Below are positions 1-40,331 of a stretch of DNA of 40,331 bases, piece after piece; the stretch's first letter is position 1, and every line of letters begins with the position of its first letter. The notes beneath the pieces were generated by a model, which saw nothing but the letters and a program-made list of their open reading frames with translations, did not search any database and was not told where the DNA came from. The stretch spans positions 1 through 40,331 of the forward strand of contig JAFGNZ010000242.1 of assembly GCA_016926755.1 (NCBI GenBank), in the 5' to 3' direction. The translations under genes were made by a program, and so were the position numbers. Source of the DNA: Myxococcaceae bacterium. Lineage in GTDB: Bacteria > Myxococcota > Myxococcia > Myxococcales > Myxococcaceae.

Positions 1-157
1 CGCGCTCACCGGGCTGCGTCAAACCCCTGAGCCGTCATGAAAACCGTGGTGCACACGGCAGCCCACGGAACCTGCAGGAGGTCCCGAGAAAAGCCATCGC
101 CTCACCGGACGCGGCAGCATACGCATGGAGTCCACCCCCGCCAATCGGCTTGGCGCC

Positions 158-700
158 TCACCGCCCCAGCCCGCCCTCCGGCTCGGGCTCGCCGGCCAGC
201 GCGCGCTGGTACACCGAGAGATCCGACGGTGTGAAGAGCACCACCGTCACCTTCTCCACCCGCGGCAGCCGCTCCAGCGCCGCGCGGATCTCTCGCAGCG
301 CGATGCGCGAGGCCTTCTCGATCGGGTAGCCGTACGCGCCCGTCGAAATGGACGGGAACGCCACCGTGCGCAGGCCGTGCTCCTCCACCAGCGCGAAGAC
401 GCTCTGGTAGCAGCGCGCCAGCTGGCCCGCCTCGCCTCGCCCGCCCCCCTGCCACACCGGCCCCACCGTGTGGATGACGTGGCGCGCCGGCAGCCTGTAG
501 CCCTTCGTGATGCGCGCCTCGCCCGTGGGGCAGCCCTGGAGCGTGCGGCACTCCTCCAGCAGCTCCCGCCCCGCCGCCCGGTGGATCGCCCCGTCCACGC
601 CCCCACCGCCCAGCAGCGCCGAGTTGGCCGCGTTGACGATGGCGTCCGCCGCCACCTTCGTAATGTCCCCCTGCACCAGCTCCAGGCGTGGCTCGCTCAT
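158..700 (-). CDS. Macro-domain protein, probable O-acetyl-ADP-ribose deacetylase
   Basis: 180 residues, essentially one macro domain. Family members hydrolyse O-acetyl-ADP-ribose or remove ADP-ribose from proteins in the cytoplasm. Visible hallmarks are the N-terminal VQGDITKVAADAIVNAANS, the glycine-rich LLGGGGVDGAIHRAAG loop and the later PSISTGAYGYP loop, the three ligand-binding segments of the YmdB/MacroD type. The start at ATG 700 (MSEPRLELVQGD) fits the family; the longer in-frame extension upstream is low-complexity and not family-like. The gene stands alone and is divergent from the basic protein at 826. The family call is firm; the exact substrate cannot be told from sequence. Confidence 0.93.
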   Translation of the reverse strand: MSEPRLELVQGDITKVAADAIVNAANSALLGGGGVDGAIHRAAGRELLEECRTLQGCPTGEARITKGYRLPARHVIHTVGPVWQGGGRGEAGQLARCYQSVFALVEEHGLRTVAFPSISTGAYGYPIEKASRIALREIRAALERLPRVEKVTVVLFTPSDLSVYQRALAGEPEPEGGLGR

Positions 701-784
701 CACCTGCCCTCCAGTCGCAGCGTGGCGTCGACAGCGGCCGAGCGAGCTCTCCTCCCGCTTCCCGCTGGAAGACTCATGACTACC

Positions 785-820
785 TTTCGCCGAAGCGAAA
801 AGGCTTCCCTTCTCGAGAGG
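785..820 (+). promoter_or_regulatory. Leader hairpin and ribosome binding site of the basic protein gene
   Basis: A perfect 6-bp hairpin (TTTCGC, loop CGAA, GCGAAA; 785-800) is followed by the short palindrome TCTCGAGA, which runs into the Shine-Dalgarno-like GAGAGG at 815-820, five bases before ATG 826. The ribosome site could be partly occluded by pairing. Seen in sequence only; a regulatory role is inferred. Confidence 0.35.
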
Positions 821-825
821 ATGAC

Positions 826-1290
826 ATGGCAACACTCAGGCGTGGACTGGTGGACAAGGTGAAGAAGGCCGCGGCGAGGATGAGCACGCGCGGCGTCCAG
901 GTGGCGACCCAGGCGGGCACGCGCGGAGCCCGGGCCCTGGTGGAGACCACCGTGGCCGCCGTGAGGACCGTGGACAGGCTCGAGGAGAAGCTGGGCTTCC
1001 GCTCGCACAAGGGCAGCGCCGCCGCGCGGTCCGCCACCGGTGGCATGGCCTCCAAGCCCAGCTCCCGGCGGCCCGTGTCGCGCGCCTCCAAGCCGATGAG
1101 CGCGAAGCCCGCGCGCACCACCGCGAAGCCTCGCCACGGCGCCGAGCCCTTCCCCGAGGCCCGGCCCGTGGCGCTGCGCGAGGGCGGTCGCAAGACGATG
1201 CCGGCCGTGGCGCCCAAGCGCTCGAAGAAGGCCCCTGGCAAGCAGCTCAAGGTGAAGCGCGGGCAGAAGCACCTGCACACCGGCCGCTAG
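826..1290 (+). CDS. Lys/Arg/Ala-rich basic protein, possibly nucleic-acid binding
   Basis: 154 residues, unrecognised as a named family. The start at ATG 826 is chosen for the GAGAGG five bases upstream. Residues 1-60 could be helical (MATLRRGLVDKVKKAAARM, then alternating Thr/Ala/Val with DRLEEKLGF). From about residue 62 the chain becomes low-complexity, with Lys, Arg, Ala, Pro and Ser in short repeats such as SKPSSRRPVSRASKPMS and a strongly basic C-terminus. This composition resembles histone H1-like tails, so DNA or RNA association is plausible, but there is no diagnostic motif. Codon third positions are strongly G/C, as in neighbouring genes, which supports coding. Confidence 0.72.
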   Translation: MATLRRGLVDKVKKAAARMSTRGVQVATQAGTRGARALVETTVAAVRTVDRLEEKLGFRSHKGSAAARSATGGMASKPSSRRPVSRASKPMSAKPARTTAKPRHGAEPFPEARPVALREGGRKTMPAVAPKRSKKAPGKQLKVKRGQKHLHTGR

Positions 1291-1358
1291 GCCTCGCTCC
1301 AGGCAGCGGGGTTGAGCCCTCTCCAGGGGGCCCGCCGCGCCGGGGTGGGCCGCGTTCT

Positions 1359-1386
1359 TTGAGATCCACGGCGACTGGGCTAGCAA
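1359..1386 (+). promoter_or_regulatory. Possible sigma-70-type promoter for the GNAT-like gene
   Basis: TTGAGA at 1359-1364 lies 16 bp before TAGCAA at 1381-1386, about 63 bp upstream of ATG 1449. The -35 match is good and the -10 match weak (3 of 6), so this is only a candidate. Confidence 0.25.
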
Positions 1387-1448
1387 TAGCCCTTCACTCG
1401 GGGCCGGCGGCAGCCCTCCGCCCCCGCTCGAGCCCCTGGAGATCGCCC

Positions 1449-1838
1449 ATGGCCGGACAGCCGACGCCCATCCCCTACGTCCCGGAGGAGCACTTCCCGC
1501 AGATCGATCAATGGTTCAGGGAGTGGAACGAGGCCATCACCGCGGACGCGCTGCCGCGGGTGGGCTTCATCGTCCCCGGGACGGCCGCGGGCTTCCTCTA
1601 CCAGACGGACAGCTCGGTGGCCTGGGTCGAGAGCCTCATCGTCCCCAAGGAGGCCGACAAGGAGGAGCGCAACCGGGCGCTCGACGCCATCGTGCACGCC
1701 ATCATCGCCGAGGCCCAGAAGCTCGGCTTCAAGACCCTGCTGGGCTCCACGCAGGTGGAGGCGGTGGTGAAGCGCGCGGAGAAGCTCGGCTTCACCTACG
1801 TGAGCGGCGGCTTCCACCTGGTGGCCATCCAGCTCTGA
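1449..1838 (+). CDS. GNAT-fold-like protein
   Basis: 129 residues. The middle and C-terminal parts look like the second half of a GNAT acetyltransferase: a strand (WVESLIVPKE), a long helix with AIVHAIIAEAQKLGFKTLLG, then KRAEKLGFTYVSGGFHLVAIQL, the usual helix-strand ending. The canonical acetyl-CoA loop (Q/R-x-x-G-x-G/A) is not evident; the loop reads VPKEADKEERNRALDAI. It may therefore be catalytically atypical, like the short GNAT-like proteins of phages. The start at ATG 1449 has GGAGAT about seven bases upstream; the in-frame extension upstream is unlike the family. It ends one base before the convergent gene at 1840. Confidence 0.7.
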   Translation: MAGQPTPIPYVPEEHFPQIDQWFREWNEAITADALPRVGFIVPGTAAGFLYQTDSSVAWVESLIVPKEADKEERNRALDAIVHAIIAEAQKLGFKTLLGSTQVEAVVKRAEKLGFTYVSGGFHLVAIQL

Positions 1839-1839
1839 G

Positions 1840-2427
1840 CTACCGGCGGCTGGCCTTTCGCGGCGCCGCCTTCGCCTGGCCCTTGCGCTGCTGTGGCGAG
1901 AGCCGCGTCACCGTGCCCGGCTTGCGCACCAGGGCCGCCTGCCGCGCGCGCTCGGCCTCCTCGCGCTCGGCCGCCGCCTTCGCCGCGCGCTGCTCCGCCA
2001 GCACCGCCCAGCGCTTCTTCAGCGCCTCGCGCAGCCCCGGCGCCCCCAGGTCCACCTGCGCCTGGTGCAGCCGGTAGTGCAGATCCTCGCGCAGCGTGCC
2101 GCGCTCCAGCGCCGCCTCCGCCGAGCCCGTCATCCCCAGCACCAGCTTCGGCCGCTCCTCCTGCGTCTGCAGGCAGCGCAGGATGTGGCCCTGCGCCTCC
2201 AACCCCAGCTTGGAGATCTCGGGGATGAACACCACCCCCTTGGGCCGCTTCAGCGCCTCCGCCAGCTCCGACGGCTGGCGAACCTCCAGCAGCGGGCCCT
2301 CGTGCTCGAAGTGATACGCCGCCTCCTGCGCCCACGAGCGCCGTTCTTCCTCCGTCCCCCCGTAGAGCAGCAGTGACGCGCGGTTGGTGACGAGCTCCTC
2401 TTCGCGATAGCCGCGAGGTATCAACAC
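1840..2427 (-). CDS. Degenerate sigma-54 activator AAA+ domain protein
   Basis: 195 residues, starting at GTG 2427 with AAGGA upstream. The sequence aligns by eye with the NtrC-type AAA+ domain but is stripped down. The P-loop position reads LLLYGGTEEERRSWAQ instead of GESGTGKE, the whole GAFTGA segment is missing, and Walker B reads VVFIPEISKL instead of LFLDEIGEL. The region around the arginine finger is kept (GTLREDLHYRLHQ). A charged Ala/Glu/Arg-rich helix and a basic tail follow from about residue 140; there is no DNA-binding HTH. It should neither hydrolyse ATP nor remodel sigma-54 itself. A role as a dominant partner, scaffold or antagonist is speculation. Confidence 0.75.
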   Translation of the reverse strand: MLIPRGYREEELVTNRASLLLYGGTEEERRSWAQEAAYHFEHEGPLLEVRQPSELAEALKRPKGVVFIPEISKLGLEAQGHILRCLQTQEERPKLVLGMTGSAEAALERGTLREDLHYRLHQAQVDLGAPGLREALKKRWAVLAEQRAAKAAAEREEAERARQAALVRKPGTVTRLSPQQRKGQAKAAPRKASRR

Positions 2428-2511
2428 GTCTAACCGTCCTTCCCGGAAAAAGAAGTCACCCCCAGTTTAACCCCCCCACGGGTTGGGCGTCGATTGGCAC
2501 ACGGCCCTATC

Positions 2512-2529
2512 AGGCCGAATTTCCGGCCT
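2512..2529 (-). terminator. Hairpin downstream of the universal stress gene
   Basis: A perfect inverted repeat, AGGCCG with loop AATTTC and CGGCCT, lies 34 bases beyond the stop of the gene ending at 2563. No T-run follows, so intrinsic termination is uncertain; it also lies in the leader or promoter region of the GTG-start gene at 2427. Confidence 0.3.
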
Positions 2530-2562
2530 CTGGAATCCAATCGGGGCGGATTTTCATCATTA

Positions 2563-3942
2563 TTAGAGGTCCACGAAACCCCACCCCGGGGGTTCTCTGG
2601 CCGCAGGGGGCGTGGGCACCACCAGCACCGGCCGCTGGCAGCGCGCCATCAGCTCGCGCACCACGCCGCCCGGCCGGCGCGCGTGGCCCTCCAGCTCGCC
2701 CACACACACCACGTCCACGCCCTCGCGCTCGGAGGCCTGGCAGATGGCGAGCGCCACATCCCGGGCGCTCACTCCCTCCACGCTCCAGCGCACGGCCGTG
2801 TCCTCCGGCGGCACCAGCGACCGCAGCCGGCGCAGCACCTCCTCGCGCTCGGCCGGGGGCTCGGGCAGCACCCCGTAGTGGTCCGTCCAGTCCGGATCGC
2901 TCAGCCGCTTCACGTGCACGTGGAGCAGGTGGATGCGCCCGCCCGGGCCCACCAGCTGGCGCGCCTGGGCCAGGGCGTGGAGGCTCGGCGCCGAGAAGTC
3001 CACCGGCACCAGCACCCTGCGCGGGGGCAGGGGGCGGAGCGCCCGCGTGGGCGAGGGAGGCACGCACACCACGGACTGCTCGGCGTGCCGCAGCACCCCC
3101 GCGGACACCGAGCCATGCCACCACCGCTGCAGGGCCGCGCGCCGGTGCGTGCCCACCACCAGCAGATCCACCCCGCGCGCGCGCGCCACGTGCAGCAGGT
3201 GCTCGTCCCGCCGGCCGTACCCGGGCTCCAGGTGGATCTCCACCTTGCCCTCGCCGGGCAGCGCGCCCACCCGCTCGCGCACCTCGCGCAGCAGCACGCG
3301 CTCCACCTCCGGATCCAACGCCTGGAGGCCGCGCACCACCGGATCCAGCATCTCCACGTGCACCGGCGAGTGGATGCCCAGCCGCGTGCGCTCGTCCGGC
3401 GGCGAGCAGACATACGTGGCGATGACATCACAGGGCCCCACCTCGCGCAGCGAGTGCAGGAAGTCCACGGGCCCGCGCTCGTCGCCCGAGGCATCCACCC
3501 CCACCATCACCAACAGGCGCCGCCGGCCGCGCGCCCAGTCCGTCAGCCCCCCCTCCTTGCGCACCACGAGCAGCGGGGCCAGGGCGTGGCGCGCCAGGCG
3601 CTCGGGCAGCGGGGCGCGGCGCCAGAGCGAGCCCCCCCAGCCCTCCGCGGCCACCACCCGCCAGCGGGCGCGCCGACACTCCCCGTCATTGGCGAGCGCC
3701 TCCTCGACATGGGGAGTCCACACCGTGCGCACCTGCGCGCCCAGGCGCCGCAGGCGCTCGGCCTCCGCCTCGAGGCGTCCATTCAGGGGCCCGCGCGCCG
3801 GGGCGCTCTCACCGCTGGGCTCCTCGTGCTCCGGCACGCCGCACAGCACCAGGGGCTCTCTCAGCCGGGCCGCCAGCGCCGCCGCGGCGGTGCCTGCCTT
3901 CAAGGAGTGCGCGGACAGGTTCGTGACGCAGACGATGGGCAT
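2563..3942 (-). CDS. Universal stress protein with three Usp-like modules
   Basis: 459 residues made of three consecutive Usp-like modules. Residues 1-128 are degenerate (starts MPIVCVTNLS, ends APLLVVRK), about 141-295 contain LLVVGTHRR and HGSVSAGVLRHAEQSVVCVP, and about 307-445 run from RRVLVPVDFSAPSLHALAQA to RCQRPVLVVPTP. The middle module keeps a recognisable ATP-loop pattern (G-x-H-R-R then H-G-S-V); the last has CVGELEGHARRPGGVV, a weaker version. Known Usp proteins bind ATP or act in stress and energy-depletion responses in the cytoplasm. The start at ATG 3942 has GAGGAGG upstream. It is last in a probable minus-strand group with the cyclase and pseudopilin-like genes, after a 160-base gap. 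Confidence 0.88.
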   Translation of the reverse strand: MPIVCVTNLSAHSLKAGTAAAALAARLREPLVLCGVPEHEEPSGESAPARGPLNGRLEAEAERLRRLGAQVRTVWTPHVEEALANDGECRRARWRVVAAEGWGGSLWRRAPLPERLARHALAPLLVVRKEGGLTDWARGRRRLLVMVGVDASGDERGPVDFLHSLREVGPCDVIATYVCSPPDERTRLGIHSPVHVEMLDPVVRGLQALDPEVERVLLREVRERVGALPGEGKVEIHLEPGYGRRDEHLLHVARARGVDLLVVGTHRRAALQRWWHGSVSAGVLRHAEQSVVCVPPSPTRALRPLPPRRVLVPVDFSAPSLHALAQARQLVGPGGRIHLLHVHVKRLSDPDWTDHYGVLPEPPAEREEVLRRLRSLVPPEDTAVRWSVEGVSARDVALAICQASEREGVDVVCVGELEGHARRPGGVVRELMARCQRPVLVVPTPPAAREPPGWGFVDL

Positions 3943-4102
3943 GGCGGCCTCCTCACGAGCACTCGGGGCTCTCCTGGGAGAACACACGGAGGCCCCTCGC
4001 CTCGTCGCCGCCGCCCGGAGGCTCCACGCCGGCCAGGCTCGGGGAGCGCCAGGCCGAAGCGCGCCCGAGGCGGCGGGCCCTGGCCCCCTCGGCCGCCGCG
4101 GC

Positions 4103-4492
4103 TCAGCGGCCGTGGCCGTCGTACAGGGTGTGGTCCTGCTCCGGGCCGGAGCCGCCGCGCTCCCCGTCATGGCCGAACGTGATGAGCATCGGCCGCTTGC
4201 CGTTGCTCGAGTACACGTACGGCCGGCCCCAGGGATCCACCGGCACCGCGGGCAGGAACTCCGGCACCAGGAGCTCCAGGGAGCCCTCCTCGGGCAGGGA
4301 GCCGCGCGCGGCGCGGTACTTCTCCAGCGCGGTGTGGATCACCTCGAAGTCCGCGTGGATGCGCTGCCAGGAGGGGTCCTCCCGGCGGCGGAACGCGGTG
4401 GAGGCCAGGGCCACCGCGGTGCACACCAGCACCGCCAGCCCGAGCAGCAGCCGCGAGGGGCGAATGCGCAGAGGAGTTGGCGAGTCGCTCAT
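4103..4492 (-). CDS. Membrane-anchored GspG/pseudopilin-like protein
   Basis: 129 residues with one N-terminal membrane segment (about residues 14-31, LLLGLAVLVCTAVALAS) and a small exterior domain. The domain has the type II secretion major-pseudopilin signature VDPWGRPYVYSSNGKRP, preceded by a helix (FEVIHTALEKYRAARGSLPEEG), and ends in a calcium-loop-like GHDGERGGSG region. The prepilin peptidase motif (G-F-T-L-I-E) is absent, so it is probably not processed as a true pseudopilin but anchored by its N-terminus. It starts nine bases after the stop of the cyclase gene, implying co-transcription. No other secretion genes are nearby, so a function in secretion is not supported by context. Confidence 0.8.
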   Translation of the reverse strand: MSDSPTPLRIRPSRLLLGLAVLVCTAVALASTAFRRREDPSWQRIHADFEVIHTALEKYRAARGSLPEEGSLELLVPEFLPAVPVDPWGRPYVYSSNGKRPMLITFGHDGERGGSGPEQDHTLYDGHGR

Positions 4493-4501
4493 CGCTTCAC
4501 A

Positions 4502-5962
4502 TCACATCGCCCGGTAGAGGGGCACGGGCTGCTGCTTGCCCTTGAGCTTCACCGACGGCAGCTCCTCGAAGGCCATCTCCCGGCCCTGGACGAGCTCGCG
4601 GGTGCGCTCGCCCACGAGGATCTCCCCCGGGCCGGCCAGGGCGCACAGGCGCGCGGCCACGTTCACCGCGTCGCCGATGCAGGTGTACTCGGTGCGCATG
4701 GCGCCGCCGATGTTGCCGGCCACCACCAGGCCCGAGTTGATGCCGATGCCCAGCTCCAGCACCAGCGGCCGCCCCTCGAGCTGGTGGGCCGCCCACTCGG
4801 CCTCGGCCTCCGCGTGCAGCTCCGCCATGGCCCTCATCATCATCTTGGCCGCCTGCAGCGCCCGCAGCCCGTCATCCGGCCGGTGCACCGGCGCGCCCCA
4901 CACCGCCATCAGCCCATCTCCCAGGAACTTGTCCAGCGTGCCCCCGCACGTGAGCACCGCGTCCGACAGCCGCCCCAGCACCTGGTTGAGCACGCCCACC
5001 ACCTGCTCGGGAGGCAGGCTCTCCGCCAGGCCGGTGAAGTTGCGGATGTCCGCGAAGAGCACCGTCACCTCGCGCTTCTCGCCAGTGAGCACCACCGTGT
5101 CCGGGCTCTTGAGGATCTCCTCCACCACCGCGTCGGAGGTGTAGCGCGCGAACAGCTTGCGCATGCGCTCCGTCTCGCCGGTGCGGCGCATCACGCTCTC
5201 AATCCGCGCGGACAGCTCGTTCATGGAGGCCGACTTGTTGACGTAGTCGTCCGCGCCCGCGCGCAGCCCCTGCACGCGCTCCGTCTCGCCGTCGTTGGCG
5301 GTGAGGATGATGACGGGCACCTGCCGCGCCGGGCCGTCCTTGAGCCGCCGGCACAGCTCCACCCCGTCCAGCCCCGGCATGTCCAGGTCCGTCAGGACGA
5401 TGGCCGGCTGCGTCTTGCCCACCTGCTCCAGGGCCTTGTACGGATCATCGAAGCACAGCACCTCGTAGCCCAGCGCCTCCAGCCCCTCCTGCACGAAGGC
5501 GCACGCCAGCGGGCTGTCATCCACCACCATCACGCGGTGCTTGCCCTCGGTGGCCGGCCGCGGCTGCTCCAGGCGCCCGGAGATGCGCCCCTGCAGGCTG
5601 AGCGCCTCGTAGATCTGCTTGTAGGTGCAGTAGCCGATCTCCACGAGGATCTCTCCGAGCTTGCGCCCGTCCTCGCGCTGGCGCGCGAGCGCCTCCTCCA
5701 GCTGCCCGAGCGTGAGGTACTTCATCCCCACCAGCAGCTCGCCCAGCGGCGGGTGCGAGGCCGCCTTCTCGCCGTGCAGCCCGAGCGCCTCGCCGAGCGC
5801 GTCCTGGATCTGCTCGCGGGTGACGTAGCCCAGGGAGATGAGCGCCTCGCCCACGCGCTGGCCGGTGAGGGCCTGCAGCGCGAGCGCCTCCTGCACCTGA
5901 GTGGGCGTGACGATGCCCAGCTTCAGCAGGAGGTCACCAAAGAGGGGACTGGAGGCACTCAT
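4502..5962 (-). CDS. Response regulator-adenylate/guanylate cyclase with N-terminal MshEN-like domains
   Basis: 486 residues in three parts. Residues 1-130 hold two MshEN/GspE-N-like units, each with two half repeats ([80 protein letters not shown]). Some members of that domain class bind c-di-GMP. Residues 142-262 are a receiver domain with acidic D148/D149, phospho-acceptor D192 ([10 protein letters not shown]) and K243. Residues 295-486 are a class III nucleotidyl cyclase catalytic domain with metal residues D305 (FADIRNFT) and D349 ([13 protein letters not shown]) and the [12 protein letters not shown] segment. It probably makes cAMP (or cGMP) in response to phosphorylation and perhaps c-di-GMP. 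It heads the group with the pseudopilin-like gene. Confidence 0.93.
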
Positions 5963-6200
5963 CTATGCGGGGCTCTACCGCCCGAGAGGGGCGATCACGG
6001 GGCTTTCCCTTCCGGTATGGCTTCGAGCCTACCCCACCGGGTCCCACACAGGGAGCGAGAGAAGCAAGGGTGAAGTCATGGAGGACCCTCACCTGTCCCC
6101 TGGGGGGTGGACCGAGCACGGGATTGCCTTACATCAGACCACCTGATGCCACCGGCTCCAGCCCGCGGGGCCAGCCCCTCTATAAGGAAGAGAAGCGGCC
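5963..6200. other. Intergenic region, cyclase promoter side
   Basis: The gap between the cyclase start (5962) and the OmpA stop (6279) is 316 bases. I see no credible gene in it. Besides the terminator at 6201-6254 it holds a perfect inverted repeat CATCAG-ACCAC-CTGATG at 6132-6148, about 170 bp upstream of the cyclase ATG, which could be an operator. No convincing -35/-10 pair was found. Confidence 0.5.
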
Positions 6201-6254
6201 GAAATGAAAGAGGCCGAGGCCCCATGCCCTCTCGTGGCACGGCACCTCGGCCTC
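6201..6254 (-). terminator. Rho-independent terminator of the OmpA-family gene
   Basis: A perfect 10-bp stem (arms 6245-6254 and 6210-6219, GAGGCCGAGG pairing with CCTCGGCCTC) has a 25-base loop that can itself pair (TGCC/GGCA). On the minus strand it is followed at once by TTTCATTTC. It lies 24 bases beyond the stop codon at 6279. Stem plus T-rich tail make it the best intrinsic terminator in the window. Confidence 0.75.
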
Positions 6255-6278
6255 CCAGATGACAGGCGCGTCCAGGGA

Positions 6279-8174
6279 CTACTGCGCCTGCGGCACGTCG
6301 TCGGCGTAGCGGGTGAGGAAGTCCACGCGGCGGTTGGCGGCGCGGCCCGCCGCGGTGGTGTTGGGCTGCACCGGGCGATCCGGGCCGTAGCCCTTGGGCT
6401 CCATGCGATCCATGGCCACGCCCTTCTTGGCCAGGTACTCACGCACCGCCTCCGCGCGCTGCTGCGACAGGGTGCGGTTGAAGTCCGCGGGGCCGCGGTC
6501 ATCCGTGTGGCCCTCGATGACGACCTTGACGATCTCCGGGTGCTCGTTGAGCACCTTGGCCATCTGGTCCAGCAGCGTGTTGGAGCGGGCCTGGATGGAG
6601 GACTTGCCGCTGTCGAAGTAGACCATGTCCTTGATCTCGATGCGGTCCTGCTTGATGGCCACCAGCTGCTTCTGCGCCGCGGGGCAGCCCTGGTTGTTGG
6701 CCGGGCCGGCCTCGCTCGGGCAGTTGTCCAGGTGGTCCGCCAGCGTGTCGTTGTCGGAGTCCTTGGCCGGGCAGCCCTTCAGCTCGGGCAGGCCCGCCTC
6801 GCTCGGGCAGGCGTCGTTCTCGTCCAGCAGGCCGTCATTGTCCGCGTCCTTGGCAGGGCAGCCCTGGCGATCCACCGGGCCGGCCTCGGCCGGGCACTTG
6901 TCGGCCGAGTCATCCAGCCCGTCGCCGTCCTGATCCGGGCAGCCGTTGCGGTCCGCCGGGCCCTTGAGCGCCGGGCACTTGTCCTCGGAGTCCTGCACGC
7001 CGTCGCCGTCCTGGTCCGGGCAGCCGGCCGCGGTGGCCGCACCCGCAACCGCCGGGCACTTGTCGGCCACATCCTCCACGCCGTCCTTGTCCTCGTCCTT
7101 GAGCGGGCAGCCCTTGGCGTCCACCTTGCCGCCGTCCGTCGGGCAGGCGTCGTCGCGGTTCTTCACGCCGTCGTTGTCGTCATCCAGGTCCGGGCACTGG
7201 GAGGGCGTGTGCCTGGCGCCGGCCACGCACTTGGGCGGCATGCCGCCGAAGGCCATGCCCATCAGCACGCGGAAGTCCGGGGTGCCCAGCGTGTCGCCGA
7301 AGCCCATGCCGCCCATGGCGAACACCTCGAAGGTGTCGGACAGGGGGCCGCGCACGCCCACCAGCGTCTCGGCGGCGAGGAACTCGCGGCCGAAGGGCAG
7401 CCACATGAGGACGTTGGCCTCGTAGCGCACGCCCTCGCCCACGGAGGACACGCCCACGCCCAGGCGCAGCCGGTTGTAGGCCTCGCTGTTGTCGCCCGCG
7501 CCAATGGCCACGCGCGGACGCAGGTCGGCGCCGATCTCGAAGCCGGCGCGCAGGCCCTCCGTCTCACGGCCCACCATGATGCGGGGGGTGGCGCGCAGCG
7601 AGTTCTCACGCGCCAGCGAGTCCGGGCTGCCCAGCGGCAGGCCCACGCTGACGCCGGCGGCCAGATCCACGGGGAAAGACTCGGACTGCTGCATGATGCC
7701 CAGGGCGATGTTCGCGATGGGCGTGCCCAGCTTGAAGCCGCCCTCGGGAGCGCCGAAGGCCGAGTTGCTCACGTTGCCCTGCTCCTGGCTGAGCAGGAGG
7801 GGCACCTGCAGGCCCACCTCCAGCGTGTCCCCCAGGCCGTAGGCGGCCACCAGATGGCCGGTGGTGCGGTGGTTCACCACCACCACCTCGCGGAAGCCGT
7901 CATCCTCCGCGGGATCGATCAGCTCGGGCGTCAGCGGCTTGTTCTCATAGTGGCCAATCAGGCCCAGGCGGAAGCGGCCGCCCGGCAGCAGCTGGCCGGA
8001 GTTGATGAGCAGCGAGCCCGCGCCGCTGGGGTTGAACTCCAGGCGCTCCACTTCGAACTCGGGGAGGCCGGCGGGCTGGGCCAGCGCGGAGGTGCTCAGC
8101 ACCAGCACGGCGAGGAGACTCATTCGGGCGACAGGAACGCCCGAGCGCGTCGAGAAAGAGGTCAGTCGGTTCAT
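6279..8174 (-). CDS. OmpA-family outer membrane protein with thrombospondin type-3 repeats
   Basis: 631 residues from ATG 8174 (another in-frame ATG lies four codons upstream). The signal peptide has a hydrophobic core LLAVLVLSTSALA with cleavage likely before QPAG. Residues of roughly 25-310 look like an outer-membrane beta-barrel of the transporter/porin type. Six to seven calcium-binding thrombospondin type-3 repeats follow (CPDLDDDNDGVKNRDD, GCPDQDGDGVQDSEDKCP and relatives). An OmpA C-terminal domain ends the protein (MVYFDSGKSSIQ, VVIEGHTDDRGPADFN, LSQQRAEAVREYL), which binds peptidoglycan. It should link outer membrane and cell wall through an elongated calcium-stabilised spacer. It is monocistronic, with a strong terminator downstream. 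Confidence 0.93.
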   Translation of the reverse strand: MNRLTSFSTRSGVPVARMSLLAVLVLSTSALAQPAGLPEFEVERLEFNPSGAGSLLINSGQLLPGGRFRLGLIGHYENKPLTPELIDPAEDDGFREVVVVNHRTTGHLVAAYGLGDTLEVGLQVPLLLSQEQGNVSNSAFGAPEGGFKLGTPIANIALGIMQQSESFPVDLAAGVSVGLPLGSPDSLARENSLRATPRIMVGRETEGLRAGFEIGADLRPRVAIGAGDNSEAYNRLRLGVGVSSVGEGVRYEANVLMWLPFGREFLAAETLVGVRGPLSDTFEVFAMGGMGFGDTLGTPDFRVLMGMAFGGMPPKCVAGARHTPSQCPDLDDDNDGVKNRDDACPTDGGKVDAKGCPLKDEDKDGVEDVADKCPAVAGAATAAGCPDQDGDGVQDSEDKCPALKGPADRNGCPDQDGDGLDDSADKCPAEAGPVDRQGCPAKDADNDGLLDENDACPSEAGLPELKGCPAKDSDNDTLADHLDNCPSEAGPANNQGCPAAQKQLVAIKQDRIEIKDMVYFDSGKSSIQARSNTLLDQMAKVLNEHPEIVKVVIEGHTDDRGPADFNRTLSQQRAEAVREYLAKKGVAMDRMEPKGYGPDRPVQPNTTAAGRAANRRVDFLTRYADDVPQAQ

Positions 8175-8385
8175 GCGATCATCCATCTGTGCGGTCGGTG
8201 GCCTGGCAGAGGCCCTGATGGGCCGGCGGGCGCTTCCCCGGTCCATACCAGGGCGCGCACACAAGTCGAGGTTTCATCTCACGTCCAGAGAAAAACCCTG
8301 TTTGTTGCCCCCCGGGTACGGCCACACCTCCCTCCCCCGAGGGGTTGGCTCACGGAGCATGTGAGGCCGCGAAGGGAAGGGGCCG

Positions 8386-11298
8386 CTAGGACGCGGGGAG
8401 CGTGGGCGACGAGCGCGACAGCTCCAGGATGAAGGTGGAGCCCTTCCCCAGCTCGCCCTCCACGCGGAGCGTGCCCCCGTGGGCCTCGACGATCTGCCGG
8501 GAGATCCACAGGCCCAGGCCCAGGCCGCGGATGTGGCGGGTGGGCTCGGCGCGCTGGAAGCGCTGGAAGATGCGCTCCTGATCATCCGGGGCGATGCCGA
8601 AGCCCTCGTCCCGGACGGACAGCCGCGCCTGCGCCCCCAGGGCCTCCACCCGCACCTGGACCGGGCGCCCCTTGCCATACTTGGCCGCGTTGGACAGCAG
8701 GTTCATCACCACCTGCTCCAGCCGCAGCCGATCCCACGCGCCCACCACGGGCGCCGGCGCCTCCACCCGCACCTCGCAGCCGGCCTTGGAGAACTCCTCG
8801 GCCATGCGCGCCACGCTCTCGCGCGCCAGCGCCGCCAGGTCCAGCTCGCAGCGCTGGAGCTGGAGCTGCCCGGTGGTGATGCGAGACACGTCCAGCAGGT
8901 CATCCACCAGCAGCCCCAGCCGCTCGCCGGTGAGGGCCACGCGCTCGGCGCGCTCGGCCAGGCTGCGCGGGCTCCGGGCCTCCTGCGCCATCTTCGCCAG
9001 CACGCGCAGCTGGAGCTGGAGCGCGTTGAGCGGGTTCTTCAGCTCGTGGCCCGCCACGGAGAGGAAGTCGTCGCGCAGCTTCAGCGCCTCGAGCGCCGCC
9101 TCGTAGAGCCGCGCGTCCGTAATGGCCAGCGCCGCCCGGCCGGCGATGCTCTCCAGCAGGAGCTGATCATCCCGCCCGTACGGCCGCCCGCGCGCCGCGC
9201 GCAGCACCAGCAGGCTGCCACACGCGCGGCCGCGCGCCACCAGCGCCACGGCGATGACGTCCTGGGGCCCGCGGCGCTCGAAGTAGGAGCGCAGCGCCGC
9301 CTCGGGGCCGACGCCCACCAGCGCCTCCGCGTCCATGGCCCTGAGGAAGAGCGTCTGCCCGGTGGAGACGACGGCGCCCTGGAGCCCCTCGCCCACGCGC
9401 ATCCGGCGCTCGCGCACCATCTCCTCCAGCAGCGCCCGCGCCGCCGCGTCCGGGTGATGCACCGCCGCCAGCTCCAGCCACTTCCCATCCTCGGAGACGA
9501 GCTGGACGATGCACCCTTCACCCACGGCCTCGGTCACCCCGCGGGCGAGCACGTCCATCACCTGGGTCAGATCCAGCCCCGCCTCGGCCACCAGCTGGCT
9601 GACGCTCACCAGCAGGTGCAGGCGCGCGGCGCTCTGGCGGCTCTCCTCCTCCGCCGCGCGCGCCTCGCGCAGCAGCCGCGCGTTGTCCAGGGCGAGGGCG
9701 GCGCGGCTCGCCAGCTCCTCGGCCAGCGCCACGTCCTGCGCGCCATAGGGGGGCTTGTCGCGCCCCCGCAAGAAGGAGAGCGCCCCCAGGACGCGCTGGC
9801 GCGCCACCAGCGGAGCGATGATGAAGGAGCGGGTACCTACCTCCTCGCCGAGCCACGAGACGCGGGGATCGGCCGAGTATTGGGGGATCATCTCCGGCGT
9901 CACGTCCGTCCACACCTGTGGCTTGCCCGTGCTCAGCGCCTGGCTGATGAAGGGGGCGCGGGCGGCGTCCGGCCAGTAGGCCACCAGCTCCTTGGCCAGC
10001 GGGGTCTTGTCCGGCTCCACGTGCAGCACGGCCACCCTGCGCCCCTGGCCCGCCTCGAGGACATCCACCACGCACCAGTCCGCGAAGGAGCCCAGGGCCA
10101 GCCGCGCCACCCCCTCCACCGTCTCCTCCCACTCCAGCGAGCGGGACAGCAGCGCGCTGGCGTCCGCCAGCAGCCGCAGCCGCTGCCCGGCGGACTCGGC
10201 CTGGAGCCGCGCCGCGTGCTCGCGCTCGTAGAGCAGGGTCCGCTCCATCGCCAGGCCACACTGGCGCGACAGCCCGAGCATGGAGGCCCGCTCCGGCGCG
10301 CTGAAGCGCCGCGGCGCGCCGAAGACGAAGGCGATGACACCCAGCACCTTCCCCTCCGCCAACAGCGGCAGCAGGGCCATGGCGTGGTACGCCGCCGGCT
10401 CCGGCCGCGTGGCCAGCTCCGGGTAGCGCGCGCGCAGCTCCTCGGCGGACTCCAGCCACATGGGCGTCGCGGTGCGCGCCACCTCGTAGCCGGGCTGCCA
10501 CTCCCCCGTCGGCTCGCGCGGCAGCCGCCGGAACTCCTCCACCATCTCGGGCGGCAGGCCCACCGACGCCGCGAGCTCCACGGCCTTGCCGTCCGGAGCG
10601 ATCAGGTGCACGGCCCCGGCCACCGCCCCCATGGCGGGCACGCCCAGCTCCAGCACCACCCGCGCCACCTCGTTGCGGGTGAGGGCACGGCCGAAGCCCT
10701 CCGTCACCTCCTGGAAGCGGCGCAGCCGCAGCACCTCGGCCTGCTCCGCCTCGGCGCGTACCTCGGCGAGCGCGCGCCACGCCTCCTCGACTCTCCGGTC
10801 CCGCCCCAGGGCAATGCCCACCAGCCGCCCGCACAGCCTGAGGCGCCTCAGCTCCTCCTCGTCCGCGGCATGAGGCGCCTGGAACCACGCCACCAGCACC
10901 CCCACCCGTGCGCCGTCCGAGAGGAACAGGGGCATGGCGGCCAGCGCTCCCGAGCCCAGCCGCTCGCGCAGCGCGGGCTCGCCCTCCAGCAGCGCGTCGT
11001 TGGCCAGCGCCTCGGCCACATACGGCCGGGGCGCCTCCAGGCTCCCCAGGTCCTGGCGCAGCAGCAGCGCCGCGCAGGCCGCCGCCTCCTCCTCGGACAG
11101 TCCGGGCGTAACATGCGTGCACAGGGTGCCCGTCTCCTCCCGCCAGCTCACCCAGCCGCCATCCGCCGGCAGGCTGCCCAGCGCCGAGCGCAGCAGCTCC
11201 TCCAGCACGGCGCGCGTACACGGCGCAGCGACGAGCGGCTCCAGCGCTCGCGCCACGTGCTCCACCGCAGCCACCAGGCTGCTCTCGGGCAAAGGCAT
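8386..11298 (-). CDS. Multi-GAF sensor histidine kinase
   Basis: 970 residues, no membrane segment evident, so probably cytoplasmic. The first 730 residues look like about four consecutive GAF-type sensor domains linked by helices; repeated signatures include SDGARVGVLVAWFQAP, LPLLAEGKVLGVIAFVFGAP, APLVARQRVLGALSFLRG and VALVARGRACGSLLVLRAA. The kinase core follows: the H-box DDFLSVAGHELKNPLNAL with phospho-acceptor H751, then an ATP-binding domain with N-box VVMNLLSNAAKYGKG, G1 RDEGFGIAPDD, F-box IFQRFQRAEP and G2 GLGLGLWISRQIVEAHGG. No receiver domain is fused and no response regulator lies next to it, so it is an orphan kinase. ATG 11298 follows a GGTGGGGGGG stretch. Confidence 0.95.
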   Translation of the reverse strand: MPLPESSLVAAVEHVARALEPLVAAPCTRAVLEELLRSALGSLPADGGWVSWREETGTLCTHVTPGLSEEEAAACAALLLRQDLGSLEAPRPYVAEALANDALLEGEPALRERLGSGALAAMPLFLSDGARVGVLVAWFQAPHAADEEELRRLRLCGRLVGIALGRDRRVEEAWRALAEVRAEAEQAEVLRLRRFQEVTEGFGRALTRNEVARVVLELGVPAMGAVAGAVHLIAPDGKAVELAASVGLPPEMVEEFRRLPREPTGEWQPGYEVARTATPMWLESAEELRARYPELATRPEPAAYHAMALLPLLAEGKVLGVIAFVFGAPRRFSAPERASMLGLSRQCGLAMERTLLYEREHAARLQAESAGQRLRLLADASALLSRSLEWEETVEGVARLALGSFADWCVVDVLEAGQGRRVAVLHVEPDKTPLAKELVAYWPDAARAPFISQALSTGKPQVWTDVTPEMIPQYSADPRVSWLGEEVGTRSFIIAPLVARQRVLGALSFLRGRDKPPYGAQDVALAEELASRAALALDNARLLREARAAEEESRQSAARLHLLVSVSQLVAEAGLDLTQVMDVLARGVTEAVGEGCIVQLVSEDGKWLELAAVHHPDAAARALLEEMVRERRMRVGEGLQGAVVSTGQTLFLRAMDAEALVGVGPEAALRSYFERRGPQDVIAVALVARGRACGSLLVLRAARGRPYGRDDQLLLESIAGRAALAITDARLYEAALEALKLRDDFLSVAGHELKNPLNALQLQLRVLAKMAQEARSPRSLAERAERVALTGERLGLLVDDLLDVSRITTGQLQLQRCELDLAALARESVARMAEEFSKAGCEVRVEAPAPVVGAWDRLRLEQVVMNLLSNAAKYGKGRPVQVRVEALGAQARLSVRDEGFGIAPDDQERIFQRFQRAEPTRHIRGLGLGLWISRQIVEAHGGTLRVEGELGKGSTFILELSRSSPTLPAS

Positions 11299-11413
11299 GC
11301 CCCCCCCACCCAGGCCGACTCGAGGCCTGGAGGCGCAGCACTCTAGGCATGTGCCCCCCCCTTGGGGGAGCCCTTCCTACGTGCGCGTTGGGTTCTGGAT
11401 GGACGGTGAGACT

Positions 11414-12532
11414 TCAGTGCTCGAAGACGCGCAGGAAGGCGAAGGCGATCTCCAGCACGATGAGCGCGACGATGGTGGCCTCGAGCGTGAGCGAGCGGGC
11501 GGTGTCCACCTCGCCCTTGAGCAGCCCATAGGTCTGCGCCAGCAGCCCCTGCTTGCGCGTGACGGAGGCCTGCCACGCGGGGATGCGGAGCCGGCGCACG
11601 GCCGCCTCGTACACCTTGGCCAGGTAGAAGTCGCCGATGATCTTCAGGCTGTTCTCCACCCGCTCGATGAACTCGTTGAGGTCCACCAGGGTGGCGAGCG
11701 TCTCGCGCACCAAATCCCGGTAGGGGCTGCGGAACAGGGCTGTCCACCCGTGCCGCCGGGCCTGCACCCGGTCATGGATGCTGGCGATGTGCCCGTCCAG
11801 CAAGTCGTCGTAGAAGCGGAACTCCAGCAGCTGCGCGTTGGCGATCTCCAGCAGGTCCGGGATGTCGCGCGAGCCGGAGGGCTCGTAGACGAAGGCGCTG
11901 TTCCAGTCGATGACGACCAGGTCCTCCGCCGAGTAGCTGAAGCGGCTCTGGATGACGGCCTCGCTCTGCGCGGAGGCCAGGGGCCGCGCGTCCGTCTCTC
12001 CCAGCAGCAGGCGGGCCAGGTCCGCCCGGGCGAGGATCTGCTCGGCGGAGGGGTTGCCGCGGATGCGCTCGGCGAAGAGGACGGTGTAGCTCTCGTTCTG
12101 TTCCCACGTGCGGCGCTCGTGCACGGCGGAGGCGATGGTCTTCCGCACCCCGTCGATCAGCTCGCCGGAGAGGGCCTCCAGCGCCTGGCTGTCATAGAGC
12201 TCATCGGCCAGGGAGATGAGCTGCTCGAGGGTGGAGCCCTCGGGGATGGGGACGGCGAGGATGATGGAGGCGGCGCCATGATCGAACAGGCGCGCGGTGG
12301 CGTCCACGGTGACGGGCCCGCCGCGCAGGGCGAGCACCCGGCGGCCCAGCTCGTAGGCGACGGGGGGGTTGGGCAGCTGGATGTACTGGCTGTTCTCGCG
12401 CGAGAGCTTCAGGCGGCGCGCATCCTGGGCGAGCACCCGACGCGCCTTCTCCAGGTCGATCTCGTCGGCGATGTCATAGATGCGATAGCAAAGCGCGAGG
12501 GCCTTCTCGAAGATGAGGGGCTCGGCAGGCAT
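11414..12532 (-). CDS. RMD1/DUF155-like membrane-anchored protein
   Basis: 372 residues. The middle (FDHGAASIILAVPIPEGSTL), the acidic helical stretch around IPDLLEIANAQLLEFRFYDD, the later IIGDFYLAKVYEAAVRRL, and a single C-terminal membrane segment (ATIVALIVLEIAFAFLRVF) match the layout of the RMND1/Sif2-Sif3/Rmd1 family (DUF155). That family is known in mitochondria for roles in translation or membrane organisation but is uncharacterised in bacteria. It should sit in the inner membrane by its tail, with the bulk in the cytoplasm. The start at ATG 12532 lies 20 bases after the Uma2-like gene, so the two are probably co-transcribed. The family assignment is from memory of the pattern and not certain. 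Confidence 0.7.
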   Translation of the reverse strand: MPAEPLIFEKALALCYRIYDIADEIDLEKARRVLAQDARRLKLSRENSQYIQLPNPPVAYELGRRVLALRGGPVTVDATARLFDHGAASIILAVPIPEGSTLEQLISLADELYDSQALEALSGELIDGVRKTIASAVHERRTWEQNESYTVLFAERIRGNPSAEQILARADLARLLLGETDARPLASAQSEAVIQSRFSYSAEDLVVIDWNSAFVYEPSGSRDIPDLLEIANAQLLEFRFYDDLLDGHIASIHDRVQARRHGWTALFRSPYRDLVRETLATLVDLNEFIERVENSLKIIGDFYLAKVYEAAVRRLRIPAWQASVTRKQGLLAQTYGLLKGEVDTARSLTLEATIVALIVLEIAFAFLRVFEH

Positions 12533-12552
12533 AGGGGGCGTGGAGCTTACCT

Positions 12553-13113
12553 TCACTCTTCCCAGAGCACGCGCAGAGACAGCTCGATCGCGTCGAAAGG
12601 TTCGGCACGAACAGCGGCGTCGTCCGTGTGGGCACCCAGGAGCACATAGCGCGTGCCCTCGAGCCGGAAGACCTCCAGGGTCCGCACGTCCGGATCCACG
12701 AGCCACACGTGGCGCACGCCCTCGCGCGCATAGGCCGGGAGCTTGGCGCCGCGATCCCTCGCCTCCGTGGAGGGCGAGAGCACCTCGCAGACCCAGTCCG
12801 GGGCGATCGTCAGGGCCGGGACGCGCGGCAGCTTCGACATGCGCTCGCGCCGCCACCCCGCGAAGTCTGGCACCAGCACGTCACCGCCCAGATGGAGCTC
12901 GGGCGCATAAAGGATGATCCAGCCGCCTGGACCTCCGCGCCCGCGCTGAAAGGGGCCGATGAGCTCACCGCCCAGACTGGAAGCCACGAGGGCATGGGGC
13001 GTGGCGGGCCGGGGGCTGGCATACAGCTCTCCCGCGACGATCTCCCCTACCTGGTTGGGAGGGAGCGCCTCCAGGTCTTCATAGGTGGCGGGGCGTCGCG
13101 GCTTCTGGGACAT
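12553..13113 (-). CDS. Uma2-family (DUF820) restriction-endonuclease-like protein
   Basis: 186 residues from ATG 13113 (MSQKPRRPATYEDLEALP); upstream in-frame ATGs at 13131 and 13134 have a better AGGA and remain possible. PD-(D/E)xK-fold signatures are visible: VPDFAGWRRERM, then DWVCEVLSPSTEARDRGAKLPAYAREGVRHVWLVDP split by the usual spacing, with D, E and K in the expected order (PDW, CEVLS, AKL). Proteins of this family are numerous in cyanobacteria and myxobacteria, have a nuclease-like core, and their cellular role is unknown. It precedes the RMD1-like gene by 20 bases. Confidence 0.88.
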   Translation of the reverse strand: MSQKPRRPATYEDLEALPPNQVGEIVAGELYASPRPATPHALVASSLGGELIGPFQRGRGGPGGWIILYAPELHLGGDVLVPDFAGWRRERMSKLPRVPALTIAPDWVCEVLSPSTEARDRGAKLPAYAREGVRHVWLVDPDVRTLEVFRLEGTRYVLLGAHTDDAAVRAEPFDAIELSLRVLWEE

Positions 13114-13187
13114 GGCTGCTCTCGCGGTCATCATGCCCGGCATCCTACCGCATGGGTCTGACACTGGGAACCCACCTCACAGGTTGC

Positions 13188-13943
13188 CTACTGCACCCCG
13201 GCCTGTCCACTGAGGACGTCGCTGAAGTCCAGGTGCGAGACGAGGCTGGCGCGGAAGCGCTCGGCGCAGGAGGCGTCCGCCTTGGGCACCAGGGCGCACT
13301 GGCGCTCGGCCAGGGCCTGGGGCGCGGTGGCGGCGCGCTCGAGGCGGGCGTTGTAGTGCTTCCAGTCCTCCTGCGTGAGCGTCTGCGAGGGCGTGTCCGA
13401 CTGCCCGACGCTGGCCGGAGCCCTGGCGGCGGCGGCCTGCGCCTGCTTCTGGTATTGGCTCAGCCCCTCTTGAAGCCTGGGCGCCACCTGCCCGTAGGCC
13501 TCGAGCGCGGCGGAGAGGGCCTTCCAGTCATTGCGCGCCCACGCGTCCGCGTAGAAGCCGCGCCAGGCGTACTGCTTCTGGTGGCACTCCATCTCGGTGG
13601 TGCCGTAGCCGGTGCCCATGGCGCGCTCGCCCGTGGAGGTGTCCGTCCACTGGGCCTCCTCGACGGCGGCGCAGGCGTCGGCGATCCAGCGGTTGTAGTC
13701 CGCCTGCAGCCCCATCCACTGCTTGAAGGTGGCGGGCTCCTTCTTCTTCAGCGGGACGATGACCTTGTCGAGCGACGTGTTCATCGCCTTCTTGAGGCAC
13801 TCGGCGCGCGCGCTGAGCTGCGCCTTGAACTCGACATTGGAGTCCGGCTCCTTCTTGGGGAGCGGACAGGCCTTGTTGGCCCAGGCCTCGACGGCCGGGG
13901 GGTTCGCGGCGGACAGCACCAGGGCGAGCGTGAGCGAGAGCAT
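13188..13943 (-). CDS. Secreted protein with LprI/DUF1311-like cysteine pattern
   Basis: 251 residues. A short signal peptide (MLSLTLALVLSAANP) suggests export to the periplasm. The region from about residue 45 to 130 (AECLKKAMNTSLDKVIVPL, then QWMGLQADYNRWIADAC, later TEMECHQKQYAWRGFYADA) has the spacing of conserved Cys, Trp and Glu residues seen in LprI-type/DUF1311 domains, some of which inhibit lysozyme. The C-terminal half is helical and Ala/Gln-rich and ends with two further cysteines (ERQCALVPKADASCAERF). The assignment is tentative. It lies 37 bases downstream of the 57-codon gene on the same strand. Confidence 0.65.
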   Translation of the reverse strand: MLSLTLALVLSAANPPAVEAWANKACPLPKKEPDSNVEFKAQLSARAECLKKAMNTSLDKVIVPLKKKEPATFKQWMGLQADYNRWIADACAAVEEAQWTDTSTGERAMGTGYGTTEMECHQKQYAWRGFYADAWARNDWKALSAALEAYGQVAPRLQEGLSQYQKQAQAAAARAPASVGQSDTPSQTLTQEDWKHYNARLERAATAPQALAERQCALVPKADASCAERFRASLVSHLDFSDVLSGQAGVQ

Positions 13944-13980
13944 GCGCCGGGTTTAGCAGGGAAGGGGCACTGACGGGCGC

Positions 13981-14154
13981 TCAACGCGGCTCGTGTGGCG
14001 GGAAGACGACGGGCTTGCCGGGGCCCGGCGCGTCATCCGGCAGGTTGCCGACATGGCCCGGGGTGGGCACCGGCCGATCTCCGGCCTCCCGCTTGAGGCG
14101 CTCCTCGTCCTCCGGCAGCCGCGGCTCTAGGGTGGGGTTCTCGTGCTCGGCCAT
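13981..14154 (-). CDS. Small acidic/proline-rich protein of unknown function (57 residues)
   Basis: ATG 14154 is preceded by GGAGAGGAG at a good distance, and the frame runs to TGA at 13981-13983. The protein starts MAEHENPTLEPRLPEDEERL and ends PGPGKPVVFPPHEPR. It has no membrane segment, cysteine or recognisable domain and is rich in Pro and Glu, probably disordered. Third codon positions are almost all G or C, which with the strong ribosome site argues that it is real. It is upstream of, and co-directional with, the LprI-like gene. Confidence 0.6.
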   Translation of the reverse strand: MAEHENPTLEPRLPEDEERLKREAGDRPVPTPGHVGNLPDDAPGPGKPVVFPPHEPR

Positions 14155-14267
14155 GGTGGGCTCCTCTCCGGGGTGTCCGAGCCTTCAAGGTAGGGAGGGC
14201 GCGGCGGCCACGCCCGCACGCGCGCACGGCCGCTCGGCCGCCTGCCAGCGGGCAGGAGCCCCACGGC

Positions 14268-15134
14268 TCAGGGGGAGGGGCGCCGGGGCTGGTGCGGGGT
14301 GAGCTCGGTGCGCACGTCCCACAGCTCCGGGAAGAAGCGCGTCTCCAGCGCCCGGCGCAGGAAGGGCACCCCCGAGGAGCCGCCCGTGCCCTGCCTGAAG
14401 CCGATGATGCGCATCACCGTCATCATGTGCCGGTAGCGCCACAGCTGGAAGCGCTCCTCGGTGTCCACCAGCTTCTCGCACATCTCGTAGGCGTCCCAGT
14501 GCTTCTCCGTGTCCTCGTAGATGCGACGGAACACCTCCACCACGGCCTCGCTCTTCTCGTACGGCAGGCGCCAGTCGCGCTGCACGTGGCCGGCGGGGAT
14601 GGAGTGCCCCATGCGCGACAGGTGCCGGAGGAACTCGTCATACAGGCTGGGGGACTCCAGCATCCGCTCCAGCTCCGCGTGCTGCGCGGGCACGTGCTTG
14701 AAGGGCCCCAGCACCTTGGCGTCCTTCATCCCCAGCATCATCTCCACCGCGTGGTACTGGAAGCTCTGGAAGCCCGAGGCGTGCCCCAGCACGGCGCGGA
14801 ACTCCAGGTACTCGTTGGGCGTGAGCGTCTCCAGCACGCTCCACTGCTCGAAGAGCATGCGCTGGATGTGCCCCATGCGCGCGAAGCTCTTGAACGAGGG
14901 CTCCAGCTTGTCCGACTGCACGTAGCGGATGCACGCCGTCAGCTCGTGGATCAGCAGCTTCATCCACAGCTCGCTCGTCTGGTGCTGGATGATGAAGAGC
15001 AGCTCGTCATGGTGCGGCGGCTGCGAGCGCGGCACCTGCGCGGCCAGCAGCCGGTCCAGCTGCAGGTACTCTCCATACGTCGTGTGGCCCGCCAGCTCCG
15101 TGAGGATGCCCGGCTCCATGTCGCGGTTGCTCAT
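14268..15134 (-). CDS. kynA: Tryptophan 2,3-dioxygenase
   Basis: 288 residues, full length for bacterial TDO. The haem enzyme opens the indole ring of L-tryptophan to N-formylkynurenine, the first step of the kynurenine pathway, in the cytoplasm. Family residues visible are FIIQHQTSELWMKLL with H51 (active-site base), R113 and the ASGFQSFQYH segment, the haem ligand H236 in YRHMMTVMRIIG, and the substrate-binding GTGGSSGVPFL loop. ATG 15134 is chosen because MSNRDMEPGILTELAGHTTYGEYL is the usual N-terminus; the ribosome site is weak. No other kynurenine genes are adjacent, so the product may enter catabolism or NAD synthesis encoded elsewhere. Confidence 0.96.
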   Translation of the reverse strand: MSNRDMEPGILTELAGHTTYGEYLQLDRLLAAQVPRSQPPHHDELLFIIQHQTSELWMKLLIHELTACIRYVQSDKLEPSFKSFARMGHIQRMLFEQWSVLETLTPNEYLEFRAVLGHASGFQSFQYHAVEMMLGMKDAKVLGPFKHVPAQHAELERMLESPSLYDEFLRHLSRMGHSIPAGHVQRDWRLPYEKSEAVVEVFRRIYEDTEKHWDAYEMCEKLVDTEERFQLWRYRHMMTVMRIIGFRQGTGGSSGVPFLRRALETRFFPELWDVRTELTPHQPRRPSP

Positions 15135-15347
15135 GAGGCGGCATTCATGCCCCCTGCGGCCCCGGCGCGCAATGGCTCTCTGCCTGGAAACACGAAGGCC
15201 GGGTGCGAGCAGCGCTCCGCGCGCCCCCACCCGACCTTGCAACGTTGAGACAGCCCCCCCAGCTTCGGACCGCTTCCGCCGCACCCTCAAGAGAGGTCTT
15301 GTCCGAAACCTTACCGTCTCGACGTTTCAAGTCTCACGACCGACGTA

Positions 15348-15848
15348 TCAGGTTGAGCTCCCACCCTGGGACGCGGCGGCCAGCGCCTTGGCGGCGGCCC
15401 GGCCACGGGGCAGCTTCACGTCCTCCACGCTGTCGGGCGGCGCGTAGTCCACCCATGCGGACGGACGGCGGTTCGTCTTGGTCAGCATGCGCAGCTTCTG
15501 GTAGTGCGCCGCGCAGTAGCCCTTGGTGCGGCTGGGCGAGCCGCAGCCAATGATCGCGCACGAGCGGGCGCCCCCCGCCGCCGGCTTGCGGCCCCGGCGC
15601 TTGCCGCCCGCGGGAGCAGCCGCCACCTTCGCGGGACGACCTGGGGCCCGCTTGGCTGGCTTCGGACCCTGCGCCCCGAACAGCGGCGCCATCGCCGCGG
15701 CCACCGGCGCCAGCCGCGCGGCGACATCCCGCAGGGCGTCCAGGTCCGAGGTGCCCGCCTCCAGGCGGGAGAGCTCCGCGCGCAGCGGCTTGAGCTGGAG
15801 CTCGATCTCATGGCGGATCATCTCGCGAAAAGCTTTGTCGACAGACAT
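15348..15848 (-). CDS. Putative DNA-binding protein with AT-hook-like and Cys/His zinc motif
   Basis: 166 residues. An N-terminal amphipathic helix (about 1-32, EIELQLKPLRAELSRLEAG) suggests oligomerisation. A basic Ala/Pro/Lys linker contains two AT-hook-like cores, PGRPAK (69-74) and KRRGRKPA (83-90). A compact motif C97-x4-C102-x9-C112-x2-H115 (CAIIGCGSPSRTKGYCAAHY) resembles the small zinc knuckles found in phage and HNH-associated proteins. The tail is basic and low-complexity. The start at ATG 15848 has TAGGAG upstream. A large nested inverted repeat lies 36-105 bp before the start. DNA binding and autoregulation are inferences; the family is not one I can name. Confidence 0.72.
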   Translation of the reverse strand: MSVDKAFREMIRHEIELQLKPLRAELSRLEAGTSDLDALRDVAARLAPVAAAMAPLFGAQGPKPAKRAPGRPAKVAAAPAGGKRRGRKPAAGGARSCAIIGCGSPSRTKGYCAAHYQKLRMLTKTNRRPSAWVDYAPPDSVEDVKLPRGRAAAKALAAASQGGSST

Positions 15849-15883
15849 TTTGGGAAGACTCCTAAGGTATGGGGAAATGTGTG

Positions 15884-15953
15884 CTTGAGGCTATGACATG
15901 CTTGAGACGGCTGATAAAGCGCGGAACGTCTCAAGCCCTCAATAGCTCTCAAG
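15884..15953 (-). promoter_or_regulatory. Nested inverted repeat upstream of the zinc/AT-hook gene
   Basis: The inner arms CTTGAGACG (15901-15909) and CGTCTCAAG (15927-15935) are perfect. The outer arms CTTGAG (15884-15889) and CTCAAG (15948-15953) share the same centre to within half a base, and the segments between them are similar too (GGCTAT versus ATAGCT on the other side). The element is more AT-rich than its surroundings and lies 36 bp before ATG 15848. Read on the minus strand, the loop contains TTTATC, a possible -10. It may be a double operator or a long leader hairpin. Confidence 0.6.
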
Positions 15954-15997
15954 AGAGAGATTGTCGATTCTCTTTACACAAGAGTTGTCTCTGTAGC

Positions 15998-16495
15998 TTA
16001 CGTTTCCCAACGTGGCGCTTCCAGCAGGGGCTCGCTTCCCGGCAGGGCGTGCGCGCGCGCGAGGAGGTCTCCCCGCATCCCGAGGAGCGCGCGGCGCAGC
16101 GCCTCCTGCTCCTCCTCATCCAGGGTGGAGGTGAGCCGCGGGAAGGTCTCGAGCTCCTCCTCGCGCGCGTGCGCCACCACCAGATCCTCCAGCGCGGTGA
16201 GGCGTGCCCACCACTCAGCGCCGCCAGGCTCCTGCTCCTTCAGCTCATCCGTCAGCTCACTCATCGCCAGGTGATCCTCGGCCTGCTCCCGAGCGCGGGC
16301 GCGCCCCTCCACGCGCTTCAGCAGCGGGGAGAGGTGGCGCTCCTCGAGCAGCGCGTGCACCCGCAGCAGCACGAGGAGCGCCTCGAGCTGCTCGCGCTGG
16401 GCCTGGGGCTCGCGCTGCGCCTCGTCGGCCCCGAGCGCCTCGAGCCGCCCCTCCAGCTCGCGGTGCTGCTCGGCGAGGATGTCGAACGGACCCAT
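15998..16495 (-). CDS. Hemerythrin HHE-domain protein
   Basis: 165 residues, starting at ATG 16495 with GAGAGG upstream. It is a four-helix-bundle protein with the HHE pattern: MGPFDILAEQHRELEGRL, then LLVLLRVHALLEERHLSPLL, then EDHLAMSELTDEL and DLVVAHAREEELETFPRL. His and Glu residues occur at the spacing expected for a di-iron site. Relatives bind oxygen or sense oxidative or nitrosative stress in the cytoplasm. The C-terminal tail is short and unstructured. It points toward the zinc/AT-hook gene (149-base gap) and away from the acyltransferase gene. Confidence 0.88.
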   Translation of the reverse strand: MGPFDILAEQHRELEGRLEALGADEAQREPQAQREQLEALLVLLRVHALLEERHLSPLLKRVEGRARAREQAEDHLAMSELTDELKEQEPGGAEWWARLTALEDLVVAHAREEELETFPRLTSTLDEEEQEALRRALLGMRGDLLARAHALPGSEPLLEAPRWET

Positions 16496-16705
16496 GACCT
16501 CTCAACCATCGATATGCTCGCCTCGGGGAACAACCGGGGGAGGAGTCACGCGCGCCAGCAGTGGGGCGTACGGCACTCCGTTCTCCGCTCGGAGCAGGTG
16601 CCTCCCGTCCTCCCTCCAGCCAGGAGCGCAGGGCTCGGCCGGCTGCCCGGTAGCGAGCGCGGACCGGGCTGGCGGCAGGCGTGCCCGTCCCCATCTTCTC
16701 CTCCC

Positions 16706-17428
16706 GTGGACACCTTGTTCAGCGCCGCGCGCCGGGCCGTGTTCCGTCTGGCCGAGTCGGGAGCCTCCCTCTCGGCGCGGTACCACCGCGCCCGACTGTT
16801 GGGTTCTGAACACATCGATTCCCACGGCCCCCTCCTGCTGGTGGGTAACCACGGCGTGTGGGGCTACGAGACGCCGGCCTTCTTCCACCTGGTGCACCAG
16901 GCCACTGGCCGCTACCCGCTGGGGCTGGCCGAGCGCGGCTTCTTCCGCATCCCGCTGATCCGCACGGTGCTCCCCTGGCTGGGCGGCGTCGAGGGCACGC
17001 ATGACAACGCCCTGTCCGCGCTGCACGAGGGCCACCTCGTGGTGTGCTACCCCGGGGGCGCGAGAGAGACCTTCAAGCGGCCTCAGGGGCGCTACATGCT
17101 GCGCTGGGAAGGCGCGCTGGGCTTCGTGCGGCTGGCGGCGCGGGCCGGCGTGCCCATCGTCCCCTTCGCGGGCTTCGGCGTGGACGACACCTTCCTCTAC
17201 CCGCCGGGCGAGGAGCGGCTGTGCGTGCGGCTCTCCGAGAAGGAGAAGTACCGCCTGCCGCTGGTGCTGGGGCTGGGGCCGCTGCCGCTGCCGGTGCGCC
17301 TCACCTTCGCCGTGGGCGAGCCGCACGAGCCGCCCCCCGCGAACGCGTCCGAGTCCCGCCTGAAGGCCTTCCAAGAGCATGTCGCCGCCAGCGTGCGGCA
17401 GCTCTTGCTGCGGGCGTGCCATGCTTGA
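16706..17428 (+). CDS. Lysophospholipid/diacylglycerol-type acyltransferase
   Basis: About 240 residues from GTG 16706 (VDTLFSAARRAVFRL); TTG 16715 is an alternative and no clear ribosome site decides. The PlsC/DGAT2-like fold shows motif I as LLVGNHGVWGYETPAF, motif II around GLAERGFFRIPLIRTVL, motif III as HLVVCYPGGARETFK, and RAGVPIVPFAGFGVDD. Motif I is NHG-x4-E rather than the classical NH-x4-D, as in the TMEM68 / plant phytyl-ester-synthase branch. The enzyme should transfer a fatty acyl group from acyl-CoA or ACP to a lipid alcohol at the membrane. The alpha/beta hydrolase gene overlaps its end by 8 bases. Confidence 0.87.
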   Translation: MDTLFSAARRAVFRLAESGASLSARYHRARLLGSEHIDSHGPLLLVGNHGVWGYETPAFFHLVHQATGRYPLGLAERGFFRIPLIRTVLPWLGGVEGTHDNALSALHEGHLVVCYPGGARETFKRPQGRYMLRWEGALGFVRLAARAGVPIVPFAGFGVDDTFLYPPGEERLCVRLSEKEKYRLPLVLGLGPLPLPVRLTFAVGEPHEPPPANASESRLKAFQEHVAASVRQLLLRACHA

Positions 17429-18281
17429 GAACGTGACCGCGCCCGCGCACCGGCTCGTGCCTGACGCGGGGGAGATCCAGTACGGCTACGAGCTGCCGCT
17501 CGAGGAGCGCATGGTGCGCGGCGCGCCGGTGCGCCTCTTCACCTTCCCCAGGGCCTGCCAGGACATGGCGCGCACCGTGGTGTGCCTGCCGGGGCTGGGG
17601 GCCTCCGGGCGTTCCTTCGCGCCGATGGCGCCGCTGGCCTCGCACCTGCGGCTGCAGCTGTGGACGCCGCCGCTGCGCACGCCCATGACACACACGCCGC
17701 TGCGGTGGAACGTGGAGGCGCTGGCGCACCCGTCCGCGGGGCTGCCCGAGCGCTTCGCGCTGCTGGGCTCGTCCTTCGGCAGCCTCGTGGCCCTGGCCCT
17801 CTCGCTGGCGCGCCCGGAGCGCGTGCGGGCGCTGGTGCTGGTGTCGCCGGTGGCCAGCGTGCACCGGGTGCGGCGCCTGGCGCTGAGCCTCTCCACGCTG
17901 GTGCGGATGCCCAAGCCCTTCGCCTACCTCTTCGCGCCCGCGGTGGCGCGCGCGCTCGGCGGCGCGAAGCTGCCTCCCGAGGGCCGCTCGGAGATCGTCC
18001 GCGAGGCCCGCCGGCTCTCCCCGCTGGAGCTGCTGCGCCGCCTGAGGGACGTGCTGGACGCGGACTACCTGGAGGGGCTGGAGCGGCTGCGCGTGCCCAC
18101 GCTGGTGGTGCATGGCGCGCGGGACCACCTGGTGCCGCTGCGCTACGCGCGAGACGTGGCCCGCCGCATCCCCGGCGCCCGGCTGGAGGTGCTCCGCGAG
18201 GCCAGCCACCTGCCGTACATGAGCCACTCGCAGGCCTTCAACGCCTTCGTCGGAGACTTCCTGCTGCAGCACCTCTCTTGA
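17421..18281 (+). CDS. Alpha/beta hydrolase (esterase/lipase-like)
   Basis: 286 residues from ATG 17421, which lies inside the last codons of the acyltransferase gene (8-base overlap, so translationally coupled). Fold hallmarks are the oxyanion region VVCLPGLGASGRSF, the nucleophile elbow GSSFG (S118), the acid in VVHGARDHLVPL and the histidine in LREASHLPYMSH. A soluble serine hydrolase acting on an ester or acyl substrate is expected. The pairing with an NHG-type acyltransferase parallels plant phytyl ester synthases, where both domains are fused in one chain. The substrate is unknown. Confidence 0.92.
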   Translation: MLENVTAPAHRLVPDAGEIQYGYELPLEERMVRGAPVRLFTFPRACQDMARTVVCLPGLGASGRSFAPMAPLASHLRLQLWTPPLRTPMTHTPLRWNVEALAHPSAGLPERFALLGSSFGSLVALALSLARPERVRALVLVSPVASVHRVRRLALSLSTLVRMPKPFAYLFAPAVARALGGAKLPPEGRSEIVREARRLSPLELLRRLRDVLDADYLEGLERLRVPTLVVHGARDHLVPLRYARDVARRIPGARLEVLREASHLPYMSHSQAFNAFVGDFLLQHLS

Positions 18282-18308
18282 GCCCCTGACACGTCTGCTC
18301 CCACACCC

Positions 18309-19244
<936 letters not shown>

Positions 19245-19304
19245 CTTGCGAGCGGCGCCCCGCGCCCTCCACCTTGTCTTGGATACCTCGCGCGGAGGAC
19301 TCCC

Positions 19305-19640
19305 ATGTGGGCTCGCTGGCTGACCGTCATCCTGGGCGCCTGGCTCTTCGTCGCTCCGCTCGTCCTCGACTACGCCGACCGGGCCGCTCGCTTCAATGAA
19401 GCCATCGTCGGCCTGGCCGTCGCCATCGTGGCGCTGCTCTCCGCGTCCTTCCCCGCCCTCCGGTTCGTCAACGTCGCGCTCGGTGGGTGGCTCCTCCTGG
19501 CCCCGCTCCTGCTCGGCTACGGAGACACCACGCTGCCCACCGCGAATGACATCATCTTCGGCGTCCTCATCATCTGCGCCTCGCTGGCCTCCCCGGAGCA
19601 ACCCGCCGTCCGCGGGCCCCGCCGCACCGCTCCAGCGTGA
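19305..19640 (+). CDS. SPW-repeat-type small integral membrane protein
   Basis: 111 residues starting at ATG 19305 with GGAGGA upstream. There are three to four membrane segments: WLTVILGAWLFVAPLVL, IVGLAVAIVALLSASF, VNVALGGWLLLAPLLLGY and IIFGVLIICASLA. The repeated pattern (W)-x2-(V/L)-x-LGxWLxxAPLxLxY at both the first and third segments matches the SPW repeat, where Trp-rich helices pair in the membrane. The function of this family is unknown. It is 60 bases downstream of the proline dehydrogenase gene. Confidence 0.75.
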   Translation: MWARWLTVILGAWLFVAPLVLDYADRAARFNEAIVGLAVAIVALLSASFPALRFVNVALGGWLLLAPLLLGYGDTTLPTANDIIFGVLIICASLASPEQPAVRGPRRTAPA

Positions 19641-19695
19641 GGCAGCGCTCCGCCTGGCCGTCCACGCATCGTCGTGGCGAACCCTTCCTCCCCCG

Positions 19696-19712
19696 CCCTC
19701 CCGGCTGGAGGG
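19696..19712 (+). terminator. GC-rich hairpin after the SPW gene
   Basis: The core is CCCTCC, loop CGGCT, GGAGGG; C-runs and G-runs on either side can extend the stem. It sits 55 bases beyond the stop at 19640 and 55 bases before the next start. No T-tract follows, so it may be a factor-dependent end or one of the GC-rich intergenic hairpins common in such genomes. Confidence 0.4.
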
Positions 19713-19767
19713 GGAGGGGGCCCGGGGCGTAGCCACCTCTGGCGCCGAGGCTCGCTAGCTTTCTGCC

Positions 19768-21564
19768 ATGGCGCTGCCTCTCGAAGCCTATGCCCTGATC
19801 GGCGACACCTACAGCGCGGCCCTCGTGGGGAAGGATGGCTCCATCGACTGGCTGTGCTGGCCCCGGTTCGACTCGGATGCCTGCTTCGCCGCCCTCCTGG
19901 GAGACGAGCGCCATGGCCGCTGGCGCATCGCCCCCACCGTCCCCATCCTCTCCGTCCGCCGCCGCTACGTGCCCGGCACCCTCGTGCTCGAGACGGACTT
20001 CGAGACGGCCGAAGGCACCGTGCGCCTCATCGACTTCATGCCCCCGCGCGACGCCACGCCGGACATCGTCCGCATCGTCCGGGGCATGAGGGGCCGCGTC
20101 CCCATCCACATGGAGGCCTCGCTGCGCTTCGGCTACGGCGACCGCACCCCGTGGATGCGCTCCACCTTCTGCTGCGTCTCCTCCCGGGCCGGGCCGGACG
20201 CCACCCTGCTGCGCACCCGCATGCCCATGCGCGTCGAGGAGGGCTGCGTCTACTCCGACTTCACCGTGGCCGAGCATGAGCAGATCCCCATCGTCCTCAC
20301 CTGGTTCCGCTCCCACGAGCGACAGCCCCGCTCCATCGAGGCCTTCACCGCGATGGAGGAGACGTACGCCTGGTGGCGGGAGTGGAGCGGGCGCTGCAAG
20401 TACGAGGGCCCCTGGCGCGAGCAGGTGCTCCGCTCGCTCATCACGCTCAAGGCCCTCACCTACTCGCCCACGGGCGGCATCATCGCCGCGCCCACCACCT
20501 CGCTGCCCGAGCACCTCGGCGGCGTGCGCAACTGGGACTACCGCTACTGCTGGCTGCGGGACGCCACCCTGGTGCTGCTCGCGCTGCTGGACGCCGGCTA
20601 CACCGGGGAGGCCCTCGCCTGGCGCGACTGGCTGCTGCGCGCCGTGGCCGGGGAGCCCCACGAGCTTCAGATCATGTACGGGGTAGGTGGAGAGCGCCGC
20701 CTCGTGGAGATCGAGCTCCCGTGGCTGCCCGGCTATGCGGGCTCGCGCCCGGTCCGCATCGGCAACGGGGCGGTGGCCCAGCTCCAGCTCGACGTCTTCG
20801 GCGAGGTGATGGACTGCCTCCACCAGGCTCGCCACGCTGGCGTGCCTTCGCCTTCGGACGGCGAGGTGTGGGATCTACAGCGCCACCTGCTGCACTTCAT
20901 CGAGTCCTCCTGGGAGCAGCCGGACGAGGGGCTCTGGGAGGTGCGCGGTGGGCGGCGGCACTTCACCCACTCGAAGATCATGGCGTGGGTGGCGGTGGAC
21001 CGGGCGGTGAAGAGCGCCGAGCACTACGGGCTGGAGGGCCCGCTGGAGCAGTGGCGAGCGCTGCGCGATCGCATCCACGCGCAGGTGTGCGCGCGGGGCT
21101 TCGACTCGCGGCGCAACGCCTTCGTGCAGGCGTATGGCGCTCGGGAGCTGGACGCGAGCCTGTTGATGATCCCACAGGTGGGCTTCCTCCCGGCGGAGGA
21201 TCCGCGCGTGCGCGGCACGGTGGAGGCGATCCAGCGCGAGCTGTGCCACGACGGCCTGGTGCACCGCTATGACACGCGCCGGACGAAGGACGGGCTGCCC
21301 CCGGGCGAGGGCGCCTTCCTGGCGTGCTCCTTCTGGCTGGTGGACAACCTGGTGCTGCAGGGCCGCGCGGAGGAGGCGCGCGAGCTCTTCGAGCGGCTGT
21401 TGGGGCTGTGCAACGACGTGGGGCTGCTGGCGGAGCAGTACGACGTGCAGCGGCGGCAGCTGGTGGGGAACTTCCCCCAGGCCTTCAGCCACCTGGCGCT
21501 CATCACCACCGCGCAGAACCTCTCGCGCAAGGAGAGCCCTGTCTACCAGCGCCCGCGTGAGTGA
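19768..21564 (+). CDS. Glycoside hydrolase family 15 protein (trehalase/glucoamylase-like)
   Basis: 598 residues, typical for bacterial GH15. The N-terminal beta-sandwich domain starts ALIGDTYSAALVGKDGSIDW and includes VLETDFETAEGTVRLIDFMP. The catalytic (alpha/alpha)6 barrel includes LPEHLGGVRNWDYRYCWLRD, the acidic DEGLWEVRGG segment (proposed general acid region) and GLPPGEGAFLACSFWLVD (proposed general base region). It should hydrolyse alpha-glucosidic bonds, trehalose or malto-oligosaccharides, in the cytoplasm since no signal peptide is seen. ATG 19768 lacks an obvious ribosome site, but the N-terminus is conserved. Confidence 0.94.
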   Translation: MALPLEAYALIGDTYSAALVGKDGSIDWLCWPRFDSDACFAALLGDERHGRWRIAPTVPILSVRRRYVPGTLVLETDFETAEGTVRLIDFMPPRDATPDIVRIVRGMRGRVPIHMEASLRFGYGDRTPWMRSTFCCVSSRAGPDATLLRTRMPMRVEEGCVYSDFTVAEHEQIPIVLTWFRSHERQPRSIEAFTAMEETYAWWREWSGRCKYEGPWREQVLRSLITLKALTYSPTGGIIAAPTTSLPEHLGGVRNWDYRYCWLRDATLVLLALLDAGYTGEALAWRDWLLRAVAGEPHELQIMYGVGGERRLVEIELPWLPGYAGSRPVRIGNGAVAQLQLDVFGEVMDCLHQARHAGVPSPSDGEVWDLQRHLLHFIESSWEQPDEGLWEVRGGRRHFTHSKIMAWVAVDRAVKSAEHYGLEGPLEQWRALRDRIHAQVCARGFDSRRNAFVQAYGARELDASLLMIPQVGFLPAEDPRVRGTVEAIQRELCHDGLVHRYDTRRTKDGLPPGEGAFLACSFWLVDNLVLQGRAEEARELFERLLGLCNDVGLLAEQYDVQRRQLVGNFPQAFSHLALITTAQNLSRKESPVYQRPRE

Positions 21565-21600
21565 CCCATCGCCCCTTCGGGAGTAGGCTGCGGCGCCCCC

Positions 21601-22245
21601 ATGCTCGACGACTGGATGGAGCTGCTGAACACGGATCCTCCCGCCTACCGCGCGCGCGTTCTGCAATTCGCACGCGCGGACTGGCACGCCCTGCGCGAGC
21701 ACCGCCTGGCCCTCTCCGAGGAGCAGTTCCTCCAGCACCTGGAGGCCCTCTTCCCTCCCGATGAGTCCGGCCCGGGTGACCGCTTCGAGCTGAGCTGGTG
21801 GTGGCCGGGCGACCGCCCCCACTACACCCTCCACCTGCGCGGCCAGGATGGGATGCGCCACCCCCAGGCGGTGGACCATGTCGGCGCGCTGTACGAGCGC
21901 ACCGCGCTCGCCTGGGTGCGCCACAAGACGTACGAGCGGCGCATGGACCCGTGGGGCATGCACATCGGCGCGCCCCCGCCGTACCGCCCCCCGCACGAGT
22001 TCCTCGCGGCCTGCCTCGCCGAGTTCCCCGGAGCCCGCCTCGTCTCCCTGGAGCTGGAGCACCAGGAGGGCTACGTGGATCCGCCCAACGCCGTCGTGGA
22101 GCCCAGCGTCCACGTGGACGCGAGCCTGTCCACCTCCGACGGCGGTATCGTCATGGTGCACCTGGGCACCTGGCCCGAGGAGGAGCACGAGCGGCTCGCC
22201 GAGTGGGCGCGCGAGCTGCTCGGCCACGCGCCTCGGAGGAGGTGA
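21601..22245 (+). CDS. Conserved-looking hypothetical protein
   Basis: 214 residues, not recognised. It is soluble and rich in Trp, His and Pro, e.g. FELSWWWPGDRPHYTLHLRG and DPWGMHIGAPPPYRPPHEF, with alternating strands in the middle and the C-terminal helix EEEHERLAEWARELLG. There is no signal peptide or cysteine cluster. It starts 36 bases after the GH15 gene and may share its transcript, and it ends 33 bases before the convergent P450 gene. Codon use matches its neighbours, so it is a real gene; function unknown. Confidence 0.7.
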   Translation: MLDDWMELLNTDPPAYRARVLQFARADWHALREHRLALSEEQFLQHLEALFPPDESGPGDRFELSWWWPGDRPHYTLHLRGQDGMRHPQAVDHVGALYERTALAWVRHKTYERRMDPWGMHIGAPPPYRPPHEFLAACLAEFPGARLVSLELEHQEGYVDPPNAVVEPSVHVDASLSTSDGGIVMVHLGTWPEEEHERLAEWARELLGHAPRRR

Positions 22246-22288
22246 GCTCCAGCCCCCCGAGGCGGCCTCCCGCGCGGATCAGCTCACC
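22241..22288. terminator. Bidirectional hairpin spanning both stop codons of a convergent pair
   Basis: Arms GGTGAGCT (22241-22248) and AGCTCACC (22281-22288) are perfect, with an inner hairpin GAGG-CGG-CCTC at 22259-22269. The outer arms contain the plus-strand stop TGA (22243-22245) and part of the minus-strand stop (22279-22281). A terminator for both genes is likely, though without T-runs. Confidence 0.5.
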
Positions 22289-23544
22289 GGCCACTGCGCG
22301 TGGAGGTGGCGGATGACGCGCATGGTGATCAGGTTCTGGTGGTAGCCGTAGTCCTGCCCCGGGACGAGGCGCAGCTCGGGGATGCGCTCCAGCAAAAGCT
22401 CCAGCGCGACGCGCAGCTCCATCCGGGCCAGCGTGGCGCCCATGCAGAAGTGGATGCCCCGCCCGAAGGTGAGGTGCTGCGGGTTCTCGCGGCTCAGGTC
22501 GAAGCGCTCGGGGGCCTCGTGATGCGCCTCGTCGTGGTTGGCGGAGCTGAAGAGCACCAACAGGGTCGCCCCCTTGGGGATGCACATCCCCCCGAGCTCC
22601 ACCTCCTGGGTCGTCGTCCGGATCAACCCCGCCGCCACGCCCTCGTACCGCATGCACTCCTCGATGGCCTTGGGGATGAGCGTCCGGTCCTCGCGCAGCA
22701 GCTCCCAGCGCTCCGGCTGCTCCAGCAGGTTCTTGAGCATGAGGCTCAGCTGGGCCGTCGTGGACTCGTGCCCCGCCGCCATCAGCGAGCCGCCCACCAG
22801 CGAGACGAGCTCCGGCGTCTTCAGCACGTCCCCGTCGAACTGCGCGTGCACCAGCTCGCTGGTCAGGTCCTCCCGAGGCTCGCGCCGCCGCTGCTCGATG
22901 AGCTTGGTGCAGTAGGCCCGGCTCTCCACCACGCCGCGCGCCATGGCCACCTGCGCCTCGGCGGGCGCCTTCCCGAAGATGAGCCCGAACAGATCCGCGG
23001 TCCACTGCTTCACCTGCGCCATGTCCTCCATGGGTATGCCCAGCATCGCGAGGATGACCTGCGCCGGGAGGGGATAGGCGAACTGCTCCACGAGATCCGC
23101 CTTGCCCTGGTGGATGAAGGCGTCGATCAGCGCGTTGGCGAACCGCCGGATGCGCGGCTCCTGCTCGGCCACCCGCGCGGGCAGGAAGCCTTGCTGGAGG
23201 AAGCGCCTCAGCCGCGTGTGCACGGGGGGATCCGTGTTGAGCGGGCTGTCATGGATGATCGGCCCCGGCCCGAGGATGGCCCGCGCCTCGGCCACCAGGT
23301 TGTCTCCCGAGGCGATGGCGCCGGCCGAGGAGAAGACGGCGGGGTTGTTCAGCACGGCGTTGATGTCGTCCAGGCGGCTGATCATCCACATGTTCAGCTC
23401 GGGGCTGAAGGTGACCGGCTCCTCCTTCCGCAGCCGCGCGAAGAAGGGGTAGGGGTTCTGCAGGTGGGGGCCTGCGAAGTGGCGGTACTCGTTGCCCAGC
23501 GGGCAGCGCGGAGCTGGAGCGGGGACCTTGGCTTCTGATGGCAT
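22279..23544 (-). CDS. Cytochrome P450
   Basis: 421 residues, soluble bacterial type. Motifs are the I-helix oxygen-binding [14 protein letters not shown] (257-262 AGHEST), the K-helix ExxR (E296-R299), and the haem loop [18 protein letters not shown] with thiolate ligand C367. The C-helix region [18 protein letters not shown] is also typical. It hydroxylates or epoxidises an unknown substrate using external ferredoxin and reductase; neither partner is adjacent. ATG 23544 is chosen over ATG 23550 because AAAGG lies at the right distance only for the former. No biosynthetic cluster surrounds it. Confidence 0.95.
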
Positions 23545-23842
23545 GGCCATCCTTTGGATGAGGGGGGCCACATCAGGCTGCCACCAGCCCCAGGTCGCTG
23601 CCAAGTTGCGCGACACGCCTCCCTGCCAGCTCAGCCCATGGGCCACTCCACCCGCGGGTGATGAAGGGTCCGGAGGCTCAGTGTTTCCTGTTGATACACA
23701 TAATCCTGGCCTGCGCCCCCCCGCCCTCCCGCTCGCGCTCCGGCCAGGCGGCCAGGCTGACCGGGCGCGTCACCGGGCGCCATGCCCCCGCGCCGCTTAA
23801 TCATTGGGGCTTAGCAGCCCGCGCCGGCGGGAGGAGGAGGGC

Positions 23843-24925
23843 ATGAGTCTCGAATATCCAGGGCGTTGGTGGCACGCGCTCGAGGACGGGCGCATCCAGT
23901 GTGACTTGTGTCCGCGCGACTGCAAGCTGAACGAGGGCCAGCGCGGCTTCTGCTTCGTGCGCCAGCGCTCGGGTGATCAGCTGGTCCTCACCACCTACGG
24001 GCGCTCCTCCGGGTTCTGTGTGGACCCCATCGAGAAGAAGCCGCTCAACCACTTCTACCCGGGCAGCAGCGTGCTGTCCTTCGGGACGGCGGGGTGCAAC
24101 CTGGGCTGCCGCTTCTGCCAGAACTGGGACATCTCCAAGTCTCGCGAGTTCGATCGGCTGATGGATCAGGCCACGCCCCAGGCCATCGCCGAGCAGGCTC
24201 AGCGCCTGGGCTGCAAGAGCGTGGCGTTCACCTACAATGATCCGGTCATCTTCGCCGAGTACGCCATGGACGTGGCGGACGCGTGCCACGCGCGGGGCAT
24301 CCAGACGGTGGCGGTGACGGCGGGGTACATGCACGCCGCGCCGCGCCGCGACTTCTACGCGAAGATGGACGCGGCCAACGTGGACCTGAAGGCCTTCACC
24401 GAGGACTTCTACCACCGCATCACCTTCGCCAGGCTGCAGCCGGTGCTGGAGACGCTGGAGTACCTCAAGCACGAGACGGGCGTGTGGTTCGAGCTCACCA
24501 CGCTGCTCATCCCCGGGCACAACGACTCGGAGGCGGAGCTGACGAAGCTCTCCGAGTGGGTGCACGAGAAGCTGGGCCCGGACGTGCCGATTCACTTCTC
24601 CGGCTTCCACCCGGACTTCAAGATGATGGACGTGCCCGCCACGCCCCCCGAGACGCTGCGGCGGGCGCGGCAGATCGCCCGGCGCGTGGGCCTGCGCCAC
24701 GTGTACACGGGCAACGTGCACGACGTGGAGGGGGACACCACCCTCTGCGGCGCGTGCGGGGCCTCGCTCATCGTCCGCGACTGGTACCAGCTGCTCGAGT
24801 ACCGGGTGAGCGCGGACGGGAGCTGCCCGGACTGCGGCGCGCGGGTGCCAGGCCGCTTCGACACCGCGCCGGGCACCTTCGGCCGCCGGCGCATCCCCGT
24901 GCGCATCGCCGCCGCGGGCGCCTGA
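23843..24925 (+). CDS. amrS: AmmeMemoRadiSam-type radical SAM enzyme
   Basis: 360 residues from ATG 23843, which follows GGAGGAGGAGG. The N-terminal Cys-rich part (CDLCPRDCKLNEGQRGFC) resembles pyruvate-formate-lyase-activating enzyme relatives. The radical SAM cluster motif is GTAGCNLGCRFCQNWDISK (C85, C89, C92), followed by AFTYNDPVIFAEYA, NVDLKAFTEDFYHRI and FELTTLLIPGHNDSEAEL. Near the end two CxxC pairs (CGACG, CPDCG) may bind zinc. Family members usually occur with Memo and AMMECR1 domains as a three-part system; here those partners are absent nearby. The substrate is unknown. Confidence 0.92.
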   Translation: MSLEYPGRWWHALEDGRIQCDLCPRDCKLNEGQRGFCFVRQRSGDQLVLTTYGRSSGFCVDPIEKKPLNHFYPGSSVLSFGTAGCNLGCRFCQNWDISKSREFDRLMDQATPQAIAEQAQRLGCKSVAFTYNDPVIFAEYAMDVADACHARGIQTVAVTAGYMHAAPRRDFYAKMDAANVDLKAFTEDFYHRITFARLQPVLETLEYLKHETGVWFELTTLLIPGHNDSEAELTKLSEWVHEKLGPDVPIHFSGFHPDFKMMDVPATPPETLRRARQIARRVGLRHVYTGNVHDVEGDTTLCGACGASLIVRDWYQLLEYRVSADGSCPDCGARVPGRFDTAPGTFGRRRIPVRIAAAGA

Positions 24926-24938
24926 GTCCCTTCGGCCC

Positions 24939-24958
24939 GGGAGGGCCTGGCCCCTCCC
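24939..24958 (+). terminator. Hairpin after amrS
   Basis: GGGAGGG (24939-24945), loop CCTGGC, CCCTCCC (24952-24958) begins 14 bases after the amrS stop codon. The stem is strong but the following sequence (ACTTGCTCC) has no T-run, so intrinsic termination is uncertain. Confidence 0.4.
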
Positions 24959-25069
24959 ACTTGCTCCTACCGCAAATGTAGAATAGTTCAGGTTTTGCCC
25001 TGTGTCCCCGAACAGGGCGGCCTGCGTCGCGCTCACCCTCTCCGCGAAGCACCTGTCGGAGCAGCCTTC

Positions 25070-28000
25070 ATGCAAGAAGACTACGAGGCGGAGCTGCGCA
25101 TGGCCCTGGCCGAGGGCCTCGTGTCGCGTGAGGAGGCCGCCGCGCTGGGAGAGGAGGCCCGCCGCCTGGGCCGCACCCCCCTGGAGCTGCTCAAGGAGCG
25201 AGGGCAGCTCTCCGACGCCTCCCTGGCCGCCCTGAAGCAGGCCGACCTCGAGTCGACGCTCAAGCCGGGCTCCAAGTTGGATGGCGCCGCCACGCTCGGG
25301 CCGGCGCTCACCTTGAAGGACCGCGACAAGGTGGATCCGCCCTTCCCCATCCCCGGCTGGGATCGCTACCAGGGCGTCCGGTTCCTCGGCCAGGGCGGAA
25401 TGGGCCAGGTCTTCCTCGCGTACGACTTGCGCCTGCGCCGCAACGTCGCGCTCAAGTTCGTGCGCGGGGATGACGCCGAGCTCGTCCGCCGCCTGCTGTC
25501 CGAGGCCCGTGCCCAGGCCCGCGTGGAGCACGAGCGCGTCTGCCAGGTCCACGAGGTGGGCGAAGTCCAGGGCCGCCCGTACATCGCCATGCAGTTCGTG
25601 GATGGCCTGCCCTCGGGGCAGCTGGCCGGCGAGCTCACCGTGGAGCAGAAGGCGCTGGTGCTCCGGGACGCCGCCGAGGGCGTCCACGCCGCCCACCGCG
25701 CGGGCCTCATCCACAGAGATCTCAAGCCCTCCAACATCCTGGTGGAGCGCACCGACGACGGGCGCCTGAAGCCCTTCGTGATGGACTTCGGCCTGGCGCA
25801 CGACTGGAGCGAGAAGGGGGCCACCGCCACCGGCTCGGTGCTGGGCACGCCCCACTACATGGCCCCCGAGCAGGCCCGGGGCGAGGTGGAGCGCCTGGAC
25901 CGGCGCGCGGACGTGTACAGCCTGGGCGCCACGCTCTACTTCCTGCTCACCGGCGAGCCCCCCATCCCCGGCGCCAACGGCCTGGAGGTGCTCAACAACA
26001 TCGCCACCGTCGAGCCCCGCCCGCCGCGCGCCGTGGATCCGAACATCCCCAGCGACCTGGAGGCCATCGTCCTCAAGTGCCTGGAGAAGGACCGCTCGGC
26101 CCGCTATGACTCGGCGCGCGCCCTCATCGAGGATCTGGATCGGTTCCTGGCCGGCGAGCCGGTGCAGGCCCGCCCCACCGGCCTGTGGTACCGGCTGCGC
26201 AAGAAGGCCCGCAAGCACCGGCTCGTGGTGGCCGTGGCCGCCGTGGCCTCGCTCGCCGTGCTCCTCGCCCTGGGCTGGGCCCTCTACACGCACAGCCAGG
26301 CCACCCGGCGCGAGGAGCTCACCCGCCGCTTCACCGAGAAGGTCGAGCACATCGAGGCCCTGACGCGCTTCTCCGGCCTCTCGCCCCTGCATGACACGCG
26401 CGACGACCAGAAGGAGATCCGCGCGCACATGGCCGAGTTGGAGCGGTGGATCCGCGAGGCGGGCGGCCCCCTGGCGGAGGGGCCCGGCAACTACGCCCTG
26501 GCGCGCGGCCACCTGGCGCTGAGGGATGAGGACAAGGCCCGCAAGCACCTGGAGGCTGCCTGGGAGAGCGGCTTCCATGATCCCCGCGTCGCCTATGCGC
26601 TGGCGCTGGTGCTGGGCCACCTGTACCAGGACCAGCTGCTGGAGGTGGAGACCCTGCCCAGCGAGCCCGAGCGAGAGGCCCGCAAGCAGGCGCTCCAGCG
26701 CCGCCTCCGGGACCCGGCCCTGGACTGGCTCCGCCGGAGCAAGGGCGCCGAGGTGCACTCCACCGAGTACGTGGCCGCGCTGATCGCCTTCTACGAGGAG
26801 CGCTTCGACGAGGCCCTGGCCCGGCTGGATGCCCTGGGCAACCGCCTGCCCTGGTTCTACGAGGCGCCCCAGCTGCGCGGCGACATCTTCCGCATGCGGG
26901 CCGCCCGGCGCTGGAACCAGGGGGAGCTGGAGGGCGCGCAGGCCGATCTCGACGCCGGCCGCCGCGCCTACGAGGCCGCCGCCGCCATTGGCGAGAGCGT
27001 GCCCGCCACCTACCAGTCACTGGCGAAGCTCGAGTACACCGCGGTGGTCATCGGGCTCTACAGCACGGGGGACGTGCTCCCCTCCTTCACCCGCGGCACG
27101 CAGGCGGTGGCGCGCTCGCTCCAGGCCTCGCCGGACGATGGCGCCACCCTGATGCTGGAGGCGCGCCTCCATCGCCGCCTCGCGGAGTACCACATGGGGC
27201 AGCTGGGGCGCGGGGAGGATCCGCAGGCCGCGCTCGAGGCGGCCCTCGCGGCCGCCAGCAAGGCGCTCCAGCACGGGCACCCCGCTCGCGACGTCTATCC
27301 GGAGCAGGGGCGCATCCTCTACTCCTGGGCGCGCTTCCTGATGACTCGGGGCCAGGACCCGCGCGAGCGACTGCGCCAGGCCGAGCAGGCCATCCAGGCC
27401 ATCTCCGCGGACGCTCGCGACTACGAGTTCCACTCCGCGCTCGGGCTGATCCTCTCCACCTGGGCCGAGTACGAGGACCGGATCGGCGCCAGCTCCGCGG
27501 AGCACCGCCAGCGCGCCATCGAGTCGCTCCAGGCGGCCACCCGGCTCAACCCCCTCCTCCCGGATGCGTGGATCAACCTGGGCCGCACCTACATCCACCG
27601 GACCGAGAGCGCGTCGCTGGGCAGCCCCGCGGAGCAGCGCCTGCGGCAGGAGCAGGATCTGAAGAGCGCCTGGGAGGCGCTCCAGCGCGCCCTGGACATC
27701 AACCCTCGCCACTACGTGCCCTACATCTACGGGGGACGTGTCCATGCCCAGCGGGCCCGGCTGCACTGGTGTGATGAGGGCGCCGCGCCGCTGCTGGCCA
27801 CGGCCCTGGAGCTCTACCGCAAGGGGCGTGACATCAATCCCAAGCGCCCCTACTTCAACAATGACATCGGCAAGGTCCTGCTGGCGCAGGCCGAGCAGAC
27901 CTGGGACCACGGCGGTGACCCCTTCCCGCTGCTGGACGAGGCCCAGCGCTCCTTCGAGGAGGTGATCCGCGCGGCCCCGCAGCAGCCCTACGGCTACAAC

Positions 28001-28693
28001 AGCCTCGGGATGACCCACCTCTGGCGCGCCACCTACCGACGGGCCCAGCGAGAGGACATGAGCGTGGACGCGCGCGCGACCGTGAGCGCCTTCGAGCAGG
28101 CCATCCAGCGGGCGCCGGATGATCCCTTCTTCGTGACCGATCTGGGAGACATCTTCTCGCTGCTGGCGGAGGCCTCACTGGAGCAGGGCGCGGATCCGAG
28201 CCTCTACCTCCAGCGCGCCGAGAGCGCCTTGCGCGCGGCGCTGGCCCGCAACGCCCAGCAGCCCAGGTCCTGGCTGCTTCTGGGCAGGACCCTCGGCGTC
28301 CACGCGCGCTGGAGGGCGCGCACCGGGACGGCGCGAGAGGAGGACTTCGAGCAGGCCGCGCAGGCCTTCGAGAGGGCGCTCGAGCTGGAGCCCGCCCCCC
28401 GAGAGACTCCGCTCGTCTTCGGCTCCCTGCTCCACGAGTGGGCGCTCTGGAAAAAGGAAGCGGGCCGCGCTCCAGCCCCCCAGCTAGAGCGCGGCCTCGC
28501 CTTGGTGGAAGAGACCCTCTCGAACTGCTCCGACTCCCCCTCCGCGCTGCTGCTTCGAGCGAAGCTGCGGATGATCCAGGCGAGCACGGAGGCTCGCGCT
28601 GATGCGCAGCAGGCGTGGAGGAGGCGGGCCCGAGAGGATCTCTCCCGTGCGCTTGCAAAGAACCCCCACCTGGCGTCGGTCTGGAAGGAGTAG
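25070..28693 (+). CDS. Transmembrane Ser/Thr protein kinase with long TPR-type C-terminal region
   Basis: 1207 residues. Residues 1-60 form a helical N-terminal extension (MALAEGLVSREEAAALGEEA) often seen in myxobacterial kinases. About 100-360 are an active-looking kinase: glycine loop FLGQGGMGQVFLAYD, K129, catalytic IHRDLKPSN with D217, DFG D239, and GTPHYMAPEQA. One membrane segment follows (about 384-405). Residues 410-1207 are almost all helical with repeated Ala/Leu/Tyr spacing (e.g. NPLLPDAWINLGRTYIHR, FNNDIGKVLLAQAEQ, PYGYNSLGMTHLWRATY), consistent with many TPR units outside the inner membrane. It probably senses a protein or cell-envelope signal. ATG 25070 has GGAG about ten bases upstream. 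Its 3' end faces the 36-codon gene at 28724. Confidence 0.93.
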   Translation: MQEDYEAELRMALAEGLVSREEAAALGEEARRLGRTPLELLKERGQLSDASLAALKQADLESTLKPGSKLDGAATLGPALTLKDRDKVDPPFPIPGWDRYQGVRFLGQGGMGQVFLAYDLRLRRNVALKFVRGDDAELVRRLLSEARAQARVEHERVCQVHEVGEVQGRPYIAMQFVDGLPSGQLAGELTVEQKALVLRDAAEGVHAAHRAGLIHRDLKPSNILVERTDDGRLKPFVMDFGLAHDWSEKGATATGSVLGTPHYMAPEQARGEVERLDRRADVYSLGATLYFLLTGEPPIPGANGLEVLNNIATVEPRPPRAVDPNIPSDLEAIVLKCLEKDRSARYDSARALIEDLDRFLAGEPVQARPTGLWYRLRKKARKHRLVVAVAAVASLAVLLALGWALYTHSQATRREELTRRFTEKVEHIEALTRFSGLSPLHDTRDDQKEIRAHMAELERWIREAGGPLAEGPGNYALARGHLALRDEDKARKHLEAAWESGFHDPRVAYALALVLGHLYQDQLLEVETLPSEPEREARKQALQRRLRDPALDWLRRSKGAEVHSTEYVAALIAFYEERFDEALARLDALGNRLPWFYEAPQLRGDIFRMRAARRWNQGELEGAQADLDAGRRAYEAAAAIGESVPATYQSLAKLEYTAVVIGLYSTGDVLPSFTRGTQAVARSLQASPDDGATLMLEARLHRRLAEYHMGQLGRGEDPQAALEAALAAASKALQHGHPARDVYPEQGRILYSWARFLMTRGQDPRERLRQAEQAIQAISADARDYEFHSALGLILSTWAEYEDRIGASSAEHRQRAIESLQAATRLNPLLPDAWINLGRTYIHRTESASLGSPAEQRLRQEQDLKSAWEALQRALDINPRHYVPYIYGGRVHAQRARLHWCDEGAAPLLATALELYRKGRDINPKRPYFNNDIGKVLLAQAEQTWDHGGDPFPLLDEAQRSFEEVIRAAPQQPYGYNSLGMTHLWRATYRRAQREDMSVDARATVSAFEQAIQRAPDDPFFVTDLGDIFSLLAEASLEQGADPSLYLQRAESALRAALARNAQQPRSWLLLGRTLGVHARWRARTGTAREEDFEQAAQAFERALELEPAPRETPLVFGSLLHEWALWKKEAGRAPAPQLERGLALVEETLSNCSDSPSALLLRAKLRMIQASTEARADAQQAWRRRAREDLSRALAKNPHLASVWKE

Positions 28694-28700
28694 CCCCTTC

Positions 28701-28725
28701 AGTCGGCGCCGGCGGGGTGGCGACT
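28701..28725. terminator. Hairpin between kinase and 36-codon gene
   Basis: AGTCGGCGCC and GGTGGCGACT pair over ten positions with one mismatch and one G-T pair, loop GGCGG. It lies 8 bases after the kinase stop and overlaps the convergent small gene's stop codon by two bases, so it could end both transcripts. There is no T-run. Confidence 0.4.
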
Positions 28726-28834
28726 AACCGCCCACCACGGGATCTTCGGGATCCTTGCCGCCGTTGGCGGTCGTACCGCCGCCGGTGCCAGTGTTGGTGC
28801 CGCTCGTCGTCGTGGTGTCGGTCTCGTCAGCCAT
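28724..28834 (-). CDS. Thr/Gly-rich 36-residue protein under a sigma-54 promoter
   Basis: ATG 28834 has AGGGGG seven bases upstream and the frame ends at TAG 28724-28726. The chain begins MADETDTTTTSGTNTGTGGG and ends KDPEDPVVGG, with 10 Thr, 9 Gly, one Lys and no aromatic residue or cysteine. Most third codon positions are C or G, supporting coding. There is no signal peptide or membrane segment, and it is probably disordered. Upstream lie a matching -24/-12 element (28957-28972) and a CGACAC repeat array, then the gene for an FHA-like sigma-54 activator. It could be a phosphorylation target, a signal or a precursor peptide; these are guesses. I know no family for it. Confidence 0.6.
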   Translation of the reverse strand: MADETDTTTTSGTNTGTGGGTTANGGKDPEDPVVGG

Positions 28835-28956
28835 GGTGCTACCCCCTGTGGTTCGCCGGATTGTGTTCGAAAAAGGTGGAGGAGGCTCTCATCCCCCTGT
28901 GAGTCCCCGCCAGCCCCTACCCGCCCCCGCGCTCCTCCTGACCGAGGGGAGGCCAT

Positions 28957-28972
28957 AGCAACGGCGATGCCA
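28957..28972 (-). promoter_or_regulatory. Sigma-54 (-24/-12) promoter
   Basis: Read on the minus strand: TGGCAT, five bases, TTGCT. GG and GC are exactly 10 bases apart, and both halves match the consensus TGGCAC-N5-TTGCA/T closely. Transcription would start near 28947, giving a leader of about 113 bases to ATG 28834. An activator gene of the right class ends about 150 bp upstream. Confidence 0.72.
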
Positions 28973-29030
28973 GCGATAAATCCCTGGAAAGACGGCCGCT
29001 TTTACTGCTCTGTCAGAGCTGTCTGCCAGG

Positions 29031-29104
29031 CGACACGGTCGAAGTTGGGTCTTCGACACGTCGGACGGCCCGCCCCGACACGTCGGCCGCGAGTCGACAC
29101 GCGA
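29031..29104 (-). promoter_or_regulatory. CGACAC repeat array, putative activator binding sites
   Basis: CGACAC occurs at 29031, 29054, 29076 and 29095 (steps of 23, 22 and 19 bases, about two helical turns). The second and third copies are CGACACGTCGG, a small dyad (CGAC-AC-GTCG); the first is CGACACGGTCG. A further perfect inverted repeat GTCGAAG / CTTCGAC lies at 29038-29057. The array is 59-130 bp upstream of the -24 element, the usual place for enhancer sites of sigma-54 activators. Confidence 0.6.
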
Positions 29105-29118
29105 GCCTGCCCATGGGA

Positions 29119-30768
29119 TCAGCTCTCATGGGACTCCAGGCCCAGCTCCTTGATGCGGCGGCCGAGCGCGCGCTTGGAGACCTCGAGGCGCTGGGCCATG
29201 GCCTCCAGGTCCCCCGCGCACTCCTGGAAGCAGCGGGTGATCTCCTCCACGGTCAGGTCCCCCGCGGTGCGGATGTTGGGGCTCTTGTCGATCAAGTCGT
29301 AGATGGAGGAGCGGGGGATGCTCAGCTTGTCCGCGGCGGCCTTGAGGTCCCACTCGCTCTCGCGCAGGGCGGTGAGCAGCTCGGGCTCGGAGACATCCGA
29401 GGCCTTGCGGCGGGCGGCGGGCTTCGGCTCGAGCGGGGGCTTGGGCTCGGGCGAGGGCTTGAGCATCACCTTCACCTCGGGCGTGGGCGCGGAGACGGGG
29501 CGGCCGGGGCGGGGGCCCATGCCCGTCTCCAGCTCCTTCTCCAGCCGGGGATCCAGGCGCAGCCGCGCGTGCCCTCGGCTGCCGATGATCAGCTGGCGCG
29601 TCAGGTTGCGCAGCTGGCGGATGTTGCCGGGCCACCCGTAGCGCACCAGCCGCGCGGCCAGCGGCGCCGGCAGCCACGGCTCGGTGGACGAGTCCTCCGG
29701 CCTCAGCCGCCAGGCCTCGCCGATGGCCTCCAGCTCCTCGCGCGCGAAGTGATGGAACAGCAGCCCGATGTCCTCTCGCCGCTCCCGCAGCGGGGGCACG
29801 CGGATCTCATACCCCGCCAGCCGGTGCAGCAGCGGCGCCTTGAAGCGCCCCTCCTGGATCTGCTGCTCCAGCTGCGCGTCCGTGGCGGCCACCAGCCGGA
29901 CGTCCACCTTCACGGGCGTGCGCTCGCCCACCGGGTAGATCTCCCGCGTCTCCAGCACCCGCAGCAGCATCACCTGCACCTCGGGCGGCGCCTCGCCCAC
30001 CTCGTCCAGGAACAGCGTCCCGTCGTGCGCGGCGCGGAAGAAGCCCTCGCGGTCCTTCACCGAGCCGGTGTAGGCCCCCTTGCTGGCGCCGAACAGCTCC
30101 GCGGCCGCCAGCTCCTTGGGGATGGCGCCCAGGTTCACGCTCACGAAGACCTTGTCGCGCCGCACGCTGCGCTTGTGGATGGCCTGGGCGATCAGCTCCT
30201 TGCCCGAGCCCGTCTCGCCCCGCACGAGCACCGGCACGTCCAGGTCCGCCACCTGCTCGATGTGGTGGCGCACCTGCTGGATGCCCACGCTGGTGCCCAC
30301 CATGCCCAGCGCGTCCACGGCCGCGCTCGCGGCAGGGTCCGCCCAGTGCAGCAGCACCACCACGCGCTCGGCCAGCTCCAGCGCCACGCCCACCGCCAGC
30401 TCCTCGGGGGAGAACTCCCAGGGAGCCTTCAGCACCTCGCCCGCAAGGTGCACCTTGCTGCCATCTCCCGGCGTCAACCGGACGCCCCCCTCCCGGGCCG
30501 CGGAGAACACCAGCGGCTTGCGGCTCAGGAAGGGATCCGCCAGGGGCGCGCCCAGCACGGCGTCCGGGCGCATGAAGTCCGGGGAGTTGCGCGAGATGGA
30601 CACCTCGCGGCCGGAGAAGAGCGCGTCCAGCAGCAGCCGCTCGCCCACGCGGTGGGACATGGGGTGCGAGACGATGGTCAGCGCCGGAACCAGCCGGGGA
30701 GCTGACTCGCTGACGTTCCGCTGCTTCACGCCGATCGTGGAGTCGTCGGCGAAACTTCCCTCGCGCAT
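29119..30768 (-). CDS. Sigma-54-dependent activator with FHA-like N-terminus and tandem HTH
   Basis: 549 residues from ATG 30768. Residues 24-140 look like a divergent FHA domain (LLLDALFSGREVSISRNSPD, then DPFLSRKPLVFSA), a fold that binds phosphothreonine. Residues 158-385 are the AAA+ activator core: Walker A GETGSGKE (184-191), sigma-54 contact loop GAYTGS (231-236) instead of GAFTGA, Walker B LFLDEVGE (252-259) and arginine-finger region FKAPLLHRLAGY. After a Pro/Lys linker the C-terminus carries two Fis-like helix-turn-helix units (DLKAAADKLSIPRSSIYDLI and DLEAMAQRLEVSKRALGRRI). It should activate sigma-54 RNA polymerase when signalled, probably by a Ser/Thr kinase. Its nearest candidate target is the promoter just downstream at 28957. 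Confidence 0.94.
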   Translation of the reverse strand: MREGSFADDSTIGVKQRNVSESAPRLVPALTIVSHPMSHRVGERLLLDALFSGREVSISRNSPDFMRPDAVLGAPLADPFLSRKPLVFSAAREGGVRLTPGDGSKVHLAGEVLKAPWEFSPEELAVGVALELAERVVVLLHWADPAASAAVDALGMVGTSVGIQQVRHHIEQVADLDVPVLVRGETGSGKELIAQAIHKRSVRRDKVFVSVNLGAIPKELAAAELFGASKGAYTGSVKDREGFFRAAHDGTLFLDEVGEAPPEVQVMLLRVLETREIYPVGERTPVKVDVRLVAATDAQLEQQIQEGRFKAPLLHRLAGYEIRVPPLRERREDIGLLFHHFAREELEAIGEAWRLRPEDSSTEPWLPAPLAARLVRYGWPGNIRQLRNLTRQLIIGSRGHARLRLDPRLEKELETGMGPRPGRPVSAPTPEVKVMLKPSPEPKPPLEPKPAARRKASDVSEPELLTALRESEWDLKAAADKLSIPRSSIYDLIDKSPNIRTAGDLTVEEITRCFQECAGDLEAMAQRLEVSKRALGRRIKELGLESHES

Positions 30769-30826
30769 GGAGTGATCCGCTCCGGGTGACTGCCTTCCCA
30801 GTTCCGGCACTGTACCGGACACAGGG

Positions 30827-30842
30827 TGGCAGCGCCCCTGCT
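30827..30842 (+). promoter_or_regulatory. Possible sigma-54 promoter for the response regulator gene
   Basis: TGGCAG, five bases, CTGCT on the plus strand, with GG and GC 10 bases apart, lies 163 bp before GTG 31005 and 59 bp upstream of the activator gene's start on the other strand. A small dyad TCCGG-N7-CCGGA (30803-30819) lies just upstream. The match is weaker than at 28957, and chance hits are expected in GC-rich DNA. Confidence 0.3.
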
Positions 30843-31004
30843 TCCGTGGGCCGCCCGGCCTGGCCCAGCGCCACCCTCCGGCCCTGCCCCAGAGGACAGG
30901 GTCGTGTTGCCGCGAGAACCCCAGCGGGCGCCCGGGCGGTAGGAATCCGACAGAGCCCCTGCCCGAGCACTCCCCTGGACGAGAAGGCTGCCTACAATCC
31001 CCAT

Positions 31005-31370
31005 GTGAGTACCGGTGAACATCGAGGCAGCGTTCTCATCGTCGAGGATGATGAGGACATCCGTGCGGCCATGGCCGAGCTCCTCGAGAGCGAGGGCTTC
31101 GACGTCGCCGTGGCCGCCAACGGTCAGGAAGGGTTGGAGCTGCTGGGGCAGATGGACCAGCCGTGTCTGGTGCTCCTGGATCTGATGATGCCGGTGATGA
31201 ATGGCGAGGACTTCCTGCGGCACGTGCGGGAGGATCCGGCCCTCCGCCTCACCCCCGTCATCATCGTCACGGCCAGCGGGCTGACGCCCCTGCCGGGCAC
31301 CCAGGGCCTGCTGAAGAAGCCCTTCGAGATGAATGACCTGTTCGCCACCGTCTCCGCGCACTGCCCCTGA
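31005..31370 (+). CDS. Single-domain response regulator
   Basis: 121 residues, a stand-alone receiver domain. The acidic pair is in VLIVEDDEDIRAAM, the phospho-acceptor in LVLLDLMMPVMNGEDFL, the conserved Thr in IIVTASG and the Lys in LLKKPFEMNDL. The start is GTG 31005; the ATG two bases earlier is out of frame and stops at once. There is no output domain, so it acts through a partner protein or as a phosphate relay. It is divergent from the sigma-54 activator gene and convergent with mobA. The cognate kinase is not adjacent. Confidence 0.9.
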   Translation: MSTGEHRGSVLIVEDDEDIRAAMAELLESEGFDVAVAANGQEGLELLGQMDQPCLVLLDLMMPVMNGEDFLRHVREDPALRLTPVIIVTASGLTPLPGTQGLLKKPFEMNDLFATVSAHCP

Positions 31371-31392
31371 GCCGGGCCGCGGGAGCGGCTCA
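31368..31392. terminator. Hairpin built from both stop codons, response regulator/mobA
   Basis: TGAGCCG (31368-31374) and CGGCTCA (31386-31392) form a perfect 7-bp stem with an 11-base GC-rich loop. The arms begin exactly with the TGA stop of the plus-strand gene and end with the reverse-strand TGA of mobA. A bidirectional terminator is likely. Confidence 0.5.
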
Positions 31393-31989
31393 TGGGAGGG
31401 CAAGGCCGTGACGCCTCAGGTCCTCCGGCGTGTTCACGTTCACCAGCGAGCGCAGCTCCGCGTCCACCGCCCGGAGCGACTCCTCCGGCAGCAGCCGGGC
31501 GCGGCACCCGGCGAGGAGCTGGCGCAGCGAGAGGTCTCCCGCCGCCAGGGCTCCACCCCACGGCCCCGCGAGCGAGGCGCGGTACACCGCGAGCAGCGGC
31601 TCCACCCGCTCCCCCACCGTGAAACAGACCGCGTCGACTTCGGGGGCGCGCGCCTCCAGCAGCACGCGCACGGCGGCGGGCTGCACGAAGGGCATGTCGC
31701 AGGCCACCACCAGCACCCAGGCCGTCCTCGCCCCCGCCAGCGCGGCGTGTACCCCGCCCGGCGCTCCCTTGCCCGGCACCACGTCCGCCACCGCGCGCAG
31801 CCCGAACCGCGCATAGGGCTCGGGCGCATTGGCCACCAGCAGCACCTCCGCGAAGGAGGGCGCCAGCCCGAGCAGTCGCTCCAGCACCGTGCGCCCCTCG
31901 AGCCGCAGGAGCCCCTTGGGGACTCCGGACAGCCGGCGCCCCTGGCCTCCGGCCACCACTGCCAGTGTGACGTCTGGGAAGAAGTCCAT
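31390..31989 (-). CDS. mobA: Molybdenum cofactor guanylyltransferase
   Basis: 199 residues, normal length. MobA attaches GMP to molybdopterin to make the MGD cofactor of DMSO-reductase-family enzymes, in the cytoplasm. The nucleotide-binding signature is LAVVAGGQGRRLSGVPKGLL (G14-G15, R18-R19, K25), followed by VPGKGAPGGVHAALAG, VVACDMPFVQP and the late VNVNTPEDL. The start at ATG 31989 places this signature at the N-terminus as usual. It is divergent from moeA with only 67 bases between the starts. Confidence 0.94.
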   Translation of the reverse strand: MDFFPDVTLAVVAGGQGRRLSGVPKGLLRLEGRTVLERLLGLAPSFAEVLLVANAPEPYARFGLRAVADVVPGKGAPGGVHAALAGARTAWVLVVACDMPFVQPAAVRVLLEARAPEVDAVCFTVGERVEPLLAVYRASLAGPWGGALAAGDLSLRQLLAGCRARLLPEESLRAVDAELRSLVNVNTPEDLRRHGLALP

Positions 31990-32056
31990 GGAGCGATGGA
32001 AGTCTAGTTTCTCCCCACCCCGTTTTGGTGGAGGCTTGGGGCTCGGCTGGAACTCC

Positions 32057-33301
32057 ATGTCGCTCACCCCACTCACCCCCGCGCGCCTTGCCGCGCTCGG
32101 CGCCGTCACTCCGGCGCGGCCCGAGCCCGTTGCGCTGCTGCACGCCCATGGCCGCTTCCTCGCCGCGGCCGTGAGTGCCTCGCGCTCGCTGCCGGGCTGC
32201 GACAACTCCGCGATGGATGGGTGGGCCGTGCGCGCCGAGGAGACCCGTGGCGCCACCCGTGACAGGCCCGCGCGCCTGCGCATCGTCGACAGCGTGTATG
32301 CCGGCGCCCTGCCCTCGCGCGCCCTCCAGCCGGGCGAGGCCGCGCGTGTCTTCACCGGCGCGCCCATCCCTCCGGGCGCTGATGCCGTCGTCCGCCAGGA
32401 GGCCGCCCGCGCCGACGAGGATGGACATGTCTCGCTCTTCATCACCGTCCCCCAGGGCAATGACATCCGCCGCATGGGAGAGGAGGTGCTGGCGGGCACA
32501 GCCCTGTTCTCCGCCGGGCAGCGGGTGGACGCGGCCGTGCTGGGCGTGCTCGCGTCCATGGGCGCAGACACCGCGCGGGTGCGTCCCCTGCCGCGTGTGG
32601 CCGTGCTCGCCACCGGGGATGAGCTGGTCTCTCCCGGCGCGCCGGCCCTGCCTCACCAGGTCTACGAGAGCAACCTCCTCCTCATCGCCGCGCTGGCCCG
32701 CGAGGCCGGCGCCGAGGTGGTGGCGACCGCCCGCACGCGCGATGATGACGCGGAGCTTCGTGCCGCCATCACGAAGCTGACGCCTCGGGTGGATGTGCTC
32801 ATCACCACGGGCGGCGCCTCCGTCGGAGCCAAGGATCGCGTCAAGCAGGTGCTCGGGGAGCTGGGCGCGCGCTTCTTCGTGGATGGCGTGGCCCTCAAGC
32901 CCGGCAAGCCCGTGGCAGTGGCGCGGCTCGGAGATACGGCGATGGTGGTGCTCCCGGGCAACCCCGGCGCGGCCACCGTGGCCTTTGATCAATTCGGCCG
33001 GCCGCTGTTGCTCGCGCTCCAGGGGGTGAGGGAGGAGCGGCGGCGCCTGCGCGCGAGGCTCTCGGAGGGGCGGCACAAGCAAGCAGGGCTCACCTATCTC
33101 ATCACCACCACCCTGGAGCACCGCGAAGGTGGAGGGCTCCCGTGGGCCCGGCTGCGTCCCCAGGGCGCCGGGCAGCTCCTCCAGAACGTGGGCGCGGAGG
33201 GCTTCGCCGTGCTGCCTCCTGGCCGCGCCGACTTCGCCGAGGGCGATGAGGTGGAGGTGGAGCTGTTCGACCGGCCCCGGTACGTGGCGGTGGACGGATG
33301 A
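32057..33301 (+). CDS. moeA: Molybdopterin molybdenumtransferase
   Basis: 414 residues, full length. MoeA inserts molybdate into adenylylated molybdopterin. Signatures are SRSLPGCDNSAMDGWAVRAE, GEAARVFTGAPIPPGADAVV, NDIRRMGEEVLAGTALF, VAVLATGDELVSPG, YESNLLLIAAL, LITTGGASVGAKDRVKQVL and VVLPGNPGAATVAFDQF. ATG 32057 starts just before MSLTPLTPARLAAL. Its TGA stop overlaps the ATG of mobB (ATGA), so the two are translationally coupled. Confidence 0.96.
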   Translation: MSLTPLTPARLAALGAVTPARPEPVALLHAHGRFLAAAVSASRSLPGCDNSAMDGWAVRAEETRGATRDRPARLRIVDSVYAGALPSRALQPGEAARVFTGAPIPPGADAVVRQEAARADEDGHVSLFITVPQGNDIRRMGEEVLAGTALFSAGQRVDAAVLGVLASMGADTARVRPLPRVAVLATGDELVSPGAPALPHQVYESNLLLIAALAREAGAEVVATARTRDDDAELRAAITKLTPRVDVLITTGGASVGAKDRVKQVLGELGARFFVDGVALKPGKPVAVARLGDTAMVVLPGNPGAATVAFDQFGRPLLLALQGVREERRRLRARLSEGRHKQAGLTYLITTTLEHREGGGLPWARLRPQGAGQLLQNVGAEGFAVLPPGRADFAEGDEVEVELFDRPRYVAVDG

Positions 33302-33822
33302 AGGCCCCACGCGCGCTGAGCATCATCGGCTGGTCCGGCGCCGGGAAGACGACGCTGGTGGAGCGGCTGGTGCCCGAGCTGCGCGCCCGAGGCCTGCGCG
33401 TGGGCGTGGTGAAGCACTCTTCGGATCCACATCCGCTGCACCGCGCGGGCAGCGACACGGCCCGCTTCGAGCAGGCAGGAGCGGCGCTGGTCGCCTTCGC
33501 CACGCCGGCGGGCGTGCAGCTCACGGTGAAGGAGGCGCCGGAGCAGGCGCTGCTGCCATTGCTCGAGCGCTTCGCGGACGCGGTGGATGTCGTGCTCGTC
33601 GAGGGCTGGAAGGAGGGGCCTCTGCCCAAGGTGGAGGTGTGGCGCGAGGGCCAGGGAGCGCTGCTGGCCGGGGTGCGCTCGGATGTGCTCGCGGTGGTGA
33701 CGGATGCGCGGCAGCTCCCCGAGGAGGCGCCCATGGGGCTGAGGCGTTTCGGGATGGCGGAGCTGCAGGGGCTCGCGGTGTTCATCACGCACCTGGTGCG
33801 GGAGCAGGCCCATGAGTCGTGA
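33298..33822 (+). CDS. mobB: Molybdopterin-guanine dinucleotide biosynthesis adaptor
   Basis: 174 residues. It is a P-loop GTP-binding protein that assists MobA. The Walker A motif is IIGWSGAGKTTLVERL, followed by VGVVKHSSDPHPLHRAGSDTAR (split by the usual substrate loop) and VVLVEGWKEGPLPKVEV. It overlaps moeA by 4 bases upstream and fdhD by 11 bases downstream, so moeA-mobB-fdhD form one tight operon. Confidence 0.95.
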   Translation: MKAPRALSIIGWSGAGKTTLVERLVPELRARGLRVGVVKHSSDPHPLHRAGSDTARFEQAGAALVAFATPAGVQLTVKEAPEQALLPLLERFADAVDVVLVEGWKEGPLPKVEVWREGQGALLAGVRSDVLAVVTDARQLPEEAPMGLRRFGMAELQGLAVFITHLVREQAHES

Positions 33823-34690
33823 GGAGAAGGGCGTCACGCGACGGACGGTGTGGCGGTACTCGGAGGGAGAGGCGGCCGCGCCGGAGGAGGACTCGGTCGC
33901 GGTGGAGGAGCCGTTGGAGATCCGCGTCAGCGGCGACACGGTGGCCATCACCATGCGCACTCCGGGCCAGGACCGGGAGCTCGCGGTGGGCTTCCTGTTC
34001 TCGGAGGGCCTCATCCGCTCGGTGGATGATCTGGGCGGCGTGGCGTACTGCGGGCGCCCGGGAGAGGAAGGCTGGGGCAACGTCATCGAGGTGACGCCCG
34101 CGGCGGGGCTCGTGCTGGAGGTGGAGCGAGTCAGCGCGGCACGGCGGGGGACGCTGACCACGGCCGCGTGTGGCGTATGCGGGCGGCGCAGCGTGGATGA
34201 TCTGATGGCGGTATGCTCGTCGGTTCCCCCCGGGCCTGTGCTCGCTCCGGGGGTGCTGGTCCGGGCCACCGAGCAGCTCCGCGACGTGCAGCGCAACTTC
34301 GAGCGCACAGGCGGGGTGCACGCGGCGGCGGCGTTGGACGCGAGCGGTGGGCTGATCACCTCCGCCGAGGACGTGGGCCGGCACAACGCGGTGGACAAGG
34401 TGGTGGGCGCGCTGGTGCTCGGGGGGGCGGCGAGGTCCTCACGCGCCTCGGTGAGCAGCGTGACTCCGCGCTCCGAACGCACGCCGACAGTGCTCGTGGT
34501 GAGCGGGCGCGCGAGCTTCGAGATCATCCAGAAGGCCGCCGTGGCCCGAATACCGGTGGTGGCCAGCGTGTCCGCGGCAAGTTCGCTCGCGATCGATCTC
34601 GCGGAGCGCTCGGGGGTGACGCTGGCCACGTTCGTCCGGGGCGGGCGCTTCAACATCTACACGCACCCCGCGCGCCTCGGAGCGGTCTGA
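33812..34690 (+). CDS. fdhD: Formate dehydrogenase accessory sulfurtransferase
   Basis: 292 residues. FdhD passes sulfur from a cysteine desulfurase to the molybdenum of formate dehydrogenase. The CxxC pair C120/C123 (TTAACGVCGRRS), RELAVGFLFSEGLI, GGVHAAAALDASGG, SAEDVGRHNAVDKVVG, LVVSGRASFEIIQKAA and GVTLATFVRGGRFNIYT are all in place. ATG 33812 overlaps mobB. No formate dehydrogenase gene is in this window, so the client enzyme is encoded elsewhere. Confidence 0.96.
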   Translation: MSREEKGVTRRTVWRYSEGEAAAPEEDSVAVEEPLEIRVSGDTVAITMRTPGQDRELAVGFLFSEGLIRSVDDLGGVAYCGRPGEEGWGNVIEVTPAAGLVLEVERVSAARRGTLTTAACGVCGRRSVDDLMAVCSSVPPGPVLAPGVLVRATEQLRDVQRNFERTGGVHAAAALDASGGLITSAEDVGRHNAVDKVVGALVLGGAARSSRASVSSVTPRSERTPTVLVVSGRASFEIIQKAAVARIPVVASVSAASSLAIDLAERSGVTLATFVRGGRFNIYTHPARLGAV

Positions 34691-34776
34691 GTGACAGCGC
34701 GTCGAGTCAACAGTGCGGCGACTGGCTGGACGACAGGGTGCTGTGTTGCTGGACAGCTCCTGGGAGAGCGGGACGC

Positions 34777-34831
34777 CGGGGCGGGAGGACCCGTCAGCGA
34801 CGGGGGGACCCGCCCCGCAGCGAGGGACCCG
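34777..34831 (+). repeat. Three GGACCCG repeats with a two-tier hairpin downstream of fdhD
   Basis: GGACCCG occurs at 34787, 34806 and 34825 with a constant step of 19 bases. The outer arms CGGGGCGGG (34777-34785) and CCCGCCCCG (34809-34817) pair perfectly and enclose an inner stem CCGTC-AGC-GACGG (34791-34803). It begins 87 bases after the fdhD stop. It may be a terminator, an mRNA-stabilising element or a small structured RNA. Confidence 0.45.
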
Positions 34832-34873
34832 CGACCTGTGGCCCTTGGAATGTGTCAGCCTGAATCATCTGAC

Positions 34874-34890
34874 GCGCTGAGAATCAGCGC
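34874..34890. terminator. Short hairpin next to the ATPase gene stop
   Basis: GCGCTGA, loop GAA, TCAGCGC is a perfect 7-bp stem five bases beyond the ATPase stop codon (34896). There is no T-run on either side. It is a candidate end for the minus-strand transcript. Confidence 0.4.
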
Positions 34891-34895
34891 CCGTG

Positions 34896-35759
34896 TCAGG
34901 CCATCTCCAGCCGCTGCCGCCAATCCGCCACGTCCGCGGGCGATGTGCTCACCTGCACCGCGCCGTCATCCGGCGAGCGAGAGAGCACGCGTATCTCCCG
35001 CGAGTCCACGTGCCTGAGCAGTCCAGTCGAGGACGTGGCCATCACGACCTGGATGGGCGAGCCCCCGAGCTCACCCGTCGTCAGCCCCCGCAGCAGCTTC
35101 ATGAGCTCGCTCAGCAGCTGCGGCGGCAGCCCCCGCTCGGGCATGTCCAGCGTGAGCACGTCCGGCGGCGGGGACTGGTACGGCAGCACCAGGTAGGCCA
35201 GCAGCATCATCGCGGTGTCCGCCACCTTGTCCGCCCCGAGCCACAGGTCCGTCTTCCACCAGTCCAGGAACTGCAGCCGCTGGGTGCGCGGGCTCGACAG
35301 GTGGATCCTCACGTCCCTCAGCGCTGGCACCAGCCGGCACAGTTCATGGATCACCTGCTGGCGCTGCCCCGCCTGCAGCGAGGCGAACACGCCCGCCAGG
35401 TTGTCTCCCGTCCGGTTCAGCGCCGGCCAGCGCCCCGTGCTGCTCTCGGCGCGCAGCGCCACCACATCCAGCGCCAGCGCCTGCACCGAGTGCATCAGCA
35501 TCGGCGTGGAGTCCAGGCTGGTCACCGGGTACTCCACCCGCTGCTGCTTCCCGTTGTCATACCTCCACTCCACCACCGGCGTCCGGCTCGCGTCCTGGCG
35601 CCAGAAGTCCGACACATCGCAGCCGAGCAGCAGATCCAGCGCCTCCAACACGGTCGTCTTCCCCGAGGCCGGCGGGCCCACCAGGACCGTCAGCGGCTCC
35701 AGCGACAGCTCCACGTCCCGCAGGCATCGGAAGTGTTCGAAGCGGACCGATTGAATCAT
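34896..35759 (-). CDS. RecF/SMC-like AAA ATPase with altered Walker B
   Basis: 287 residues. The N-terminus MIQSVRFEHFRCLRDVEL and Walker A LTVLVGPPASGKTTVLEAL (28-35) are typical of the AAA_21/OLD-like ABC-ATPase group. The signature position reads ADKVADTAMMLLAYLVLP, lacking the usual S-x-G core. Walker B reads DVLTLDMPERGLPPQLL, with Met where the catalytic Glu of D-E-P-E normally lies, so ATPase activity may be weak or absent. No nuclease (TOPRIM) domain follows and no partner gene is adjacent. ATG 35759 has AGGA eight bases upstream. The role is unknown; related proteins occur in defence and DNA-repair systems, but nothing here proves that. Confidence 0.82.
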   Translation of the reverse strand: MIQSVRFEHFRCLRDVELSLEPLTVLVGPPASGKTTVLEALDLLLGCDVSDFWRQDASRTPVVEWRYDNGKQQRVEYPVTSLDSTPMLMHSVQALALDVVALRAESSTGRWPALNRTGDNLAGVFASLQAGQRQQVIHELCRLVPALRDVRIHLSSPRTQRLQFLDWWKTDLWLGADKVADTAMMLLAYLVLPYQSPPPDVLTLDMPERGLPPQLLSELMKLLRGLTTGELGGSPIQVVMATSSTGLLRHVDSREIRVLSRSPDDGAVQVSTSPADVADWRQRLEMA

Positions 35760-35998
35760 TGGTCCATCCTACTCTTCCTCTGGACATCCACTCCCTGGAG
35801 CTACGACGGTTGGATCCGGAGAGCCCCAACGGGCCCTACCCGCAGGGTCTGGTGATGCGGCTCTCCGGAGACGTGGAGGAGGCGCGGAAGAGCACCGAGC
35901 CCTCTGTCCGTGAGCAGGCCGAGCGGCTGTTGAAGCGCGTGTCCCAAGCTCGCGCAGGGCACACCTTCAACACCCACACTCACACACCATATAAATAA
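35759..35998 (+). CDS. Small ORF or gene remnant
   Basis: An open frame of 79 codons from TTG 35759; a likelier start is ATG 35855 (47 codons, with AGGG upstream), because the TTG overlaps the start of the ATPase gene. Residues such as LELRRLDPESPNGPYPQGLV and EQAERLLKRVSQARAG look protein-like, and most third positions are G/C, but the end (NTHTHTPYK) is AT-rich and unusual. It may be a small gene, a remnant or chance. No function can be given. The rest of the 283-base gap up to 36042 holds only the hairpin at 36005. Confidence 0.28.
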   Translation: MVHPTLPLDIHSLELRRLDPESPNGPYPQGLVMRLSGDVEEARKSTEPSVREQAERLLKRVSQARAGHTFNTHTHTPYK

Positions 35999-36004
35999 GG
36001 GCCT

Positions 36005-36024
36005 CCCGCAACATTATATGCGGG
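36005..36024 (-). terminator. Probable terminator of the cupin gene
   Basis: On the minus strand CCCGCA, loop TATAATGT, TGCGGG is followed by AGGCCC and then the T-rich TTATTTATAT. It lies 18 bases beyond the cupin stop at 36043. The local AT-richness stands out in this genome. Confidence 0.5.
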
Positions 36025-36042
36025 CAGCGCTCCCACCGGGGC

Positions 36043-36513
36043 TCACGGCCGGGTGAGCTGGCGGAACAGGTCGGCGTGCTCCGGGTAGCGGGCGATGAGC
36101 GCGTCACGGGCAGGCAGCTCCCAGTCCGCGAAGTCGAAGCCGGGCGCCACGGTGCAGCCCACCAGCGTGAAGTCCCCCCGCGGCACCGCCGCCTGTAGCA
36201 CCCCCGCGGGGACGACGACCTGGGGCTGCTCGCCGCGCACCACGTCCCGGCCGAGCGTCACCGCCTCCAGCCCCTGCTCGCCCAGCAGGTACAGCGTCAG
36301 CGGGGCGCCATCGTAGAAGTGCCACACCTCGTCCGAGGCCACCTGGTGCCACGCCGCGAACTCGCCTCGCGGCAGCAGGTAGTAGATCGCCGTGCCCGCC
36401 GAGCGCGGGCCTCGCGGCGTCTCCACCCGCGCACGCGCCCGGTACATCTCCCTGAAGTAGCCGCCCTCGGGATGGGGCTGGAGCCCCAGCGCTCGCACCA
36501 GCTCTTGGACCAT
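36043..36513 (-). CDS. Cupin domain protein of the DUF985 family
   Basis: 156 residues, the normal length. The N-terminus reads LVRALGLQPHPEGGYFREMY, followed by SAGTAIYYLLPRGEFAAWHQVASDEVWHFYDG (split by the usual strand turns), VVPAGVLQAAVPRGDFTLVG and CTVAPGFDFADWELP, the standard DUF985 pattern. His and Glu residues of the cupin metal site are present (WHQV, DEVWHFY). Some relatives are sugar epimerase-like or bind small ligands, but the family role is unsettled. It is divergent from the second Ser/Thr kinase gene. Confidence 0.93.
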   Translation of the reverse strand: MVQELVRALGLQPHPEGGYFREMYRARARVETPRGPRSAGTAIYYLLPRGEFAAWHQVASDEVWHFYDGAPLTLYLLGEQGLEAVTLGRDVVRGEQPQVVVPAGVLQAAVPRGDFTLVGCTVAPGFDFADWELPARDALIARYPEHADLFRQLTRP

Positions 36514-36633
36514 GGCGCGAACCTAGCGCGTGACGAGCCCGGCCGCGCGGGGACAGACGCCACGAGCGCGGCGCACGCACCCCGAGTGCTCGCTCGCCCC
36601 GCCGGCGGGCGCAACCCATCAGGTCCTTCTCGC

Positions 36634-36662
36634 TTGAACCAACCTGCCTCCCAGGTCATACT
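36634..36662 (+). promoter_or_regulatory. Sigma-70-type promoter of the second kinase gene
   Basis: TTGAAC (36634-36639), a 17-base spacer and CATACT (36657-36662) match the -35/-10 pattern at the ideal distance. Transcription would start near 36669, about 100 bases before the kinase ATG. Confidence 0.5.
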
Positions 36663-36766
36663 GCTCCAGACCTCCCTCATGGGTCACATGGCCCTCAGGG
36701 ACTCCGCGGGCCAGTGAAGACGCGCAACCGGCCGGCTCCACCCGGGAAGTCTCGAGAGCACGCGTG

Positions 36767-38785
36767 ATGCAGCACCCCTTTCACCTGATGCCGAACATGA
36801 TGGTGGGCCCCTGGCGCATCAAGGCGCGGCTGGGGGCCGGGGGCTTCGGCGCCGTGTTCCGCGTGGAGTGCGGCGGCGAGGAGTACGCCCTCAAGTTCGC
36901 CGTCCACGGCCCGGACAGTGACGATCTCAACCGCACCGACGCGCGCGCCCGGCGCGAGCTGGCGTGCCTGCTGCTCATCACCCACCCCAACGTGGTCCGC
37001 GTCTGGGCGCACGGCCGCTGGCCGCACCCGCGCTCCGGCTACCACTACGTCGTGATGGACTACGTGGAGGGCCACACCCTCACGGAGTGGGTGAAGAAGA
37101 CGCGCCCCCCCCTGCGTCAGGTGCTCCGCCTCTTCGACACGCTGGCGCTCGCGCTGCACGCGCTGCACGCCCAGGACATCCACCACAGAGACCTAAAGGG
37201 CTCCAACATCCTGGTGCGCGCCGAGGATGCCGCGCCGGTGCTGGTGGACTTCGGCGCGGGGGAGCACGCCGGCGCCGCCTCGCCGCTCACCGAGGGCCCG
37301 CTGCCGCCGGGCACCCCGCACCTGCGCACCCCCGAGGCGCTGCGCTTCCACCGCGAGCAGTACGCGGATCCGCTCGCGCGCTACCCCTTCCGGCCCACGG
37401 ATGACCTCTACGCCCTGGGCGCCACGCTCTACGAGGTGCTCACCGGCACCCCGCCCTTCCCGCCCCACCTGCCGCGGGAGGTGCTCACCTCCTTGATCGA
37501 GACGACGCTGCCCGCCCCACCGGACGCGATCAACGCGCAGGTGCCCCCGGCGCTGGCCGCGCTCGTGCTGAGGCTGCTGGCGAAGCGGCCCGAGGAGCGC
37601 CCCGCGAGCGGCCAGGCGCTCCATGATCAGCTCCAGCCGCTGCTGCGTGACGACACCCCCACCTTGGACATGTCCCTCTCGCCCGGCGCGTCGACCGTGA
37701 CGACAGAGGGCATGGGGGGCCCGGCCGTCATGATCAGCGCGGACGACCCGGAGAGGCCCCTCCTGGGCGTGGCGGACTGGGGGGGGGCGCGAGCCTCGCC
37801 TGGGTCTGTCTCCCCGCCGAGCGAGGCGAGCGCCCCCACCGTGCTCACGGAGCGGGCCTCTCCGGGCAGTCCGAGCCAGGGGCGCGGGCCGTGGGTGGCG
37901 GTGGCGGCGCTGGCGCTGCTCATGGCGCTGGGCGCGAGCCTGTGGCGCGGCGGAGCCTTCACGGCCCAGTCCACGGACACCCCTCGGCAGCCGCCCGCAT
38001 CCGCTCGCGAGTCACCACCGTCCTCGCCCACGCCCGAGCCTGCCCCCACCGCGATGCTCGCGGACGCGGGCCCGACGCCACTGGCGCGCTCCAGCGCCGA
38101 CGCGGGGCCCTCCGCCCCGGCGAATGTCTCCACCGACGCGAGGCCTCTGGCTCTCTCGGAGCCGCGCCCCGCGTCCCCACATCAGGAAGGTCCAGAAATG
38201 AGGAAACCTCGCGTGAAGAGCCCTGACGCCCCTCGGGCGCCGGAGAAGCCTCGCCCCTCGGGCGCCGGAACAGCCCGCAAGCTCGTGGGCATGGCCACCG
38301 TGTGCACGCTGGCGACAGGCTGTGCCGCCTCCGAGCCCACGGTACGCCGCGGCCCTCCTCCACCCCAGCAGTGTCCTCCCGGCGCCGTCGAGGCCATGAA
38401 GAAGCTTGGCATCCTCGAGCCGACCCACAACAACATCTGGCTGCCCGGGTACTCCCCCAACCCCCCTGCCAGGCTCATGGTAGACAGTCGGAAGACTCGC
38501 ATCCCTGTCAGGGAAGGAAGGCAAGAAGTCGTACTCTCCCTCCACATCTGGCACAAGATACCGAATGGCACTGTGCTCGTCGGCGACTTCATCTTCGGTG
38601 ACAAGCTCTATGCCCGCTTCGTCGAGGCGCGGACTCCGAACGGCGAGCGCTACCCGTTCTGTGCATTCTTGCGGGATTGGGAGACCAACGAGGTAGGCAT
38701 CCCCTTCCTCCCAGAATCCAAGCCCGGTGCGATGCTGGTGCAACTCCCAAGGGGGAACGTCGCCGCTTCGTTCGACGAGCATTGA
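36767..38785 (+). CDS. Transmembrane Ser/Thr protein kinase with C-terminal lipoprotein-like domain
   Basis: 672 residues from ATG 36767; GTG 36764 just before it is also possible. The kinase domain spans about 15-290: LGAGGFGAVFRVE, K43, IHHRDLKGSN with D142, and D161 in VDFGAGE. The activation segment (PGTPHLRTPEAL) is slightly unusual. A Ser/Pro-rich stretch follows, then one membrane segment (about 376-393) and a Pro/Ala-rich spacer. Around residues 505-520 there is a second hydrophobic stretch with a lipobox-like LATGCAAS, followed by CPPGAVEAMKKLGI and a beta-rich domain to the end. An in-frame ATG at 38198 has a good ribosome site, so the last 195 residues may also be made alone. The next gene is a DUF2381 protein. 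Confidence 0.92.
   Translation: MQHPFHLMPNMMVGPWRIKARLGAGGFGAVFRVECGGEEYALKFAVHGPDSDDLNRTDARARRELACLLLITHPNVVRVWAHGRWPHPRSGYHYVVMDYVEGHTLTEWVKKTRPPLRQVLRLFDTLALALHALHAQDIHHRDLKGSNILVRAEDAAPVLVDFGAGEHAGAASPLTEGPLPPGTPHLRTPEALRFHREQYADPLARYPFRPTDDLYALGATLYEVLTGTPPFPPHLPREVLTSLIETTLPAPPDAINAQVPPALAALVLRLLAKRPEERPASGQALHDQLQPLLRDDTPTLDMSLSPGASTVTTEGMGGPAVMISADDPERPLLGVADWGGARASPGSVSPPSEASAPTVLTERASPGSPSQGRGPWVAVAALALLMALGASLWRGGAFTAQSTDTPRQPPASARESPPSSPTPEPAPTAMLADAGPTPLARSSADAGPSAPANVSTDARPLALSEPRPASPHQEGPEMRKPRVKSPDAPRAPEKPRPSGAGTARKLVGMATVCTLATGCAASEPTVRRGPPPPQQCPPGAVEAMKKLGILEPTHNNIWLPGYSPNPPARLMVDSRKTRIPVREGRQEVVLSLHIWHKIPNGTVLVGDFIFGDKLYARFVEARTPNGERYPFCAFLRDWETNEVGIPFLPESKPGAMLVQLPRGNVAASFDEH
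38185..38200 (+). promoter_or_regulatory. Internal ribosome binding site and start codon inside the kinase gene
   Basis: GGAAGG (38185-38190) lies seven bases before an in-frame ATG (38198-38200). The product would start MRKPRVKSPDAP and reach the lipobox-like LATGC after about 40 residues. The spacing is ideal for translation initiation; use is unproven. Confidence 0.4.
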
Positions 38786-38797
38786 CGCCGGGGGAGG

Positions 38798-38816
38798 TGG
38801 CGGTGTGGCTCCGCCA
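38798..38816 (+). terminator. Short hairpin after the second kinase gene
   Basis: TGGCGG, loop TGTGGCT, CCGCCA begins 12 bases after the kinase stop codon. There is no T-run, so it may instead be a structured spacer between two co-transcribed genes. Confidence 0.3.
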
Positions 38817-38879
38817 ATGTCCGGGAAGCATGGTAGAGGCGTGGCTCTCGCCTTACTCCCTGCCCGGAGCTTCCAGCCC

Positions 38880-39776
38880 ATGCGCCTCTGCTCTCCTCGT
38901 GTCTTCCTGGCGCTCTGTCTCGTCACCACCTCCTCCCTTGCGTGGGCACAGCCTTCTCCCTGTCAGACGGCGGTGCGCCAGATCGAGCTGGGGGCGAGCT
39001 CGGCGCCTCCCTCGGAGATCTGCATCAGCCCGGGCCTGTCCACCACCCTTCTGTTCGACGGGAAGCTGGTCGCCGAGGCCGTGGTGCTGGAGGGGCGCGA
39101 GCGCTTCCGGCAGGTGGAGTTGGCGGGCAATCTCCTGGTCCTCCTTCCCTCGGAGCGGCTCTCGCCCGGCGAGCGGCTGCGGCTGAAGGTGCGCTTCGCG
39201 GAGGGCGGAGACCCCATGAGCGCGGCGTTCGTGCTGGTGGTCCACCGGGGCCAGGCCGAGCGTCAGGTGGAGGTTTCGCGCGCGCACCCTGCCGCAAACA
39301 CCTGCCAGCTGGAGCTGCAACGCAAGCAGGAGGAGCTCCAGCGCTGCGTGGCCCAGGGTGTCGTGAGTCCCCCCTCGATTGCGGGCCTGCTTGCCGGGGG
39401 CTTGTTGGATTCAACGGGGGTCACCACGCCGGCCGCCGCGCAGCAGGACTTGACGCTGATCTCGGAGGATGAGCTCCACGTGGCCAGCGTCAGGTTCTAC
39501 CGATCCTCGCGGAGGCTCGCGCTGGAAGTGGAGGTGTCGAACGTCGACACCGCGAGGCCCTGGGCCTTGGAGGGTGCGACCCTGCGGAGCCGGCCCGGTG
39601 AAGTCCAGAAGTTGCTCTCGGTGATGCAGACCGCTCCCCTCGCGCCGGGCACCACCGCGGCAGTCTGGGTGGAGATCGATCGCCCCAAGGAGGACGCCCC
39701 CAAGAGCTATACCCTCGAGCTGTGGGATGCGGGCAGGGCGCGCACCATCACCTTGCAGGGCCTGAGGTTGCCGTAG
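38880..39776 (+). CDS. DUF2381-family secreted protein
   Basis: 298 residues from ATG 38880. A clear signal peptide (VFLALCLVTTSSLAWA, cleavage before QPSP) sends it to the periplasm or beyond. The beta-rich middle (ICISPGLSTTLLFDGKLV, FRQVELAGNLLVLLPSERL, ERLRLKVRFAEGGDPMSAAF) and the Cys-containing helix CQLELQRKQEELQRC, followed by the C-terminal strand domain (VASVRFYRSSRRLALEVEV), fit the DUF2381 paralogous family known mainly from myxobacteria. Members commonly sit beside transmembrane Ser/Thr kinases, as here, 94 bases downstream. A role as the kinase's exterior partner is an inference; the function is unknown. Confidence 0.85.
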   Translation: MRLCSPRVFLALCLVTTSSLAWAQPSPCQTAVRQIELGASSAPPSEICISPGLSTTLLFDGKLVAEAVVLEGRERFRQVELAGNLLVLLPSERLSPGERLRLKVRFAEGGDPMSAAFVLVVHRGQAERQVEVSRAHPAANTCQLELQRKQEELQRCVAQGVVSPPSIAGLLAGGLLDSTGVTTPAAAQQDLTLISEDELHVASVRFYRSSRRLALEVEVSNVDTARPWALEGATLRSRPGEVQKLLSVMQTAPLAPGTTAAVWVEIDRPKEDAPKSYTLELWDAGRARTITLQGLRLP

Positions 39777-39840
39777 GCGGCCCCCTCCTCTTGTGGCCCG
39801 TCCAGGATTCGCGGCCCGAGCAGGCGTGGAGGGCCGTGCT

Positions 39841-40331
39841 TCAGTGCGAGTGAGCGCGAGCCAGGCGCTGAGCGGTGCGGAAGAGCTGAGAGCAGGAGGA
39901 GTCCAGCGGAGCCTCCTGGTTCTGGAGGGCATGGCGGGCCCGGAGGAAGGGCAGCCAGGCCCTGTCGCCGATGACGACAGCGGCCTCTTCCAGCTTCTTG
40001 CGCGGCACCCAGCGGCCGCCGAGCACCTCCACCAGATAGCGGCCGAGGAAGGCACCCAGGGCGGGGACGAGGGTCTCGCGCTGCTCGTGGGACAGGCGCC
40101 TGCCCCAGCCCGCGTTCCACAAGTGCCAGTCGAGGTACGGCAGGGCATTCTGAGTGCCTCCCATGACCTGGGGCACCTCCGTGTGGAACAGGGCGACGAG
40201 CTGCTCGGAGTAGAGGCACTCGTAGGTGTCGATGGTGGCCTTGACGTTGTCCACATCCGGCGCGGGAGCCTGAGAGGCGGGCAACCACTCGGAGACGGGG
40301 GGAGGGTGGTAGCGGTTGAAGCGCTCGACGA
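39841..40331 (-). CDS. Hypothetical protein, 5' end beyond the window
   Basis: Only the C-terminal 162 codons are present; the reading frame stays open to the window edge (VERFNRYHPPPVSEWLPASQ), so the TTG at 40284 is probably not the true start. The visible part is helical and soluble, with TIDTYECLYSEQLVALFHTE, ALPYLDWHLWNAGWGRRLS, LGRYLVEVLGGRWVPRKKLE and WLPFLRARHALQNQEAPLD, and ends at TGA 39841. No family is recognised. It is convergent with the DUF2381 gene across 64 bases. Confidence 0.7.
   Translation of the reverse strand, partial: VERFNRYHPPPVSEWLPASQAPAPDVDNVKATIDTYECLYSEQLVALFHTEVPQVMGGTQNALPYLDWHLWNAGWGRRLSHEQRETLVPALGAFLGRYLVEVLGGRWVPRKKLEEAAVVIGDRAWLPFLRARHALQNQEAPLDSSCSQLFRTAQRLARAHSH

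Follow-up and report, generated by a model that had tools for sequence, protein, structure and literature searches.

Background

NtrC-type enhancer-binding proteins (EBPs) act at dyads that occur in pairs some 100 bp ahead of a −24/−12 promoter, the activator being an AAA+ protein with a Fis-type HTH. Myxobacteria have many sigma-54 activators, the targets of which are mostly unknown. FHA-domain EBPs of Myxococcus xanthus were reportedly the subject of a paper by Jelsbak et al. in PNAS in 2005, which is cited in PMC12288465. For Nla28 of M. xanthus, imperfect 8-bp tandem repeats CT(C/G)CG(C/G)AG have been described, together with a regulon that is put at well over 100 genes (PMC9765219).

The locus considered here lies in a window of 40,331 nucleotides, this being the whole stretch of DNA that was analysed. 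It resembles the upstream activating sequence (UAS) of NtrC-type systems in its paired dyads, −24/−12 promoter, and AAA+ activator with Fis-type HTH, but differs in that palindromes of 10–12 bp with a 2-bp centre recur every 21–22 bp and are tighter than classical EBP sites, the activator carries two tandem HTHs, and the dyad type is readable from the first of them (HTH1). With Nla28 it has in common a myxobacterial EBP and tandem sites upstream of sigma-54 promoters, binding here being predicted, whereas the palindromes, the FHA domain, and the apparently single target set it apart. The presence of an FHA domain in a sigma-54 activator is also a likeness to the M. xanthus proteins mentioned above. 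A literature search, mostly outside subscription papers, found no description of the motif or of the recognition code proposed below.

Structure of the Repeat Region and Promoter

The original prediction described four CGACAC units at steps of 23, 22, and 19 bases, two of them alike over 11 bases. All of this is present in the sequence: the hexamer occurs on the plus strand at positions 29031, 29054, 29076, and 29095, and CGACACGTCGG is found exactly at both 29054 and 29076 (11-bp identity). Taken by itself, the hexamer shows no enrichment in the window (26 copies vs 25 expected), and it is the clustering that is unusual; by our own Poisson estimate, four copies on one strand within 70 bp would be found anywhere in the window with a probability of about 1e-4 or less.

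The view of CGACAC as the repeat unit had to be given up: a palindrome describes the region better. Of the four copies, just two are kept in all orthologs. The true unit is the 10–12 bp palindrome CCGAC-AC-GTCGG, which occurs in good form twice, 22 bp apart, the two copies reading CCGAC-AC-GTCGG and TCGAC-AC-GTCGG. The promoter-proximal dyad 2 (positions 29053–29064, minus strand, CCGACGTGTCGA) is centred at about −112 relative to the inferred transcription start and stands in the same place in 8/8 orthologs with invariant arms. The distal dyad 1 (positions 29075–29086, minus strand), one step of 22 bp away, is the perfect palindrome CCGAC-GT-GTCGG and is found in 8/8 orthologs, with one mismatch in two of them.

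Both outer CGACAC units are degenerate. The distal one is a half-site, GTGTCGAC (positions 29093–29100, minus strand), about 19 bp from dyad 1, and a similar unit is present in the three nearest orthologs. The promoter-proximal one, CGAC-CGT-GTCG with a 3-bp spacer (positions 29031–29041, minus strand, step of about 23), is private to the window. The same is true of the inverted repeat GTCGAAG (29038–29044)/CTTCGAC (29051–29057), which the original prediction had listed as a further dyad: it is perfect in the window sequence and spans 29038–29057, where it is made of one arm of dyad 2 and one arm of the degenerate unit, but neither it nor the degenerate unit was found in the ortholog alignment, and it was rejected as a conserved site.

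The array was correctly placed between the stop codon of the activator (29119–29121) and the −24/−12 element (28972–28957 on the minus strand). This perfect element, TGGCATCGCCGTTGCT (positions 28957–28972, minus strand), has the form TGGCA-N6-TTGC with GG and GC 10 bp apart and is kept in 8/8 orthologs; it lies about 80 bp past dyad 2 and is followed by a ribosome-binding site and then by a 36-aa ORF. The transcription start inferred from it is at about 28946, and the repeated dyads fall within the range of roughly 80–200 bp upstream of a −24/−12 promoter. The rpoN gene was found in the genome (PF04552, E 1e-64).

While the predicted sigma-54 promoter stands, its putative target, the 36-aa ORF MADETDTTTTSGTNTGTGGGTTANGGKDPEDPVVGG (positions 28724–28834, minus strand), is an addition of the present analysis. 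A Thr/Gly-rich ORF occupies the same place in 8/8 orthologs, with product lengths of 36–46 aa across the eight genomes. Searches of Pfam and NCBIfam gave no match for the 36-aa product, and its composition suggests a disordered peptide. Among 96 genomes it was found only beside the orthologous activator, the search giving matches in the seven other genomes with this activator and one weak partial match (E 0.04), with the window copy itself below the threshold. At one related locus, a 54-aa target peptide (L101:5937–6098, plus strand) ending in GGMNDPPVGT shows a faint likeness to the end of the window peptide, GGKDPEDPVVGG.

Domain Organization of the Activator

The neighbouring activator (positions 29119–30822, minus strand) consists of an FHA-like domain (residues ~42–165), a typical sigma-54 AAA+ domain (PF00158, E 5.7e-60), and two tandem Fis-type HTHs (residues ~479–513 and ~525–560). 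The Pfam FHA sequence model did not match the N-terminus; when this domain was modelled alone (AlphaFold2, mean pLDDT 88), the top matches in the PDB were FHA domains, with Z up to 12.2, and, with regard to possible phosphothreonine binding, an invariant S-R pair is retained. The two HTH units that had been claimed for the activator are borne out both by HTH_8, which matches two stretches of the protein and is matched by all 38 members, and by the AlphaFold2 model, in which two three-helix units are well predicted at the C-terminus. The second HTH is nearly invariant among related activators. A scan of named genomes for the activator gave one locus, in Hyalangium versicolor.

Convergent with the 36-aa ORF lies a gene for a Ser/Thr kinase with TPRs (positions 24995–28693, plus strand), a likely signalling partner of the activator; no palindrome pair was found ahead of the kinase gene in the window. 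A single-domain response regulator, divergent from the activator (window positions 31003–31370, plus strand), is kept in all eight orthologs.

Conservation and Rarity of the Palindrome Pair

The ortholog set comprises eight loci, the window and seven other genomes, from two genera, with activators that are 72–85% identical. The gene order, with the kinase and response regulator on one strand and the small ORF and activator between them on the other, is kept in 8/8 loci. In the alignment, the arms of both dyads and the −24/−12 element form nearly invariant islands, the two central bases of dyad 2 vary (GT, AC, AT, GC), and the distance from the end of dyad 2 to the −24 element is 79–81 bp in 8/8 loci. 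A counterpart of the distal half-site occurs at 19–21 bp in G040, G041, and G042 and is absent in G036–G039. Lack of conservation in orthologous regions had been named as grounds for abandoning the original prediction; the palindrome pair is kept in 8/8 loci. Four Stigmatella-side orthologs (L064, L065, L066, L067) contain a palindromic tract GGGGGGG/CCCCCCC just past dyad 2, between UAS and promoter, which is absent from the subgroup of the window.

Pattern searches of the 9.6-Mb genome gave 58 occurrences of CGACRYGTCG versus 207 of the reversed control. The exact pair at 20–24 bp was found once, at this locus, but the reversed control pattern was also found once, so that the argument rests on the position of the pair and not on its bare count. 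With two mismatches allowed and a spacing of 22 bp, there were three other places versus 19 for the control. The other ground named for abandoning the original prediction, a motif as common elsewhere as expected by chance, likewise did not refute it: the palindrome pair is not scattered through the genome. For the 96 family genomes, ~75 exact pairs were listed; by hand count, 29 of these are no more than 5 kb from a family activator, with ~0.1–0.2 expected by area. The activator appears to be dedicated to one site in its own genome, where its regulon may consist of one small gene. It should be noted that at L042, L044, L045, and L047 (~1501–1534) a conserved palindrome pair and a CGGCAC..CTTGCT promoter occur with no listed activator nearby; these are possible further regulon members.

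Correspondence between the First HTH and the Dyad Type

Across 90 related activator loci, in which the dyad class was predicted from HTH1, dyads of the own class were spaced at steps of 21 (24 cases), 22 (36), 23 (5), 20 (4), and 42–43 bp (8), and almost none were found at other steps; control motifs of the wrong class gave near zero pairs, and with ten scrambled control motifs, a motif plus promoter turned up in 0–2 of the 90 loci. All classes share the core ACRYGT and differ in the outer two bases, with IxRxSxYD in HTH1 corresponding to CGAC, IHRxSxYD to CCAC, and non-D to TGAC. The classes had already come to attention in some of these loci before the formal count, which gave D/CGAC in 42/56, H/CCAC in 13/16, and non-D/TGAC in 8/18 loci, that is, 63 on the diagonal and one off it; under the scan rules, the own-class pair was missing in 27/90 loci. 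On an activator tree built without the HTHs, the association needs just two changes, so that two independent switches, not many, speak for the code.

Most of the promoters of this kind are closely followed by a plausible ORF, and kinase homology is found close to 73/90 of the related activators. In three loci of one genus (L032, L033, L034, ~1501–1531), the TPR kinase gene is immediately preceded by a second palindrome pair with a −24/−12 element, which suggests positive feedback in that genus.

Helical phasing, which the original prediction had claimed for the repeats, was found in the distances between UAS and promoter. At related loci, the spacing between the proximal dyad and the −24 element falls into groups near 40, 50, 61, 72, and 81 bp, a periodicity of ~10.5–11 bp, with a vector length R = 0.66 at a period of 10.8–11 on 21 clusters (formed at 80% identity); 5 of 5000 random sets were as high over periods of 8–13. 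These phased distances support looping on a fixed face of the DNA.

Alternative Explanations and the Proposed Model

The repeats very probably serve the sigma-54-dependent promoter of the 36-aa gene as its upstream activating sequence (enhancer) and are bound there by the neighbouring activator. The prediction of enhancer sites for this activator is supported by the pair kept in 8/8 loci, by the dyad type that tracks HTH1 over 90 loci, and by the phased distances. The intergenic position of the palindromes would be open to any regulator, and they might instead be sites of a different, global regulator, with the neighbouring activator acting elsewhere; we consider this improbable, given that the dyad class agrees with that of the activator beside it at 63 loci, against one exception, and that the exact pair, unlike the site of a global regulator, is found once in the genome.

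It is still less probable that the repeats belong to the 3′ end of the activator mRNA, as a terminator or RNA stem-loops. They do begin ~35 bp past the end of the activator gene, and hairpins can arise from inverted repeats, but the RNA fold of 29020–29125 is no better than that of shuffled sequences (z 0.24), the 2-nt loop of the palindrome cannot close, and at related loci dyad pairs of this kind are found ahead of the activator, ahead of the kinase gene, or kilobases away. Least credible of all is that a hexamer common in GC-rich DNA clustered here by chance: CGACAC is not enriched in the window and the outer two units are not kept in all orthologs, both of which agree with it, yet both palindromes are kept at a fixed spacing and distance in eight genomes of two genera, and for the two central units this conservation refutes it.

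Under the enhancer model, a Ser/Thr kinase, be it the adjacent TPR kinase or another, would signal to the activator through the FHA domain, as the gene neighbourhood suggests. Sequence covariation points to the activator HTHs binding both palindromes, two helical turns apart, on one face of the DNA, which would hold the AAA+ part some 100 bp ahead of the promoter, with the two in helical phase. The AAA+ part would then remodel sigma-54 RNA polymerase at this promoter, the known mechanism of this class of activators, and the 36-aa gene would thereby be activated.

Beyond this locus, we think it rather probable, though with appreciable doubt, that a simple recognition code applies across a large myxobacterial family of tandem-HTH sigma-54 activators of the FHA type. 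According to this code, the core ACRYGT would be shared, and two residues in the recognition helix of HTH1 would determine the outer two bases of every half-site (P/A/S + D for CG, H + D for CC, and non-D for TG). Every activator would be linked to a small target gene of its own, and the two, often joined by a kinase, would make up a self-contained cassette that duplicates. Should the code hold, the family's target promoters could be read from sequence, one or two residues could switch specificity, and a testable model would be available for the rise of new signalling cassettes by duplication.

As for the targets at related loci, a Pfam search of ten of them gave nothing beyond a sub-threshold aegerolysin match. 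One group of promoters drives a 126–127-aa protein with this weak resemblance. Downstream of many CGAC-class promoters, a 127–131-aa protein (MPxVSxxKP...) without a Pfam match recurs. The loci noted for these two kinds of target are L102:5810–6190 (minus strand), L105, L112, L114, L116, and L118:3596–3976 (plus strand).
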